Positions 1 to 64,000 of a stretch of DNA of 64,000 nucleotides are shown piece after piece. Below the pieces are notes generated by a model. It was not told the origin of the DNA and did no database searches. It saw only the letters and a program-made list of their open reading frames with translations. Location: the NCBI GenBank assembly GCA_938045585.1, contig CALIAU010000011.1:1-64000 (forward strand), given 5' to 3'. The first letter of the stretch is position 1. The number at the start of each line of letters is the position of its first letter. The position numbers and the translations under genes are program-made. The stretch is from an uncultured Saprospiraceae bacterium (GTDB lineage: Bacteria > Bacteroidota > Bacteroidia > Chitinophagales > Saprospiraceae).

Positions 1-2684
1 GGGAAAGCTGGATCATGGTCATCTTCATCTGTTTCTGCTATACCATCACCCACAACACCAGTACCATCTCCGTCCGTTTCGTCATCTGCATCACTGCCTG
101 GTTCTCCACCTGCATCATTTGTATCATCTGCATCAGGTGTACTATCTACATCAGTAATACCACCGTCTGGTCCGCTGCCATCCGTTCCATTGCCATCTTC
201 ATCCTCTGCATAACTTATCTCTGCGTAGTTATCCCACGATTCGCCATCTGTTCCCATGGCAAGTTCTAAAATGATGTCTACACTTAGGCATTCTCCACCT
301 GCTAGTGGACCTGCTATCTCTGTGGTAGCTGCTGGTGCAGCACCCATCCATGTGGTAGCATTTGCACTTGCTGTAGGCATGTTATCTGCTGCATTGAAGA
401 TGTATCCTGAAGGTATATAATCGGTAACTTCAATATTTGTTGCAGTTACATTTCCTTGGTTGCATACCTCTATAGTAAAAGTCAGGTCATCTCCATAGGA
501 GTACGGTCCTGCTGTTGTTAATACCTTACTTAATGCAAGATCAAAACAATCTTCAGCAGTAATAATAACACAATTACTCGTATCAGCACACATTTCATTT
601 GCACAGTTATCAATACCTAGGGAACTAGAAACTAGCCTAAAGTAAGTCGTTTCATCAACAATGCCAGGATCAAAATTTAATTCTGTAGCTCCGGCTATAT
701 CTGAAAATCCTGAATCACAATCTGTCGTACTGCTTTGCCATTGATGCATAAGACTGCCTCCGGTAGGAGGAGTGACAATTTCAAATTCTCCAGGCTCTTC
801 TCCTGCGCAAATTGTTTGATCTCCAGCAATTTCAGCAGCACTCAAAGAAATTACAGTAACATTCAACGTAATTGAATATGCTCCGCACACTGCATTAGAG
901 CTCGTCCCATCAGAAGTATTTTCAAAAGAACCACATGCATTTGCAGCATCAATAGTAATAGACTGATTACATAAATTATAGCTAAGGCCAGAATTACCCG
1001 CTAATTCATCCCACATTCCCTCACAGAGTGTTCCACTGCATGGAAATAAATCTGTCAGTAAAAGCTGATCCCCAATATTTGCATCACACACTGTTACATC
1101 TAGAACAGTAGGTGTAGATATTGGACAACATTGTGTGGTTATCGCAATACCTTTAGCATTATCGAATCCAGACTGCCCTTGTCCCGTATCTCCTGTAGGA
1201 GAAACCACTGCACCTATAGGTGCAAAAGGATTAGTAGACCATGCAAATATACAAGGCTCTCTTTGAGATTGTGTTGCAGTAAAAATCATTCCAGTTACTT
1301 GACTATATACTACTCCTGAAGTAAAATACCATCCAGTACCATCGTTTGTATCATCATGATAATGTGTCACATAATTTCCATTTATATCGTACTGCACAAA
1401 AAGTCCTTCTGCTGGAGGTCCTCCCGGTATTATATTCGTCCAGTATGCCACATATATATTACCTGCTGCATCTACAGTAATACCTCTTGATCTAGTATTA
1501 TCCTGCATTGTACCAGGCACATTCGTGTAAAGTTCTGATTCGTTAATAAATACTGGAACACAGGCTCCAGAACCATAATCTGATGATAAATACTTGTAAA
1601 TGTGATTTGGTCCTGGACCGTTAGTGTTAGTTGTAGTATAGTGAAACCCAGTATTAGGATCAACAAAAAATCCCCAATTTTCAACTCCACTGTTACATAG
1701 TGCTACAGTGTCAATTTCCATTTGCGTACATATATCATATTCCCTGTTGTTGTTAGTATATAATGTTTGACCATCAGGTATGTGTATATTTCTTAAGCGA
1801 GGTGGTGGATCTATTGCGAACTCTGATTCAGGGAATAAATCACCAGCACAATTTAATTTTCTTATTTCACCATCTTCGGCTGATTCTCCTATATAAACAA
1901 ATCCGTTTAAATCTACTGCCACTCCGTGCGGACTTGGAAGCTCACTTGTATTACTTCCTGGATACCAAGCATTCGTACCTCCTCCATTAAAAAGTTCTGT
2001 AAGGCTACCATCTGCATTAATTACATATTTATGCACTCTTCCTCCATTTGATGTTTCATTTAGATAGATGTACTCTTCACATTCACAAAATTGTAAATTG
2101 TGATTATAGCTTGGCAATGAAATACTGCTATGCGCATTTCCGATCTCCAATTCCCAATCTCCATCAACTCCTGTGACATCGTCAGACGCGGCAATAGAAA
2201 CATCAAGAGTATTTTCAAGATAAGCAATTGCCTCAAGGCCTTTTAGACCTTTAGCAAAATTACACCCATAAATATTTAGAAATTTAATGTGTTCTAAATT
2301 TTGATTTTTACTTAACCATTCGACTATTTCATCTACTTCTTTCCATTCATTTTCAATAAATAACTTTCCTGGTTGTCCATGAGACAATAGGTTAAATGTA
2401 CTCTCGTCTGAATAGCGAAAGGCTTTTTCTAAAATATCCTTATCATTTAATTGATTATCTATGAAAAGCTTTCCAATGATAGATGCTTGCTCTTCTTCTG
2501 AATAAATAGAATCCGTATACTCGTAAGCCTTAGTATTTCCAATATTACTTAGAAAAATAAAAGCAAATACGATTACAAATTTCAATTGTAAAAAACGAGT
2601 GAAATTTGAATTCTTTTGACAAGTAGATGAGAATAAGTTTAAATAGGATACTATCCTATTAAGTAAGTTAACAATGTTTGTCAT
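1..2684 (-). CDS. Large surface protein with DUF4347, NHL-like and DUF11-like domains (3' end outside window)
   Basis: The frame opens with ATG at 2684 and stays open to base 1, giving about 894 residues with the C-terminus missing. Residues about 34-52 are a hydrophobic export segment after an unusually long N-terminal stretch. Residues about 55-185 match DUF4347: a LLSHGQPG motif, then IYGCNFAKGLKG, then IAASDDVTGVDGDWELE, the usual signature of that domain in giant bacterial adhesins. Residues about 205-560 contain NHL/propeller-like pieces (HGVAVDLNGFVYIGE; RGITVDAAGNIYVAYW). An Ig-like Cys-rich stretch follows, then a DUF11 repeat near residue 740 (FTIEVCNQGNVTATNIEVTDYIPSG) and a very Asp-rich segment at the window edge (DADDETDGDGTG). 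Function is inferred as an adhesin or surface matrix protein. A T9SS sorting domain is expected beyond the window but is not seen. Confidence 0.85.
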   Translation of the reverse strand, partial: MTNIVNLLNRIVSYLNLFSSTCQKNSNFTRFLQLKFVIVFAFIFLSNIGNTKAYEYTDSIYSEEEQASIIGKLFIDNQLNDKDILEKAFRYSDESTFNLLSHGQPGKLFIENEWKEVDEIVEWLSKNQNLEHIKFLNIYGCNFAKGLKGLEAIAYLENTLDVSIAASDDVTGVDGDWELEIGNAHSSISLPSYNHNLQFCECEEYIYLNETSNGGRVHKYVINADGSLTELFNGGGTNAWYPGSNTSELPSPHGVAVDLNGFVYIGESAEDGEIRKLNCAGDLFPESEFAIDPPPRLRNIHIPDGQTLYTNNNREYDICTQMEIDTVALCNSGVENWGFFVDPNTGFHYTTTNTNGPGPNHIYKYLSSDYGSGACVPVFINESELYTNVPGTMQDNTRSRGITVDAAGNIYVAYWTNIIPGGPPAEGLFVQYDINGNYVTHYHDDTNDGTGWYFTSGVVYSQVTGMIFTATQSQREPCIFAWSTNPFAPIGAVVSPTGDTGQGQSGFDNAKGIAITTQCCPISTPTVLDVTVCDANIGDQLLLTDLFPCSGTLCEGMWDELAGNSGLSYNLCNQSITIDAANACGSFENTSDGTSSNAVCGAYSITLNVTVISLSAAEIAGDQTICAGEEPGEFEIVTPPTGGSLMHQWQSSTTDCDSGFSDIAGATELNFDPGIVDETTYFRLVSSSLGIDNCANEMCADTSNCVIITAEDCFDLALSKVLTTAGPYSYGDDLTFTIEVCNQGNVTATNIEVTDYIPSGYIFNAADNMPTASANATTWMGAAPAATTEIAGPLAGGECLSVDIILELAMGTDGESWDNYAEISYAEDEDGNGTDGSGPDGGITDVDSTPDADDTNDAGGEPGSDADDETDGDGTGVVGDGIAETDEDDHDPAF

Positions 2685-3324
2685 AACAAATATTTGAGTA
2701 GTTGTAGAAATTTTTAATTAAGTATTTGTAATTGTTTGTTTACGTTAATGAACCCAAGAATAGTAAGTAGATATACGTCTACCCGCATAGGGTAACATAA
2801 ATCATATGAATGGATTGCATTTTAAAGCTCTATGTTGCTTCAATTAAATAAGGTGGTGTGTTGTATGTAAGAGACAAGATACTCCTGCCCCTGCCCCTAT
2901 TCTAATTCGATAAATCAGAAAACTACAACAGAAAATGTTAGCTACTTTACAAAGTGAAAACAGCTGAAAATCAAAGTATTGGCTTATGTAATTGATTTAC
3001 AATACATTAACTTTTTACTAGCTACTTATGGAGTATTTTTTAGAAATGACGTTTTGTGAAAATTCTGATTTTATATATGTGACAATTTGATCAATTAGCC
3101 GGTGTATAGTTGCGTGTTTACAATACATTTGATTTTAAATGAGAATGGTATCAGTAAGCCAACTAATGTAAAATATACGCTTTCCTATTGTCAAGATATA
3201 TATAGAATAGTGTATAATAGTCTAGCAACACAGCCCATAAGAATATATTCAAGACAAAACATATTATTTATGTAATTTTAGATGCAATGAGTATAATTTA
3301 ATTTCTAATTAAATTTTATACGCT
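2685..3324. other. 640-base intergenic region between divergent genes
   Basis: This AT-rich space separates the leftward DUF4347 protein from the rightward glycosidase, so it should hold both promoters. A TACATTTG string at 3124-3131 fits the Bacteroidota -7 box on the plus strand but has no partner TTTG at the right distance. No open reading frame or RNA gene is supported. Confidence 0.6.
3291..3321. repeat. Imperfect inverted repeat just before the GH5-like gene
   Basis: GTATAATTTAATT and AATTAAATTTTATAC face each other around TCT and end four bases before the start codon at 3325. The arms differ by a two-base insertion. It could form a leader hairpin or be a regulator site; its AT richness makes chance occurrence possible. 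Confidence 0.35.
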
Positions 3325-4392
3325 ATGAAATACATAGGATTTCTCTTTGCTTTCTTCATCATAATATCTTGTTCCGAGGATCTACCCTTAGCTCCAAATA
3401 TTCCACTAACAAAAATAGAGATTGAAAATGGAGCATTTAAAAATGGAGATGGTACAGCATTCTTTCCTTGGGGCTTTAATTACACAAATCCAGATGGAGT
3501 TGCTTTGATAGAAGATAATTGGTTACAGCCTGCTGTGTGGGAAACGATAAAGGAAGACTTTATTGAAATGAAAGAATTGGGTGCCAATGTGATACGTTTG
3601 CATTTGCAATATCATCAGTTTATAAGAGAAGACGAGACCAAGAATCAGGCAGCCTTTGACCGCCTTAAAGAATTAGTATCCTATGCTCAGGAACAGAGCT
3701 TATATCTAGACATAACTGGCTTGGCTGCTTACAGGATGTCAGACCAACCTGCTTCGTACACGAATGTAATTGATGCGCATAGGTGGGCGAAACAGAAATT
3801 GTTTTGGAGGTCTATTGCAGAAGAGCTTAATAGTAATCCTGCGGTCTTCGCTTATAATTTAATGAATGAGCCCGTAGTGTCTGTTGGATGTGATACGGAT
3901 CCAGACTGTGCATGGACGCCAGGTTCTGGATTAGGTGGATTTCACTTTGTACAGAATATAACTAGAACCCCAGGTATTCCTGTTAGTGCTACGTTGAAAG
4001 AATGGATTTCAGTATTGATTGAGGAAATTCGTATTGAAGATTTAGAAACTCCTATAACTGTGGGTTTTTTGCCGCTGGGTAATTTTAAGCAATACGAAGA
4101 TGACTTGGATTTTTTGAGCCCACACATATATCCTGTTTCAGGTGAAATTGATGAAGCCGTAACAAAGATACTAAGCAACCAAAGCAATGTGCCACTTATA
4201 ATAGAAGAAACTGCAAATTTTAATTGTACTATTGAAGAGCTTGATATATTTTTAAAAGCAATAGAAGGGAAGTATCAAGGGCTCATGGGGCATTATCATG
4301 GAAAGACGATTAGTGAACTAAATGATGGTTCTATAGTGAGTGCCCTCCGCAAGAACTTTTACGAATATTTCCGCGATAATAATCCAAATTAA
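3325..4392 (+). CDS. GH5-like glycoside hydrolase, lipoprotein
   Basis: This 355-residue protein begins with a lipoprotein signal peptide whose lipobox ends at Cys16 (IIISC), so it should be anchored in a membrane, probably facing the periplasm or outside. The rest looks like a (beta/alpha)8 glycosidase of the GH5/cellulase superfamily. FFPWGFNY at 47-54 resembles the first strand. ANVIRLHLQ at 87-95 matches the conserved strand with Arg. FAYNLMNEP at 175-183 carries the probable acid/base Glu182. SPHIYP at 265-270 is the usual His-x-Tyr strand. PLIIEETANF at 290-299 carries the probable nucleophile Glu294 or Glu295. The substrate cannot be told; GH5 covers cellulases, mannanases and endoglycosylceramidases. 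It stands alone, converging on katG. Confidence 0.82.
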   Translation: MKYIGFLFAFFIIISCSEDLPLAPNIPLTKIEIENGAFKNGDGTAFFPWGFNYTNPDGVALIEDNWLQPAVWETIKEDFIEMKELGANVIRLHLQYHQFIREDETKNQAAFDRLKELVSYAQEQSLYLDITGLAAYRMSDQPASYTNVIDAHRWAKQKLFWRSIAEELNSNPAVFAYNLMNEPVVSVGCDTDPDCAWTPGSGLGGFHFVQNITRTPGIPVSATLKEWISVLIEEIRIEDLETPITVGFLPLGNFKQYEDDLDFLSPHIYPVSGEIDEAVTKILSNQSNVPLIIEETANFNCTIEELDIFLKAIEGKYQGLMGHYHGKTISELNDGSIVSALRKNFYEYFRDNNPN

Positions 4393-4481
4393 GAATACTT
4401 CATTTATATAATAAGGAAGATGAAAAGTCTCTTAAAGAGAATGTAAAAATACAAAGAGCTAGTGTATTTAGGATCACCATA

Positions 4482-4516
4482 TTGAAAAAAAAAAGGCTGC
4501 ATTATACATGCAGCCT
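4482..4516 (-). terminator. Rho-independent terminator of katG
   Basis: On the minus strand an AGGCTGCA/TGCAGCCT stem (4494-4501 with 4509-4516, extended by one more pair) with a five-base loop is followed by a run of U residues (the A run at 4485-4494). It lies 27 bases beyond the katG stop. Confidence 0.88.
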
Positions 4517-4542
4517 CATTCGCTATGAATATTTGAACTTGA

Positions 4543-6762
<2,220 letters not shown>

Positions 6763-6786
6763 TTAAAAACTAATATATATTTATAA

Positions 6787-6798
6787 AAACTATAGTTT
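6787..6798. promoter_or_regulatory. 12-base palindrome in the katG-oxyR divergent promoter region
   Basis: AAACTATAGTTT is a perfect palindrome within the 62-base katG-oxyR space, three bases before the oxyR start codon. It contains the CTAT/ATAG halves typical of OxyR sites, but not the full spaced four-part OxyR consensus. A role in OxyR autoregulation or katG activation is inference. Confidence 0.4.
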
Positions 6799-6800
6799 AG

Positions 6801-7760
6801 ATGAGAGTATTGATGCCATCAATATCATTAAATCAGATTCAATATGTATTAGCACTGCATAAGACAGGGAGCTTTACGGAAGCAGCTACACGTTGCATGA
6901 TCACACAAAGTACGCTTAGTACTATGGTCCGAAAATTAGAGGATCAAATCAACATGCAGATATTTGATCGGAGTGCAAAACCTTTAAAACTTACTAAAGA
7001 AGGGGAGAGGCTAATAAACCAATTTACACTAATTAATAATGAATATGGAAATTTGTTAGAGTTGATTCAACAGACAAATAAGGAATACTTTGGGACCTTA
7101 AAGATTGGGATCATACCTACTTTGGCACCCTTCCTACTTCCTTTGATTTTACCGAAATTAATTCAAAAGCATCCAAAAGTAGAATTTAGAATCTTTGAAA
7201 TTACTACCCATGACATTGTTCATAAACTTAAACTAAAGGAGTTGGACATTGGAGTCCTATCTCTTCCAGTGCATATAGATGGACTTATTGAAAAGAGTTT
7301 GTTTAAAGAAGATTTTTTGATTTATGATACACGTGGAACGCATCATAAAAAATTCAAGTATACCATTCAAGATATTGATGTTTCCCGTCTTTGGTTGTTA
7401 GAAGAAAGTCATTGTTTGTCAAGCCAAATTGGTAGAATATGTCATCTTAAGAATCAAGAAAGTTATATGTCAAACCTAACCTTCTCCAGTGGTTCTATAT
7501 TGTCTTTATTGGAACTTGTTCATATAAACAAGGGGATAACCTTATTGCCTAGATTAGCAACTTTGCAAAAACATGTAGTCAACCCAAATTATATCTATCC
7601 TCTAAAAAATCCAGTGCCTGTGCGAGATATTGGTTTGTTAACACACAAGAATTTTCTAAAAACAAGTATGCAAGCTATGCTCGAGAAAGAAATTAAATTA
7701 GCTGTTAATCCTTTGCTAAAAAAGAGTGTAAAATATAAAGTGATTGCCCCTTTTAAGTAG
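6801..7760 (+). CDS. oxyR: Hydrogen peroxide sensor, LysR-type regulator OxyR
   Basis: This 319-residue LysR-family activator has a winged helix-turn-helix at residues about 12-70 (FTEAATRCMITQSTLSTMVRKLE) and a periplasmic-binding-protein-like sensor domain from about 98. The two redox cysteines of OxyR are recognisable: Cys205 and Cys214 in SHCLSSQIGRIC, nine positions apart exactly as Cys199 and Cys208 of E. coli OxyR. Peroxide should form a disulfide between them and switch on target genes. Its divergent neighbour katG is the expected target. A second ATG four codons downstream (6813) would also give a normal N-terminus. Confidence 0.93.
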   Translation: MRVLMPSISLNQIQYVLALHKTGSFTEAATRCMITQSTLSTMVRKLEDQINMQIFDRSAKPLKLTKEGERLINQFTLINNEYGNLLELIQQTNKEYFGTLKIGIIPTLAPFLLPLILPKLIQKHPKVEFRIFEITTHDIVHKLKLKELDIGVLSLPVHIDGLIEKSLFKEDFLIYDTRGTHHKKFKYTIQDIDVSRLWLLEESHCLSSQIGRICHLKNQESYMSNLTFSSGSILSLLELVHINKGITLLPRLATLQKHVVNPNYIYPLKNPVPVRDIGLLTHKNFLKTSMQAMLEKEIKLAVNPLLKKSVKYKVIAPFK

Positions 7761-7821
7761 GATTATTTTAACTTAGTTTAGGCCCAGTTGTAGTATGTAA
7801 ATGTAACTTTATATGCCATAG

Positions 7822-8733
7822 ATGAAAGGTTTTTTAAAAGTAGATGAGATACACCGTATCTATTATGAAGTGCATGAAAATCCAAATGGGGCATGTTTCC
7901 TTTTTATGCATGGAGGTCCTGGATTAGGTTTTACTAGTACAGATTTGGAATTTTTTAATTTGAATTTATCTCGGGTTATTTTATTTGATCAAAGAGGTTC
8001 AGGCAAAAGTTTGCCAAAGGGTGAACTAAGAAACAATACGAGTTTCCACTTAATTGAAGATATTTCTAAGTTGCTTGATCTTATTAAAGTAAAAGAAGTA
8101 ATTCTTTTTGGTGGTTCCTGGGGTAGTACTTTAGCCCTCTTGTATGCTATCAAATATCCTAGAAGAGTCAAAGCCTGTATACTTCGCGGGTATTTTGGTG
8201 CAACTCAAGAGGAACGAAACTATTTTGAAAAGGGTGGTACAAGAAACGATTTTCCATTGATTTGGGAAAGATTTGCTAATCAGGTTCCAGGAATGGATAC
8301 ATCTTTGGTAATGGCGCATTACTTTAATACTATTTTAAACGGAAGTAAGAGAGAGCAAGAAACCTTGGCTTTTGAATTAAATTTTTACGGCACATCCTTA
8401 ACAGGTGCATCTAAAGCTAGTTTAGAAATTAATAATACGCCTAAAGATTTTCTTGCGAGAGCTAGGATCTTAGCGCATTATTCCGTGCATAATTTTTTTA
8501 TAGCAGATGGATTCATTGAACAACAAATACATGTCTTGAAAAAGATACCGATTGAAATTGTACAAGGACTTTCAGATGCGATTACTCTAGTAAGTTTTCC
8601 GCAAAGAATAGCTAAAGATAGGAATAATATAAGGCTCCATCTTGTTGAAGGTGGACACTCTTCTAAGGATTTAAATATCTGCTTAAAACTGAAAGATTTG
8701 ACAGCAGAATATAGCCTACAAAGCAATCACTAA
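7822..8733 (+). CDS. Alpha/beta hydrolase, proline iminopeptidase-like (peptidase S33)
   Basis: This 303-residue cytoplasmic hydrolase has the HGGPG oxyanion motif at 30-34, a DQRGSGKS strand at 56-63 and the nucleophile elbow GGSWGS with Ser99, all typical of prolyl iminopeptidases that release N-terminal proline from peptides. The other triad members are probably Asp252 (QGLSDAI) and His279 (EGGHSS). The Asp region is divergent from the usual GRYDxVCP form, so substrate preference may differ. It follows oxyR by 61 bases and could be cotranscribed with it. Confidence 0.85.
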   Translation: MKGFLKVDEIHRIYYEVHENPNGACFLFMHGGPGLGFTSTDLEFFNLNLSRVILFDQRGSGKSLPKGELRNNTSFHLIEDISKLLDLIKVKEVILFGGSWGSTLALLYAIKYPRRVKACILRGYFGATQEERNYFEKGGTRNDFPLIWERFANQVPGMDTSLVMAHYFNTILNGSKREQETLAFELNFYGTSLTGASKASLEINNTPKDFLARARILAHYSVHNFFIADGFIEQQIHVLKKIPIEIVQGLSDAITLVSFPQRIAKDRNNIRLHLVEGGHSSKDLNICLKLKDLTAEYSLQSNH

Positions 8734-8770
8734 GTGCTCTTGGAAAGAGAAATCTTTATTAGAAGTTTTT

Positions 8771-8865
8771 TCATCTGCGTACAAAAAACTTTTCTGTTCT
8801 TACTCCAGATGAGCTTGTAAAGTTAGCGATATATATTCCAGCTGCCCAATCACTCGCGTTGAAGC
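8771..8865 (-). pseudogene. Orphan T9SS type A C-terminal sorting tail (gene remnant)
   Basis: On the minus strand, in a frame different from the cupin gene whose 3' end it overlaps, the sequence reads FNASDWAAGIYIANF, then TSSSGVRTEKFFVRR and a TGA stop at 8771-8773. This is the last half of a T9SS type A sorting domain (W-x-x-GIY strand, basic final strand). The frame is closed by TAG just upstream, so no cargo protein remains attached. It is best read as the scar of a deleted or replaced secreted-protein gene. Confidence 0.7.
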
Positions 8866-9152
8866 ATTTTTGCTACTCTATCGTAATATTCTTGTGTTAA
8901 GACTTCAGTCCATGATGTTGGTTTCCCTCCAACATAAAAAGCTAAATATGTTAGATCACTATATTTGGTTGAGGAATGCCAATGTTCTGTTTCTTTATCA
9001 CATTTAATTACATCACCTTCTTTAAATATTATTGGCTCTTTTCCTCTTTCCTGGTAATATGCCTCTCCATCGACAATTATTATAACTTGTGCTGTACTGT
9101 GCGAATGCCAATCCAATGTAAAAACGACACCTAACAACAGACAAGATGCCAT
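8850..9152 (-). CDS. Small cupin-domain protein, possibly N-terminally shortened
   Basis: This 100-residue protein is a single cupin_2 barrel. Metal-ligand motifs are visible: WHSHSTAQVIIIVDGEAYYQ at residues 15-34 (cupin motif 1 with two His) and FKEGDVIKCDKETEHWHS at 43-60 (motif 2 with His). The C-terminal WTEVLTQEYYDRVAK resembles cupins found with carboxymuconolactone decarboxylases. It begins only about fourteen residues before the first His, and an in-frame stop lies upstream, so the N-terminal strand of the barrel may have been lost. Its 3' end lies on a decayed T9SS tail. It is divergent from the DJ-1 lipoprotein gene. Substrate unknown. Confidence 0.7.
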   Translation of the reverse strand: MASCLLLGVVFTLDWHSHSTAQVIIIVDGEAYYQERGKEPIIFKEGDVIKCDKETEHWHSSTKYSDLTYLAFYVGGKPTSWTEVLTQEYYDRVAKMLQRE

Positions 9153-9163
9153 ATGCTTTTTTT

Positions 9164-9230
9164 AAGTAGGGTAGAGGCTATCAATTAACAGTTTCGTTTT
9201 TACTATCTTTAATTGGAAGCGTGAGCAAGC
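9164..9230. repeat. Upstream box shared with the region before the AraC gene
   Basis: AAGTAGGGTAG followed about 28 bases later by TATCTTTAATTG and then a run like AAGxxTxAGxAAG occurs here and again at 15771-15835. In both places the box lies upstream of a rightward gene (PfpI lipoprotein, AraC regulator). TATCTTTA resembles a Bacteroidota -7 box. Homology of the two segments is inference from alignment by eye. Confidence 0.45.
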
Positions 9231-9280
9231 ATACAACACTTGTCATAATTGTGCCCATGATAAATCAATAAAATCAATAA

Positions 9281-10063
9281 ATGAGGATTAACGTATCATT
9301 AATAATATTTCTAGTTTTTCTAATTTCTTGCAATAAAGGAAAGATAGATAATGGTTCAGTAGATGAAGAAAATTCAATTGAAATTGTCAATAAACTAATT
9401 AGTAATGAAGAAAATTTAAAAATTGATTCGATAGGAATTTTACTCTATGATCAATTCTTTGAACTTGACGCAGTCGGCCCATATCAAGTATTTTCTGGTA
9501 TGATTGGTACAAAAGTGTTTTACGTAGCTCAGCAAAAAGGAATCATTACAGGAGCCTCTGGAATGCAATTTAACGTGGAACATTCTATAGATGAAGTAGA
9601 CCATCTTGATATTTTGCTTATACCTGGAGGAACGGTTGGAACTGTAGCTGCAAGTAAATCTGCAGACATAATCAACTGGATAAAGAAAATTGATGAAAAA
9701 AGTAAATTTACAACAAGCGTTTGTACAGGTAGCTGGATATTAGGAGAGACTGGGTTGCTCAAAAATAAAAATGCAACTTCGAACTGGTATCGAGCAAAGG
9801 AAAAATTAGACCATTATAATATAAATTTTGTTAACAAAAGATGGGTAAAAGATGGTAAATACTGGACTTCTGCTGGTGTTTCAGCTGGAATTGATATGAG
9901 TTTAGCCTTGGTAAAAGAAATTAAGGGTGAAACATATGCAAAATTATTAATGCTAAATTTAGAGTATGACCCTAAGCCTCCATTCTCAGGTGGTTCCGTA
10001 GAAAAAACAGAGAAAGAACTTGTGGAGTATATGACTAAAATGTACGATGGTTTTCTGAATTAG
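9281..10063 (+). CDS. DJ-1/PfpI family lipoprotein
   Basis: This 260-residue protein has a lipoprotein signal with lipobox Cys17 (FLISC), then an acidic linker and a DJ-1/PfpI domain from about residue 49. IGILLYDQFFELDAVGP at 51-67 gives the conserved acidic residue (Glu61) and VCTGSWILGETGLL at 147-160 the nucleophile elbow with Cys148. The arrangement resembles isonitrile hydratase-like and AraC-N-terminal-like amidotransferase folds of this superfamily, which are usually cytoplasmic, so membrane anchoring is uncommon. Exact reaction unknown. The start codon ATG at 9281 is immediately preceded by AT-rich leader without Shine-Dalgarno sequence. Confidence 0.82.
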   Translation: MRINVSLIIFLVFLISCNKGKIDNGSVDEENSIEIVNKLISNEENLKIDSIGILLYDQFFELDAVGPYQVFSGMIGTKVFYVAQQKGIITGASGMQFNVEHSIDEVDHLDILLIPGGTVGTVAASKSADIINWIKKIDEKSKFTTSVCTGSWILGETGLLKNKNATSNWYRAKEKLDHYNINFVNKRWVKDGKYWTSAGVSAGIDMSLALVKEIKGETYAKLLMLNLEYDPKPPFSGGSVEKTEKELVEYMTKMYDGFLN

Positions 10064-10141
10064 AAAACAATGTAGAATATAAGCATACTCCACACGTCAC
10101 AATTACTTAAGCAACATTAGGCTTGATGTACCTATCTTTTG

Positions 10142-13100
10142 TTATTGTCGAATCACTCTTTCCATAATATTTAATTCACTAGTCTCTAAGCGTACAAGGT
10201 ATGTGCCTGCTGGATATCCGTAAATAGAAAATGTACCTATGAAATTGTTATCGAATTTCCCTACCGTTCTTTGCTGTAAGAGTTTGCCATCAATATTAAA
10301 CAAATATACTTTGAGTTGATCGTCTTGTGTGGGCAAACCCTCTATACTAATCTTAAATACTCCAGCAGTAGGATTAGGGGAAATATTAACGGTAACACTT
10401 GCTCCTTGAATTTCATAAATAGATGTAAGCAATTGAACCTCTACTGTCTCCTCATAAATACATGTGCCATCAATATCTCGAACTACCACGTTATAGACTC
10501 CTGGATCTAAGTTCATAAAAATATTATCGTCAGAAAAAGTGCTTCCTCCATCAATGCTATAACTATAAGGCTCAGTACCTCCCATGGCCGTAATCATAAT
10601 TATACCTTCTCCATTCGTACTTGTTTCGCTAGCTGTTACATCGATAATTGCAGAAAGATTACATTGCTTAGCACAAAATTCTAAGTCTATCTCCGTGCCA
10701 AACTCTCCATTAAAAAAGAATATTTCCTCACCTTCATTATTTGTGATTGTAATATTCCCATTTCCTTCATAGCAGCAAATACCATCTCCATAAGTATCAA
10801 TAAGGGTCAAAATATAGCAATCATCCAAATCAAGACATACTGAAGTATTAATAATTGAACTTGCTTGTTCAACTTGTAAATTTCCAAGTTCCGCTATTAT
10901 TTCTCCAGTGCTCTGAGAACTTAAAACATAGGAAGTCTCTTCAGGAAAAGCATCAGTCAATAAACTAATTGTAAAAGCATTTTCTATCGGAAGAATATTT
11001 GCCTCAACAGAAAAAGTATTATTTGCACTGTCAAAATCCATATCCCCATTGATGCTTAAGATTTCAAAATCAACAGTATTAATTCCTGTGGATGGTACGG
11101 CAATACTAAAAGGAATAGCTTCAGTGATTAACGTAGATATTGCCCCCGCAAAAGTAATATCTGGCTGGACATCTCCATTTAATGAAGCGGCGATTACAGC
11201 TGAGGTTATTTCAGATCCACCTAAGTTTTGTAGAAAAATAGAACCTTCAATCATACCTTGACATGAATTTTGATTAGCTTCTGCAGTTATGCTTCCATCT
11301 AAACTCGGAAGAACTTGTATAGTGCTTACTATTGTATCATTTAATGCATAAGAATCTAAGGCTTGGGTAACAAAACTTCTAAATGTATAATTTCCAACCA
11401 CAGACAAATCGACACTATCAGGAAATGTGTGCAACATGGTCTCACCATTGGCTAAAGTATCCTGTATAGTTGAGCTACTCACAATAATACCATCCAATTC
11501 CAATTCTAATAAGAAATCAGAAATAGTATCTTTCCCAGAGTTCAGTACCTCTATTGTCACAGCCTCTTGAGTAGAAAGATTAGACATCAGAGATAGGGGG
11601 GTGATAAACCTAGAAGCCGTTAAATCAAATGTATCAGGGGTCAGTTTTATAGCAGCTATATTGGTAAGCGTATTGTTAGGCCCAGCATATTCTCCTGTAT
11701 ACCAAAATTCACCAATATTTTCAGGAGCCACAGACATTTGTGCATAATCTCCAAACCTCCCGGCAGAGAAACTTTGTATAGTATTTAAACCCTCTTGTAT
11801 GGTTGTTTCCTCATACGTCATATGACCTAATGAATCCGTAGCATCTCTACCGGTAATGCGCATATCAACATAGGAATTTTCACCTGAAACACTATATCCA
11901 AGACAAATTCCACCTCGTTCATCCATTGCTATTGTACTCATATATCTATGCAATCCGTCATCAGAGCCAACAGTGCCTTCTTGGTATAAGCTCCAATCAC
12001 TTCCTACCGTTCTTCTCAATTCTACCCATCGTACTCCAGAAACATTTTCTCCATCGGTAATGTCCGTTATAAAAGTAAAAACAATAGATTCATGTGTTTC
12101 AAAATTTCTATGGTGAGGAATATTCATGATTGTCTCAGGTAAACCATCTAAACCGTCACCCCCTAATTGAGGGACACATGCAAAACCGGGACTATTGAGT
12201 GAGCAAGGAAAAGCATCGTAAGGAGAAATCTGAATTTCAGTTTGTTCTATAACCGTATTATTGACATCATCAAAATCTACATTAAACGAGTATAATTCTA
12301 TTCCGTCCTCGGTAGGTCCTCCTGCCCAGGAACTATCATCTAACCTCAGTACGATTGGATTATTATCAAATGGTTCATTTGATCCATTAAAATCCACGGG
12401 TGTAGAAACAAAAAAGCCTCCTTCAGTTTCAGTTGTTCCTGGAATACCTACTCGTTGAATTCTTGCATCAGTTTCGCCTGCAAATAATTCTTCTTTATTA
12501 ATAAAATATTGATGTAAGGTACCAGCACCCTCTTCATTTGTAGTAACCACTAGGGCATCTGGTGTTAAGGCATATTTTGGGTAATCTGGAAAATCAGGAG
12601 TAGAAAAATTATACACAAAATAACTTCCAAGAGGGTCGTCCGTTTCACTAACTCCTATCAAAAGATTCGCAGGATCTGTAAACTCCGATAAAATCCATCT
12701 ATCATGATTTTCATCAAATAAAATAATTGGATCACCTTCTGAGGATGCTCCAAATTGTGCCCATAGTGTATTCATATTAAAGGTCTCAATAAGCATTCCT
12801 TGTCTATCAAAAACCGCCACGGAAGTTACATTTACTGCCTGTAAATAATAATCTCTGGATACATCTCCGGTAGGATCTGAAGGAGATGATTGTTCCCAAC
12901 CTTGCCTGTTAACACAAATCTGAAATTGGTTGTCACCAGTAATGCTGTTTACTTTCTGTAAAACACGATCTGGCCCTTGGTGTTCTTTACTTTGTTTAAC
13001 AGCACTACTTCTATTTTTTCTTCCTTTAAAATTGTCCGGTACTTTTTTAGCAATCTTTCTGAGAGATTTCCTCTCAGCAGAAGTTGTAGATTTACTAATA

Positions 13101-13249
13101 GCCTCTTTCACAGCAACAGATTTACCAAGAAAAATTGCCTTAGTTTCCATAATCGATGCTTCCTCAACAATTCTAGTTGAAATCTGCGCCGATAAGCTAA
13201 AACTAAATAGTAGACTAACTGAGATTAAGTAAAAAATTGATTTTATCAT
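10142..13249 (-). CDS. Large T9SS type A secreted protein with CARDB-like and SprB-like domains
   Basis: The 1035-residue product starts with a signal peptide (FSLSAQ at about 17-22) and ends with a type A sorting domain (NISPNPTAGVF, then GYPAGTYLVRLE and MERVIRQ). Residues about 100-530 form a domain with propeller-like repeats that speak of structure only (LFDENHDRWILSEF; FPDYPKYALTPDALVVTTNE), known from secreted proteins of unknown role. Residues about 545-760 look like CARDB or choice-of-anchor beta domains, and about 875-945 is an SprB-type repeat (GEGIIMITAMGGTEPYSYSI). It is exported to the surface; no catalytic motif is seen. It lies five bases after a small lipoprotein gene, so the two probably form an operon. 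Confidence 0.85.
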   Translation of the reverse strand: MIKSIFYLISVSLLFSFSLSAQISTRIVEEASIMETKAIFLGKSVAVKEAISKSTTSAERKSLRKIAKKVPDNFKGRKNRSSAVKQSKEHQGPDRVLQKVNSITGDNQFQICVNRQGWEQSSPSDPTGDVSRDYYLQAVNVTSVAVFDRQGMLIETFNMNTLWAQFGASSEGDPIILFDENHDRWILSEFTDPANLLIGVSETDDPLGSYFVYNFSTPDFPDYPKYALTPDALVVTTNEEGAGTLHQYFINKEELFAGETDARIQRVGIPGTTETEGGFFVSTPVDFNGSNEPFDNNPIVLRLDDSSWAGGPTEDGIELYSFNVDFDDVNNTVIEQTEIQISPYDAFPCSLNSPGFACVPQLGGDGLDGLPETIMNIPHHRNFETHESIVFTFITDITDGENVSGVRWVELRRTVGSDWSLYQEGTVGSDDGLHRYMSTIAMDERGGICLGYSVSGENSYVDMRITGRDATDSLGHMTYEETTIQEGLNTIQSFSAGRFGDYAQMSVAPENIGEFWYTGEYAGPNNTLTNIAAIKLTPDTFDLTASRFITPLSLMSNLSTQEAVTIEVLNSGKDTISDFLLELELDGIIVSSSTIQDTLANGETMLHTFPDSVDLSVVGNYTFRSFVTQALDSYALNDTIVSTIQVLPSLDGSITAEANQNSCQGMIEGSIFLQNLGGSEITSAVIAASLNGDVQPDITFAGAISTLITEAIPFSIAVPSTGINTVDFEILSINGDMDFDSANNTFSVEANILPIENAFTISLLTDAFPEETSYVLSSQSTGEIIAELGNLQVEQASSIINTSVCLDLDDCYILTLIDTYGDGICCYEGNGNITITNNEGEEIFFFNGEFGTEIDLEFCAKQCNLSAIIDVTASETSTNGEGIIMITAMGGTEPYSYSIDGGSTFSDDNIFMNLDPGVYNVVVRDIDGTCIYEETVEVQLLTSIYEIQGASVTVNISPNPTAGVFKISIEGLPTQDDQLKVYLFNIDGKLLQQRTVGKFDNNFIGTFSIYGYPAGTYLVRLETSELNIMERVIRQ

Positions 13250-13254
13250 TGTTA

Positions 13255-13644
13255 TTAATTTCTTATTGGTTGAGTTTTTCCACTATTGGAGCTTTTATAA
13301 GATTTTTTGGAATCATTAACTTCCATTTTTTTTACATTAAGGACTTTAATATCTTTTTCAAGTAAAATAAGCAGTTCAGCAAATTGTGATTCTGAGCAAT
13401 TAAATTTCACACGATACTGATTCAGTGTCCTGTTAGACCGAGCAATTTTGTCTGGTTTGTGTTCACTATATGTTTTACTTATATACTCTCCTTCTAATGA
13501 GTTTTCTAACTCTACCAATAGAAATTGATTTCCTTTACTTATTTCTTCTCCCGAAGTCTTCTTATGTGAGTTACAACTTACACCGAATACTATACATAGA
13601 ATAAGGATCAAAAAATTACTGATCTTTATGTTGAAATACCTCAT
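13255..13644 (-). CDS. Small lipoprotein of unknown function
   Basis: The 129-residue product has a lipoprotein signal with lipobox at Cys24 (FGVSC) and a hydrophilic, Lys-rich remainder. Residues about 75-110 (YRVKFNCSESQFAELLILLEK) look like a small alpha/beta unit. No family is recognised. Its stop codon is five bases from the start of the 1035-residue T9SS protein, which suggests cotranscription and a joint role at the cell envelope. Confidence 0.72.
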   Translation of the reverse strand: MRYFNIKISNFLILILCIVFGVSCNSHKKTSGEEISKGNQFLLVELENSLEGEYISKTYSEHKPDKIARSNRTLNQYRVKFNCSESQFAELLILLEKDIKVLNVKKMEVNDSKKSYKSSNSGKTQPIRN

Positions 13645-14056
13645 GACTATTTGTGATTTCGTTAGTAGGGAAGATTCAAGTCACAACTACATTTTTACAG
13701 AGAATAGTTTGTTTTCTTTCTGTCTTTTTAAAGAATAATAACTTGCATCTTTTAATTGCTAAAACATTCTTATGCATTCTAGCATGGTGGTAAATGTAAG
13801 GAAGAATCCTTTGAATTTGAAAGATGGCTTAATGAAATACTTGAATGAAGTACTAGTGGCGACATTTATAAGTTATGTCTGAAAATTAGCTTCTGAGTTA
13901 TTTTAACTTAAAGTTCATAAATAGCAAAGTCATGAAAAAATATATGCTGATTTAGTATTTTCTATTTGTGAAAAACAGAAAGTGCAACATCTTTTAAGAA
14001 TTATTATTTAATGCACATCATCCTGGTCTTGTTAGGAAATGTTAAACAAACTGAAT
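13645..14056. other. 412-base intergenic region
   Basis: AT-rich space between two leftward genes. It should contain the promoter of the lipoprotein operon. I see no supported gene, terminator or repeat in it. Confidence 0.5.
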
Positions 14057-15502
14057 TTAATTTAGAACTGTGATTTTAACAGTAGCATTGAAATTATCAG
14101 AGTTTAAGTTGATAAAATATTCTCCTGAATCTAAAGGAGCATCTATAGAATATTTAAAATTACCTTCCTTTAAATCAAGAGGCATAACTCCATACATTTT
14201 GCCTTGCACATCAAATATCTGAATTTGTGATTTTGCACTTTTATTAATTTCAACGTCTAGAATGATCTTCTGCCCAACTTGAATTCTATTTGGAAATGCT
14301 TTGAAATCAACCGTTTCTGAATGTGAGAGATTATTGTTTGATGATAACACTGAGTTATTTTCGTACAGTTTGTTAATGGCCAAAAGATCTTGATTTAGAC
14401 CTATAATGAAAAGATCTTGATCTCCATCTTGATCATAATCTACAAATTCCGATTGTCCAAGAATGAAACCATCAATAATTTCTGAAGGACTCTGCTCAAA
14501 ACCACCTGATCCATCATTCATGTATAATACACTTTGTGCTATAATACTATTAAATTCATTTCCTGATAGCAAAACATCTAAGTCACCGTCAAGATCAACA
14601 TCTGATGCCTTTAAATCGCCATTAGCAATGTCTGCAAATGGCGAAACTTGTTCTGTGAAAATTCCTGAATTATTAATATAAACTCGTGTTGTATGTGCAC
14701 CAGCAGTAGCACCAGATATGATAAAGTCTAAATCGAGATCAGCATCAACATCTAAAGGTAAAATTGAACTTCTCAATACTCCACCAAATTGGCTATTTGA
14801 TTCAAGGCTAAAAACACCTTCTCCATTGTTGATATAAAGATTGGTTCTAGGAATACTTTGCACATCCCAGCCACTTATTATAACATCATTATCTCCATCA
14901 TCATCCACATCGGCGAAAGCAAGTGAGCCATCATCAGCAGGTATGAAATTATTATTGGGACTTATCGAATATTGACCATTACCATCATTTAGATACAGAT
15001 TTGTAGTAGCTGTATTTCCATCAAATCCAAGGATAATAAAATCTAAATCACCATCATTATCCACATCATCCACAGCTGAAGAGCTAAATTGCACGCCCAC
15101 CAAATCAGGGTTAACCGACTTGATAAAAGTACCATCCCCATTATTAAAATATAAATCTGCAGTAGGAACTGAGATTGCATTCGAACCTGTAAATAGAACA
15201 TCCAAGTCCCCATCATTATCTGAATCAAATGTTTGAACACTACCTGAAGTCAGTGGTTCAAAAATATTTTCATCACTTACAACAAATTCATTATCTACAT
15301 TCAAGTAAATTCCTGAAGATGCCCCAGGGTCAATATTTCCGATAAAGACCATATCTAGATCGTTATCGCCATCAATATCTCCAAAGGATATACTGCTATC
15401 AAAAACACCATTAGCGTTGGGTCCGTAAGGTTTTTCAATAAATATTTGAGCCGAAAGGCTTAGACATAATAATAGTAATAAAATCGAAAGTAAGTTTCTC
15501 AT
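14057..15502 (-). CDS. FG-GAP/VCBS-repeat T9SS type A protein
   Basis: The 481-residue protein has a signal peptide (LLLLCLSLSAQ) and about seven VCBS/FG-GAP propeller blades, each with an Asp-rich calcium loop such as DIDGDNDLD, DSDNDGDLD, DVDNDGDLD, DVDDDGDND, DVDLDGDLD and DYDQDGDQD. The end is a type A sorting domain (FPNRIQVGQ, SGEYFINLNS). Such integrin-like propellers act as adhesins or scaffold domains. A same-length paralogue with the same plan is encoded at 50649-52100. No enzyme domain is present. Confidence 0.9.
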   Translation of the reverse strand: MRNLLSILLLLLCLSLSAQIFIEKPYGPNANGVFDSSISFGDIDGDNDLDMVFIGNIDPGASSGIYLNVDNEFVVSDENIFEPLTSGSVQTFDSDNDGDLDVLFTGSNAISVPTADLYFNNGDGTFIKSVNPDLVGVQFSSSAVDDVDNDGDLDFIILGFDGNTATTNLYLNDGNGQYSISPNNNFIPADDGSLAFADVDDDGDNDVIISGWDVQSIPRTNLYINNGEGVFSLESNSQFGGVLRSSILPLDVDADLDLDFIISGATAGAHTTRVYINNSGIFTEQVSPFADIANGDLKASDVDLDGDLDVLLSGNEFNSIIAQSVLYMNDGSGGFEQSPSEIIDGFILGQSEFVDYDQDGDQDLFIIGLNQDLLAINKLYENNSVLSSNNNLSHSETVDFKAFPNRIQVGQKIILDVEINKSAKSQIQIFDVQGKMYGVMPLDLKEGNFKYSIDAPLDSGEYFINLNSDNFNATVKITVLN

Positions 15503-15876
15503 ATATAGTTCTTGTTGATTAGATAAATGAATATATGTAATATACGCTAGACTTATGAAAAACTAAGACAGTTTAAATTTAACTAATTTTTGCACTGTAA
15601 TGAACTAATTAAAAAGCAGTGAGAGTCAATAATCGTGACTTTTAAAGAGAATCAAACACTGAAGTGCGGCCATTAAAAAAACAAATTTTAATATTGAAAA
15701 GCAAAAACATATTTAGGAACTAACTAAGTATACCATGATCTTAAGATTTCATCTTCTCTTATTGCTCATGAAGTAGGGTAGCGACATCATAGGCAGCACT
15801 TTTCTTATTATCTTTAATTGAAAGTATAAGTAAGATGACAGTGCATAAGAAAGTCATTGTATGCCATTAAAGGAAT
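15503..15876. other. 374-base divergent intergenic region with shared box
   Basis: Separates the FG-GAP gene from the AraC gene. The segment 15771-15835 repeats the box found at 9164-9230 (AAGTAGGGTAG ... TTATTATCTTTAATTG). The AraC start is preceded by AAAGGA at 15869-15874, a rare good Shine-Dalgarno match in this window. No gene seen. Confidence 0.55.
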
Positions 15877-16752
15877 ATGAAGGAAAAGACGAAAATCATA
15901 AAGTTTTCAAACCATCAAAATCCAAACTCTCAATTTGATTTAATTAGGTTGGAGGAACTTATTTTACGAAGAAATTTAGACCATTCTCCAATTGATCTTC
16001 ATAGAGTTGAGTTTTACATTATTCTGTTTATTGAAGATGGACAAGGTTATCATACAATTGACTTTACGGATTTTGAATGTTCAAGAGGAACATTGATTAC
16101 TATCAGAAAAGATCAAATACACAAATTTGTTAATAGCAATAATTTGAAAGGAAGTCTATTGCTTTTTACTGATGACTTTTTGGTGAGCTACTTAGAAGAT
16201 ATGGAAGTGCAAAAAACTATACTTTTATTCAATGAATTGCTAGTGGCACCAAAACTACAATTAGTTAAAGGTGATTTTGAAATTATTAACACAATAATTG
16301 GTAGAATTAAAGAGGAATATCTTAATGTAAAAGACAAACATTCATTGAGCATAATACGGAGTGAGCTTCATATTTTAATCACAAATCTATTTCGTATAAA
16401 AGCTAAGACGGTAAAAGTTGATTTTGATAAAAAATACCTTAAGGAATTTATACAGTTACAAGAATCAATAGAAGAAAATGTGACCAAAACCACAAGGGTA
16501 ATTGACTATGCAGTAATGATGGGAATGAGTAGCAAAACATTAAATGCTATTACTAAAAGTATTGTTCAAAAATCGACAAAAGAATTTATCGATGAAATAT
16601 GTACTAAACAAATAAAACGTATGCTCATCAATACTCAATTATCAATAAAAGAAGTTGCCTATCTTTCAGGATTTCCCGAAACAACAAATTTCTATAAATA
16701 TTTTAAGCGTCAAACTCAATACACACCAGAACAATTCAGAGCCTTTCATTGA
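15877..16752 (+). CDS. AraC-family transcriptional regulator
   Basis: The 291-residue protein has an N-terminal cupin-like sensing region (residues about 30-100; FYIILFIEDGQGYHTIDF) and a C-terminal AraC-type double helix-turn-helix at about 190-291. The second helix-turn-helix reads IKEVAYLSGFPETTNFYKYF and ends with TPEQFRAF, the standard family ending. ATG at 15877 has an AAAGGA ribosome site five bases before. It precedes a lipoprotein of the SnoaL type by 100 bases on the same strand, its likely target. The ligand is unknown. Confidence 0.92.
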   Translation: MKEKTKIIKFSNHQNPNSQFDLIRLEELILRRNLDHSPIDLHRVEFYIILFIEDGQGYHTIDFTDFECSRGTLITIRKDQIHKFVNSNNLKGSLLLFTDDFLVSYLEDMEVQKTILLFNELLVAPKLQLVKGDFEIINTIIGRIKEEYLNVKDKHSLSIIRSELHILITNLFRIKAKTVKVDFDKKYLKEFIQLQESIEENVTKTTRVIDYAVMMGMSSKTLNAITKSIVQKSTKEFIDEICTKQIKRMLINTQLSIKEVAYLSGFPETTNFYKYFKRQTQYTPEQFRAFH

Positions 16753-16795
16753 CACTGTCCCATTTTTACAGTCATTGAGCTTTTTATTATAGTGA

Positions 16796-16822
16796 TTGAA
16801 ATAAACGACAGCTTCATCTTTG
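16796..16822 (+). promoter_or_regulatory. Candidate promoter of the SnoaL lipoprotein gene
   Basis: TTG at 16796-16798 and CATCTTTG at 16815-16822, 16 bases apart, are near the Bacteroidota TTTG/TAnnTTTG consensus. The transcript would start about 25 bases before the ATG at 16853. Confidence 0.4.
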
Positions 16823-16852
16823 CATTATACTATCAAAGTAAAATAACCAAAG

Positions 16853-17722
16853 ATGAAGTCATCACTAATTTTAAGCCTATTTCTTAGTGCATTTGCTGTA
16901 AGTAGCTGCACTTCAAATAAATTTTCACAATCTAAAAAAGAACTAAAAATGGAATTATCAAACAAAGAAAAAGTAGTAGCATTACTCAACAGTTTTAATA
17001 CAGGTGATCAAACTCCAGTTTCTTATATCAATCCTGACAAATACATACAGCATAATTTATCAGTTGGAGACGGTTTGTCTGGATTTGGTGAGGTAATTAA
17101 AAATGCCCCTGTAGGAGGCTTCAAGGCAAATGTTGTCAGAGCATTTCAAGATGGAGATTATGTTTTTACCCATACTGAATATGACTTCTTTGGACCAAAA
17201 GCTGCTTTTGATGTATTTCGCTTTGAAAATGGAAAAATTGTTGAACATTGGGATAACCTAACAGAAGTAACTCCACCTAATCCGAGTGGTAGAACCCAAT
17301 TTGACGGTGCTTTTGAAATTACTGATAAAGATAAAACAGCCTCAAATAAAAAAGTTGTTGAAACACTTATGAATGAAGTGTTTCTAAATGGGAATATGGA
17401 TAATCTTTCAAGCTTAATAAATCCTACTAAATACATACAACACAATTCTGCAGTTGCTGATGGCCTAGATGGTTTAGGTGCCGCTTTAGAGTATTTTGCA
17501 AAAAATAATATGGTCATGAAGTATAGTAAAGTTCATAAGATACTTGGCGAAGGAAACTTTGTTTTAACAATGAGTGAAGGATATTTCGGTAAGGCGCCAG
17601 GAGAGTATGTTGCTTACTATGATTTATTTCGATTAGAAAGTGGACAAATTGTTGAGCATTGGGATGTAATCCAAACAATTCCTAATCAATCAGAATGGAA
17701 GAATCAAAACGGAAAGTTTTAA
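16853..17722 (+). CDS. Lipoprotein with two tandem SnoaL/NTF2-like domains
   Basis: The 289-residue product has a lipobox at Cys19 (VSSC) and then two related SnoaL-like domains. Both repeat the same landmarks: a helix with LLNSFNTGD or LMNEVFLNGN, then INPDKYIQHNL or INPTKYIQHNS, then GLSGFGE or GLDGLGA, then a final strand YDFFGPKAAFDVFRFENGKIVEHWD or YYDLFRLESGQIVEHWD. SnoaL-type domains are small cones that bind or isomerise small hydrophobic molecules; secreted Bacteroidota members are of unknown function. Internal duplication is clear. A terminator follows. Confidence 0.85.
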   Translation: MKSSLILSLFLSAFAVSSCTSNKFSQSKKELKMELSNKEKVVALLNSFNTGDQTPVSYINPDKYIQHNLSVGDGLSGFGEVIKNAPVGGFKANVVRAFQDGDYVFTHTEYDFFGPKAAFDVFRFENGKIVEHWDNLTEVTPPNPSGRTQFDGAFEITDKDKTASNKKVVETLMNEVFLNGNMDNLSSLINPTKYIQHNSAVADGLDGLGAALEYFAKNNMVMKYSKVHKILGEGNFVLTMSEGYFGKAPGEYVAYYDLFRLESGQIVEHWDVIQTIPNQSEWKNQNGKF

Positions 17723-17754
17723 TATTATAGCAGATAAAATTAATTGTTCTTAAG

Positions 17755-17782
17755 GGCTACTTAGAAATGAGTAGTCTTTTTT
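17755..17782 (+). terminator. Rho-independent terminator after the SnoaL gene
   Basis: GGCTACT (17755-17761) pairs with AGTAGTC (17770-17776, one G-U pair) around an eight-base loop, followed by six T residues. Confidence 0.75.
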
Positions 17783-17823
17783 CGTGTTTAAGTAAGTAAC
17801 TGATGGCACTTTCGCTAGCTACG

Positions 17824-19494
17824 CTATTCTTTCATTATCACCATAACCTTGGTACCATATGCAGTTTTAATTGAAACAAAATAATAGCCTGAATTTAAGT
17901 GACTAATATTCATATTAACATCCCCACCCAGATTGTTTTCTGATACTACTAAATTTCCAAATGAATCAAATAAATTAATTTCACTAATCTGGAGATCAGT
18001 TTTAAAGAAAAGATATTCTTTGCTAGGATTTGGATAAACTGATATTTCGCTTAACGCATTATTTTCAGTAGAAGACACAGTACCTTCAGTGATATAGAAG
18101 TAATTAAGTACATAAACACTAAAACCAATATTGTCAATACTCCAATAAAATTGAATATTAGATAGATCTTCTTCAATGTCAGATAAATCATATATAAAAT
18201 CTGTCGGCTCACTATCGGCAGATAGACTTATAGGAGTATATTCTAAACTTGTAGAGAAGTCATTTTGATCTGCAATCATTCCAAATGAGCCGGTCGGAGA
18301 TCCAAATTGTCGCTCAAGATTAAAAACAATCTGACCATCCATGTTACTTGATAAATCAAATATTGGACTGACCAGATATGTTAATTCGGATGTGTCTGTA
18401 GAATTGAAAAATGTAAATTGTCCATCCCCCCATATTATTGCTGCAGGCAGAGTTCCAAATCCAATCCATCCAACAGGTTGTTGGACTGAAAAATCTTCAA
18501 AGAAAAAAAAGTCTGGCAACTCCATGACAACAGAATGCTCAGCATCACCTCCATCAATTACAATCTCTCCAGTATTATCCAAAAAACCAGGTTTACTAAT
18601 TGTATAGGTATAAGTGCCATCTAAAATGTTTTCATAAAAAACCAAGCCTTCGGAATCACTTAACATAGGGCCATTTCCTTGCAAAACGAAGTTGGCATCC
18701 TCAATTATATTGCCTTCAGTGTCTTTTACATCAACGCTTAGCTTATATTCCTCAAATTCAAAATCAATATTGAACACTTCAGATTGAATTATTGACCTAT
18801 CTGTATCATCTTGGATGAAAATTACAACCCTTAAATCATTTGCAGTTTCAATATTCGTATTGGAAGCATCAAAATTGTAATTCAATTCTAAAACTTCTCC
18901 AGATTCAAGCTCCATCAATTCTTCTCCAGAAGGTTCAGTCAAAAAAGCCATAGCTACATCATGAAACAATTCCTCTCCATTGGTTCCTACGTTATCATAT
19001 GTTAGCGCCTCTGTCAATATTACATGTAACTTTAATCCTGCTGCATAATTCTGTAGTGCTTTTACCTCAGCATTTACTTCTACTAGTTTTGAAGAACTAA
19101 CAAGAGATTGTTTAGGAATAATTTCAATAAAACTCGATTCACCTAGAAACGAGTCGTAATCTGTTTGATCAATACTCAGAATGTTATTGAAAATATTTCC
19201 ATTTATGTATAGACTGGGAGCACCACCTGTATTATAAAAATTAAATCTAATATCATTATCCGCTATATGATAAGGATCTCCATCTCCTGGAAAATCCATC
19301 TGATATCTTAGTGAATTATGCGTTTGACTATTTTGCTCAAGCAAGGGGTCTAAAATTGCATTAGCTGGGGCACAAGGACCGCAAGTGGATGAAGTGAATT
19401 CTTCATAAAGTGGCTTTAGTGGTACTTGTCCAAAAAGCTCCATCGTAGTGAAAAGCAATAAAATTGTGAAAATTAAAGTCTTTTGTGAGGCCAT
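17824..19494 (-). CDS. T9SS type A protein with Omp28/thioredoxin-like N-terminal domain
   Basis: The 556-residue protein has a signal peptide and then an Omp28-like thioredoxin-fold region with the CGPC motif (Cys38, Cys41) in EEFTSSTCGPCAPAN, followed by FNFYNTGGAPSLYING. Residues about 230-320 form a carboxypeptidase regulatory-like beta domain (DVKDTEGNIIEDANF, then GTYTYTISKPGF). Residues about 325-460 look like a jelly-roll or choice-of-anchor domain (FFFEDFSVQQPVGW). The end is a type A sorting domain (YPNPSKEYLFF, SGYYFVSIKT). The CxxC motif suggests thiol-disulfide activity or metal binding outside the cell. Confidence 0.87.
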   Translation of the reverse strand: MASQKTLIFTILLLFTTMELFGQVPLKPLYEEFTSSTCGPCAPANAILDPLLEQNSQTHNSLRYQMDFPGDGDPYHIADNDIRFNFYNTGGAPSLYINGNIFNNILSIDQTDYDSFLGESSFIEIIPKQSLVSSSKLVEVNAEVKALQNYAAGLKLHVILTEALTYDNVGTNGEELFHDVAMAFLTEPSGEELMELESGEVLELNYNFDASNTNIETANDLRVVIFIQDDTDRSIIQSEVFNIDFEFEEYKLSVDVKDTEGNIIEDANFVLQGNGPMLSDSEGLVFYENILDGTYTYTISKPGFLDNTGEIVIDGGDAEHSVVMELPDFFFFEDFSVQQPVGWIGFGTLPAAIIWGDGQFTFFNSTDTSELTYLVSPIFDLSSNMDGQIVFNLERQFGSPTGSFGMIADQNDFSTSLEYTPISLSADSEPTDFIYDLSDIEEDLSNIQFYWSIDNIGFSVYVLNYFYITEGTVSSTENNALSEISVYPNPSKEYLFFKTDLQISEINLFDSFGNLVVSENNLGGDVNMNISHLNSGYYFVSIKTAYGTKVMVIMKE

Positions 19495-19655
19495 AATAAT
19501 TTATTTTTATTTGAATTCTGTACTCTTAAATATAAACTACTGTATCAGCTGAATGAAACATATCTAATAATAAAAATAGGATTTTGGTTATTAGAAAAGT
19601 AAAAAAAATATCATTAATCAACAAGTTATCTACCAATCAAGAAATAGAAATAAAA

Positions 19656-20711
19656 ATGAATAAAATAGCAATCTTATATCAAGCAAAACTCCCACCCGCA
19701 AAAGATGGAATTCAAAAACCTATGAAGCCTGGAGGGTATTCTGACAGCGGAGCAGATATTGCCGCCCAACTGAAAAAGGGAGGCGTTGAAGTTGTGACAC
19801 CTGTTAAAACCCCAAATCCAAATATTGATAAAGAATGGGTTTTTCCTGATACAACGGCGGGAATCGAAGAAGCCCTTGGGAAGGGAGTCAATACTTTTTG
19901 GCTAAACACAGTATTGTATAAAGATCACCCAATAGAAAATTGTTATGACAGAGGCATAGAGCTAGTTGGACAATCGCCAGAATCAGTTGATGTCTTTGAC
20001 GATAAAACACATACCAACGAACTACTAAAGCGAAACAAAATTCCAATTCCAAAAAATCAAATAATAACTAAGCAAAATAATATTGACGCAATATTAGGTT
20101 TACAATTCCCTATGGTTTTAAAACCCATTAGAGGAAGAGGTAGTCAAGGAGTAAGCAAAATTGAGAATCGAATAGAATTAAAAGAAAAGTTAGATGTTTT
20201 ATTTACTAAAAATGACTTCGGAAGTGCAGCCTACATCGAGAATTATCTAAGCGGTCAAGAAATTACAATTTCAGTAATGCCAAAAGGAAAATATCAGTTA
20301 AATAATGATACGAAACATTTTGATAGACCCTGGTGTCTTCCAGCAGTAAAACGAATAAATCATAGTAATGGAATTGCACCATATAACGGCATAGTAGCTG
20401 TAATGGAAAATAGCGAAGTTCTAAACGATCTTGAGTTGAAAAGTGAACAAATCCAAGAAGTCAATAAACACTGCATCAAGGCTGCTGAAATAATTGATAT
20501 AAAAGCACCCATAAGAATAGACTGTAGAGCAAATGAAAAAGGTAAATACTTTCTATTTGACTTAAATATGAAACCAAATATGACAGGGCCATCAAGACAA
20601 CACAGAAAAAATCAAGATAGCCTAAGCTTACTTGCTGCCAGAAAAATTGGATGGAATTATTTGGATTTATTAAATAATATTTTGAACCAAAAATGGAAAG
20701 CCAGCTCGTAG
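19656..20711 (+). CDS. ATP-grasp enzyme, D-alanine-D-alanine ligase-like
   Basis: The protein of 351 residues starts best at ATG 19656 (MNKIAILYQAKLPP); an open frame reaches a TTG at 19584 but those extra residues are Lys/Ile-rich and look non-coding. It has the ATP-grasp order: N-terminal Rossmann-like segment, GQSPESVDVFDDKTHT, then FPMVLKPIRGRGSQGVSK (ATP-binding lysine and glycine loop), AAYIENYLSGQEITISVM, and C-terminal FDLNMKPNMTGPSRQHR with metal-binding Asp/Asn. It is a carboxylate-amine ligase of unknown substrate; its CYDRGIELVGQSPESVDVF region resembles Ddl-type enzymes. It stands alone between two T9SS genes. Confidence 0.83.
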   Translation: MNKIAILYQAKLPPAKDGIQKPMKPGGYSDSGADIAAQLKKGGVEVVTPVKTPNPNIDKEWVFPDTTAGIEEALGKGVNTFWLNTVLYKDHPIENCYDRGIELVGQSPESVDVFDDKTHTNELLKRNKIPIPKNQIITKQNNIDAILGLQFPMVLKPIRGRGSQGVSKIENRIELKEKLDVLFTKNDFGSAAYIENYLSGQEITISVMPKGKYQLNNDTKHFDRPWCLPAVKRINHSNGIAPYNGIVAVMENSEVLNDLELKSEQIQEVNKHCIKAAEIIDIKAPIRIDCRANEKGKYFLFDLNMKPNMTGPSRQHRKNQDSLSLLAARKIGWNYLDLLNNILNQKWKASS

Positions 20712-21369
20712 CACAAGCTGATGGCGCAAATTATTTATTCGATTTTTGAATAGAATAGAGTATAAACTTTACATGAGGTACATTTTTCATTATCGTTAAT
20801 GCTGAGCATCAGCAAGAAGACGACTCTATAATAGAGTGGAATCAAAATTTAATTAGTTTTTACTCTTAGTAAAGATTTACAAAATTATACTCTTTGTTAA
20901 TTCTTACTGCGTGCATATTTGCTTGCCTTTTGTAGTTTATGTTGAGAATATTTATAAAATGCAGATGAGAAACCAAATAAAAACAGAAAAGAAAAATCAA
21001 TGCAAAAGCACGATGAACTGTCGTCGCTCGACAGACTATTTTAAGCCAAACAAAATTGAATAGTATAAAAGATTTTTATCTTTGCATAGATTTTACAACA
21101 ATAATGCTTTCCCATAAACGCTTTCTAAGGCATACCTAGTTAACACCTTTGGAATATCTGGAAATCGCTATTAACACAAAAAGAAAAGGGAGAGTAAAAT
21201 TTTTATATGAGCGCATTTTTCTTTTTAAGCATCTCAATCCAACAATGACTTTTTGTGAAATCCTTTAAAAGGTGCCGCATTTTTTATGTAGGCCTTGATT
21301 TGATTATAAATTGTATTCTCTAAGTATTTTTGTTTTTTCAAAATTTACTAACTAAAAAACTATTAAGCT
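20712..21369. other. 658-base intergenic region with promoter-like and hairpin elements
   Basis: A CTGTCG/CGACAG hairpin lies at 21018-21034. A TATCTTTG box at 21077-21084 with TTG at 21056-21058 (18 bases between) looks like a full Bacteroidota promoter reading right, about 285 bases before the protease gene. A second promoter is at 21299-21332. The span 21090-21300 has no reading frame and could be a long leader or a small RNA. Confidence 0.5.
21299..21332 (+). promoter_or_regulatory. Candidate promoter of the subtilisin-like protease gene
   Basis: TTTG at 21299-21302 and TATTTTTG at 21325-21332 match both Bacteroidota elements with 22 bases between, slightly longer than usual. Transcription would begin about 30 bases before the ATG at 21370. 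Confidence 0.55.
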
Positions 21370-24300
21370 ATGTCATCTTCAAATTTTCAAGTACAGGTTT
21401 TAAAATTTATTTTTTGCTTTTTCTTTATCTCTTTAAATATAGCAGCATTAAGTGCTCAAAATCAAAATTATGATAATTTATACTATTGGTCTGATTTAGG
21501 AAAAACTGAATTGGAAGTCGATAGCGATACGTATATCTTATTGGCAAAGAATAATTCAATTTTCAATTCGAAATTAAGCGCCAATGTCGATAATGAAAAT
21601 ATTAAAAAAGCCAGTAATACTGGATTTTTAATTTACGAGAATGAAAAAAACAAGGTTTCAGAAAAGGACATTTTCAAAGAATTGTCTTTAAATAAAGAAG
21701 ACTGGGAAATTCATCCAGGGCTAAAAACAAGTGCTGGTTCTGCTCCTTTTCATCCTACAAAAAAAGTATTATTTAAAATGAAAAATGGAGAACCTATTTC
21801 CAATATAAATTACATTTTAGATAATTACGAGGTAGTTTCCTTATATGAAGTTAGATCTCATGTTTATACCATTGAAGTGTCAAGTGCTGTAGAGGCTATG
21901 ACCTTAGCTAATTCTATCTATGAATCTGGTCAAGTAAAATTCTCACAGCCAAATTTCACTGTATCCTTAACATTTAATAATGATCCGCTCTTTGATCAGC
22001 AATTTCAGATGCACAATACTGGACAAACAGTTAATGGTACAACAAGTACTCCTGATATTGATGCGGATGCTTTAGAAGCATGGGGAATTACAACTGGTAG
22101 TTCATCTATTAAAGTTGCCGTTCTTGATCAAGGTTTAGAGGCACATCCTGATTTGACAGATGCAAACGGAAATAGTACGGTTGTTGGAGGTTTTACCCCA
22201 GATGTACCTGGTGGTAATGGAGAACCTGATGCAGATACAGACTTTCATGGAATGGCTTGTGCAGGAATAATAAATGCTGCACACAATGATATAGGTGTCA
22301 GAGGTATCGCACCAGGAGTACAATTGCTAGGAGTTAATATTTTTGCTGCACAAACGACAGAATCCTTAGCTTCATCTTTTACATGGGCAAAGGATAATGG
22401 AGCGGATGTAATCAGTAACTCATGGAGTTATACCGATTCAGATTGTAGTACAGATCAGCCTGCAGTTAATGATGCAATAGAGGATGCTTTTCTTAACGGT
22501 AGAAATGGAAAAGGATGTTTAATTGTTTTTTCTTCGGGAAATTCAGGGGAGAACGGATGTGTGGCTTATCCTGCTAGATTAAGCACCGTTACTGCTGTAG
22601 GTGCAATTACTTCTAAGGGAGTTGTGCCAAACTATGGTCAAACAGGTCCTGAGTTAGATCTAGTGGCGCCTACGAGTGATGTAGTTTCTGCAAATGCAAA
22701 TGTTTATACGCTTGATCGAGTGGGTAATTTTGGAATTGTTTTAGGAGATTACCTAACATTTTTTGGAGGCACATCAGCAGCAGCACCCTTGGTTGCTGGA
22801 ACTGGAGCATTAGTCTATAGTTTAAATCCAGATTTAACCATAGCCGAAATGCGTGATATACTCTATTCATCTGCAGATGACATGGGGCCTTCAGGGTTTG
22901 ATAATAGCTTTGGACATGGTAGAGTGAATGCACATCAAGCCGTACTAAACGCTAATACATCTTCTGCTGTTAATGTAGCGCTAAACAAACCGGCGACCCA
23001 ATCTTCTACAAGATTTGGTGGAGTAGCATCAAGAGCCGTTGATGGAAATACGAATGGGAACTCGTTTACACATACTGACTTTGAGCAAGGATGGTGGAGA
23101 GTAGATTTACAGGATGAATATGATATCAGTGCAATCAATATATTCAATAGAACAACTTGTTGTTCCGACCGACTTATAGGAGCAAGTGTATATGTTGGTA
23201 ATATTGGTAGCAGTAACCCCAATGATTATACATTAGTAGGTGCTTTGAACGCGAATGCACAAATCAACTTTACTAATCTAAACGTAAGTGGACGCTATGT
23301 ACTTATTGATAGAAACAATACAAATTGGTTAAGCCTTGCAGAAGTACAAGTTTTTGGGACCTTGGCGCCACCTGCGGTTAACGTAGCACTTAATAAACCT
23401 GCCACTCAGTCGTCTACAAGATTTGGTGGAGTAGCTTCAAGAGCTGTAGATGGAAATACGAATGGGAACTCGTTCACCCATACTGACTTCGAACAAGGAT
23501 GGTGGAGAGTAGATTTACAGGATATATATGATATCAGTACAATCAATGTATTCAACAGAACAACTTGTTGTTCTAACCGACTTGTGGGAGCAAGTGTATA
23601 TGTTGGTAATATTGGCAGCAGTAACCCCAATGATTATACATTAGTAGGTGCTCTGAACGCGAATGCACAAATCAACTTTACTAATCTAAACGTAAGTGGA
23701 CGCTATGTACTTATTGATAGAAATAATACAAATTGGTTAAGCCTTGCAGAAGTACAAGTTTTTGGGACCTTGGCGCCACCTGCTGTCAACGTAGCACTAA
23801 ACAAACCCGCCACTCAGTCATCTACAAGATTTGGCGGAGTAGCATCAAGAGCCGTAGATGGTAATACAAATGGGAACTCGTTTACACATACAGACTTTGA
23901 ACAAGGATGGTGGAGAGTAGATTTACAGGATGAATATGATATCAGTACAATCAATGTATTTAACAGAACAACTTGTTGTTCTGAAAGACTAATAGGAGCA
24001 AGTGTATATGTTGGTAATATTGGCAGCAGTAATCCCAATGATTATACATTAGTAGGTGCTTTGAACGCGAATGCACAAATCAACTTTACTAATCTAAACG
24101 TAAGTGGACGCTATGTACTTATTGATAGGAATAATACAAATTGGTTAAGCCTTGCAGAAGTTCAGGTTTTTGGCACAATATCAGGAGCCATAAACCCTAA
24201 TTTCGATATTACTCAGAATGAAGAAATTACAATTTTCCCTAATCCCGCAAAAGATGTTTTAAATGTAGATCTTTCAAAATACCATAATGCAAGAACTACC

Positions 24301-24477
24301 TATTCCATTTTTGATGTTAATGGAAATGTAATGATGAACGGACAGTTCAATGCAAAACATCTAGATCAAGAATACATCGAATTAGATGGTTTAATAGATG
24401 GGAATTATATTTTATACTTAGTATCTGAAGGGAACAAACCTACAACGCATAAATTTGTAGTACTGAAGTCTTATTAA
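21370..24477 (+). CDS. Subtilisin-like S8 protease with three fucolectin-type domains and T9SS tail
   Basis: The 1035-residue protein has a signal peptide (IAALSAQ), an inhibitor-like propeptide region up to about 200, and an S8 serine protease domain at about 225-530. Asp253 (AVLDQGLEAHPDL), His293 (DFHGMACAGI), the oxyanion Asn391 (SSGNSGE) and Ser469 (GGTSAAAP) form the complete active site. Three tandem F5/8-type, fucolectin-like domains follow at about 535-668, 671-804 and 807-940. Each has NVALNKPATQSS, AVDGNTNG, GWWRVDL and the motif RTTCC(S)(D/N/E)R with a paired cysteine, like eel fucolectin's His...RGDCCxER site. A type A sorting tail (IFPNPAKDVLNVDL) ends it. It should be a cell-surface or secreted protease directed to sugars such as fucose-bearing glycans. 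Confidence 0.94.
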   Translation: MSSSNFQVQVLKFIFCFFFISLNIAALSAQNQNYDNLYYWSDLGKTELEVDSDTYILLAKNNSIFNSKLSANVDNENIKKASNTGFLIYENEKNKVSEKDIFKELSLNKEDWEIHPGLKTSAGSAPFHPTKKVLFKMKNGEPISNINYILDNYEVVSLYEVRSHVYTIEVSSAVEAMTLANSIYESGQVKFSQPNFTVSLTFNNDPLFDQQFQMHNTGQTVNGTTSTPDIDADALEAWGITTGSSSIKVAVLDQGLEAHPDLTDANGNSTVVGGFTPDVPGGNGEPDADTDFHGMACAGIINAAHNDIGVRGIAPGVQLLGVNIFAAQTTESLASSFTWAKDNGADVISNSWSYTDSDCSTDQPAVNDAIEDAFLNGRNGKGCLIVFSSGNSGENGCVAYPARLSTVTAVGAITSKGVVPNYGQTGPELDLVAPTSDVVSANANVYTLDRVGNFGIVLGDYLTFFGGTSAAAPLVAGTGALVYSLNPDLTIAEMRDILYSSADDMGPSGFDNSFGHGRVNAHQAVLNANTSSAVNVALNKPATQSSTRFGGVASRAVDGNTNGNSFTHTDFEQGWWRVDLQDEYDISAINIFNRTTCCSDRLIGASVYVGNIGSSNPNDYTLVGALNANAQINFTNLNVSGRYVLIDRNNTNWLSLAEVQVFGTLAPPAVNVALNKPATQSSTRFGGVASRAVDGNTNGNSFTHTDFEQGWWRVDLQDIYDISTINVFNRTTCCSNRLVGASVYVGNIGSSNPNDYTLVGALNANAQINFTNLNVSGRYVLIDRNNTNWLSLAEVQVFGTLAPPAVNVALNKPATQSSTRFGGVASRAVDGNTNGNSFTHTDFEQGWWRVDLQDEYDISTINVFNRTTCCSERLIGASVYVGNIGSSNPNDYTLVGALNANAQINFTNLNVSGRYVLIDRNNTNWLSLAEVQVFGTISGAINPNFDITQNEEITIFPNPAKDVLNVDLSKYHNARTTYSIFDVNGNVMMNGQFNAKHLDQEYIELDGLIDGNYILYLVSEGNKPTTHKFVVLKSY
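22972..24176 (+). repeat. Three near-identical 408-base coding repeats (fucolectin domains)
   Basis: Units begin at 22972, 23380 and 23788. The parts from the GCGAATGCACAAATC string to the end of each unit are almost base-for-base equal, and the linker ending GGACCTTGGCGCCACCTGC is shared by units 1 and 2. Differences are mostly synonymous and gather in the first third, which suggests recent amplification or gene conversion. Confidence 0.92.
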
Positions 24478-24494
24478 TCGAATTACTAAACGGA

Positions 24495-24545
24495 CGGAGA
24501 TTGAATCGGTTGTTTAAAACCGTTTCAATCTCCGCCTTTTTCATT
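24495..24545 (+). terminator. Rho-independent terminator of the protease gene
   Basis: CGGAGATTGAA (24495-24505) pairs with TTCAATCTCCG (24524-24534), and an inner CGGTT/AACCG extends the stem; a T-rich tract follows. It lies 18 bases after the stop codon. Confidence 0.9.
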
Positions 24546-24639
24546 AGATTAGAAATCAAAATAGGAATATATATCTAGATAATGTATGCTCATCGTTGCG
24601 AGCATATAAAAACAAATTCTAAAGACAGGATATATTAAG

Positions 24640-25017
24640 TTAGTTTTTTTCTTCGCGTAAAATTCTCTCCATTTTCCGACCCTTCGCCAATTCATCAATC
24701 AACTTTTCCATTTGTCTACTTTGTTTGTAGACTTCAAATTCATCTTCTATCTCTTCTATTCGATATCCGCAAACAACTCCTTTGATTAGATGTGCGTTTA
24801 CATGTATTTTGGCTTTTTTAAAAAATGTTTCAAAGCTTACTTTTTCATCAATAAGAGTTTGCAAAGTATTTTGGTCAAAACCAGTAAACCATTGAATTAC
24901 TTGGTCTAGTTCTTCTTTTGTTCTGCCATTTTTCTTTATTCTATTCAGGTAATGTGGATATATACTTCCAAATATCATATTAGCAACCTGTTCGTTTTTC
25001 TTTGGTGTAACTTTCAT
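24640..25017 (-). CDS. DUF2200 family protein
   Basis: This 125-residue cytoplasmic protein matches the DUF2200 family along its whole length: ANMIFGSIYPHYLNRIKKNGRTKEELDQVI, then WFTGFDQNTLQ, FETFFKKAKIHVNAHLIKGVVCGYRIEEIED and the end KLIDELAKGRKMERILREE. The family is widespread in bacteria; its function is not known. The gene converges with the protease gene and has no operon partner. Confidence 0.93.
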   Translation of the reverse strand: MKVTPKKNEQVANMIFGSIYPHYLNRIKKNGRTKEELDQVIQWFTGFDQNTLQTLIDEKVSFETFFKKAKIHVNAHLIKGVVCGYRIEEIEDEFEVYKQSRQMEKLIDELAKGRKMERILREEKN

Positions 25018-25405
25018 TTTTTTGATTTTTGAATTGATTGCAAGTAATATTCAAATATAATTATTAAGTCGTGATTTTTAGATTGAGGTCAGAAAATAGC
25101 GAACAATCAATGGGATTTGGAGTCTCTTTTTGGTTTTTCTTGATATTATGCTTACATGCTTAAGAGCATTATTTTTCTATCTTTAATAAGAGCACATGCA
25201 ATTGATCGCAGGGTAAAATCCTATCCTAATGTATTATCCACAAAAAAAATAATTAAACATTAGAACTCAATTATATCTGATTAGGAAAGCTGCCTAAATA
25301 ACATAACTAGCTTATTGCTGTATTGCAAAAATAAGACTAGACTAAAGTTCATATAGTTTATTTTACAGTTCTTAACTTTGGGGCCAGATAATTTAAATTG
25401 AAAAT
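25018..25405. other. 388-base divergent intergenic region
   Basis: Lies between the DUF2200 gene and a rightward beta-helix gene. It holds the promoter at 25373-25380 and a TATCTTTAATAAG string at about 25181, similar to boxes elsewhere in the window. No gene is seen. Confidence 0.5.
25373..25380 (+). promoter_or_regulatory. Candidate -7 promoter box of the beta-helix gene
   Basis: TAACTTTG matches TAnnTTTG exactly and lies 25 bases before the ATG at 25406. The -33 region has only a weak TTTA. Confidence 0.5.
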
Positions 25406-27289
25406 ATGAGCATAAAACATGTAATAGCATTCTTGTTCTTCATGATGGTAAATCATTGCAATATTCTGAATGCAAGTAAGATAATAGTCTCTTCAGAAAT
25501 TGGTTTTGACCCGATTGATAATACCAATTTTCTGCAATATGCTTTTGGACAAACTACTGAAGATACTATTGTAGTGGATAATGTGGGATTGGATTGGAAT
25601 ACTGGCCCTTTATGGATAGATAGAAGTGATATTACCATCATCTTTGAGGAAGGAGTTGTACTGCATGCCTTGTTTGGGGAGTTCGATGTTTTCGAGTCGT
25701 TAATTAATGTGAATGATAAATCCAACATCAATATTGTAGGCTATAATGCAGAGTTTATAATGAATAAACAGGAGTATGTTGATTTAGCAGATAGCGAATT
25801 TCGTCATGGAATTAGTCTTAATTCGGCGACGAATGTGCTTATAGAAGGACTTACTATTTTAGATACGGGTGGAGATGGCATTTTAGTTACTAGAAGTTTT
25901 CAGCCGAATAGTTTAAAAAATTATTGCGAAAATGTACTCATTAAAAATTGTAGATTTTCCAATAACTATAGACAAGGATTATCCATTACTTCTGCAAAGG
26001 ACTTAAGCATACTAAATTGTGAATTTTCTGATACTAATGGAACGCTTCCAGAAGATGGGATCGATTTAGAGCCAGATATTCCAGAAGAAAGACTTGAGAA
26101 TATTCTTATCAAAGATTGTAGGATATTCAACAATTTCGGGAATGCAATTCAACTCGCATTATTTATGATGGATGACGATTCTGAAGACGTTTCTATCACT
26201 ATAGAAAATACCTACATGGCAAACAATCATCATCCTTCTAATACATTTGACTTTGCAGAAATTGCTGCAACGGACAACGGATCAAATGGTGTTGATGGCT
26301 TTGTCGACTTTAAAAACTGTTATATTCAGAGTAGCCAATGGTCAGCTGTTTATGCTTCAAAGACTGTAGAGAGCTTCGACCTAAATTTTACAAACTGTGT
26401 GTTTAAAGATGTGTCGAATGACCCAATAGACTTGAATAATCCAATATTTCTTGAAGTGACAGATTATACAAATCAGGTTCCAAGGTTTGGTGGTTTGAAT
26501 TTTACAGATTGCGCAATTATTTACGATGAAAATATTCCATTTTTTAATGTATTTGAAAATCTTCCAACATCTGATGGATTGGGCAACATAACTGGAAATT
26601 TCTTTATTGTAAATCCAAACGATGCTGGTTTTTTGACAGGGTCAAATCCAAGTAATGTAAATATTACCTATGAATATTTTGAAACTTTCCCAACAACTGA
26701 AATCAGTTTAAGCTCAAGTCAATTAAATTATCTGGAAGAAGATAAATTTATTGATTTTGAAATTACAAGGAATGCTAACCTTGAGATACCACTTGCGGTA
26801 GAATTTGAATATACAGGTACAGCGCAATATGGCTTGGACTACGAAAGATCGAATGGTTTTGTTATTGTCCCATCGAAAAGCTCATCTGTAGTAGATACTA
26901 TTGAAATTATTCAAGATGAAATCGAAGAAGCGACAGAATCTATGCTAATGTCAGTTGTTGAAAATGATTGCATTCAGCTTGGCCAATTAAATTCATTGGA
27001 GTTTATTATTAGTGATATAATTACTTCAAGTTTAGAAGAAAACAAATTCAAAAATCAGAATGTATTAGTGTTCCCAAATCCATTCAATGCGTCTTTAAAT
27101 CTTGAAGTGAAATCATCTAATTTTGATATTAAGATTTTAGATAACAAGGGACTGCAGATAATGTCATTTAAAAACCAATTTGATAATGCGACTCTGGACC
27201 TGAGTCAATTGAATACAGGGCTCTATTATTTGTTAATTCATAATAATTCTGACGGTACACTTTCTAGTAAAAAACTGATAAAAAATTGA
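25406..27289 (+). CDS. Right-handed beta-helix protein with Calx-beta-like domain, T9SS type A
   Basis: The 627-residue protein has an N-terminal signal and then a right-handed parallel beta-helix of pectate-lyase-like type from about 60 to 400 (NVLIEGLTILDTGGDGILV; ENVLIKNCRFSNNYRQGLSI; ENILIKDCRIFNNFGNAIQL). Residues about 430-540 resemble a Calx-beta or similar beta domain (LNYLEEDKFIDFEITRN). The end is a type A sorting domain (VFPNPFNASLNLEV, NTGLYYLLIHNN, KKLIKN). Beta-helix proteins of this kind usually bind or cut acidic polysaccharides; the catalytic residues are not identifiable from sequence alone. Confidence 0.88.
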   Translation: MSIKHVIAFLFFMMVNHCNILNASKIIVSSEIGFDPIDNTNFLQYAFGQTTEDTIVVDNVGLDWNTGPLWIDRSDITIIFEEGVVLHALFGEFDVFESLINVNDKSNINIVGYNAEFIMNKQEYVDLADSEFRHGISLNSATNVLIEGLTILDTGGDGILVTRSFQPNSLKNYCENVLIKNCRFSNNYRQGLSITSAKDLSILNCEFSDTNGTLPEDGIDLEPDIPEERLENILIKDCRIFNNFGNAIQLALFMMDDDSEDVSITIENTYMANNHHPSNTFDFAEIAATDNGSNGVDGFVDFKNCYIQSSQWSAVYASKTVESFDLNFTNCVFKDVSNDPIDLNNPIFLEVTDYTNQVPRFGGLNFTDCAIIYDENIPFFNVFENLPTSDGLGNITGNFFIVNPNDAGFLTGSNPSNVNITYEYFETFPTTEISLSSSQLNYLEEDKFIDFEITRNANLEIPLAVEFEYTGTAQYGLDYERSNGFVIVPSKSSSVVDTIEIIQDEIEEATESMLMSVVENDCIQLGQLNSLEFIISDIITSSLEENKFKNQNVLVFPNPFNASLNLEVKSSNFDIKILDNKGLQIMSFKNQFDNATLDLSQLNTGLYYLLIHNNSDGTLSSKKLIKN

Positions 27290-27423
27290 CAGTATAACAA
27301 GTAGGTAGAAACCTGAATTACTTTCTTCTGTTTTAGCTGTTTTAAATTTCCCTCTACAATTTAATAATAGGAGGCATATGCACAGTTAAATAGATTCTGA
27401 TACTATACCTAGTTGCTGCTATT

Positions 27424-29001
27424 TTAATTCCAAATACCTTTCAAGCTATATGTTTTCGCATCTACTACATGCACCGTTCCATTTTCTGCCATTAAACGAA
27501 CTGTATCAAAGGCTTTACTTGGGAAGAAGATACTCGTAAAACTCACTGCTCCATTGTCAATGAAGATTTCAGCAGAGGATGCATCCATAATAATACGTAT
27601 GTCTAATTGTTCTTTATTAAAGTTGATAGGGGCAGTATGTATATTCTTATAGAAATCTGCGTTAAACTTTGTCTTACTAGAATGTCTTCTATCTACATAC
27701 ATCTTTCCTTCCTTGGACTTAAAGTCAATAGTAAAATATTCACCAATATCATTTTGAAATTTTACACCAAATGATTCAGCTGTGGTTTCCTTTAAATTTA
27801 CTGTAATAAGATATTCGGATTGACAAGGATCAAAAGCTCCTTCTAAAATCTGTTCTTCAGAGATATGCATTTGGTTAAAAGAAGTAGTTTTATCCCTTAA
27901 GGCTGTAAACTCTTTTACTGGAGAACTATAGAGTTCGTAGTTAAGATCTTTTTTGATCAGTTGGAGCTCCCTAGCTAAAGTCATTGTGCTTCGCCACTTT
28001 TCGGTCGGCACAATCTGTGCATATTGCCAATTAGACATCCAGCCAATGCCAAGGATACGACCATCTTCTTTGGGGACATTATTCCAAGTCACAAAGGCAT
28101 AGTTGTCCGTCCCATAATCTAACCACTTCTGATCTTTTATATCACAGATAAATTGCTTGCCATCAAATTCACCAACGAAGTAAGAGGTGCCTGTTCCTCC
28201 ATTCGGCGCTTCTTTTTGAATACTAACAATCAAGACCCATTTTGTCTCATCCGAACCCTCTACGCGCATAGGAAACAAATCAGGGCATTCCCACAATCGA
28301 TTATCTCCCGCTATAGCATAATCAGAAAGAAATTGCCAATCAATTAGATTCGTTGAAGAGTAAAACTTAACTCTATCATAGGCTGCTAATACTAGAATCC
28401 ACTTTTGGGAATCTGCATGCCATACCACCTTTGGGTCTCTGAAGTCTTTTATTTTTTCTCTGTTAGGAATAACTGGATTGCCCTTATACTTAGTCCATTC
28501 ATATCCACCATCTAAACTATAGGCTATACTTTGTTTTTGGAAATCATTACTCTTTGCTTTTTCACCCACAAAATCGTGATGGGTAAATGTGGCAATGATA
28601 GGAGGCTTATTTGCAGTGCCTAATTTTGAAGTATTATCTGTATCTACTATTGCTCCGCCCGAGAAAATACATCCTATGGAATCTGGATATAAACCAATAG
28701 GTAGGTGTTCCCAATGCACTAGATTTCCTGATTCTGCATGTCCCCAATGCATAGGACCCCAGACTGTACTATCTGGATAGTATTGGTAAAACAAATGATA
28801 TTTTCCATCATAATAAAACATGCCATTGGGGTCATTCATCCAATTCGCCTCTGGCGTAAAATGAAATTGTGGACGATGATTCTCACTATAGTATTCGGAA
28901 GATCTAGTGTCCTTACTTGCCTGTTCATCCTTACAGCCTAAAAACACAAGCGCTAATACTAAAATGGATAAATACAGGTTTAGCTTTACATAATGTTTCA
29001 T
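27424..29001 (-). CDS. GH32 fructan hydrolase lipoprotein (levanase/invertase type)
   Basis: The 525-residue protein has a lipobox at Cys23 (FLGC), so it is membrane anchored. The GH32 five-blade propeller motifs are complete: WMNDPNG at 54-60 with nucleophile Asp57, FRDPKV at 187-192 with the stabiliser Asp189, and WECPDLF at 237-243 with acid/base Glu238. The C-terminal 150 residues are the usual beta-sandwich. The enzyme should release fructose from levan, inulin or sucrose; which of these cannot be told. Its start is seven bases from the stop of the sugar porter gene, so the two are one operon for fructoside use. Confidence 0.95.
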   Translation of the reverse strand: MKHYVKLNLYLSILVLALVFLGCKDEQASKDTRSSEYYSENHRPQFHFTPEANWMNDPNGMFYYDGKYHLFYQYYPDSTVWGPMHWGHAESGNLVHWEHLPIGLYPDSIGCIFSGGAIVDTDNTSKLGTANKPPIIATFTHHDFVGEKAKSNDFQKQSIAYSLDGGYEWTKYKGNPVIPNREKIKDFRDPKVVWHADSQKWILVLAAYDRVKFYSSTNLIDWQFLSDYAIAGDNRLWECPDLFPMRVEGSDETKWVLIVSIQKEAPNGGTGTSYFVGEFDGKQFICDIKDQKWLDYGTDNYAFVTWNNVPKEDGRILGIGWMSNWQYAQIVPTEKWRSTMTLARELQLIKKDLNYELYSSPVKEFTALRDKTTSFNQMHISEEQILEGAFDPCQSEYLITVNLKETTAESFGVKFQNDIGEYFTIDFKSKEGKMYVDRRHSSKTKFNADFYKNIHTAPINFNKEQLDIRIIMDASSAEIFIDNGAVSFTSIFFPSKAFDTVRLMAENGTVHVVDAKTYSLKGIWN

Positions 29002-29008
29002 TTTCGAC

Positions 29009-30331
29009 TTATTGATTAGACATTAATTCTAGTTCTATTTCTTCCAATTTCTTCCCCTTTGTTTCTGGCATTTTTGTACGAACCCAATACAGCTGTAGCA
29101 TCATCATGACTGCAAAAAACATAAATATAGTAACAGGTGAAAAAGCGGATAAGACAGCAGGCGTAATCATTGTAATGATAGCAGCAAACACCCAATGCGT
29201 TCCACTGCCCAGCGACATACCATTCGCGCGCACGTAGTTGGGAAATATTTCTGATATATACACCCAGATCACCGCACCCTGACCAATGGCATGGGCTCCT
29301 ACAAAAGCACTGATAAAGAAAACAACTAGCCAACCTCCAGCGCCAACATAAAATGACCAAGCCACCCCAAGCAAGGTTACTATATAACCAAAAGAACCTA
29401 TGGTCATGAGTACTCTTCGACCCATTTTATCAATTAAATACATACCCAGTAAAGTAAAAATTAGATTGACGACTCCTATGGGGACAGATGCTATCAAAGT
29501 ATTACTTTGGTCTATACCTGCGGTTTCAAAAATTCTTGGGGCATAGTAGAGGATAAAATTGATGCCAGAGACCTGATTGAAAAACGCCAATAGAAAAGCC
29601 AAGAAGATTGGTTTTCGATATTGACCTGAGAAAAATTTGCTTTTAGTTTTAATTACAGATTGTTTTATTTCTGCAATGCGCTGTTCTACATCTCCCAAGG
29701 GATCCAGCTGCTGTAATAGTTGTTTAGCTTTTGATTCTTGATTCCCCTTGAGTAATAACCATCTAGGACTATTAGGAATGCCTAATATCATAAAACAATA
29801 TATGGCTGCGGGAAGAGCTTCTATCCCCAGCATCCATCGCCAAGCGTTTTCTCCCATGTATTGACCAATGAGCCAGTTAGAGAAAAAAGCAATTAATATT
29901 CCGAATACAATATTGAATTGATAGGTAGCCACTAAACTACCTCTTTTTTTTGCAGGTGCAATCTCTGATATGTAAATAGGAGCAGCGACCGAGGAAGCAC
30001 CTACACCGAGCCCACCAATGAAACGGAAAAAGGAAAACATATATGGATTTGTGGCTAATCCAGAACCAAGAGCAGAAACTAAGTACAAAATTCCAATCCA
30101 AAAGAGGGTAGTCTTTCGTCCAAATCTATCACATGGAATGCCTCCTAATAAGGCGCCTAATACGGTCCCCCAAAGTGCCATGGACATAATGAATATACCA
30201 TGAAACCAATCTCCCGTATTCCAAAGTTTCTGTATAGGTTGATCAGCGCCAGAAATGACGATGGTGTCAAATCCGAATAAAAATCCTGCTAAGGCAACCG
30301 TAATAACAGAATATCTAATGCCTTGTTTCAT
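29009..30331 (-). CDS. MFS sugar porter family transporter
   Basis: The 440-residue protein has about twelve membrane segments and the sugar porter signatures: DRFGRKTTLF at 68-77, NSPRWLLLKGN (a PESPRWL variant with Asn in place of Glu), DKMGRRVLM in the second half and PETKGKKLEE near the C-terminus. It is a proton-coupled monosaccharide carrier of the XylE/GLUT type. Being first in an operon with a GH32 hydrolase, it probably imports fructose (or sucrose) into the cytoplasm. No SusC/SusD pair or fructokinase gene is present nearby. Confidence 0.93.
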   Translation of the reverse strand: MKQGIRYSVITVALAGFLFGFDTIVISGADQPIQKLWNTGDWFHGIFIMSMALWGTVLGALLGGIPCDRFGRKTTLFWIGILYLVSALGSGLATNPYMFSFFRFIGGLGVGASSVAAPIYISEIAPAKKRGSLVATYQFNIVFGILIAFFSNWLIGQYMGENAWRWMLGIEALPAAIYCFMILGIPNSPRWLLLKGNQESKAKQLLQQLDPLGDVEQRIAEIKQSVIKTKSKFFSGQYRKPIFLAFLLAFFNQVSGINFILYYAPRIFETAGIDQSNTLIASVPIGVVNLIFTLLGMYLIDKMGRRVLMTIGSFGYIVTLLGVAWSFYVGAGGWLVVFFISAFVGAHAIGQGAVIWVYISEIFPNYVRANGMSLGSGTHWVFAAIITMITPAVLSAFSPVTIFMFFAVMMMLQLYWVRTKMPETKGKKLEEIELELMSNQ

Positions 30332-30695
30332 TTAGGTAAAGTTATTAAATATGCTAAATATAATAAATTGGTAATCAATTAATCTGCTAGAAAACTAATA
30401 AGGAGTTTGATATAAATACTTAGGGCGTCCCCCATGTCTTTCTAACTTCGGTAAACATTCCTCTTAAATACCTTACAGAAGGGAAGTAGTTTATGTTTTT
30501 ACAAGACATGGGTCGGGTCATTCGGTACTCCACTTCGTTTCGGTACTGCGTACTCGGCTTCATTGCATTTCGCTCGCTACCTACTACCCCTGACGCGGGT
30601 GATTATGCTTTTGTACGATTATAGTATAATGAATAGATTGTCCTTGCATGCAATACGGGTATTAAAATAGAAAGGTAGTTTAATTCATTAATTAC
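30332..30695. other. 364-base intergenic region holding repeat copy A
   Basis: Mostly occupied by structured repeat A (30423-30599); the remainder is AT-rich leader and 3' flank. No gene is supported. Confidence 0.7.
30423..30599 (+). repeat. GC-rich structured intergenic repeat, copy A
   Basis: Starts GGGCGTCCCCC and ends ACCCCTGACGCGGG. CCCATGTCTT (30431-30440) pairs perfectly with AAGACATGGG (30503-30512), then GTCGGGTCATTCGGTACT and a GCATTTCGCTCGCTACC segment follow. The same order of landmarks is found at 38521-38625, 46608-46706 and 59671-59768. It resembles short mobile or RNA-forming repeats common between Bacteroidota genes; no protein can be read from it. Confidence 0.75.
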
Positions 30696-32147
30696 TTAGA
30701 ATATTTTAAACAGTGTTTGTATTTTTTGCTTTATTAATTCATATGTATCTGTATGTATTTCTGGATTGTTTTCAGCGAATTCTAATATACTTTGGTTTTT
30801 AGTTTTCCTGCTGTTTATAACTGCAACAATATGATCTAACAAATCTTTGTCCTTTTGAAATAAGCCTTGCATAGTCTCTTTATTTATTTCATATAGTGTG
30901 CAGTCCGAGTCTGTCTTAACGGTAGCACTTCGTAAGTCACCTAGTACAAGAGACATTTCTCCAAAAAATTGCCCTGGTCCCAGTTTACCTACTTTCTTAT
31001 CCTTATCACTTATGTCATCGTGGACCATAACAGTTGCATGTCCTTCTGAAATTAGAAACATGGAACTTTCTTGCTGACCCTGTCTTACAATAGTACTTCC
31101 TTTCTTAATTTGTATTCGGTTCATCTTATCACATAAATATTCCATGTTTTCAGTACTCAGGCTTTTAAATATTGGAACTTCTGATATTAAATTCTTTTTC
31201 TTTCCGCGCAGCCTTGAATTTTTATCTTTGATAGGAGCGTGGAATATCTCTGTTCGCGCATTTGATAATGTAATACCTGCAAAGTGCAAATATTTTATCA
31301 CCGCTTGATTCACATGATCTCTTCCTCTGCCAGGTGATGTCTTTGTAGGTAATAGCCAAAACCTAACCTGATAAATAACACCATCTGCCGTCGTCCTCGG
31401 TACCTTTACCTTAGGTCTTGGGTTTTTTAAAATGGAATCAAGTGAATATAAGGCTGTAAGAATAACGTCGCTTACACGTTTTGTGTCAAACTCATAAGGA
31501 ACACAAAATTCTAATTCTATTCTTGACTTTTCTTCTGGAAGTGAAAAATTTGTAAGTACTAATTTTGTGAACTGATTGTTTGGTACAACAATCATTGTTC
31601 CATCTGTTTTCTGAAGTCGTGATGTTCTCCAATTAATAGAATGTACTCTACCTATGAGTGGTTCATCCCCTAAGCGTGTATTATTAAGCATTATAAAATC
31701 ACCAATTAAGAACGGTTTTTCTAGATGTATAATTATTCCACTAAAAAAATCATTGATAGTATTCTGTAAGGTGAAGCCTAAAAGTATACCAAATCCTCCG
31801 CTTAGGGCCAGGATACCTGTTATAGATTTATCAAAAACCTGTGTTACTATCAGGGAAACAAATATGATTATCAAAATGAATCCTGATATGTATTTGAGCA
31901 AGGAGGGTGTCTTATTTGCAATGCGACGTGAAAAAAGACGATCCCAGAATATCTTATTAACAAGAATGTTTAGAATGATAAAAATAGCTAGCCATGATAT
32001 ACTGATAAGTATTTTAGAAATAAAAGCATAATCTTTGGGCAGTAGATTTATCTGTATACTAGATAAAAGGGCACTTAAATTTCGCTGCAAAAAGAAAAAG
32101 AACCCAGATACGAGTATCCAGAATAGAAGTCGCCTAATGGTCTTCAT
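30696..32147 (-). CDS. MscS-type channel with C-terminal cyclic-nucleotide-binding domain
   Basis: The 483-residue inner-membrane protein has three hydrophobic spans (about 7-22, 40-65 and 85-103) and the MscS pore-lining segment LSGGFGILLGFTLQNTIN at 115-132, then the MscS beta domain to about 305. Residues about 325-440 form a cyclic-nucleotide-binding fold, with the phosphate-binding cassette FGEMSLVLGDLRSATV at 395-410 (Glu397, Arg406, Ala408-Thr409). This matches the bacterial cyclic-nucleotide-gated (bCNG) group, MscS relatives in which cAMP or cGMP may gate conductance; many members respond weakly to tension. Single-gene unit. Confidence 0.92.
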   Translation of the reverse strand: MKTIRRLLFWILVSGFFFFLQRNLSALLSSIQINLLPKDYAFISKILISISWLAIFIILNILVNKIFWDRLFSRRIANKTPSLLKYISGFILIIIFVSLIVTQVFDKSITGILALSGGFGILLGFTLQNTINDFFSGIIIHLEKPFLIGDFIMLNNTRLGDEPLIGRVHSINWRTSRLQKTDGTMIVVPNNQFTKLVLTNFSLPEEKSRIELEFCVPYEFDTKRVSDVILTALYSLDSILKNPRPKVKVPRTTADGVIYQVRFWLLPTKTSPGRGRDHVNQAVIKYLHFAGITLSNARTEIFHAPIKDKNSRLRGKKKNLISEVPIFKSLSTENMEYLCDKMNRIQIKKGSTIVRQGQQESSMFLISEGHATVMVHDDISDKDKKVGKLGPGQFFGEMSLVLGDLRSATVKTDSDCTLYEINKETMQGLFQKDKDLLDHIVAVINSRKTKNQSILEFAENNPEIHTDTYELIKQKIQTLFKIF

Positions 32148-32552
32148 TGGAATAAATTCAAAATGATTAAGAAGTTGTTCAGTTCTTAGTTAAGTTAATC
32201 AATTTATTTCATGCAGAATGTGAAATCCTTAAAGATTGAAAAATATTAACTGTTTAACACTGTACTTGTGATCACTCTATTACTCCATAAGTATAATACT
32301 GCCTTAGTTTTCTTAAAATAGCCTTTAAGTGTACCCATAGTGGGTCTAAAGTAATTACGGGCGACGTTTCGCTTCTTAAATTAGCTTGCTTCATTAAAGA
32401 TTTGGAACAAATCCTATGACAATGTTTAATAGTGAAGCATCTTAGTGAAGCATTTTCGTTTTAATTTTTAAATTTCTTATCATTCTACAAAGGATTTTTA
32501 TTATTTCACGGTCTAATTCACTTTAGATATCTCCAAACTTAAATAACAAATT
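32148..32552. other. 405-base divergent intergenic region
   Basis: AT-rich space between the MscS gene and the lamin-tail gene. A short direct repeat AGTGAAGCAT occurs twice near 32430-32455. No convincing promoter, gene or RNA can be named. Confidence 0.5.
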
Positions 32553-34058
32553 ATGAAGTTTCTTTATGTTCTATTGTTTTCAGGCTTTACTTCAATCCTT
32601 CATGTCCAAGATTTTTATAAGCTTGTAACTATGGAAACAATTGGAATTCCCCACGCAGAGAGCGGTTGGGATCAACGCATGGATGTTGTTCACTTCGAAG
32701 GAATAAACAAAACAGAATACGAAATTTATAATAACAATATAGGATTTACTACTGTAGGAGAAGTAGTAATTAACGAATTTATGGCCTCGAATTCTACTAC
32801 GGTAGCAGACCAAGATGGTGAGTTTGAAGATTGGATAGAACTGTACAATAAGGGGGATCAAACTGTGGATTTAAGCGGATTTTTCTTGACAGATGATTCT
32901 GCAAATCTTACCAAATGGTCCTTTCCCGATGGGACCGTTTTAGCAGCTGATGACTATTTGATCATTTGGGCTGATGAAGATGAAGAACAAGATGGCTTGC
33001 ATACAAACTTTAGATTGTCGGGATTAGGTGAATCTCTCATACTGGTAGATCCTATGGATGGATCCATAGTGGATGCCATAGAATTCCCTGCTCAAGCAAC
33101 AGACGTATCCTATGCCCGTATCCCAAATGGAATAGGAGATTTTACAGTGACAAGCTCAACATTTAATGCCAATAACGATAGTGCAGATTGTTCAAGTCTT
33201 GGTGGAGATGCAGACAATGACGGAGTCTGTGCACAAAATGATTGTAATGATAATGATGCTGCAATAGGAGAAATCCAAGAAGCAGGCACAGGCTGTGATG
33301 ATGAAGATTCAACAACAGAAAATGATGTCATTCTAACAGATGGATGCACCTGTGAGGGAACTCCCATAAGTCCAAGTGATGATGTAGTAATTAACGAATT
33401 TTTAGCTTCCAATATAAATACGGTTGCCGATCAGGATGGGATGTTTGATGATTGGATAGAGTTGTATAATAATGGAACAAACAGTGTAGATTTAAGTGGT
33501 TATTTCCTAACAGACGATCCCAGTAATCTGAGTAAATGGGCATTTCCAGAAGGCACTATTATTGAAGCGGATGCCTATTTAATTATTTGGGCAGATGAAG
33601 ATGAGGAACAAACAGGACTACATGCTAATTTTAGATTGTTTGGCGAAGGCGAGTCGGTTTTATTAGTAGATCCTTCGGATAATTCTGTTATTGACGCAGT
33701 AGATTTCCCAGCGCAAACATCTGATATATCCTATGGAAGATATCCAAATGGAACAGGTGAATTTACTGTAATGAATCCTACATTTAATGCATCGAATTCA
33801 ATGAGCGTAAGCAATGAAGATGTCATCTTGGAAAATAATAAACTTGCGATCTTCCCTAATCCTGCTGAAAACTATGTCTATCTAGAATATAATCAAGATG
33901 CAAATGATTTGCTTCTTTTAAAAATCTACAATGCAACAGGTGCCTTGGTCTATGAAAATACTATTAGCGAAAAGACGTACATTCATACTGCTTCCTGGAG
34001 TCCAGGTATGTATTTTGTCCGAGTAGGAGGTGCATTCAAGAAGTTATTAGTACGTTAA
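32553..34058 (+). CDS. T9SS type A protein with two lamin-tail domains
   Basis: The 501-residue protein has a short N-terminal signal-like stretch and two lamin-tail (LTD) domains of clearly common origin: residues about 70-205 (VVINEFMASNSTTVADQDG, DWIELYNKGDQTVDLSGFF, SLILVDPMDGSIVD) and about 278-410 (VVINEFLASNINTVADQDG, DWIELYNNGTNSVDLSGYF). Between them is a MopE-like metal-binding piece (DADNDGVCAQNDCNDNDA; CDDEDSTTENDVILTDGCTC). A type A sorting tail follows (IFPNPAENYVYLE, SPGMYFVRVGG). LTD domains usually flank CotH or nuclease modules in Bacteroidota; none is present here. A surface-binding role is inferred. Confidence 0.88.
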   Translation: MKFLYVLLFSGFTSILHVQDFYKLVTMETIGIPHAESGWDQRMDVVHFEGINKTEYEIYNNNIGFTTVGEVVINEFMASNSTTVADQDGEFEDWIELYNKGDQTVDLSGFFLTDDSANLTKWSFPDGTVLAADDYLIIWADEDEEQDGLHTNFRLSGLGESLILVDPMDGSIVDAIEFPAQATDVSYARIPNGIGDFTVTSSTFNANNDSADCSSLGGDADNDGVCAQNDCNDNDAAIGEIQEAGTGCDDEDSTTENDVILTDGCTCEGTPISPSDDVVINEFLASNINTVADQDGMFDDWIELYNNGTNSVDLSGYFLTDDPSNLSKWAFPEGTIIEADAYLIIWADEDEEQTGLHANFRLFGEGESVLLVDPSDNSVIDAVDFPAQTSDISYGRYPNGTGEFTVMNPTFNASNSMSVSNEDVILENNKLAIFPNPAENYVYLEYNQDANDLLLLKIYNATGALVYENTISEKTYIHTASWSPGMYFVRVGGAFKKLLVR

Positions 34059-34231
34059 ATAGGCCTGAGTTAGTTAAAATTAGCAGGGTAGGAATTATTG
34101 AATAGATACTTCCATCGATCTCTTACAGTTAAAACGAGGTAACTGTTGGGTAAAGCCGTATGAGCACCTTCAAAATCTCTCTTACTCATTTACCTTTTCT
34201 GATTTTATGGAACATACTGTTAAACATCGGT

Positions 34232-34948
34232 ATGAAACATTATATAAGAACATCCATGCTCCTAGTAGCTCTTTTCTTTTCAGCGTGCGGTAATGACCAA
34301 ACCAGTAGTGCTGTCTCGACCTCTGAAACAAACAATTCTGAATCAGATCAGCCTGATAATATCTTTAAAGTTATGAGCGATAAGGTCAAAGAGCTAGATC
34401 AAGAAGAAGGCTTAAGTGTATTATTGAAACACGCAAAGAAAGAAGATGGAACTACTGTATACGATGATATCATTAAAGAAATTCAAATCGAAGATGCAGA
34501 ATCTGGTGGTCAGGTAAGTGAGATGATAAATCTCATCCTAAATACAGCAGAAAAGGAAATAGGATTGGATGTTACTAAGACAATGGAAGAGGCATTAGAG
34601 AACGCCAATAGAATACCTAAAGAGTTTGGAGGAGAGATGAATGAAATTTTGAAAACTATTGAAGTGAATGGTCACACGGAGACTATAGAGAATGTCCTTG
34701 AGGGATTAAATGATTTTATAACAACGGGAAGCGAACAGGGTGGCTTTGAAATAATACTGAGAGAAGTTGTAGATATGACCGTTAAAGAAGATCCTTCATT
34801 TGCAGATAGTGATTTTGTAAAAGAAGCGGAAGAAATACTCAATAATGATATTTTAAGTGGGGAAAAAGAAGCAGAACGATTACTTAATAAGATATTGGAG
34901 AAAAATAAACACCTCATAGAACAAGCATCCCAAAGGAAGGGCTCATAA
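34232..34948 (+). CDS. Acidic lipoprotein of unknown function
   Basis: The 238-residue product is best started at ATG 34232 (MKHYIRTSMLLVALFFSACG), which gives a clean lipoprotein signal with Cys19. An in-frame ATG at 34160 would add 24 residues in front of the signal and hide it. The rest is a Glu/Asp/Lys-rich helical protein rich in paired charge, with two similar segments (LNTAEKEIGLDVTKTMEEALENANRIPKEF; EEILNNDILSGEKEAERLLNKILEKNK). No family recognised. It precedes the DUF6702-like gene by about 130 bases. Confidence 0.75.
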   Translation: MKHYIRTSMLLVALFFSACGNDQTSSAVSTSETNNSESDQPDNIFKVMSDKVKELDQEEGLSVLLKHAKKEDGTTVYDDIIKEIQIEDAESGGQVSEMINLILNTAEKEIGLDVTKTMEEALENANRIPKEFGGEMNEILKTIEVNGHTETIENVLEGLNDFITTGSEQGGFEIILREVVDMTVKEDPSFADSDFVKEAEEILNNDILSGEKEAERLLNKILEKNKHLIEQASQRKGS

Positions 34949-35083
34949 ATTTTATTAGCCTTCGCCACTCCCGTATCTAGACTCTTGCAAATTTTGATTC
35001 TATATCTTCCTGGTCTTTTTACTACTAGATTAAACCTATTACTATATATTTAGTCTAAGTTATTTCGAAAGTTAATCAGACCT

Positions 35084-35527
35084 ATGCAGAGCCTCTATTT
35101 AAGCTTATTCTTACTTTTGACGTATGTACATGATATACAGGTAGCTCACTTTAAAATTCATGAAGAAAATAATAGGATACTTGTAGAGTTTGTATTGGAA
35201 AGAGAAGATGTATTATCTACTTTCCAGGCGAATAATATACCTTTCACAGACAAGAAGTTCAAAGATTATCTCCATTCAAACTTCAGTGTTTCCATAAACA
35301 GCATTCATCAAGAGATTGCGTATGGGGACATACTAGTAAAGAATAAGCATATCCACCTTAATGGATATCTACCCGCATTCGACGAAAATATACATGTTTT
35401 AGAAATAGCGAATACCTGCCTGCTTAATATTGAAGACCATTCTAATATTATTGAAATCAAATTGCACGATCAACAGCGTGATTTTTTGATGAATAGTGAT
35501 AGAACTTCTATTCGAATTACATACTAG
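35084..35527 (+). CDS. DUF6702-like secreted protein
   Basis: The 147-residue product starts with a hydrophobic signal (YLSLFLLLTYVHDIQVAHF). The remainder resembles the DUF6702 beta-rich periplasmic family: RILVEFVLEREDVLSTF near the start and CLLNIEDHSNIIEIKLHDQQRDFLMNSDRTSIRITY at the end, the region where that family has its NIV/N-rich closing strand. Only family level can be given. It ends 26 bases before the sulfatase gene, so cotranscription is likely. Confidence 0.65.
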   Translation: MQSLYLSLFLLLTYVHDIQVAHFKIHEENNRILVEFVLEREDVLSTFQANNIPFTDKKFKDYLHSNFSVSINSIHQEIAYGDILVKNKHIHLNGYLPAFDENIHVLEIANTCLLNIEDHSNIIEIKLHDQQRDFLMNSDRTSIRITY

Positions 35528-35553
35528 AAACTTTGAAAGCTTAATCCATACAC

Positions 35554-38136
35554 ATGAAGCAAATATTAATCATCTTAATGAGTTCTTTCTTTTTTGCCTT
35601 GAGCGCACAGGATAGGCCCAATATCTTGTTCATTATAGCAGATGACCTGGGGCTTGATGCAATGAACGGATTTGGTATTGATGTGCCAAATTTTGCAAAT
35701 ACACCGCATCTAGATGCACTCAGGTCAGAAGGTATTACTTATATGAATACCTGGGCAACGCCGCAATGTACTCCCACCAGATCAAGTATAATGAGTGGGA
35801 AGTATGGAATAAAGACAGGTGTACAGTCAGCACCAGGAAACCTTGACCTAGAACACGAATCCTTACTCAATCTTATTAAAGAAGAAACGGATAATGCATA
35901 TGCTACTGCAGTTATTGGAAAATGGCATATATCTCAACCTGTCAATGTGAATCATCCTTTTGAACATGGTGCGGACCATTATGAAGGAATCATAGACGGT
36001 ACTATAGGTGATTACTATGATTGGGAAAAAGTAGAAAATGGTGCATTTGTTCAAATAGACGAATATGTAACTACACACTTAACTAACGCCGCAATTGACT
36101 GGCTGTCAGACCAAACAAATCCTTGGTTTTTATGGTTAGCACATATAGCTCCCCATTCTCCTTTTCAAGTGCCTCCTGATAGTTTACATACAGTCAATAA
36201 TCCAACATCAAATCGACAAATTTATAATGCAAGCATAGAAGCATTAGATCATGAAATAGGCAGATTGTTGGATAGTATGGATGAAGAAACTAGGAATAAC
36301 ACTTTAGTGGTTTTTATAGGGGACAATGGGACTCCAAATGGCGTTATGCGCGGATATCCAGATATGCATAGTAAGGGAAGCATGTATGAGGGAGGACTTC
36401 GTGTCCCTATGATTATCTCTGGTAAAGGAGTTGATCGCAAAGGTGCAGAAGAATTTGGTTTAACGCAGGTAAATGATCTTCATGCTACTTTTGCCAGCAT
36501 TGGATCTGATGCGCAGGTTCAGGGAGGCTTATATAATAGCTATGATATTTCAGCGTCTTTTGTACAAGAGAATGCCATAGTTAGAAATTATACCTATGCA
36601 GATTATATCGATGATGGTGTAGAATTCTGGGCAATTCGAAATGATACGTATAAGCTCATTGAAGATGAAGAGGGCAATCAGGAGCTCTATAGAATAGATA
36701 CAAATATCCAAGAGGAGAATAATCTGATTGGAAACCTAACAGCAGATGAAGCTGAGATTTTAATGAACTTAGAAGAAGAAGCAGATGCAATACGTAACGG
36801 CTGGTCTTGCCAAGATTTTATTCTAAATGGTACAGAAATAGAAATTGATGATTGCATGAATGGATCGGATTGTACAGAAATTGATGTCCTCAGTTTCGAA
36901 AACATTGGATGCTGTGACTCACCGGATGAGCCCAGCGTTTATTACGAATTTGAAGAAGACAACCTTAGGCATATTTACTCCAATGGATTTCCAAATCATG
37001 ATTACTGTTATAATCCTAATAATATACCCACCCAATCGTATCAATACCTCAGAGTAAATAAAGAGCCGCAAATGGCAAACCAAATTACGAGTATCATTCG
37101 CAATAATGGTAGGCCAGCTAGAGATCTAGGAGTAGCATTGAATGGTGTCATACTATCACCCGCACCCGGGACTCCCTTTATTTATACGGATAAGAATACA
37201 GGTGAATTTAATTGGGATTGGGTTTTTGAACCTACAAACAATCAAGGAGATGATATGGGGCAGGTGCGTCTGGACTGTGCTACGGCACATACCAATGCGG
37301 CAGGCTATCACTATCATGGAGAAATGTTTGAATATCTAGAAACAGTAAGTCCTGGTATTACAAGTGTAAGCTCTCTTGATGAAGTATTCCAAATAGGCTG
37401 GGCATCTGATGGTTATCCTATCTTATACAAATTTGGTCCAGATGCAAGCGGTCAGATAAAAGAACTTATGCCGAGTTTTCAACTAAAGAGTGGAGAACGA
37501 CCCGGTGATGGTATTTCTGCTCCCTGTGGTCCTTATACTGGAAAATATACAGTGGACTATGAGTATGTAGAGGGCTTAGGAGATCTAGATGAGTGCAATG
37601 GAATTATGGCTCCAGTAAACCTAGAGACTGCACTTGGTACGGAAAGCTTTGACTATTATTATGTGATCACATCATCTTTTCCACAAATTGGTAGATGTCT
37701 GAAAGGGATTGTAAGCGAAGATTTTGAATTAATGGCTGATCCTATTACTGGAGTTGATTTAGATGGGGATGGATACATTGCTCAATTTGACTGTGATGAT
37801 AATAATATTGCAATTAACCCCAGTGCAGAAGAAATTCCAAATAATGGGATAGACGAAGATTGTGATGGAGATGATCTTATAACGTCTGTACACCAACTAT
37901 CTGAAACACATATCAACGTGTTTCCTAATCCAGTCAATGATCTAATACGTATCGAATTAGATGGAGAATTGCGTTTTAGTGCAGAGCTGTATACAGTGTC
38001 AGGTGCGATAGTGCATAGCTCAAAGAATAATAAAGAAATTGATGTAAGCAAGATTTCTGACGGCCTGTATCTTCTTAAGATTTCAAGCATAACAACAGGT
38101 AAACATATAATTCAAAAGATATTAATAGAAAAATAA
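35554..38136 (+). CDS. Sulfatase fused to YHYH domain, MopE motif and T9SS tail
   Basis: The 860-residue protein has a signal peptide (FALSAQ) and a sulfatase domain (residues about 20-420). NILFIIADDLG at 23-33 gives metal ligands Asp30 and Asp31, and QCTPTRSSIMSGKYG at 71-85 carries Cys72, the formylglycine residue in the C-x-P-x-R motif. Residues about 455-700 form a YHYH domain, with YHYH at 585-588. After that comes a MopE-type metal motif (DLDGDGYIAQFDCDDNN, then IDEDCDGDD) and a type A sorting tail (VFPNPVNDLIRIEL). Sulfatases hydrolyse sulfate esters; algal polysaccharides are a likely but unproven target. A maturation enzyme is not encoded here. A HIT gene follows after 17 bases. Confidence 0.93.
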   Translation: MKQILIILMSSFFFALSAQDRPNILFIIADDLGLDAMNGFGIDVPNFANTPHLDALRSEGITYMNTWATPQCTPTRSSIMSGKYGIKTGVQSAPGNLDLEHESLLNLIKEETDNAYATAVIGKWHISQPVNVNHPFEHGADHYEGIIDGTIGDYYDWEKVENGAFVQIDEYVTTHLTNAAIDWLSDQTNPWFLWLAHIAPHSPFQVPPDSLHTVNNPTSNRQIYNASIEALDHEIGRLLDSMDEETRNNTLVVFIGDNGTPNGVMRGYPDMHSKGSMYEGGLRVPMIISGKGVDRKGAEEFGLTQVNDLHATFASIGSDAQVQGGLYNSYDISASFVQENAIVRNYTYADYIDDGVEFWAIRNDTYKLIEDEEGNQELYRIDTNIQEENNLIGNLTADEAEILMNLEEEADAIRNGWSCQDFILNGTEIEIDDCMNGSDCTEIDVLSFENIGCCDSPDEPSVYYEFEEDNLRHIYSNGFPNHDYCYNPNNIPTQSYQYLRVNKEPQMANQITSIIRNNGRPARDLGVALNGVILSPAPGTPFIYTDKNTGEFNWDWVFEPTNNQGDDMGQVRLDCATAHTNAAGYHYHGEMFEYLETVSPGITSVSSLDEVFQIGWASDGYPILYKFGPDASGQIKELMPSFQLKSGERPGDGISAPCGPYTGKYTVDYEYVEGLGDLDECNGIMAPVNLETALGTESFDYYYVITSSFPQIGRCLKGIVSEDFELMADPITGVDLDGDGYIAQFDCDDNNIAINPSAEEIPNNGIDEDCDGDDLITSVHQLSETHINVFPNPVNDLIRIELDGELRFSAELYTVSGAIVHSSKNNKEIDVSKISDGLYLLKISSITTGKHIIQKILIEK

Positions 38137-38153
38137 GAATTACTTCCGCCATT

Positions 38154-38501
38154 ATGAGTGATATCTACTGCGAGCAAATTATCCCCGGCAAACTAGAGGT
38201 CGACATAATCTATGAAACGGATCTTGTCATGGCCTTTCACCATACCAAGCCGTACTGGGAGCAGCATGTAGTGATAATACCCAAAGAACATATTGAGTCT
38301 CTTTCATCTTACCCGAATTCAATAGCATTAAACAAAGACCTGTTTGAAGCAATGCAATACGTTACTAAAATCTTCGAAGACAAATATGGAGCCTGTCGCA
38401 TTTCATCTAACATTGGTTCTTACCAATCAAGCAAACACCTGCATTGGTATGTGCACTGGGGCGATCGTTTAGTGCAAGAGAGTGAAACACCAAAAAAGTA
38501 A
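38154..38501 (+). CDS. HIT-family protein with altered histidine triad
   Basis: The 115-residue cytoplasmic protein follows the HIT fold: YETDLVMAFHHTKPYWEQHVVIIPKEHI at 20-47 and KHLHWYVHWGDRL at 94-106. In the triad H-x-H-x-H, His95 and the probable nucleophile His97 are kept, but the third position is Tyr99 with a further His at 101. HIT proteins hydrolyse nucleoside phosphoramidates or dinucleotides; the change may weaken or alter activity. It follows the sulfatase gene by 17 bases, probably as the last gene of that operon; why a nucleotide hydrolase should sit there is unknown. Confidence 0.87.
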   Translation: MSDIYCEQIIPGKLEVDIIYETDLVMAFHHTKPYWEQHVVIIPKEHIESLSSYPNSIALNKDLFEAMQYVTKIFEDKYGACRISSNIGSYQSSKHLHWYVHWGDRLVQESETPKK

Positions 38502-38520
38502 TCGAATTATTATGAGAAAA

Positions 38521-38625
38521 AGGGCTCGCAGAGCCCGCGCGTGAGTGGTGGTAGCAGGCCGTAGGCGTCCAAAGGACCTGGCTGCGGACGACACGACCGC
38601 TTTTCTAAGAAAAGGGGGCACGCCC
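38521..38625 (-). repeat. GC-rich structured intergenic repeat, copy B
   Basis: Read on the minus strand it begins GGGCGTGCCCCC, has CTTTTCT/AGAAAAG as a stem (38600-38614), then GGTCGTGTCGTCCG and ends CACTCACGCGCGGG. A GGGCTC-GCA-GAGCCC hairpin is at 38522-38536. It lies 19 bases after the HIT gene stop and may act in 3'-end formation. Confidence 0.75.
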
Positions 38626-38720
38626 AAATCAAAAACTGAAATTACATCAAAGTAATTTTTTCAAGAAGCAGCGTTTTTCCATTCTCTCTTCTCTTCTGGG
38701 TGTACCAACTTAGTAAACTC

Positions 38721-41573
38721 ATGAAAACGTTAATTCAGTGTTTTATCATGTTGCTTCCATTTACGCTAAGTGCTCAAGATTGTGAGATTATCTTGCCGCA
38801 GGATACCTTTCTATGCGGATTCTCACAAGAATTTTTAATACAACCAGAGGGTGGTGTTTGGTCATTTGACTGTGGTGCAAGTCCCAATGGTCAAGAACAG
38901 ATGGTCAGTATCACTAACCTTGGAAATGGCTTCTGTGCTTTTAATTTTAATAGCTGCGGAATCTATGAACTGGTGTATACCTATGAGGAACCCGGTTGCA
39001 TTGCTGTGGATACATTCACAGTGTATGTAGACGATCCAAGTGCTAGTTCTCAGACAATAGATTTTGATAACAGCTTAGAATATGCTGACTATAGCTGTCA
39101 TAGTGGAGGTTCAGCAGAATGTACAAATATGCTCAGCATAGGAGGGCAGTCACCTCCCAGTCCGGTATGGGGAATATGTGGCGATGGATCATGCAGCGCG
39201 ACTATCTACACACCCATAGTTACGCCAGATCCAAATGATCCATGCATAGCCTTTGATGTGGATATACAATCTGTGAGTACGGGATCTAGTTTTTCTAGTT
39301 GCTGGGAGGGGGTGCAAGACAGTTTTATTTTAGTAGATACAGAAACAGGAGAAGTGCTTAGTAATGAATTTTTGGCCTATCTTGATTCTCTTGGTTTAGC
39401 AGATATATTATTGAATCTAACAGACTGTTCCATCATAGATTTCTCTTGCTTTACTGTAGGAGAAGAATGTATAGACTCCATCAGACAGGACACTTCCGAA
39501 CTGCTGATCCCAGTGCATCTTGGAGGAAATTGGAATTTATTATTAGCCCAGGATACTATCCGAATGATGGATACGACTGCGTTTAGCTATTTCTCTGATG
39601 ATTATTTACTTATTATAGAGCCAGGTGCAGATTATTATGGTCCAGATAATATAGATCTGAGCATATATCAACTAGTAAATGGCGGGAATGACACAATCAT
39701 GCCTTCAGATTATATTAGTTTCCAAATGCAATGGACGGAGGATTGGATCTATGATACACTAGAAATAATCCATCCTGAAATCGTGTATAAAGATTCCCTT
39801 GGTTGCCAAACATGCGGGGGACACAGCTCGGGTTCGTTTTTTAATGTCCCAGAAATACCAAGTTTTGATTGTGGTCCTATAGGCATCAGTTTTGATTTTA
39901 CCTGCGCATGTATGCCTTTTGAAATCTGGGCAAGTGCTAGTTCCATCAATTGTTTGGACTGTGCACATCTTTCTGCAAACTCATCTGATTTTGGGGTGAC
40001 CTATACTTGGTACGGTCCTGAGGCAAATGGTGTGCAGGGTTCGAATATAAGTGGAATTTGTACCCCAGGGCTGTATACTGTAATCGGTATTAATAGTTAT
40101 GGTTGTGAAGCCACTACCTCCATTTCGGTAGTAGAGGATTTTAATCAGGTCTATGTGGATATAAGCCCTCCAGATGTAATTAGCACTAGTAATCCTTGTG
40201 TCAGTCTGAATGGTTCTGCTACGAGTGATTTTCCTACCAACCTGAATATCTCTTGGACAGGACCCAATGGTTTTAGTTCAAATGATTTAAATCCAAGTGT
40301 TTGTGAGCCTGGGCAATATACCCTATATGCTTTAGACCCTTGGAGTTTTTGCGATGACCAGTTTACTGTTACTGTAGAAGAAATGATTGTAGTTGTAGAG
40401 GAGATTACAGCTGAAATTTGTTCTGATGAATGCTTTGAGATTGATGACCAGGAATATTGTGAATCGGGCTTTTATGTCTATCAAGCAAGCCCTAGTTTGA
40501 TTTATGAAATCAATCTGACGGTATACGAAATTCCAGAAATTGAAATTCTAACTCCTGCGGTGATAACAGAATCGCAGGGCTGTGTAGAGCTTATGATACA
40601 GGGATCTGGAACAACAGATATGTCTAGTCTACAATATATATGGTCAGGCCCTAATGGCTTTAGTTCAAACGATATGTTCATTACTGTTTGTGAAGAAGGA
40701 GAATATACACTGACTGCAGAAGAACAATCCTTTGCTTGTGCAATTAGTAAAAATATAGCGGTATTCCGATATGCAGAAACCATTGCCGAAATATGTGCTG
40801 GAGACTGCTACGACTTTGAAGGTGAAAGCTATTGTGATGCTGACGTCTACGCTGTGCAAGTGAATCCCTATTATACCCATGCGTTACAATTAAGTACGCA
40901 AGCACTTACGGAAAAGTATATAGACGAGCGTCTATGTCCAGGTGAAAGTATAGTTATTTATGGAGAAGAATACACAGAAGCTGGCCTGTATGAAATTATT
41001 ATTCCTGGTCTGGATGTTTGCGATACTATTGTGGAATTTGAACTCTTTGCTTACCCAAACCTCCCTAATGTAGAAGATCAAATTATAGAAACGTGTATAG
41101 TAGATGGTTTGACAATCGAGAATACAGTTTCTATTGGTGAGGACCTAATATATATGTGGAAGGATGGCGTAGAAGGGGAATCTCGTACTATCGATAAACC
41201 AGGTATATATGAACTGGATATCATTTCAGAATGTGAAATACGTACCCAACGATTTGAAATCATTGAAACGGTGGAGGACTTTGAAGATGCTGTGTATATT
41301 CCAAATATATTTTCCCCTAATCAGGATGGTTTAAATGATGAATTTATAGTGCAGAGTGGGGTAGAGCTATTAGATCTGAAGGTCCAAATATTTGACAGGT
41401 GGGGAAGTTCCATGTTTTATTCTGAAGATGTACTTATAGGATGGGATGGAACATTTAAGGAAAGAGCTGTTCCTAGTAATAGCTATGTCTATGTCGTAGA
41501 ATATAGTACACAAAGTTGTGATGAGAGACTGCATAAAAAATTAAAGTCTGGCACGATTACACTTATGAGATAG
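38721..41573 (+). CDS. T9SS type B (gliding-motility C-terminal) surface protein
   Basis: The protein of 951 residues starts best at ATG 38721 (MKTLIQCFIMLLPFTLSAQ); a GTG at 38700 is also open but adds residues before the signal. It is Cys-rich with several Ig-like or SprB-type repeats. Two of these share the FSSNDLNPSVCEPGQYTL / FSSNDMFITVCEEGEYTL pattern. The C-terminus has the type B gliding motility domain: VYIPNIFSPNQDGLNDEF, VQIFDRWGSSMFYSED, GWDGTFK and VYVVEYS, ending KSGTITLMR. This tail directs export through the same machinery as type A but gives soluble or partner-bound surface proteins. Role is adhesion or motility by inference. Confidence 0.9.
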   Translation: MKTLIQCFIMLLPFTLSAQDCEIILPQDTFLCGFSQEFLIQPEGGVWSFDCGASPNGQEQMVSITNLGNGFCAFNFNSCGIYELVYTYEEPGCIAVDTFTVYVDDPSASSQTIDFDNSLEYADYSCHSGGSAECTNMLSIGGQSPPSPVWGICGDGSCSATIYTPIVTPDPNDPCIAFDVDIQSVSTGSSFSSCWEGVQDSFILVDTETGEVLSNEFLAYLDSLGLADILLNLTDCSIIDFSCFTVGEECIDSIRQDTSELLIPVHLGGNWNLLLAQDTIRMMDTTAFSYFSDDYLLIIEPGADYYGPDNIDLSIYQLVNGGNDTIMPSDYISFQMQWTEDWIYDTLEIIHPEIVYKDSLGCQTCGGHSSGSFFNVPEIPSFDCGPIGISFDFTCACMPFEIWASASSINCLDCAHLSANSSDFGVTYTWYGPEANGVQGSNISGICTPGLYTVIGINSYGCEATTSISVVEDFNQVYVDISPPDVISTSNPCVSLNGSATSDFPTNLNISWTGPNGFSSNDLNPSVCEPGQYTLYALDPWSFCDDQFTVTVEEMIVVVEEITAEICSDECFEIDDQEYCESGFYVYQASPSLIYEINLTVYEIPEIEILTPAVITESQGCVELMIQGSGTTDMSSLQYIWSGPNGFSSNDMFITVCEEGEYTLTAEEQSFACAISKNIAVFRYAETIAEICAGDCYDFEGESYCDADVYAVQVNPYYTHALQLSTQALTEKYIDERLCPGESIVIYGEEYTEAGLYEIIIPGLDVCDTIVEFELFAYPNLPNVEDQIIETCIVDGLTIENTVSIGEDLIYMWKDGVEGESRTIDKPGIYELDIISECEIRTQRFEIIETVEDFEDAVYIPNIFSPNQDGLNDEFIVQSGVELLDLKVQIFDRWGSSMFYSEDVLIGWDGTFKERAVPSNSYVYVVEYSTQSCDERLHKKLKSGTITLMR

Positions 41574-42020
41574 TTTTATTGCAATGTATGCGGATAGTTA
41601 ATTAAAGACATTCGCGTACATTTTTTAGTTTTTGTACGATCAACTCTAAAATAAAAAGTAAGATTTGTTGTTTATACCTCGATGTAAGAATAACGTTTAG
41701 GAATTATCATAATTCCCGGAGCTCGTGCAAGCGAGCTCTGTTTTTTAGCTCCTAGTTAATATTGCTAGATTCTGCTTTACAACATCCATTGTAAATTTCA
41801 CTGGAATACGTATATATCTTATACGTATTTCATGTAAAACTGTCTATTTTCCATTTTAGCCCCATAATACCCGAATATATTTAAGAAAATCTTAATTTTT
41901 CCAAATAATATGCGGTTTGAATGAACTTTTTGATGTGTAAAGCAATTATTTTAGTAGAATCGCAGTTATATACTGTGAGTTGGTCTTTAGGATCAAGAAT
42001 TTATCATAAAAAGCTATATA
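41574..42020. other. 447-base intergenic region
   Basis: It includes the terminator at 41719-41746. The remaining 270 bases before the small gene are AT-rich and give no further gene, promoter or RNA I can support. Confidence 0.5.
41719..41746 (+). terminator. Rho-independent terminator after the type B T9SS gene
   Basis: GAGCTCG (41719-41725) pairs with CGAGCTC (41732-41738) around a six-base loop and is followed by TGTTTTTT. It is 146 bases after the stop at 41573, so the transcript has a long 3' tail. Confidence 0.82.
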
Positions 42021-42236
42021 ATGGCGAGTAGAAATAAAAAGTTTGATTTCGGGAAAGAAAATTATTACTTCGAGATCAGAAATGGTAGTATTGGAAGAAT
42101 TACTATTAAAAGAAAAGAAAAGCAAGAAGCTGAATACACGTTCTTGAATTATAAAAGAGTAGGCAAGAATGTTGAGTGGTTAGGGAAGTGGGAAGGTAAA
42201 AAGTTTATAGAAACCGATGAGCCTAAGTTAAAATAG
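42021..42236 (+). CDS. Small basic protein of unknown function
   Basis: The 71-residue, Lys-rich product reads MASRNKKFDFGKENYYFEIRN and so on, with alternating strand-like segments (GRITIKRKEKQEAEYTFLNY; VEWLGKWEGKKFIE). There is no signal peptide or membrane span. It is flanked by terminators at 41719 and 42259, so it is a single-gene unit with its own promoter. No family is recognised; a small nucleic-acid-binding or beta-sheet protein is possible. Confidence 0.65.
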   Translation: MASRNKKFDFGKENYYFEIRNGSIGRITIKRKEKQEAEYTFLNYKRVGKNVEWLGKWEGKKFIETDEPKLK

Positions 42237-42258
42237 AGATCATTGCATAAGATATTTG

Positions 42259-42290
42259 AAAGGAGCTAATTGTTAGCTCCTTTTTTTGTT
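42259..42290 (+). terminator. Rho-independent terminator of the small basic protein gene
   Basis: AAAGGAGCTAA pairs perfectly with TTAGCTCCTTT (11 base pairs, 3-base loop) and continues into a T run. Confidence 0.92.
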
Positions 42291-42437
42291 TTATAGTTTT
42301 TGATAAATGAGATGCTAAGGCAATGGAAAATGGAGAGCCTGCCTACCTCTTGTAAGAGAGCAGCGTGTTAATCCTATTAAAATATAATGCAGTTCCACTT
42401 CAAGCAGAATCGAATTTTCTAGTCTGAGAGAAGTCCG

Positions 42438-44303
42438 TCAATTAATCTCCAATACCTTGACTTCCACCCGCTGATTTTTCTTTCTACCACCTACCGTTTC
42501 ATTGGTTGCAATAGGCTTGCGTTTACCGTAGCCCTTATATTGTAGACGACTTTTCGGAATTCCTTTTTCGTATAAGTAATCCGCAATTGACTTTGCTCTC
42601 TTGGTAGAAAGTTCGTCGCAGTACTCATGTGAAGGAACACCATTTGTATGTCCACCTATTTCTACAATCAAATTATCGTTCTGTTCCAAAAAGACAAAGA
42701 CCTCATCTAAAAGAGGGAAGTTCTTAGGATCTACGTTGACACTATCTGCAGGATAATACATATTTTTAATCTGCATGGTCGCGCCCACCTTCACATTCTC
42801 CATAGACAATTCAGGAAGAAGTTTTGGCCCCTCTATTATGAAGCTGGCAACCTGCGTGCATCCGTTGCCATCCGTTACGGTTACAGTGTGTTCTCCCATG
42901 CTCAGCTTTTCTGCTGTTAGTCCTCTCTCTCCATTGTCAAAGGCAACCTTCAAAGGCTGCGTTCCACCAGAAATATCTACACGTGCAAATCCATCTTTCT
43001 TACGCGACTTGCTAATACCACTTGTTTCTACTACCTGTATCTTAATAGGGCTTACGGCCTTAATGATAACCTCCTCATTCAATGTAGTTCCTCCTGCGTC
43101 TGTTATAGTCACATTGTAATCACCAGGTGCCATATTCTTCGGTTGGTTTCCAGAGACAGAAGCATCAGACCAATTATATGTATATGGAGGGACACCGCCT
43201 TGAACCATTAAGTTTACAGCAGCATTGTTTTCTCCCGCACAGGTGATTTCGTTTTCTACGACAGCAAGCGCAACAAGTTGAGGGGCACTTACACGTACTG
43301 GTTCTTTCTTGACCTGAGCTGCTAGTTCCACCTCTTCAGCAACAGGCTTTTCTGCCTCAATAATAACGGGCGGCTCTGGTACTTCAGGAACCTCCGGCTC
43401 TTCCGGCTCGTCTTTAATAGTAATCTTGTATACACCTGAACGTTTTGTTCCAAAGTAGATATTTCCTTCTGAGTCTTTCTCAAGATCTTTTGCCTCCTTA
43501 CTTAACCAACCTAGTATGTCAGAGTATTCAATGATTTCATCAGAATACGGATCGAGTCTTGTGAGAATATCTGAAGCAACGTAGAGCTTGTCATTAGCAT
43601 CAACAATGATGTCATTAATTCTTCCCTTGTAAAGCCCCTCGCGGATGCCTACAGGATACCATCTATTGTTTTCATCTATTAGGTAGAGGTCTTTTTCAGA
43701 TAATAGCCAAACCCCTTCTTTGTTCTCAGTGATGGCAATCATTTTATCCTTCCCATCATAATTCTTCCACTTTCCTTTCTCGTTTATCCGTACGATTCCC
43801 TTATTTGTACCAATCCATAAGTTGTTATTCCTATCTGCGTGGATAAAATTAATATGATTGGATTCTAAGGCAGTATTTCTTGTAGAGTAGGGCGTCAGGT
43901 CAGAGTGCGTTCTGAGATCATGTGTAAACACGCCATCATTCGTACCTATCCAGATTTTGTTATTATAATCTGCCATGCAAGAGATAGCTAAGGAAGGATC
44001 TTTAAGTGTAAACAAACGATCGTCTGCTAGTACTACATGGTTTTCTTCCAAACCTGCAAATACACCCTTTTCGCTAGATGTAAGGGCATAGGCTTCTGCA
44101 CCTGTATATACTGGACTGGCCATACCATCGGCGATTCTAAACAAACCACCCTGGGTTGCTGTCCATACCTCGTTGTCATTGACAACATAAATCTTATTAA
44201 TGGCGATATCGCCAATGCCTTTGATACGTTCAAGGGTTAGCTCTTGTGCTGAAACCTGAATACAACTTATAAATACAAAAGCGAGAATTGTGAAAATGCG
44301 CAT
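42438..44303 (-). CDS. OmpA-family protein with beta-propeller and SprB-like domains
   Basis: The 621-residue outer-membrane protein has a signal peptide (SCIQVSAQ) and residues about 25-310 of propeller-like repeats like those of two-component regulators (NKIWIGTNDGVFTHDL; NNNLWIGTNKGIVRIN; GNIYFGTKRSGVYKIT). A Pro/Glu-rich linker PEEPEVPEVPEPPVIIE spans about 313-345. Two SprB-type beta domains follow (about 365-435 and 445-520), then an OmpA domain that binds peptidoglycan: GGHTNGVPSHEYCDELSTKRA and SRLQYKGYGKRKPIA. The combination of sensory-type propeller and cell-wall anchor is uncommon. Confidence 0.88.
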   Translation of the reverse strand: MRIFTILAFVFISCIQVSAQELTLERIKGIGDIAINKIYVVNDNEVWTATQGGLFRIADGMASPVYTGAEAYALTSSEKGVFAGLEENHVVLADDRLFTLKDPSLAISCMADYNNKIWIGTNDGVFTHDLRTHSDLTPYSTRNTALESNHINFIHADRNNNLWIGTNKGIVRINEKGKWKNYDGKDKMIAITENKEGVWLLSEKDLYLIDENNRWYPVGIREGLYKGRINDIIVDANDKLYVASDILTRLDPYSDEIIEYSDILGWLSKEAKDLEKDSEGNIYFGTKRSGVYKITIKDEPEEPEVPEVPEPPVIIEAEKPVAEEVELAAQVKKEPVRVSAPQLVALAVVENEITCAGENNAAVNLMVQGGVPPYTYNWSDASVSGNQPKNMAPGDYNVTITDAGGTTLNEEVIIKAVSPIKIQVVETSGISKSRKKDGFARVDISGGTQPLKVAFDNGERGLTAEKLSMGEHTVTVTDGNGCTQVASFIIEGPKLLPELSMENVKVGATMQIKNMYYPADSVNVDPKNFPLLDEVFVFLEQNDNLIVEIGGHTNGVPSHEYCDELSTKRAKSIADYLYEKGIPKSRLQYKGYGKRKPIATNETVGGRKKNQRVEVKVLEIN

Positions 44304-44401
44304 AAACTTATACTAATTATTAAAAACTGTTACGTGTACTGTTGAGACGGAGGAATGAGTCGAAGGTTTCATTTTAAGGAAAGTATAACACTGGGAGCCT
44401 G

Positions 44402-44959
44402 CTATGGCAAACGCATCCAACCCAATAGGTCATAATCCGCTACGGTATAAATTCCCTTAAATTCAACTATTTTTAGTGTTCTACGACTTTTCTTACCCCA
44501 GTTTTGTTGGATCATCTCTACCTCATTATCAGTGACTCGAGTGACAATCCCCATGTGACCAAAGGGCATCATCTTATTAGCACCATATACTATGATATCA
44601 CCTTCACGGGGTAGGTCATAGCGTATGTTTTTAAACTGTACTAGGCCTCTTTTAGCGTTGTAACCTCCTGTAGGTAAATCCTTGTCAAAGAAGGACTTAG
44701 CGTGGCCATAACTATCTGGCATCATGTGACCATAATGCTCATAGTAGTAGCGCTTAACAAACTCCACACACTGAAACCGTAGACCCAGATTATAGCCTTC
44801 ACGCGTTACATTGCGTCCCTCCACATGGGAAACATTTCCATTATAATAAACAGCCACATTGTTATGTGAATCTATAATATCGCCTATTCTAGGACCACTC
44901 GAAACAAAAGAGAGGGAAAACAAGGCAATTAAAACAATATAAAGACGTGCTATACTCAT
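44402..44959 (-). CDS. CHAP-domain amidase-like secreted protein
   Basis: The 185-residue protein starts best at ATG 44959 (MSIARLYIVLIALFSLSFVSS), giving a clean signal; the open frame reaches an upstream TTG at 44965. It has a CHAP domain with catalytic Cys in FQCVEFVKRYYYEHYG, His in PFGHMGIVTRV and Asn in MIQQNWG, the triad of peptidoglycan amidases and endopeptidases. It should act on cell-wall peptides in the periplasm. It is divergent from ffh and lies about 100 bases from the OmpA-propeller gene on the same strand. Confidence 0.87.
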   Translation of the reverse strand: MSIARLYIVLIALFSLSFVSSGPRIGDIIDSHNNVAVYYNGNVSHVEGRNVTREGYNLGLRFQCVEFVKRYYYEHYGHMMPDSYGHAKSFFDKDLPTGGYNAKRGLVQFKNIRYDLPREGDIIVYGANKMMPFGHMGIVTRVTDNEVEMIQQNWGKKSRRTLKIVEFKGIYTVADYDLLGWMRLP

Positions 44960-44972
44960 ATCCAATCTGTTA

Positions 44973-44980
44973 CAAAATTA
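44973..44980 (-). promoter_or_regulatory. Candidate -7 box of the CHAP gene
   Basis: On the minus strand TAATTTTG matches TAnnTTTG and lies 13 bases from the start codon at 44959. The short distance would leave a very short leader; no matching TTTG is seen upstream. Confidence 0.35.
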
Positions 44981-45096
44981 ATCAACGAATTCATCTATTC
45001 TTTAGTTTGATGATAATTTTTTTTAATATGATTTTGACTTTTTATAAGCTTTCTACCATCTTCTGCTATTTCACTGCTTTTTTAGCGCTTTTCCAA

Positions 45097-45104
45097 TATA
45101 TTTG
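45097..45104 (+). promoter_or_regulatory. Promoter -7 box of ffh
   Basis: TATATTTG is a perfect TAnnTTTG box, 21 bases before the ATG at 45126. The possible TTG start at 45102 lies inside it, which argues for the later ATG. Confidence 0.65.
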
Positions 45105-45125
45105 CAGCCTAAACAGACTAACACA

Positions 45126-46469
45126 ATGTTTGATAATCTTACGGACAAACTAGAAGGCGCCTTTAAAAATCTTAAAGGGGAAGGGAAATTAACGGAAATC
45201 AATGTCGCGCAGTCAATTAAGGAGATACGACGTGCTCTCGTAGCTGCCGATGTGAACTATAAGATTGCCAAGGAATTTACTGACAATGTAAAGAACAAAG
45301 CCCTAGGTACCTCTAATATTCTCAATGCTGTAAAGCCAGGCGAACTCATGATCAAAATCGTCATGGACGAGATGATCGAACTCATGGGAGGCGCCGCTGA
45401 GGGAATATCTGTAAAAGGGAATCCTGCCATTGTACTTATCGCAGGTCTCCAAGGTTCTGGTAAGACGACCTTTTCAGGAAAACTCGCTAAATATCTCAAG
45501 GAAAAGAAACGACTTAAACCCTTACTAGTTGCCTGTGATGTCTATAGACCAGCCGCCATTGATCAGTTGACGGTTATTGCAGAACAGGTGGGCGTGGGCA
45601 TTTTCAAAAACCCAGAAAGCAAGAACCCGGTAGAAATTTCTGCTGAAGCCATCCAATATGCTAAGTCCAATGGCTACAATGTCATGATCGTCGATACCGC
45701 AGGACGTACCAGTGTGGACACAGAGATGATGAATGAGATTGAAGAGATTAAAAATGCACTCGATCCTAACGAAACACTCTTTGTCGTAGATGCGATGACC
45801 GGACAAGATGCTGTGAATGTCGCACAAGCATTTAACGAACGCATTGATTATACCGGTGTCGTTCTTTCTAAATTAGATGGTGACACGAGAGGGGGAGCAG
45901 CACTCTCGGTAAAGTACACGGTAGGAAAGCCTATCAAGTTTATTAGCACCGGAGAGAAGATGGATAAGATGGATGTCTTTCATCCAGATAGAATGGCGCA
46001 GAGAATTCTGGGCATGGGAGATATCGTCAGCTTCGTAGAGAAAGCCCAAGAACAATTCGATGAGAAAGAAGCGAAACGACTAGAAAGTAAAATTCGCAAG
46101 AATAAATTTGACTTTAATGACTTCCACAAACAACTGAATCAGATTAGAAAGATGGGAGATATCAAAAGTCTCTTAGGCATGATCCCAGGTATGGGTAAGG
46201 CCATAAAAAATCTAGACATTGATGACTCCGCCTTCTCCAAAGTGGAAGCAATTATTCAATCCATGACGCCCAAGGAACGCGGCAATCCAGAGTTACTTAA
46301 CATGAGTCGCAAGCGTAGAATTGCTAAAGGCTGTGGTAAGACCATCCACGAAATAAATATGTTCGTAAAACAGTTTGATCAGATGCGTAAGATGATGCAC
46401 AAGATGAGTAAGGGCAAGGGCATGGATCAAATGATGCAAAATTTCCCCGGCGGCGGCAAGTTCAATTAA
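45126..46469 (+). CDS. ffh: Signal recognition particle protein Ffh (SRP54)
   Basis: The 448-residue GTPase binds signal sequences of nascent membrane proteins and carries them with 4.5S RNA to FtsY. The start is taken at 45126 (MFDNLTDKLEGAF). The N domain is followed by the G domain with the P loop GLQGSGKTTF at about 107-116, DTAGRT at about 190-195 and SKLDGDTRGG, then the Met-rich M domain (MIPGMGKAIKNL, RKRRIAKGCG, MMHKMSKGKGMDQMMQ), which holds the signal-peptide groove and RNA-binding motif. Its neighbours are not SRP-related. Confidence 0.98.
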   Translation: MFDNLTDKLEGAFKNLKGEGKLTEINVAQSIKEIRRALVAADVNYKIAKEFTDNVKNKALGTSNILNAVKPGELMIKIVMDEMIELMGGAAEGISVKGNPAIVLIAGLQGSGKTTFSGKLAKYLKEKKRLKPLLVACDVYRPAAIDQLTVIAEQVGVGIFKNPESKNPVEISAEAIQYAKSNGYNVMIVDTAGRTSVDTEMMNEIEEIKNALDPNETLFVVDAMTGQDAVNVAQAFNERIDYTGVVLSKLDGDTRGGAALSVKYTVGKPIKFISTGEKMDKMDVFHPDRMAQRILGMGDIVSFVEKAQEQFDEKEAKRLESKIRKNKFDFNDFHKQLNQIRKMGDIKSLLGMIPGMGKAIKNLDIDDSAFSKVEAIIQSMTPKERGNPELLNMSRKRRIAKGCGKTIHEINMFVKQFDQMRKMMHKMSKGKGMDQMMQNFPGGGKFN

Positions 46470-46548
46470 AAATATTCCTTTTGCCTTAAGCAAGTTTGTA
46501 CGCTCTTCACATTTGTTTTGTATAACTATGTAAGTTCCGTCTGTTCGT

Positions 46549-46577
46549 CCTGCCTGCTTGCGCACGCAGGCAAGCCG
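46549..46577. repeat. 29-base palindromic repeat, inverted copy of 59160-59188
   Basis: The core GCCTGCTTGCGCACGCAGGC is a hairpin-forming palindrome flanked by runs of CGTTCGTC or similar. The reverse complement recurs at 59160-59188 with one base changed. Confidence 0.85.
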
Positions 46578-46607
46578 TTTCGTCTGTTCGTCCGTTCGTC
46601 CTTTTTC

Positions 46608-46706
46608 GGGAGATCCCTCCATTGCCTACTGCAACTCCGGGCCGGGCTATCCGTTCGTATGTGCTCACTCCGTTCCGCGCAACCCACTTCTATCCCTATC
46701 TCGGGG
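46608..46706 (+). repeat. GC-rich structured intergenic repeat, copy C
   Basis: Reads GGGAGATCCCTCC, then GGGCCGGGCTATCCGTTCG and CCCACTTCTATCCCTATCTC, the same order of landmarks as copies A, B and D, but the most divergent of the four. Confidence 0.6.
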
Positions 46707-46805
46707 GGATAGCAATATGTTCTAGATCGTAATAAGACCTTGAAAAACCATTTTCTCTAGGTAATTCACATTCTTAGGCCTACCTTGTAAACAATTGCTA
46801 GCCTT

Positions 46806-48752
46806 ATGAAAAACATCCTTTCCTTTGTTATCCTATGCTGTTTTGCATCCGTTCTCCATGCAACTACACACTATGCAGCCCCTGATGGTACAGCTGACTT
46901 TATAGTATCCAGTCCTACAAACCCTATGACCCTTGAGTTTGCATATTTTAGTTGTGCGCCTGGGGATAGCCTGCTTTTAGAAGGGAGCTTTATAAGGGAA
47001 GAGGAATTATATGTTACACTTACTGACTTTTATATTGGCGAGTATGGAGCTGGTGCTAGTCTGGAAGGGGATTATGATAATACAACAGAAGGATTTCCTC
47101 TCATCACCCTACGATATCCGACCAATGTTACTGTAGAAAACCTGACCTTTAGTAACCACTTTGGAAATTACGCAAGAGGAATTCTCGTCTGGGGTTCTGG
47201 AGATAATGTGAACATAAAAGATAATGTCTTTACAAACATTGGATGGAACACAGACCCTGCTGAAATTGCAGATTTCAGCGAAGGGTCCAATGCCATTCTT
47301 GTCGTGGGAAATGTAAACACAGGAAGTTTAACAGATGTGAATATTACAGGAAATGCAGTAACAAATATTGTATTAGGACGCAGCGAAGCGATCACACTTA
47401 TTGGAAACGTAGACGGCTTTCTTGTCGCTGATAATTATCTCTCAGACCTTAGCAATATTGGTATTGATGCTGCAGGTCATTTTTCCTGGGTAGCAGATTA
47501 TGATCCACCCTTTGACCCTCTAGATCCTGTGCTCAATCAAGCAAGGAATGGCATTGTCAGAAATAATACGGTAATCAATGCTGTATCACCTATAGCAACC
47601 TCTGCTGGTTTATACTGTGATGGTTGCCGCGATGTGCTTTTTGAAAGAAATGTAGTGAAGGGATGCGGAGCAGGCATATCCATCGGCTGTGAGGTAGGTG
47701 GAAACAAAACAGCATCTCATGTCACAGTAATAAATAACATCTTTAAAGAGAATCTGGAATCGGGCATGTTCCTTGGTAGTCTTACTTCAGAAGGCTCTGC
47801 GAATGGTCCCAGTTCTGTAGATGATTGCGTAGTTAGAAATAATACCTTTTATAATAACTGCCAAACAGATGGTGCAGACACGTTTAATGATTACGAAATA
47901 TTTTTGCAGAACAGTAATAACAATATTTTCAAAAACAATATCCTGTATATGCTTAACACAGCAAGAGGGATAGTAGCTGCAGGAACTTCGGAGGTTGTTA
48001 ATTTTGAAATGGACTATAATCTATTTTACAGACCCGATCAGTCAGAATTGGATCTCGTTATTTCTTCAGCTACAAGTACACTGGAAGGCAATGTGCATTC
48101 ACAATATGGAGATCCAGGCTTTGCTGGAGAAACTTCTGACCTCTTTGATATATCCATCTCGGGCAGAGCGGCAAATGCGGGAGACCCAGATCCTGCATGT
48201 ATTCCTGCAGGAGAACTCGATAGAGATGGGGGAGTACGTGTCCAAGGATCTATTGCGGATATAGGTGCACAGGAATCCGCATCTACACAAGAGGCTCCCA
48301 TACCCAATACTGAGTTTGCAATATTCACAGCTGACCTTACCTGCATAAGCACGATTATTCCCAGCAATGCAAACGGAATTACGAATAGTGTTATGACAGT
48401 CAAAATCCAGGAGTTAGGAAATGCAAACACCGAAGGAATTATCACCGTGATTATTCCCAAAGATGATCGATTAACATTTAGTTACGATGCTACGCTAAGT
48501 GCCATTGGTCCATTTGCAGTGAATAACGAGGATTGGGTATATGATGGCTCCAATGGAAGTTTTCATATTTGGACCAGTGATGTAGAAATTGAAGAAATAT
48601 CTAGTTCCACCTTTGGTTTTGAGGCTGTCTATGATCCACAGAATGCCTCAGGAATAGTAAGTTTTACTTCGACTATTTTTACTGGAAGTGGAGGCGAAGA
48701 AAATGGTGCTAACAATATTGATGTGGAAACCCTATTGTATTTCTCTAACTAG
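46806..48752 (+). CDS. Secreted right-handed beta-helix protein (choice-of-anchor Q type)
   Basis: The 648-residue protein has a signal peptide (CCFASVLHATTHYAAP) and a right-handed beta-helix at about 60-440 (VTVENLTFSNHFGNYARGIL; VNIKDNVFTNIG; VTVINNIFKENLESGMFL; VRNNTFYNNC). The closing segment RVQGSIADIGAQES is the choice-of-anchor Q ending. Residues about 500-648 are a beta-sandwich domain. I do not see a type A or B sorting tail, so it is an export candidate without T9SS signature. It is likely a polysaccharide-binding or lyase-like protein. Confidence 0.83.
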   Translation: MKNILSFVILCCFASVLHATTHYAAPDGTADFIVSSPTNPMTLEFAYFSCAPGDSLLLEGSFIREEELYVTLTDFYIGEYGAGASLEGDYDNTTEGFPLITLRYPTNVTVENLTFSNHFGNYARGILVWGSGDNVNIKDNVFTNIGWNTDPAEIADFSEGSNAILVVGNVNTGSLTDVNITGNAVTNIVLGRSEAITLIGNVDGFLVADNYLSDLSNIGIDAAGHFSWVADYDPPFDPLDPVLNQARNGIVRNNTVINAVSPIATSAGLYCDGCRDVLFERNVVKGCGAGISIGCEVGGNKTASHVTVINNIFKENLESGMFLGSLTSEGSANGPSSVDDCVVRNNTFYNNCQTDGADTFNDYEIFLQNSNNNIFKNNILYMLNTARGIVAAGTSEVVNFEMDYNLFYRPDQSELDLVISSATSTLEGNVHSQYGDPGFAGETSDLFDISISGRAANAGDPDPACIPAGELDRDGGVRVQGSIADIGAQESASTQEAPIPNTEFAIFTADLTCISTIIPSNANGITNSVMTVKIQELGNANTEGIITVIIPKDDRLTFSYDATLSAIGPFAVNNEDWVYDGSNGSFHIWTSDVEIEEISSSTFGFEAVYDPQNASGIVSFTSTIFTGSGGEENGANNIDVETLLYFSN

Positions 48753-48797
48753 AATATTAGTTTTAATTTAAAAATTATATAGAAACAATGTATAATC

Positions 48798-49988
48798 ATG
48801 AAAGTACACTTCCTCTTCCTCTGCGTTTTTTTACTTCTATGTAATGAAACAACGGCGCAACGATATCTCAGTTCTATATTTCAGGAGACAGAAGTAACGA
48901 CTGATATTACTTATGGTGCAGCAACAAACTATCTTAGCGAAGAAGAACAGTTGACTTTAGATTTTTATCAAGCTAAGGACGATACAGAGCAACAACGACC
49001 ACTGATTATATTTACCCATGGTGGAGGATTTGTAGATCAAGCACAGACTAAGTCAGGTGTTCATATTGTAGCCTTTTGCGATAGCATGGCGCGAAAGGGA
49101 TATGTAGCGGCTAGTATCAATTATAGATTAGATAGCACTATCTGCCAAAGAGCAATCGTAAATGCGATGCATGACCTGAAAGCAACCATTCGATATTTTA
49201 AAAAAGAACATCAAACCTATAGAGTAGACACAAATTTAATATTTGTAGGTGGTGAATCTGCTGGGGCCATTACCTCACTCAGTGCAGCCTATGTGAACAC
49301 GCCTGCTGAACTCGAAATGCCAGAGGCTGCCTTACCCAGGGCCGAAGAACAAAGTGTGGAAGGAATCAGTGGGAACCCAGGATATACATCTAATGTTACC
49401 GGAGTCATGTGTTTTTGTGGTGGTACAAAAACGACATTAAACGAATTCCTGTTTGACACACTCGCTATGGAATCTGCTTTGGATCCGCCCTTAATGCAAG
49501 TGCATGGAACCAATGATTTGCTCATTTCTACTGCCAGTGCCTTAGAGGTATCTATTCGTGCCAGTAATCTGGAGCTTCCATTTCTATTTTATCCCCTGTT
49601 TGAAGCCACCCATTGCCCTTGGTTTTTTCCCTTGCCCAACTCCTTTGCATATCTAGATACTCTTATCGACTTCACAGTACCGTTTTTGTATGCCTTTATT
49701 CTAGAAACATCCATTGATGAAACAGCTTCCAATACCGATAATGATGTAAAGATATTTCCGAATCCGTCCTCTAGGGAAGTACAGCTACAGTTTGGCTCTG
49801 CCTTAAAAGAAGATGTAGACATAGTGATATATACTAGCAATGGATATTCGGTCTACAAGGACAAGATACAACAGGGGCAAAGTGATTTTGAGATACAACA
49901 TCTGCTGCCCTCCGGTATGTATTTTATAAAAATACATTCTAATCAATTTAGTAAAGTCTTACGTATGCAGGTCAAATCAAGTAATTAG
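48798..49988 (+). CDS. Alpha/beta-hydrolase esterase, T9SS type A secreted
   Basis: The 396-residue protein has a signal peptide (LLLCNETTAQ) and a carboxylesterase-like alpha/beta-hydrolase domain. The oxyanion motif HGGG is at 74-77, the nucleophile elbow GGESAG gives Ser154, and the acid and base are probably Asp240 (VHGTNDLLI) and His272 (EATHCPW). It resembles polysaccharide or phospholipid esterases of the same group. The end is a type A sorting domain (IFPNPSSREVQLQF, PSGMYFIKIHSN). It follows the beta-helix gene by 45 bases and may act on the same substrate, perhaps removing acetyl groups. Confidence 0.88.
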   Translation: MKVHFLFLCVFLLLCNETTAQRYLSSIFQETEVTTDITYGAATNYLSEEEQLTLDFYQAKDDTEQQRPLIIFTHGGGFVDQAQTKSGVHIVAFCDSMARKGYVAASINYRLDSTICQRAIVNAMHDLKATIRYFKKEHQTYRVDTNLIFVGGESAGAITSLSAAYVNTPAELEMPEAALPRAEEQSVEGISGNPGYTSNVTGVMCFCGGTKTTLNEFLFDTLAMESALDPPLMQVHGTNDLLISTASALEVSIRASNLELPFLFYPLFEATHCPWFFPLPNSFAYLDTLIDFTVPFLYAFILETSIDETASNTDNDVKIFPNPSSREVQLQFGSALKEDVDIVIYTSNGYSVYKDKIQQGQSDFEIQHLLPSGMYFIKIHSNQFSKVLRMQVKSSN

Positions 49989-50084
49989 CGAGGACAGTTT
50001 CTTTGTTTCCTTCATAATAGGGTGTTGCTTAAATGGCATAAGACAAACTATATACTCTAACTTAGAGATCTAAACATTACAGTT

Positions 50085-50432
50085 ATGCGCACTTCCTTCT
50101 TGTTTGCATTATTCTTTTGCCTCTTGACTAGCTGCTCTGATAATTCGGATAGTAAGCCCTGTACTGCGGAAGCATGGCAGGGATCTTATATTGGCACGAA
50201 ATCCTGTCCGGGAGTAATCAATGATGATTATCAGTTCACTGTCGTGCGTGTAGAATCACCTTCCAGTGCGCCCATACAAAACATTTTACTTATAGATAGT
50301 ATCCAGTATGTATTTGAAGACTGTACATTAAGTTTTCATGATGTGGCAGAATTTGAATCAGTGGGTTCCTTAGAAGAGGGTATACTAACTCTTACAGCAG
50401 ACTCTTGTACTTTGTATGCTAGTAAGCGGTAA
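50085..50432 (+). CDS. Small lipoprotein of unknown function
   Basis: The 115-residue product has a lipobox at Cys17 (LLTSC) and a small beta-rich domain with four further cysteines (PCTAEAWQGSYIGTKSC; VFEDCTLSF; LTADSCTLY), which may form two disulfides. No family is recognised. It lies 96 bases after the esterase gene on the same strand. Confidence 0.72.
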   Translation: MRTSFLFALFFCLLTSCSDNSDSKPCTAEAWQGSYIGTKSCPGVINDDYQFTVVRVESPSSAPIQNILLIDSIQYVFEDCTLSFHDVAEFESVGSLEEGILTLTADSCTLYASKR

Positions 50433-50648
50433 GGACTAGAATGTGTTTCTGCTAACTCTATGAAAAAGTCTATGTAAAAATATAAAGAGATTGTCCTGTT
50501 TTTCTCTTCTGGACTGGAGTACTAAGCCACTTCCAAAATGTCACATTTAATTAGTTTTTATATTATATCCCTGAAAAAAACTATTCTGACAAAATTCCTG
50601 CAGTCTAGGATTTGCTTATATTTATTGTGGACCTTAAAATTTGAAGTA

Positions 50649-52100
50649 ATGAAATACATAGCTTTATGCTTTTTAACATGCACTTTTGTTTCACTGAACG
50701 CGCAACAATTTATTGAAGTATTTCCACATATCTTAGATGATAGTGGAGTAGCTACTAGTCAAGCTATGGGTTTGTCTGATATAGACTTGGATGGAGATAT
50801 TGATATACTAGTTACAGGCAATAGATTTGGAGCTCCCTATGAATTTGATGAAATCGCTAAACTCTATTTAAATGATGGAGATGGAAATTTTACTATAAAA
50901 ACCAATAATTCTATTGGACCAGTTAGAAATAGCGCAGTTTCTTTTTCTGATGTAGATAATGATGGAGATGAAGATGTATTAGTATTAGGAATAAACACCT
51001 TAGGTAATAGCACTACAGATCTTTATTTGAATAATGGAACAGGAGTTTTTCTTAGACAGTTTCCATCTACTTTTCTTCCTGTTGATGACGGAGTAATTGC
51101 CTTTTCAGATATTGATGGTGACGGTGATGAAGATGTTTTAATAACTGCATATTTAAGTACAGAATTATATGAGAACGATGGTGACGGAGTGTTTACGAGA
51201 ATAGAGAATTCAAATTTATTGGGAGTCTCAGACAGTGACGCAGCCTTTTCAGATATTGATGGTGATAATGATATGGACTTTCTTTTACATGGAAGGCTGC
51301 CAGGTTTTGGAAATATTACTATATTTTATGAGAATGATGGCTTGGGAAATTATAAAGAAAATATAGATACTCAATTAGTGCATGGTAATTATGGTTCTGT
51401 GGCATTTGCAGATATAGATCAAGATGGAGATGATGATTTGTTAATCACAAGTAATTTAGACAATTCCACTTTTATCTCTTACTTGTATATAAATGATGGG
51501 CAGGGCAATTTTACTAAGCACCAAGAATTGGAAGGCTTACGTACCGGGACCACCTCTTTTGCTGATGTTGATAATGATAATGATTTAGATTTATTTATGT
51601 GTGGTTCAGGACACATGTCGTCTAAAGAAACACATTTTTATTTGAATGATGGTGATGGAAATTTCATTGAAAATACTGAATCAAATTTTGAAGGTTTTAG
51701 TGGAGCTTCTCTAGGCTTTGTTGATGTTGATAATGATCAAGATTTAGATTTACTTCTAAACTCGTATAGCCAAGATTTTTATGTATTAAGGCTATTTAAA
51801 AATAATTTAACGACGACTTCTGTGGAAGCTACTATTAATAATTCTAACTATTTAGATATAATTTCTAACCCTATCTCACGTGATATGATGAGAATTAGAT
51901 TTAATTCAAATCGGAATGCATTACATAAGTTTCTAATCTACGATGAGCAGGGTCAACTTGCTCTACAGAGTTCTCAAAATATGCAAGTAGGAGAAAATCA
52001 AAAGGAAATTGACATCTCTATGCTGTCTAATGGAATTTACTTTATTCAGTTAGAAGAAAAAGGAAACAGCATAAGTCAAAAGTTTGTTATTAGCCGATAA
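50649..52100 (+). CDS. FG-GAP/VCBS-repeat T9SS type A protein
   Basis: The 483-residue product starts best at ATG 50649 (MKYIALCFLTCTFVSLNAQ); an upstream ATG at 50538 is open but puts 37 residues ahead of the signal. It contains about seven Asp-rich propeller blades (DIDLDGDID, DVDNDGDED, DIDGDGDED, DIDGDNDMD, DIDQDGDDD, DVDNDNDLD, DVDNDQDLD) and ends with a type A sorting tail (ISNPISRDMMRIRF, SNGIYFIQLEE, QKFVISR). It is a paralogue of the protein at 14057-15502, with equal length and plan. Calcium-dependent adhesion is inferred. Confidence 0.9.
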   Translation: MKYIALCFLTCTFVSLNAQQFIEVFPHILDDSGVATSQAMGLSDIDLDGDIDILVTGNRFGAPYEFDEIAKLYLNDGDGNFTIKTNNSIGPVRNSAVSFSDVDNDGDEDVLVLGINTLGNSTTDLYLNNGTGVFLRQFPSTFLPVDDGVIAFSDIDGDGDEDVLITAYLSTELYENDGDGVFTRIENSNLLGVSDSDAAFSDIDGDNDMDFLLHGRLPGFGNITIFYENDGLGNYKENIDTQLVHGNYGSVAFADIDQDGDDDLLITSNLDNSTFISYLYINDGQGNFTKHQELEGLRTGTTSFADVDNDNDLDLFMCGSGHMSSKETHFYLNDGDGNFIENTESNFEGFSGASLGFVDVDNDQDLDLLLNSYSQDFYVLRLFKNNLTTTSVEATINNSNYLDIISNPISRDMMRIRFNSNRNALHKFLIYDEQGQLALQSSQNMQVGENQKEIDISMLSNGIYFIQLEEKGNSISQKFVISR

Positions 52101-52322
52101 TCTATATCACCAAATGCAGATTAAGAGTTAATTATTTGTCTCCGTCTTACTCTAGTACTAAAAAGCTACGATAGAGCTAAGATTGAGGATTAGATTGCTT
52201 TCTATGTTAATAGCAAATATTCCGTCAAGGCCAGGATAAATATTTTGTATTTCAGCAGTTTCAAAATCTTAAAAATTACAGAACTAAACTAGGAATGCAG
52301 TTGAAATCCTTATCTTTATTCT

Positions 52323-54980
52323 ATGGCAAAACATATTATACTACTGGCTTTCTTTCTATTTTCTAGCACTCTCCTAGCACAGCTACCAGATGGTGCCACC
52401 GCTCCAAATTGGACGCTGACAGATTTGGATGGAGAAACACATACACTTTATAATGTGCTGAATTCAGGTAAGCATGTCATTTTAGACTTTAGTGCTAGCT
52501 GGTGTGGCTTCTGTTGGTCATACCATAACTCGGGTGCCTTAGAGGATATTTATCATGACTATGGTCCAGATGGCACAGATGAGGTACGGGTCTTCTTCAT
52601 AGAAGCATCCAGTGGTACAAACGATGATTGTTTGTATGGCATGTCAAGTTGCACAGGAGGGACACAGGGAAACTGGGTGGCAGGAACAGATTATCCCATG
52701 TTTAATTTAGAGGGTTCTGATTTAAATGTAGCAAGTGCTTATAACATTAATTTTTTCCCAACCATCTATGGCATTCATGCGGAGGATAAAACGATTTGGC
52801 ATGTGGGCCAGTTTACCGCATCAGAATGGGAAACCTTATTTTTTGAATCCTTTATACTCGATGCCAGTCCCAATATTATCGATGGGAATTGTTCGGGTGG
52901 CGGTGCAATAGAATTAAACCCCTCAGGAGGGGCGAATGATGCGCTTAGTTATGCCTGGTCAGATGGGTCTACGGATGAAGATGCAATCGATCTTGAGACA
53001 GGCATTTATTCTGTGACCATCACAGATGATCTTGGATATTTTATAAGTATTGAAGATATGTTTGTAGAAAGTGATTCGGATTTAGAAATCATATCTGCCT
53101 TTACGGAGGATATCAGTTGTTTTGGAGAAGCAGATGGCAGCATTGAATTAACTGTGGCATCCAGTTCTAGTGTTTCTTACATCTGGAGTAATGGCATGTC
53201 AGGAAATTTTATCGAGGGACTTTCTCAAGGAATATACGATGTTATTATTGTGAATAATTCCAACAACTGTGAAATAACAGCAAGCTATTTTGTAGATACA
53301 CCGGATGAAATTGTCTTTGATGGAGTTGCTGAATCAGCAAGCTGTGGGGAAGAGAATGGTCTTATCGAATATAGTTATGATGGAGCTGAAGAACCCATTA
53401 CAATTTTTCTCAATGGCGTAGCCGTGAATGATAATCCTATTATAAATCTGCCTAGTGGAAACTATGAGTTAGAATTGTTAGATGGTAACAGTTGTTCGGT
53501 AACTACGGAACTCGTTGTAAATGATGTCGCTGCTCCCATACTCCAAATTGAAGAAACAGAGGTCCTAAGCTGCTTAGTACTACAGAGTACCTTGGATGCT
53601 TCAATGTCCACAGGGAATAATCTTGCCTTTACTTGGATGGATGATCAGGGTGTGCTTTTAGGAGAGGAAGCAAGTGTTGAGGTGTTTGAGCCAGGTATCT
53701 ATACCTGTCAGATAACGGATGCAGTCAGTAATTGCGTGGTGACAGAGACCGTAGAAGTACTTGGAGATTTTGAAGTTACGGATGTTCTTATAAATACGCC
53801 AGAGCCTATCGCCTGTATAGGGGATGTGATTCAGATAGAAGCGGAAGAACTCAGTGATGTGATTGTTAGTTGGTCCACGGTAGATGGAAACATAGTAGAC
53901 GGGCAGGATGGCTTTACGCCTACCGTTTCAGAGGCAGGTACCTATGTCTTGGAAGTACTTAATCCAGCTAACGGCTGTACGGAAGAGACGACTGTAGAAG
54001 TGGAGGCCCTAGGCAATTCAGTAAATGCACAATTTAATTATACCCTAGATGGGAATACTGTGCTTTTGGAAGATCTTTCTGTTGGCGATGGACTGAGTTA
54101 TATTTGGGATTTTGGAGACGGAAATACGAGTACAGACAATGTGACAGAATATACCTATGCCGAAGATGGTGTGTATATACTTTGTGTAGAGGTAGAAAAT
54201 AACTGTGGTGTATCCAATGATTGCAAAACAGTATTTGTGGGCGGCGCGCCGAGCTTTGAATTTGTGCTCATGGATATATCTTGTTTTGAATCTTCAGATG
54301 GTAGCATTACAATCGATCCTACTGGTGGTGTGCCGGATTTTGAAATCGCGTGGGAGGGTGTAAATGGTTTTATCTCAAACGAATTTAGCATAGAAAATCT
54401 AGAAGCAGGAGAATATACTATGGTACTTACGGATGCCACAGAGGCCTTTGTCGAACAAAGTTTTGTTATAGCAGAGCCAAGTGCTATAAGTATAGAAAAT
54501 GCAATAATTGTAAATGATGAAAATGGACAGGGTCTGGGATCCATCGAGCTAACTGGTACAGGAGGGACTGGAGAGTTGGACTATATCTGGGAAGATGGTG
54601 TAGAGGGACCTCTGCGAGAAAATTTAGAGGCAGGGGAGTACACAGTAGAAATTAGAGATGAGAATGACTGTAGCAATAGTTTTGACTTTCTTATTGAGAA
54701 TGTCTTGACTTCGAGTGAGGATATAGAATATTGGAATGGTTTAGAAATATTTCCTAGTCCAGCAGTTGATATGCTGCAGGTCATATTGCCTAGGGAAAAT
54801 ACAGAGGCGATGCACATAGATGTTTTAAGTTTAGAAGGAAAAATAATACTACAAAAGAACTACCTCTCTGGAAACACACAAGTACAGCTAGATGTGTCTG
54901 ATCTACATACTGGCATGTATCTCTTGCGTATTGCAACAGAGTCTAAGAGCATTGTGCGCAAAATTCAGATTGTGGACTAG
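52323..54980 (+). CDS. T9SS type A protein with thioredoxin, SprB and PKD domains
   Basis: The 885-residue protein has a signal peptide (FSSTLLAQ) and an N-terminal TlpA/AhpC-like thioredoxin domain with the CGFC motif (Cys61, Cys64) in LDFSASWCGFCWSYHNS, followed by NINFFPTIYGI. Several SprB-type repeats follow (ISCFGEADGSIELTV, ISCFESSDGSITIDPTGG, GGTGELDYIWEDG). A PKD domain is at about 565-640 (LSYIWDFGDGNTSTDN). The end is a type A sorting tail (IFPSPAVDMLQVIL, HTGMYLLRIA). It probably acts at the surface in thiol chemistry or attachment. No operon partner is evident. Confidence 0.9.
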   Translation: MAKHIILLAFFLFSSTLLAQLPDGATAPNWTLTDLDGETHTLYNVLNSGKHVILDFSASWCGFCWSYHNSGALEDIYHDYGPDGTDEVRVFFIEASSGTNDDCLYGMSSCTGGTQGNWVAGTDYPMFNLEGSDLNVASAYNINFFPTIYGIHAEDKTIWHVGQFTASEWETLFFESFILDASPNIIDGNCSGGGAIELNPSGGANDALSYAWSDGSTDEDAIDLETGIYSVTITDDLGYFISIEDMFVESDSDLEIISAFTEDISCFGEADGSIELTVASSSSVSYIWSNGMSGNFIEGLSQGIYDVIIVNNSNNCEITASYFVDTPDEIVFDGVAESASCGEENGLIEYSYDGAEEPITIFLNGVAVNDNPIINLPSGNYELELLDGNSCSVTTELVVNDVAAPILQIEETEVLSCLVLQSTLDASMSTGNNLAFTWMDDQGVLLGEEASVEVFEPGIYTCQITDAVSNCVVTETVEVLGDFEVTDVLINTPEPIACIGDVIQIEAEELSDVIVSWSTVDGNIVDGQDGFTPTVSEAGTYVLEVLNPANGCTEETTVEVEALGNSVNAQFNYTLDGNTVLLEDLSVGDGLSYIWDFGDGNTSTDNVTEYTYAEDGVYILCVEVENNCGVSNDCKTVFVGGAPSFEFVLMDISCFESSDGSITIDPTGGVPDFEIAWEGVNGFISNEFSIENLEAGEYTMVLTDATEAFVEQSFVIAEPSAISIENAIIVNDENGQGLGSIELTGTGGTGELDYIWEDGVEGPLRENLEAGEYTVEIRDENDCSNSFDFLIENVLTSSEDIEYWNGLEIFPSPAVDMLQVILPRENTEAMHIDVLSLEGKIILQKNYLSGNTQVQLDVSDLHTGMYLLRIATESKSIVRKIQIVD

Positions 54981-54997
54981 CTTTTGTTGCCAAAAGC
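54980..54997 (+). terminator. Hairpin at the 3' end of the thioredoxin-PKD gene
   Basis: GCTTTTG pairs with CAAAAGC around TTGC, starting at the stop codon. It lacks a strong T run after it, so terminator function is uncertain. Confidence 0.35.
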
Positions 54998-55034
54998 CTG
55001 TATATTTAATGTATAGATTATTAAAATCTGTAGT

Positions 55035-55253
55035 ATGGAAGCAATTTATATATTAGCGATTTCACTTTTTATTGTGTCGACCTTCCTTGTGTACAAGTTG
55101 TCTATTGTAAAGTATCGCGAAGAATACAGTGAAAGGGAATGGAAGCTGCGTGGTGGAAGACTCTACTACTGGCAGGGTGCAGTGTATATTAGTGGTTTTA
55201 TAACTGTGCTTATCATGCTGCTCTTGAAAGCCCTCAATCTGTTACCCGTATAG
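55035..55253 (+). CDS. Small membrane protein with two spans
   Basis: The 72-residue protein has one hydrophobic span at about 3-22 (IYILAISLFIVSTFLVYKL), a charged middle with REWKLRGGRLYYWQG, and a second span at about 48-68 (VYISGFITVLIMLLLKAL). No family is recognised. It ends one base before the next reading frame, suggesting cotranscription. Confidence 0.6.
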   Translation: MEAIYILAISLFIVSTFLVYKLSIVKYREEYSEREWKLRGGRLYYWQGAVYISGFITVLIMLLLKALNLLPV

Positions 55254-55254
55254 T

Positions 55255-55695
55255 ATGTTGAAAGACTTTATGGGCATGTCCTTAACAGAGTTTCTTCCAG
55301 ATCTTACAACAATTAAGAGAATGCAAGATATGCTATTGTTCTTCTTAATTAGTATAACTGTATCCCTTTCCACTGGCTATGCGGAAAACATACCTTTAAA
55401 CAATAGTCCCTTAGATCAGACCGAATTGATCGGGGATTTTGCAGAGAACTCTATCATTCCATTTAATGCTTTTCAAGCTAAGACGGATGCTACATATACG
55501 ATAGCAAATTCATTTGAATCATTTCTTTGTTCCAACTGGATTGTGTTTGAACTTTCTCACGTTCTATTACAAGAACGATCAAGTATTCGCCAGATACAAA
55601 ATCTGTTTGTACAGACTTCAAATCAACAGTTTCTCATAAAACATATTTTTCTTTCTTCTACGATAGAGTCTCTATCTCTTATAAGAGTAGCCTAA
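55255..55695 (+). CDS. Hypothetical exported protein
   Basis: The 146-residue frame starts at ATG 55255, or better at ATG 55321, where MQDMLLFFLISITVSLSTGYA forms a signal peptide. The rest has no recognisable domain. It is one base from the previous small gene. The coding claim rests on the signal peptide and the tight spacing only. Confidence 0.45.
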   Translation: MLKDFMGMSLTEFLPDLTTIKRMQDMLLFFLISITVSLSTGYAENIPLNNSPLDQTELIGDFAENSIIPFNAFQAKTDATYTIANSFESFLCSNWIVFELSHVLLQERSSIRQIQNLFVQTSNQQFLIKHIFLSSTIESLSLIRVA

Positions 55696-55777
55696 GACTA
55701 GGTACTTAATTTCAATTCTAATAAGTTCAAAAATTTGACGCACTGTCACTGGCAGTGTGATAATCTAAATTTCGTAG

Positions 55778-55969
55778 ATGAAAATTCTGAAGAAAGCAAT
55801 TAGGCATTGTATGTTTATTTGTTTCATACTGATAGCCGGTTTAGCCGTGGGTCTAAGTGGTGGCGTGCCCGTCCCATTTCAAAAAATACGTAGAGATGCA
55901 GAAGTAGAAACTGCTGAGCTCGTTGAAGAGAAAAATGTAGATGAAGAGAAAGATCAATTTAAACTATAA
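55778..55969 (+). CDS. Small single-span membrane protein
   Basis: The 63-residue product has one hydrophobic span at about 12-30 (MFICFILIAGLAVGLSGGV) and an acidic tail (ETAELVEEKNVDEEKD). No family is recognised. A CACTG/CAGTG hairpin lies about 30 bases upstream. Confidence 0.5.
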   Translation: MKILKKAIRHCMFICFILIAGLAVGLSGGVPVPFQKIRRDAEVETAELVEEKNVDEEKDQFKL

Positions 55970-56010
55970 TAATTAGGTTCTTAAGACTTTACTGATCAGT
56001 CATTTTGCGC

Positions 56011-56029
56011 TGAAGATTGTGTATCTTCA
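56011..56029. promoter_or_regulatory. Hairpin before the lipocalin-like gene
   Basis: TGAAGAT and ATCTTCA pair around five bases and end 16 bases before the ATG at 56046. It could be a leader structure or part of a promoter region. Confidence 0.3.
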
Positions 56030-56045
56030 ACGTAATAATTAACTT

Positions 56046-56417
56046 ATGAATACAGTCCTTAAGCCCTTCGTACTTTCTCTAACTATTCTAGTGTGCTTAA
56101 TTGCATGCAAAAATGAAATATTCAAAAGCCAAAACCTAATTGGTGCTTGGAAGGTCGATTCATGGAAGATTGAAGAAACGGGAAAGGTAATCACCAATAA
56201 GATGGATATGAATTTTAATGCAGATGGGAATTATTCCATAGATTATGGACCCAAGAACGAGAAGGGTCGATATTGGATTGATGGAGAATTTCTACATACT
56301 GTTGAGTCCGAACAAGCAGAAAAAACTGTAAAGATTATAAGCTTAGGGGCAGACACAATGCGTCTTAAGATGAATCGCGGTGGACAGTTGGAGAATGTAG
56401 TTATGGTGAAGAGGTAA
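56046..56417 (+). CDS. Lipocalin-like lipoprotein
   Basis: The 123-residue protein has a lipobox at Cys21 (CLIAC) and a small beta-barrel domain: LIGAWKVDSWKIEETGKV, MDMNFNADGNYSIDYGPK, GRYWIDGEFLHTVESEQAEKTVKIISLGADTMRL. This matches the lipocalin-like families common in Bacteroidota lipoproteins (GxW start, F-x-x-DGxY strand). Ligand unknown. It converges with mutS. Confidence 0.78.
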   Translation: MNTVLKPFVLSLTILVCLIACKNEIFKSQNLIGAWKVDSWKIEETGKVITNKMDMNFNADGNYSIDYGPKNEKGRYWIDGEFLHTVESEQAEKTVKIISLGADTMRLKMNRGGQLENVVMVKR

Positions 56418-56454
56418 AGCCTAAGACCAGTGCTTTAGATTTAAGTTATCTCAT

Positions 56455-56477
56455 GCAAAAAAGCTATTGCAGCTTTT
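56455..56477 (-). terminator. Short hairpin terminator overlapping the mutS stop
   Basis: On the minus strand AAGCT-GCAAT-AGCTT is followed by a T run, using the last codons of mutS. The plus strand also reads into a T-rich stretch, so it may serve both converging genes. Confidence 0.5.
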
Positions 56478-59094
56478 CTTTTAGCTCAGCTAACTTAAGC
56501 ATACATTCCACGGGTGTCATGGCATTAATATCAATGTCTTCTAATAATCGTAGAATTTCATCATGTACAGGTGTGGACGAACTAAACATTTGCAACTGTA
56601 CTTTCTCTTGTCGTTTTGGTATGTCTTCTGCCTTTAGTTCAGAATTATTTACAGACTTCTTTTCCAACTCATGCAAGATCTCATTTGCTCGTTCGACTAA
56701 GCCCTTGGGCATACCCGCCATCTTTGCAACATGAATACCAAAACTATGTTTGCTTCCACCTTCTACAAGTTTCCTGAGGAAGACCACCTTGTTGCCCGTT
56801 TCGCGTGTTGATACGTTGAAGTTCTTAATGCGCGGATAGGTCTTACTCAGTTCGTTTAATTCGTGGTAGTGCGTGGCAAAGAGTGTCTTAGGATTTGCAT
56901 CCGCATTCTCATGAAGATATTCTGCTATTGACCAGGCAATAGATATACCATCATAGGTAGAAGTTCCTCTTCCTATCTCATCTAGTATGATAAGCGATCT
57001 AGGTGTGAAGTTGTTCATGATGTTAGACGTCTCATTCATTTCTACCATAAAGGTAGATTCCCCACTAGATATATTATCGGAAGCACCTACACGTGTAAAG
57101 AGTTTGTCTACGATACCTAAGTGCGCTGCACGCGCTGGCACAAAACTACCAGTCTGTGCAAGCAGGCATATGAGTGCTGTCTGTCTCAGCACGGCTGACT
57201 TACCAGACATATTGGGTCCCGTAATCAATATTATTTGTTGATCGGAATTATCTAGGTAGGTGTCATTAGGAACATAGTTAGTGCCCGGTTCCATTTGCTG
57301 TTCTATCACTGGATGTCTACCATCCTTGATGTCTAGTGCAAAGGAGTCATCGATGACAGGCTTACAGTAATTATGTTTATAGGCTAGCTTGGCAAAGGAG
57401 CAATAACAATCCAATTCTGCAAGAATACTAGCATTCAGCAGGATGCCCTGCATGTGGCTGGCTAAAAAAGCAATCAGTTCACCATAGATTTTATGTTCGA
57501 TCGCAGAGACTTGGTCCTGTGCAGTGAGTATTTTGTTCTCTAGTACCTTTAGCTCCTCTGTAATATATCGTTCACTATTTGTCAGCGTCTGTTTCCGTAT
57601 CCAATCCTCTGGAATAAGGTCTTTGTTTTTGTACTTATTGGTGACCTCCAAGAAATAGCCAAAGACATTATTGAAACCTATTTTTAGATTGGCAATTCCC
57701 GTTTTTTCTGCTTCGGTTTTCTGGATCTCTACGAGTAATTCTTTGCTGTTGTTTATAATGTACTTGAGCTCGTCTAGTTCTGTATCTACACCTTCCCGAA
57801 TGCAATGCCCTTTTTGGAGGCTCACGGGTGGTTCGTCTACAAGCATAGCATTTACCTTATCGATAATAATCTGGCTATCTAGGATTTTTGCTGCTAGGTT
57901 TTTGACGTATTCGTTTTCCGTATGTTGCAACAAGTCCTGTACAGTAGCTAGACTGATTAAAGAGTTTTTCAGCGCTTCTATTTCCTTGGGGTTTATTTTG
58001 CCTGTAGCAATTTTACTGACGACACGTTCTAGATCTACAATTTTATGCAGGTAGCTATCTATTTCTTCTAAGAGAGGGTAGTTAAGACGTAAATGATCTA
58101 CTACCTCTTGACGCAGGTGGATCTTAGAAGGAGAGAGCAGCGGCATGAGAATCCACTTTCTTAATTTACGCGCACCCATGGCAGTTACTGTATAGTCGAT
58201 AATGTCCATTAAGCATTTACCATCTCTATGCTGTGGACGAAGGAGCTCTAGATTACGTATAGTGAAGTTATCTAGCCACATGTAGTCTTCCGTAAGCAGT
58301 CTGTTTATCCGACTGATGTGTTTAAGACTATCGTTCTTAGTAAGTTCTAAGTAATGTAGGATTGCTCCGGCAGAAATTTGTCCAGACTTAAGGTCTTCTA
58401 TGCCAAAGCCTTTGAGGCTTGTCACATCAAAGTGCCCTTTTAGCTTTTCGTCCGCATAGTCTGCTTGAAAAATCCAATCATCTATAGGGTAGGAATAGAA
58501 CTCTTCACCAAACTCTTCTAGATATACATTTTTCTTTGCCTTGGAGATCAGTACCTCCGACGGCATGAAACTGTGCAGTAGCTTTTTGATATAGTCTGGA
58601 TTTCCCTCGGAGACATGGAATTCTCCCGTGCTAATGTCCAAGAAAGAAATACCTAGCCAATCTGTTTTGAGTTGATGTACTGCTGCGAGGTAGTTATTTT
58701 CTTTATGATTGAGTAGGTTATCATTGAGTGCTACTCCCGGTGTAACCACATCTGTAACACCCCGCTTCACGATCTTCTTCTCCTTACTCGGTTTTTCTAA
58801 TTGTTCGCAGATAGCAACTCTATAACCAGCACGTACCAGTCGCGGTAAATATGTGTCAAGAGAATGGTATGGGAAACCGGCAAGCTCTATATCTACGCCT
58901 CCATTATTTCGCTTGGTAAGTATTATGCCTAGGGCCTGTGCAGTCTTCACAGCATCCTCTCCAAATGTTTCATAAAAGTCACCTACTCTGAAGAGTAGCA
59001 CTGCATCTGGATGCTTTGCTTTAAGCTCTGCATACTGTTGCATGAGCGGCGTTATCTTCTTGCTTCCGGTCTTCTTTGCCTTGGTTTTACTCAC
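56464..59094 (-). CDS. mutS: DNA mismatch repair protein MutS
   Basis: The 876-residue protein recognises mismatches and starts repair. The mismatch-reading Phe-x-Glu is Phe40-Tyr41-Glu42 in RVGDFYETFGEDAV. The connector, lever and clamp regions follow, and the ABC-type ATPase has the Walker A GPNMSGKS at 626-633, the signature SGESTFMVEM and Walker B LIILDEIGRGTSTYDG, then TLFATHYHEL. Translation starts with GTG at 59094; the first ATG downstream (MQQYAELK) would lose part of the normal N-terminal segment. Length is normal. It is a single-gene unit flanked by repeats on its 5' side. Confidence 0.97.
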   Translation of the reverse strand: MSKTKAKKTGSKKITPLMQQYAELKAKHPDAVLLFRVGDFYETFGEDAVKTAQALGIILTKRNNGGVDIELAGFPYHSLDTYLPRLVRAGYRVAICEQLEKPSKEKKIVKRGVTDVVTPGVALNDNLLNHKENNYLAAVHQLKTDWLGISFLDISTGEFHVSEGNPDYIKKLLHSFMPSEVLISKAKKNVYLEEFGEEFYSYPIDDWIFQADYADEKLKGHFDVTSLKGFGIEDLKSGQISAGAILHYLELTKNDSLKHISRINRLLTEDYMWLDNFTIRNLELLRPQHRDGKCLMDIIDYTVTAMGARKLRKWILMPLLSPSKIHLRQEVVDHLRLNYPLLEEIDSYLHKIVDLERVVSKIATGKINPKEIEALKNSLISLATVQDLLQHTENEYVKNLAAKILDSQIIIDKVNAMLVDEPPVSLQKGHCIREGVDTELDELKYIINNSKELLVEIQKTEAEKTGIANLKIGFNNVFGYFLEVTNKYKNKDLIPEDWIRKQTLTNSERYITEELKVLENKILTAQDQVSAIEHKIYGELIAFLASHMQGILLNASILAELDCYCSFAKLAYKHNYCKPVIDDSFALDIKDGRHPVIEQQMEPGTNYVPNDTYLDNSDQQIILITGPNMSGKSAVLRQTALICLLAQTGSFVPARAAHLGIVDKLFTRVGASDNISSGESTFMVEMNETSNIMNNFTPRSLIILDEIGRGTSTYDGISIAWSIAEYLHENADANPKTLFATHYHELNELSKTYPRIKNFNVSTRETGNKVVFLRKLVEGGSKHSFGIHVAKMAGMPKGLVERANEILHELEKKSVNNSELKAEDIPKRQEKVQLQMFSSSTPVHDEILRLLEDIDINAMTPVECMLKLAELKEKLQ

Positions 59095-59159
59095 AGCTTG
59101 GTTTGAAGGGGGGAAGATATGATTTTTTGGACTAACGGACTAACGGACGATCGGACGAT

Positions 59160-59188
59160 CGGCTTGCCTGCGTGCGGAAGCAGGCAGG
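59160..59188. repeat. 29-base palindromic repeat, inverted copy of 46549-46577
   Basis: Reverse complement of the copy at 46549-46577 with one mismatch. It is likewise bordered by ACGGAC-type short repeats. Confidence 0.85.
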
Positions 59189-59568
59189 ACTGAACGGACG
59201 AAGCAGACTAAGCAGATATATTTTCGGGGAAATAAGCAAAAGTCTGTGTTCAAGGGGTCATGACCCCTTGGGTATGTTTGTTGTGGACGGAGTAGTGAAG
59301 AGGAAGAGATATTATGCGCTAGATGTTATACGATATACCTTAGACGAAGGTGTACTAAAGATGAGCAAGACGGAGAGATTAAGAGATGAAGTGACGGAGA
59401 GATTAGATGAGGAGTTTTAATGCTTTGATCTTTGACGTAAAGACTAGACTGGAATTTGAGGTTTTATTTGTATGTATTATGTATAGTAAATAATAGATTA
59501 ACAGTATATTATAAAATGTTATATAAACTATTACTTTAAGTAATCATTGCCTATCTTTAACATCGCTC

Positions 59569-59628
59569 TCCCTCCATCCATCCCTCCATCCCTCCATCCC
59601 TCCCTCCATCCCTCCCTCCATCCCTCCG
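59569..59628. repeat. CCATCCCTCC microsatellite
   Basis: About sixty bases consist of CCAT and CCCT units in irregular alternation (CCATCCATCCCTCC and so on), all pyrimidine apart from A. It lies about 180 bases before the rpsP promoter. Confidence 0.9.
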
Positions 59629-59670
59629 TCAAATCTAGCGTCTAACTTCTATTGTCTAGCGTCTCCCCAC

Positions 59671-59768
59671 GATCCCTGCGCTAAGGGTGGTAAGGGAGGT
59701 CGCAGACCTGTCTGGAACAGACGGAACCCCTGGACGACCTGACCCGGAGCCTGCGGAGGGGAGCGCCC
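59671..59768 (-). repeat. GC-rich structured intergenic repeat, copy D
   Basis: On the minus strand it reads GGGCGCTCCCC, then GGGTCAGGTCGTCC and CCTTACCACCCTTAGCGCAGGG, which matches copies A and B in order and spacing. Confidence 0.7.
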
Positions 59769-59808
59769 AAATAACTTATATATAATAGCTGTTATAGAGG
59801 CTTAATTC

Positions 59809-59839
59809 TTTGGATTCTAGTATAATTCCTCTATTTTTG
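59809..59839 (+). promoter_or_regulatory. rpsP promoter
   Basis: TTTG at 59809-59812 and TATTTTTG at 59832-59839 are separated by 19 bases, a perfect Bacteroidota housekeeping promoter. The start codon is at 59917, so the leader is about 70 bases. Confidence 0.8.
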
Positions 59840-59916
59840 CAGCCGTTAGAAATCCACCGCTTGATGTTTCAAGTAAAGTGGGTATGGTTTAACCATTTAA
59901 ATTTAACCTTAAAATT

Positions 59917-60642
59917 ATGTCAGTAAAGATCAGATTGGCCCGAAGAGGCCGTAGAAAAAAGCCATATTATCACATCGTAGTGGCTGATGCAAGAGCTCCA
60001 AGAGACGGAAAATTTATCGAAAACATAGGGATGTATAATCCTATGACTAAGCCAGCAACTATTAGTCTGGATAGAGATAGAGCGTATGATTGGCTCATGA
60101 AGGGTGCACAACCCTCAGAAACAGCAAGAGCAATCCTAAGATTTAAAGGAGTGTATTATAGAAAACATCTAATGCGTGGTGTTGCAAAGGGAGCCTTCTC
60201 TGAGGAGAAAGCAAACGAGATGTACAATGCGTGGATAGATGCCAAAGAAGCTAAAATCGCGGCACGTTTTGAAGAGACGCGTATAGAGCAAGAGAACTTC
60301 TGGAAAATGTTATCTGGTGAAATTAAGCCTGTTCAAAAGGCTGCTGCAACTACGGCTGCAGAGGATTTCAAACCAGAAGAGCAACAAACGTTAGCAGAAG
60401 CAGCAGAAGAGAAAATGTCTGCAGAGGCGGCAACAGCAATCGCAGCAGGGGCAGAAGTGCCAGCGGCAGAAGCGCCAGCAGCTGAGGCTCCGGAAGCTCC
60501 AGTAGCAGAAGCACCAGCAGCTGAGGAAACTCCAGCAGCGGAGGCGCCAGCGGCAGAGGAAGCTCCAGCGGCAGAAGTGGCTGAAGAAGCACCAGCGGCA
60601 GAAGAAGCTGCTCCTGAGGAAAAACCGGAGGGAGACGCATAA
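59917..60642 (+). CDS. rpsP: 30S ribosomal protein S16 with long Ala/Pro/Glu tail
   Basis: The first 80 or so residues are S16 (MSVKIRLARRGRRKKPYYHI, VADARAPRDGKFIENIGMYN, SETARAILRFKGVYYR), a protein of the 30S platform needed for assembly. S16 is usually 80-90 residues in most bacteria; Bacteroidota forms are longer. Here residues about 85-150 form a helical extension and about 150-241 a low-complexity tail of AEAPAAE-type units. The rimM and trmD genes that often follow rpsP are absent downstream. A terminator lies between this gene and the next. Confidence 0.97.
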   Translation: MSVKIRLARRGRRKKPYYHIVVADARAPRDGKFIENIGMYNPMTKPATISLDRDRAYDWLMKGAQPSETARAILRFKGVYYRKHLMRGVAKGAFSEEKANEMYNAWIDAKEAKIAARFEETRIEQENFWKMLSGEIKPVQKAAATTAAEDFKPEEQQTLAEAAEEKMSAEAATAIAAGAEVPAAEAPAAEAPEAPVAEAPAAEETPAAEAPAAEEAPAAEVAEEAPAAEEAAPEEKPEGDA

Positions 60643-60684
60643 GCGCTGAGATTAGAAAAAGATTTTTTTTAAAACATACTAGAT

Positions 60685-60725
60685 AAGAAAACCTGGCTAG
60701 CCTAAAAACTCGCCGGGTTTCTTAT
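60685..60725 (+). terminator. Rho-independent terminator after rpsP
   Basis: AAACCTGGC (60689-60697) pairs with GCCGGGTTT (60712-60720, one G-U pair), with flanking AAG/CTT extending the stem across a bulged A; CTTATT follows. Confidence 0.65.
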
Positions 60726-60747
60726 TATTAAGACTAAACATTATTTT

Positions 60748-62127
60748 ATGAAAGCACTAGATCCAAAGTATACCACTGTTCTAGATAACATCATGGGCAG
60801 TATCCAAAATTCTGATTTATTGAAAGCGTATTTAGATGAAGAAGAGGATGAACAGTATAATGCCTTGAAGGAAGCTTTCGAACCAGAAATACATACTCTG
60901 TATGATAAGGTGGCGCGTGAGAACCCCTTGCAGGTGGAGGCCTTTGAGAATTACTTATTGAATGATCAGTTTGAGGGTTTGTATCTTCCTAAGGTCTTGG
61001 GGTATTCTGTATTACGATCTAAGGTGAATGAGAATGTAAAGTATGTGAAGCCACAGGATCACTTTAAAAAGGTGCTGAACTATATAGTAAGTTCTTCCAA
61101 CTTTGAGCAAATTAAAAACAGAGTAGGTCAGTCTATTCAGATTGGATTTGCGCTAAGTAGCGATATTTGGATTTCAAACTTTTTTGAAGGCATCTCTAAC
61201 AAAAAAGTACTCAGCTATTTAAATAGTCAGAAGATTGATAAGTATAGAAATGTTTTAAATAGAAGAACGGCATTAGTTAAATACCGTAAGCAGTTTGAAA
61301 GTCTAGTATTTAGTTCAGCTGATTTTCCAAAGACTGCAACGGAACTAAGACTGAATGCATCGACCATTAAAAGTTTCTTACGCTATAGGGTAAAGCATGA
61401 TTTTGATAACTCCTCATTAGAAGGAGAGATTCGTGATTTGATAAATAATAAGGACCTGCAGGGGGATCCTGCTTATGCCGAATTACTTACGGTATGTGCG
61501 ATGAATTACGGACAGGGGAAAGAGCAGGATATTCAGGCGGCCTTTGATACCCTGCGGGCAGAGGAAGGTTTTGAAGATTGGTATTTTGAAAATCTTTTAG
61601 AAGTACAGGCGGATAAGAAAGGAGTATCTGATGCAGAATATAAGAGTCTGAGTGGAGTTATTTCTAAATCCAAAACGGATAAGATTAGTGCCTTTTACAA
61701 TGTGATGGATGTTGTATTAGCCAAGGGCTTTGTCCATGAGGATAGTGTAGAGACAGTGCGTAACTACTATAATATGAATGAGGGACAATCGGATGAGAAC
61801 TCTTGTATTCGAGGTGCTATCCTTTCTTCATTTGCTAAGGTGATGGATAACCTTCCTGAAGAGGCGTATGCAGATTATTTTGAGATTAACAAGACCTTTG
61901 GTCAATACATGGATATCTTCTCTAATCAGAAGTTTAATCAGGATGTGAAGAGTATGAGTTTGCGCTATGTAAAGAAACTTCTTAAAAAGTATATCGATAA
62001 GAGAGGGAAGGATTACCAAGACATCAAGAAGTTTGTGCGTGCTACCTTCCTCGATTTTGACTTCATGACGGACAAGCAGCTGGTAGAGTTGTTTAAGACA
62101 AAAAGAAAGAAGAAGCCTGTAGCGTAA
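60748..62127 (+). CDS. Large helical cytoplasmic protein of unknown function
   Basis: The 459-residue protein has no signal or membrane span and is mostly helical with many Asp, Glu and Lys residues. Segments such as LDNIMGSIQNSDLLKAYLDE, FKKVLNYIVSSSNFEQIKNR and YFEINKTFGQYMDIFSNQKF read as regular helices. The C-terminus is strongly basic (FKTKRKKKPVA). I recognise no family. It starts about 105 bases after rpsP, beyond a terminator, so it probably has its own promoter. The clean length and codon use make it a real gene. Confidence 0.78.
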   Translation: MKALDPKYTTVLDNIMGSIQNSDLLKAYLDEEEDEQYNALKEAFEPEIHTLYDKVARENPLQVEAFENYLLNDQFEGLYLPKVLGYSVLRSKVNENVKYVKPQDHFKKVLNYIVSSSNFEQIKNRVGQSIQIGFALSSDIWISNFFEGISNKKVLSYLNSQKIDKYRNVLNRRTALVKYRKQFESLVFSSADFPKTATELRLNASTIKSFLRYRVKHDFDNSSLEGEIRDLINNKDLQGDPAYAELLTVCAMNYGQGKEQDIQAAFDTLRAEEGFEDWYFENLLEVQADKKGVSDAEYKSLSGVISKSKTDKISAFYNVMDVVLAKGFVHEDSVETVRNYYNMNEGQSDENSCIRGAILSSFAKVMDNLPEEAYADYFEINKTFGQYMDIFSNQKFNQDVKSMSLRYVKKLLKKYIDKRGKDYQDIKKFVRATFLDFDFMTDKQLVELFKTKRKKKPVA

Positions 62128-62206
62128 AACAATGGAAATGGACAAATAGCAATTTTTTAGTTGTGGATTACATATCCATTGTACTGTTTAAACTGACTTG
62201 AATTTA

Positions 62207-64000
62207 TTATAGCTTAATAAACTTCTGTATTCCAAAAGTTCCAGATTGAGTAATACCCTTAAGTATATATACTCCAGAATCTAAGTGATTAATATAGATT
62301 TTTTTGGTACCCAGATTTTCTATTATCCTCACAAGATTCCCATTTGCATTATATAATTCCATCCTCTCGAAGTTTTCAAGTGTATTTACTTGAATAAAGT
62401 CTCTGGACGGATTTGGAAACAGCTCCATTGGTAAGAATTCTTTTACTTCTTTTATATGGGTGATTTCTCCTATGGTTGTGCTGGTGGTATTTGTGACTAT
62501 TGGAAAATTAAAATCAAAAAAGATACTGGCTGTATTTGTAATCTCATCTCCTAGCTGCAGATCAGAACGAGTTTTAATCTTGAATGCTACAAAACCATCA
62601 TTTAGATCATCCTCAAATGGCAGATTTATATCAATAAAATTAAAATGTAATTTATTTTTATTAATTTCTAATTCGACTGGATGGCTAGAGTCAAGTAATC
62701 GCAATGATGAAACATCAAAACGAGATCTATCTAATACATCTGTAATAACAACATTTTCTGCGTTTGCTGTCCCTGTATTTTCAAATCGAATAAGATAGTG
62801 CAGATATTCACCAATTAATTCTTCCTGTATAAAGGAACCTTGCAAACAAGTCTTGTCATTAGGATCAAATGAGTTTACCACTTCTTGATCTACACAGCTA
62901 TAGTTGTTAGCTCTTTTAATATCGATGCCTAAAGGATAAACAATCCCTTTTATGTTGAGCAAATCACCAGAGTTCAGCGGAGGATGGTCCATCGGTGAAT
63001 TTAAGTTAAAGTCTGTATAAATTATCTGCGTTTGAAATGGTTGTAGGTTAACGTAATTCCAAAGTAATTTGTCCGTTTCCTCTCCAGATATTTCTGGGTC
63101 ACTTTGTAAAAAACGCATATATTCTGATGGGTAAATAAATTCGATCGTATCTGACACTGGAATACTTCCGTGGTTGCTAATCACAATTTTATAGGTGATA
63201 TCAAAACCTGGTCTTGCAATTTCCAAAGGTATTACCGTAATTTCTACATCTACTAAATCAAAATTTGGGCGAATGCAAAAACGTACATCTAGGTCTTGAG
63301 AATTCGTGTTTGTACTGATTACAATTGAATCTGGGCTAATTGTAAATTGATCTGAATTCTCAACTTCAGCTTTAATTGTATAGCCTGGACCGAAATTTGG
63401 TAATTCAAGACATCCACCATTATGAATTATATATTCTAAATCTGCATCTTCTTGTCTTACTACATATTTTATCTTGTTCACTAGTGTAGATTCATCATCA
63501 CAATTATCAGAATCATATTGCGATTTGCAAACTATTTTAGGAAAGGAACAATTATTAATGGAACCCCCATCAATGATGTCCCAGTTGTAGGCATCAGTCA
63601 AGAATTTACGCGCTGTTTCACCAAGGCAATATTTGGTGTTTTCTCCCGCATGAAATGAGACATCTGATTGCGGATTGCTTAAGACCCAAGATCTAAGTAA
63701 TGCGTCGTAGTTTTGGGTTGACATTCCTGCTTGCCAAAACATAATTCTCATGGTTGTCACTTTACTTATATCCCATCGACTGATATTCTGGTCAAAAGCA
63801 AGGGCCCAGGTAAACATAGATTCCATATTTACAACATTACTCACATCCCAATCTCCTATATCTTGGTTAAATACCTTATTACTACTAAACATTCCATCCA
63901 TATGAGTGACATTACTCACATCCCAATTTCCAATGTCTGAGTTAAATACAGTAGCACTGAACATATGGCTCATGGTGTCAACACTACTTACATCCCATTT
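62207..64000 (-). CDS. BspA-like DUF285 protein with DUF7619-like and T9SS tail (5' end outside window)
   Basis: The frame is open to the window edge, where KWDVSSVDTMSHMF shows one more repeat upstream; at least 598 residues are visible. The visible N-terminal part has the DUF285 repeats of the BspA/leucine-rich type (FNSDIGNWDVSNVTHMDGMF, FNQDIGDWDVSNVVNMESMF, FDQNISRWDISKVTTMRIMF). A linker region follows with NYDALLRSWVLSNPQSDV. Residues about 250-510 are a DUF11/DUF7619-like domain (NSFDPNDKTCLQGSF, YLIRFENTGTANAENVVITD, ASIFFDFNFPIVTNT). A type A sorting tail ends it (LFPNPSRDFIQVNT, DSGVYILKGI, IQKFIKL). DUF285 proteins are adhesins in many bacteria; function here is inferred. Confidence 0.9.
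   Translation of the reverse strand, partial: KWDVSSVDTMSHMFSATVFNSDIGNWDVSNVTHMDGMFSSNKVFNQDIGDWDVSNVVNMESMFTWALAFDQNISRWDISKVTTMRIMFWQAGMSTQNYDALLRSWVLSNPQSDVSFHAGENTKYCLGETARKFLTDAYNWDIIDGGSINNCSFPKIVCKSQYDSDNCDDESTLVNKIKYVVRQEDADLEYIIHNGGCLELPNFGPGYTIKAEVENSDQFTISPDSIVISTNTNSQDLDVRFCIRPNFDLVDVEITVIPLEIARPGFDITYKIVISNHGSIPVSDTIEFIYPSEYMRFLQSDPEISGEETDKLLWNYVNLQPFQTQIIYTDFNLNSPMDHPPLNSGDLLNIKGIVYPLGIDIKRANNYSCVDQEVVNSFDPNDKTCLQGSFIQEELIGEYLHYLIRFENTGTANAENVVITDVLDRSRFDVSSLRLLDSSHPVELEINKNKLHFNFIDINLPFEDDLNDGFVAFKIKTRSDLQLGDEITNTASIFFDFNFPIVTNTTSTTIGEITHIKEVKEFLPMELFPNPSRDFIQVNTLENFERMELYNANGNLVRIIENLGTKKIYINHLDSGVYILKGITQSGTFGIQKFIKL

What the first reader, a model, noticed from the sequence alone, without database searches (positions are those of the whole stretch)
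21370..24477. Secreted subtilisin-like protease with three almost identical fucolectin-type domains
A full S8 catalytic triad is followed by three F5/8-type lectin domains whose 408-base units are nearly the same at the DNA level. Each keeps the paired-cysteine site (RTTCC then S and D/N/E and R) known for fucose binding in eel fucolectin. A protease aimed at fucose-rich glycans and exported by T9SS, with units that can expand or shrink by recombination, would be a variable surface tool.
Basis: partly seen in the sequence, partly recalled or inferred. Interest (0 to 1): 0.62.

Follow-up and report, generated by a model that had tools for sequence, protein, structure and literature searches.

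The report
Protease with three fucose-lectin-like domains
A bacterium, probably of the family Saprospiraceae, encodes a secreted subtilisin-like protease that carries three near-identical copies of an animal-like fucose-lectin domain, probably to hold the enzyme on sugar-coated surfaces; it is an unusual combination of known parts rather than a new kind of system.

Summary
ORF 21370-24477 (1035 aa) reads as signal peptide, propeptide, S8 protease with intact catalytic residues, three 408-nt F-type-lectin-like units and a T9SS tail. The unit model (pLDDT 90.7) matches F-type lectins best among solved structures. His, both Arg and the Cys-Cys pair are kept, but the Asp of the published fucose motif is Thr in all three units, and Thr, Ser or Asn in all 13 units of the five related proteins found; strict motif membership is therefore not claimed.

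The units are old: 28-29 of 390 nt differ per pair, mostly silently (dS 0.30-0.38, dN 0.010-0.022). Units group by protein, not by position (by-position trees rejected, AU p <= 1e-4), and their number differs between relatives (3, 3, 3, 2, 2). So arrays are homogenised or re-amplified over evolution while selection keeps copies alike, which fits a multivalent lectin better than a variable one.

Best reading: a mirolase-like secreted subtilase held on fucose-type glycans by three equal lectin domains. Binding and cleavage are inferred. Of 20 related S8 proteins scanned (39-47% identical), none has these domains. New variant of a known kind (lectin-guided protease).

The parts
21370..24477 (+). 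whole gene: S8 protease with three F-type-lectin-like domains and T9SS tail, 1035 aa
   Evidence: ORF; Pfam
21370..21456 (+). N-terminal signal peptide (about aa 1-29, hydrophobic stretch ending ALSA)
   Evidence: sequence read by eye; no signal-peptide program was run
21457..21978 (+). propeptide (about aa 30-203); mature enzyme may start near aa 204
   Evidence: inference: the solved mirolase chain 8ehe aligns from residue 174 of the query that starts at aa 31, i.e. aa 204
22102..22920 (+). Peptidase_S8 catalytic domain (aa 245-517); D253, H293, N391, S469
   Evidence: Pfam PF00082 8.9e-45; residues; invariant in the 5 aligned proteins
22972..23361 (+). F-type-lectin-like unit 1 (130-aa core, repeat period 408 nt); H568, R594, T596, C597-C598, R601
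23380..23769 (+). F-type-lectin-like unit 2 (130-aa core)
23788..24177 (+). F-type-lectin-like unit 3 (130-aa core)
24232..24462 (+). T9SS type A sorting domain (Por_Secre_tail, aa 955-1031)
   Evidence: PF18962 40.9 bits over cut-off 27; TIGR04183 30.4 bits over 23

Best explanation
It is a secreted protease, at the cell surface or released. The protein crosses the inner membrane with its signal peptide and the outer membrane through the type IX system by its C-terminal tail, and loses its propeptide to become active (steps inferred from the domains). The mirolase-like subtilase then cuts protein, while the three equal lectin domains bind terminal alpha-L-fucose or a close analogue on glycoproteins or glycan coats. 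Three like sites in a row give avidity, so the protease is held on its substrate. The array is kept uniform by purifying selection on the protein plus occasional unequal recombination or conversion between units, which also sets the unit number (2 or 3) in different lineages. Shown: architecture, intact catalytic residues, F-type fold of the model, retained basic triad and Cys-Cys pair, replacement of the motif Asp, grouping of units by protein, unit-number differences. Inferred: fucose binding, proteolytic activity, avidity, targets.
For: Domains and catalytic residues. Closest solved S8 is mirolase of Tannerella forsythia, 1.5e-65, one of the proteases with a C-terminal T9SS-type domain (PMC4404884, abstract and passages). 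A GldL match over cut-off is in the genome. The unit's best PDB sequence matches are F-type lectins (3cqo 8.9e-34, 3le0 2e-16, 1k12 7.2e-14); the first 10 of 50 VIA-align rows are F-type lectins (Z 17.9-20.1, rmsd 1.6-2.1 over 126-129 residues), the next a chitosan-binding module at 16.7. H, R, CC, R are invariant in 13 of 13 clade units, and each window unit has no other cysteine, as a vicinal disulfide needs. dN/dS is about 0.03-0.07 between window units. By-position trees are rejected, delta lnL 81 and 164, p-AU 4e-5 and 1e-4. Precedent: CBM32 modules are essential for M60 mucinases on large mucins but not on short glycopeptides (PMC13003899, abstract and section 7).
Against: No binding or protease data exist for this protein here. 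The motif Asp, said to salt-bridge the first Arg and to touch subterminal sugars (PMC5712786, passages), is Thr, so fucose binding might be weakened or shifted. The genome (97.96% complete) gave no GH29 fucosidase match, so it does not look like a fucose consumer. The full-length model failed (pLDDT 39.7), so the placing of protease and lectin domains is unknown. Side-chain geometry of the triad was not measured. Tree support for the window trio alone is only 66-69.
Confidence: 0.6

Rival explanations
1. The lectin units keep the enzyme on the producer's own surface glycans or biofilm matrix rather than aiming it at foreign substrate.
For: Surface retention is proposed for the KLIKK T9SS proteases (PMC4404884, passage). 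No fucosidase match was found in the genome, so fucose need not be food.
Against: The T9SS tail already offers surface anchoring, so lectin domains would be redundant. Related S8 proteins manage without them (0 of 20 scanned).
Confidence: 0.2
2. The site has shifted (a variant of the best explanation, not exclusive of it): loss of the motif Asp in the whole clade marks binding of a different or modified ligand, for instance a charged (sulfated) or methylated fucose or galactose, rather than plain terminal alpha-fucose.
For: Asp is replaced by Thr/Ser/Asn in 13 of 13 clade units, while 74 of 95 distinct related domains in the fetched loci have Asp (biased sample) and relatives outside the clade at 55-68% identity all read RTDCC or RADCC. 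The lost charge lies next to the first Arg of the triad. Eel lectin already accepts 3-O-methyl sugars (PMC5712786, passage). A T9SS-tailed sulfatase, the only PF00884 match in the genome, is at 35554-38136.
Against: Domain 2 of bass FBP32 aligns with Ser at this place (RDS, gap placing uncertain), and the review says both its domains keep the basic triad, so the Asp may not be needed. The sulfatase link is only proximity.
Confidence: 0.3
3. One reading: a variable surface tool whose unit number changes often by recombination.
For: Unit number is 3, 3, 3, 2 and 2 in five related proteins. A different S8-lectin protein in genome G085 (L095) has two units differing at 1 of 399 nt, so fresh duplication happens in this protein type.
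Against: Window units differ at 28-29 of 390 nt with dS 0.30-0.38, so no recent copying. Amino acids are kept, not varied.
Confidence: 0.12
4. The repeat is an assembly or chance artefact.
For: Source assemblies are drafts: the window's genome is in 44 contigs, and two of the relatives lie on contigs of 3,886 and 4,192 bases.
Against: Units differ about every 14 nt inside a 331-kb contig, the frame is open throughout, and the same 408-nt architecture appears in separately named assemblies L044 and L045.
Confidence: 0.03

Closest known systems
F-type lectins: eel AAA (1k12), bass FBP32 (3cqo), lectinolysin lectin domain, S. pneumoniae fucose-binding modules
   Same: jelly-roll fold (Z 17.9-20.1), His-Arg-Arg triad, adjacent cysteines as in AAA, cation motif h2DGx (AVDGN)
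   Different: Thr in place of the motif Asp; only the CC pair per unit, so no AAA-type structural disulfides; fused to a protease. The review calls prokaryotic members usually single, although it names a S. pneumoniae protein with three tandem domains
Mirolase of Tannerella forsythia (8ehe), a KLIKK protease with a T9SS-type tail
   Same: S8 domain (1.5e-65), propeptide, C-terminal T9SS-type domain (PMC4404884, passages)
   Different: segments flanking its protease domain, apart from the CTD, are described as without known homologues; the window protein has lectin-like domains there
CBM32-bearing M60 mucinases (BT4244, HC11)
   Same: Bacteroidota protease plus glycan-binding modules that are needed to cut large glycosylated substrates (PMC13003899, abstract and section 7)
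   Different: metalloprotease, not subtilase; CBM32 modules binding Tn or T O-glycans, not F-type lectin domains; the near-identical triple array is not described in the parts read
Oyster sperm bindins (one to five tandem F-type lectin domains)
   Same: tandem array with changing unit number (PMC5712786, passage)
   Different: bindin domains diversify by positive selection at the pocket; here amino acids are conserved and changes are mostly silent

Membership tests
Peptidase family S8 (subtilase) | S8 domain over curated cut-off with Asp-His-Ser triad | tested here: met
   PF00082 153.6 bits vs 21.8; D253, H293, S469, invariant in the 5 aligned proteins
Peptidase family S8 (subtilase) | proteolytic activity | not testable with these tools
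   needs the purified enzyme
F-type lectin | F-type jelly-roll fold | tested here: met
   unit model pLDDT 90.7; first 10 of 50 VIA-align rows are F-type lectins, Z 17.9-20.1; Foldseek rows 1-11 likewise
F-type lectin | basic triad His...Arg...Arg | tested here: met
   aligned with 1k12 and 3cqo; invariant in 13 of 13 clade units; side-chain geometry not measured
F-type lectin | strict fucose motif HX24RXDX4(R/K) | tested here: not met
   Thr at the Asp place in all three units; His-Arg gap 25, not 24. The review itself counts domains that deviate from the motif as FTLDs; I therefore claim fold and triad, not strict motif membership
F-type lectin | cation motif h2DGx | tested here: met
   AVDGN in all three units
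F-type lectin | binds alpha-L-fucose | not testable with these tools
   glycan array or ITC needed
T9SS type A cargo | C-terminal sorting domain over cut-off | tested here: met
   PF18962 and TIGR04183 over cut-off
T9SS type A cargo | a type IX machine in the same genome | tested here: inconclusive
   GldL match over cut-off; other T9SS genes were not searched

The most novel reading that the evidence does not exclude
A clade of T9SS subtilases has moved the F-type lectin site away from plain fucose (motif Asp replaced by Thr, Ser or Asn in every unit found) and keeps two or three copies alike by concerted evolution. The enzyme would then be a multivalent reader of a modified or charged fucose-type glycan, such as a sulfated algal or animal glycan, coupled to proteolysis.
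Probability: 0.2. Interest if true: 0.55.

Novelty: new variant of a known kind. Interest (0 to 1): 0.36.

Why it matters
It couples a well-studied animal-type fucose-lectin fold to a bacterial subtilase and repeats it with selection to keep the copies alike, a natural test of lectin avidity in a protease. The clade-wide change at one pocket residue makes a direct experiment on what that Asp does. Use as a glycan-guided protease is possible but speculative.

Tried and rejected
Recent slippage of identical DNA: rejected for the window by 28-29 of 390 nt differences and dS 0.30-0.38. Position-wise orthology of units: rejected by the AU test; the alignment is short (402 columns), the constraint put the second units of L044 and L046 with third units by my choice, and support for the window trio alone is only 66-69. 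Conversion tract inside the array: one of three pairs shows a long identical run (95 nt, permutation p 0.0026; the other two 0.095 and 0.115), so suggestive only. The five amino-acid differences between window units fall within 21 residues around the CC loop (p 0.002, tested after seeing the data).

Fucose catabolism as context: no PF01120 match in the genome; neighbours are Omp28-like, ATP-grasp, DUF2200, beta-helix and GH32 genes, no clear operon partner. Promoter and terminator scans found numbers within one standard deviation of shuffles (25 vs 21.8 +/- 4.4; 3 vs 2.4 +/- 1.5). Conserved neighbourhood: matches to the flanking genes lie on other contigs than the S8-lectin genes in G213 and G250, and in G082 only pieces on separate contigs match; G250's S8-lectin contig is only 4.2 kb, so insertion could not be dated. 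Plasmid carriage: of 463 plasmid records with a match none covers 80% of the protein in one place. Transfer to Aquimarina: L046 has 87% S8 identity but lies on a 3.9-kb contig labelled uncultured Aquimarina, so mis-binning is not excluded (locus GC 0.343, against 0.323 for L047 of the same isolate and 0.377-0.388 for L044 and L045). Full-length structure: model failed. No viral-library fold search was run.

Literature: F-type lectin domain with subtilisin (0 papers); fucolectin with subtilisin (2, unrelated by title and abstract start); F-type lectin domain with peptidase and architecture (1, on rotifers); F-type lectin, Bacteroidetes and fucose-binding (2); Saprospiraceae, lectin and type IX secretion (0); F-type lectin, serine protease, multidomain, bacterial, any three (512 papers, only 10 listed, so not conclusive). 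The words protease and peptidase do not occur in the main text of the F-type lectin review. A 2008 survey of prokaryotic serine proteases has no 'discoidin', 'lectin' or 'type C domain' in its main text (PMC2605481). A taxonomic survey of F-type lectins, looked up by a recalled DOI, is not held, so a listing of such a fusion there cannot be excluded.

Full report
What is there. The ORF 21370-24477 (+) encodes 1035 aa. Pfam gives Peptidase_S8 at aa 245-517, three F5_F8_type_C_2 / F5_F8_type_C stretches and a Por_Secre_tail at 955-1031. The N-terminus reads as a Sec signal (by eye). D253, H293, N391 and S469 are in place and invariant in the five aligned proteins. The closest solved S8 is Tannerella forsythia mirolase, 8ehe, E 1.5e-65; the match starts at aa 204, which suggests where the propeptide ends. 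The genome is placed in Saprospiraceae by inference: contigs of same-family genomes G250 and G213 have the same numbers and lengths as records labelled uncultured Saprospiraceae.

The repeat. TRF reports period 408 with 3.0 copies. Over 130-aa cores, pairs of window units differ at 28-29 of 390 nt and share 96-98% of amino acids. Of the 39 codons that vary among the three, 34 are silent. NG86 gives dS 0.30-0.38 and dN 0.010-0.022. So the copies are not recent, and the protein has been kept nearly constant by purifying selection.

The lectin fold. phmmer against the PDB gives bass FBP32 (8.9e-34), lectinolysin's lectin domain (2e-16), eel AAA (7.2e-14) and S. pneumoniae fucose modules. The single-unit AlphaFold model has mean pLDDT 90.7. 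Foldseek rows 1-11 and the first 10 of 50 VIA-align rows are F-type lectins, Z 17.9-20.1; a chitosan-binding module follows at 16.7. The full-length model failed with pLDDT 39.7, so domain arrangement is unknown.

The sugar site. In eel AAA, His52, Arg79 and Arg86 bind fucose, the Cys82-Cys83 disulfide touches the ring, and Asp81 contacts subterminal sugars; the published motif is HX24RXDX4(R/K) (PMC5712786, passages). In window unit 1 the equivalents are H568, R594, C597-C598 and R601, with T596 in place of Asp. Each unit has no other cysteine, consistent with a vicinal disulfide. In 13 of 13 clade units H, R, CC and R are invariant, and the Asp place reads Thr 9, Asn 3, Ser 1. Among 95 distinct related domains in the loci held at that time, that place is Asp in 74, Thr in 9 (all in this clade), Asn in 4, Gly in 3, Ser in 2 and a gap in 3; 31 of 95 have the full H/R/D/CC/R set. 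That sample is biased: it comes from best matches and a profile made from the clade. The nearest relatives outside the clade (L047, L048, L049, L056/L095, L055/L113) all have Asp there. Bass FBP32 domain 2 aligns with Ser at this place, with a gap next to it, so the Asp may not be needed. I claim the fold and triad, not strict motif membership.

Relatives. Full-length relatives are L044 (2 units) and two adjacent genes on L045 (3 units each), both records labelled uncultured Saprospiraceae, and L046, labelled uncultured Aquimarina (2 units separated by an unidentified stretch of about 170 aa). S8 identity to the window is 76-87%. In a draw of 398 genomes of the family, 92 have a match to the unit at E <= 1e-3, and 34, own genome included, match some part of the protein at E <= 1e-60. 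In 395 genomes of the phylum, 4 do, own genome included. Of the 26 loci L096-L121, 25 have an S8-type catalytic motif and L113 is a lectin protein without an S8 hit. I scanned 20 of the 25 with Pfam (one, L104, is cut by its locus end): fn3 in 11 (one just under cut-off), GEVED in 2, F5/8 or F-type domain in 0; S8-region identity is 39-47%. The other five (L100, L112, L114, L116, L119; four of them cut by the locus end) were only checked by motif and showed none. The other genome of the genus, G082 (82% complete), gave no copy. The same lectin type also sits on an M36 protease (L047), a CEMIP-like protein (L049) and a different S8 (L056/L095), so it is a shared module.

How the array evolves. 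Maximum-likelihood trees join units by protein: L044 pair 99, L046 pair 97-99, L045a units 1-2 94-97, window trio 66-69. Trees that force grouping by position are rejected (delta lnL 81 and 164, p-AU 4e-5 and 1e-4), while the by-protein tree equals the best. In G085 another S8-lectin protein has units 1 and 2 differing at 1 of 399 nt, so fresh duplication does occur in such proteins. Together this supports concerted evolution or repeated re-amplification, with old, conserved copies in the window.

Mechanism. I commit to a T9SS-exported mirolase-like subtilase held on fucose-type glycans by three equal lectin domains (confidence 0.6). A GldL match is present. The closest tested precedent is the M60 mucinase group, where CBM32 is essential for large mucins but not short glycopeptides (PMC13003899, abstract and section 7). 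Fucose binding, cleavage and avidity are inferred. The genome gave no GH29 match and one sulfatase match, T9SS-tailed, at 35554-38136 in the window, so fucose is more likely an address than food. The rival confidences overlap and do not sum to one.

Novelty. The parts are known. In the searches listed I saw no paper on an F-type lectin joined to a subtilase; a wider search listed only 10 of 512 papers, and a key survey is not held. I file it as a new variant of a known kind.

Noticed in passing
L095 1507-2763 (G085:C4): A different S8 protein carries three F-type-lectin units with canonical RTDCC; units 1 and 2 differ at 1 of 399 nt, a very recent duplication.
   Followed up: partly
L045 4375-11305: Two adjacent S8-lectin genes with three units each; the last unit of the second gene is only 68-78% identical to the other 12 units compared.
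   Followed up: partly
L046 2490-3011: Unidentified stretch of about 170 aa between the two lectin units of the protein labelled Aquimarina; no Pfam match there at E <= 0.001.
   Followed up: no
L049 3058-6783: CEMIP-like beta-helix and G8 domain protein with one F-type-lectin domain in a contig labelled Croceitalea.
   Followed up: no
35554-38136: Sulfatase with a T9SS tail, the only PF00884 match in the genome.
   Followed up: no
10142-13249: Another 1035-aa protein with a T9SS tail match and no other Pfam family at E <= 1e-5.
   Followed up: no
60446-60610: Short tandem repeats rich in CCAGCAGCAGAAG units inside ORF 59917-60642; also an 8/12/20-base repeat at 59568-59627.
   Followed up: no
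G000:C11:75465-76520 (outside the window): A second S8 protease on the same contig with T9SS tail and no lectin domain.
   Followed up: partly
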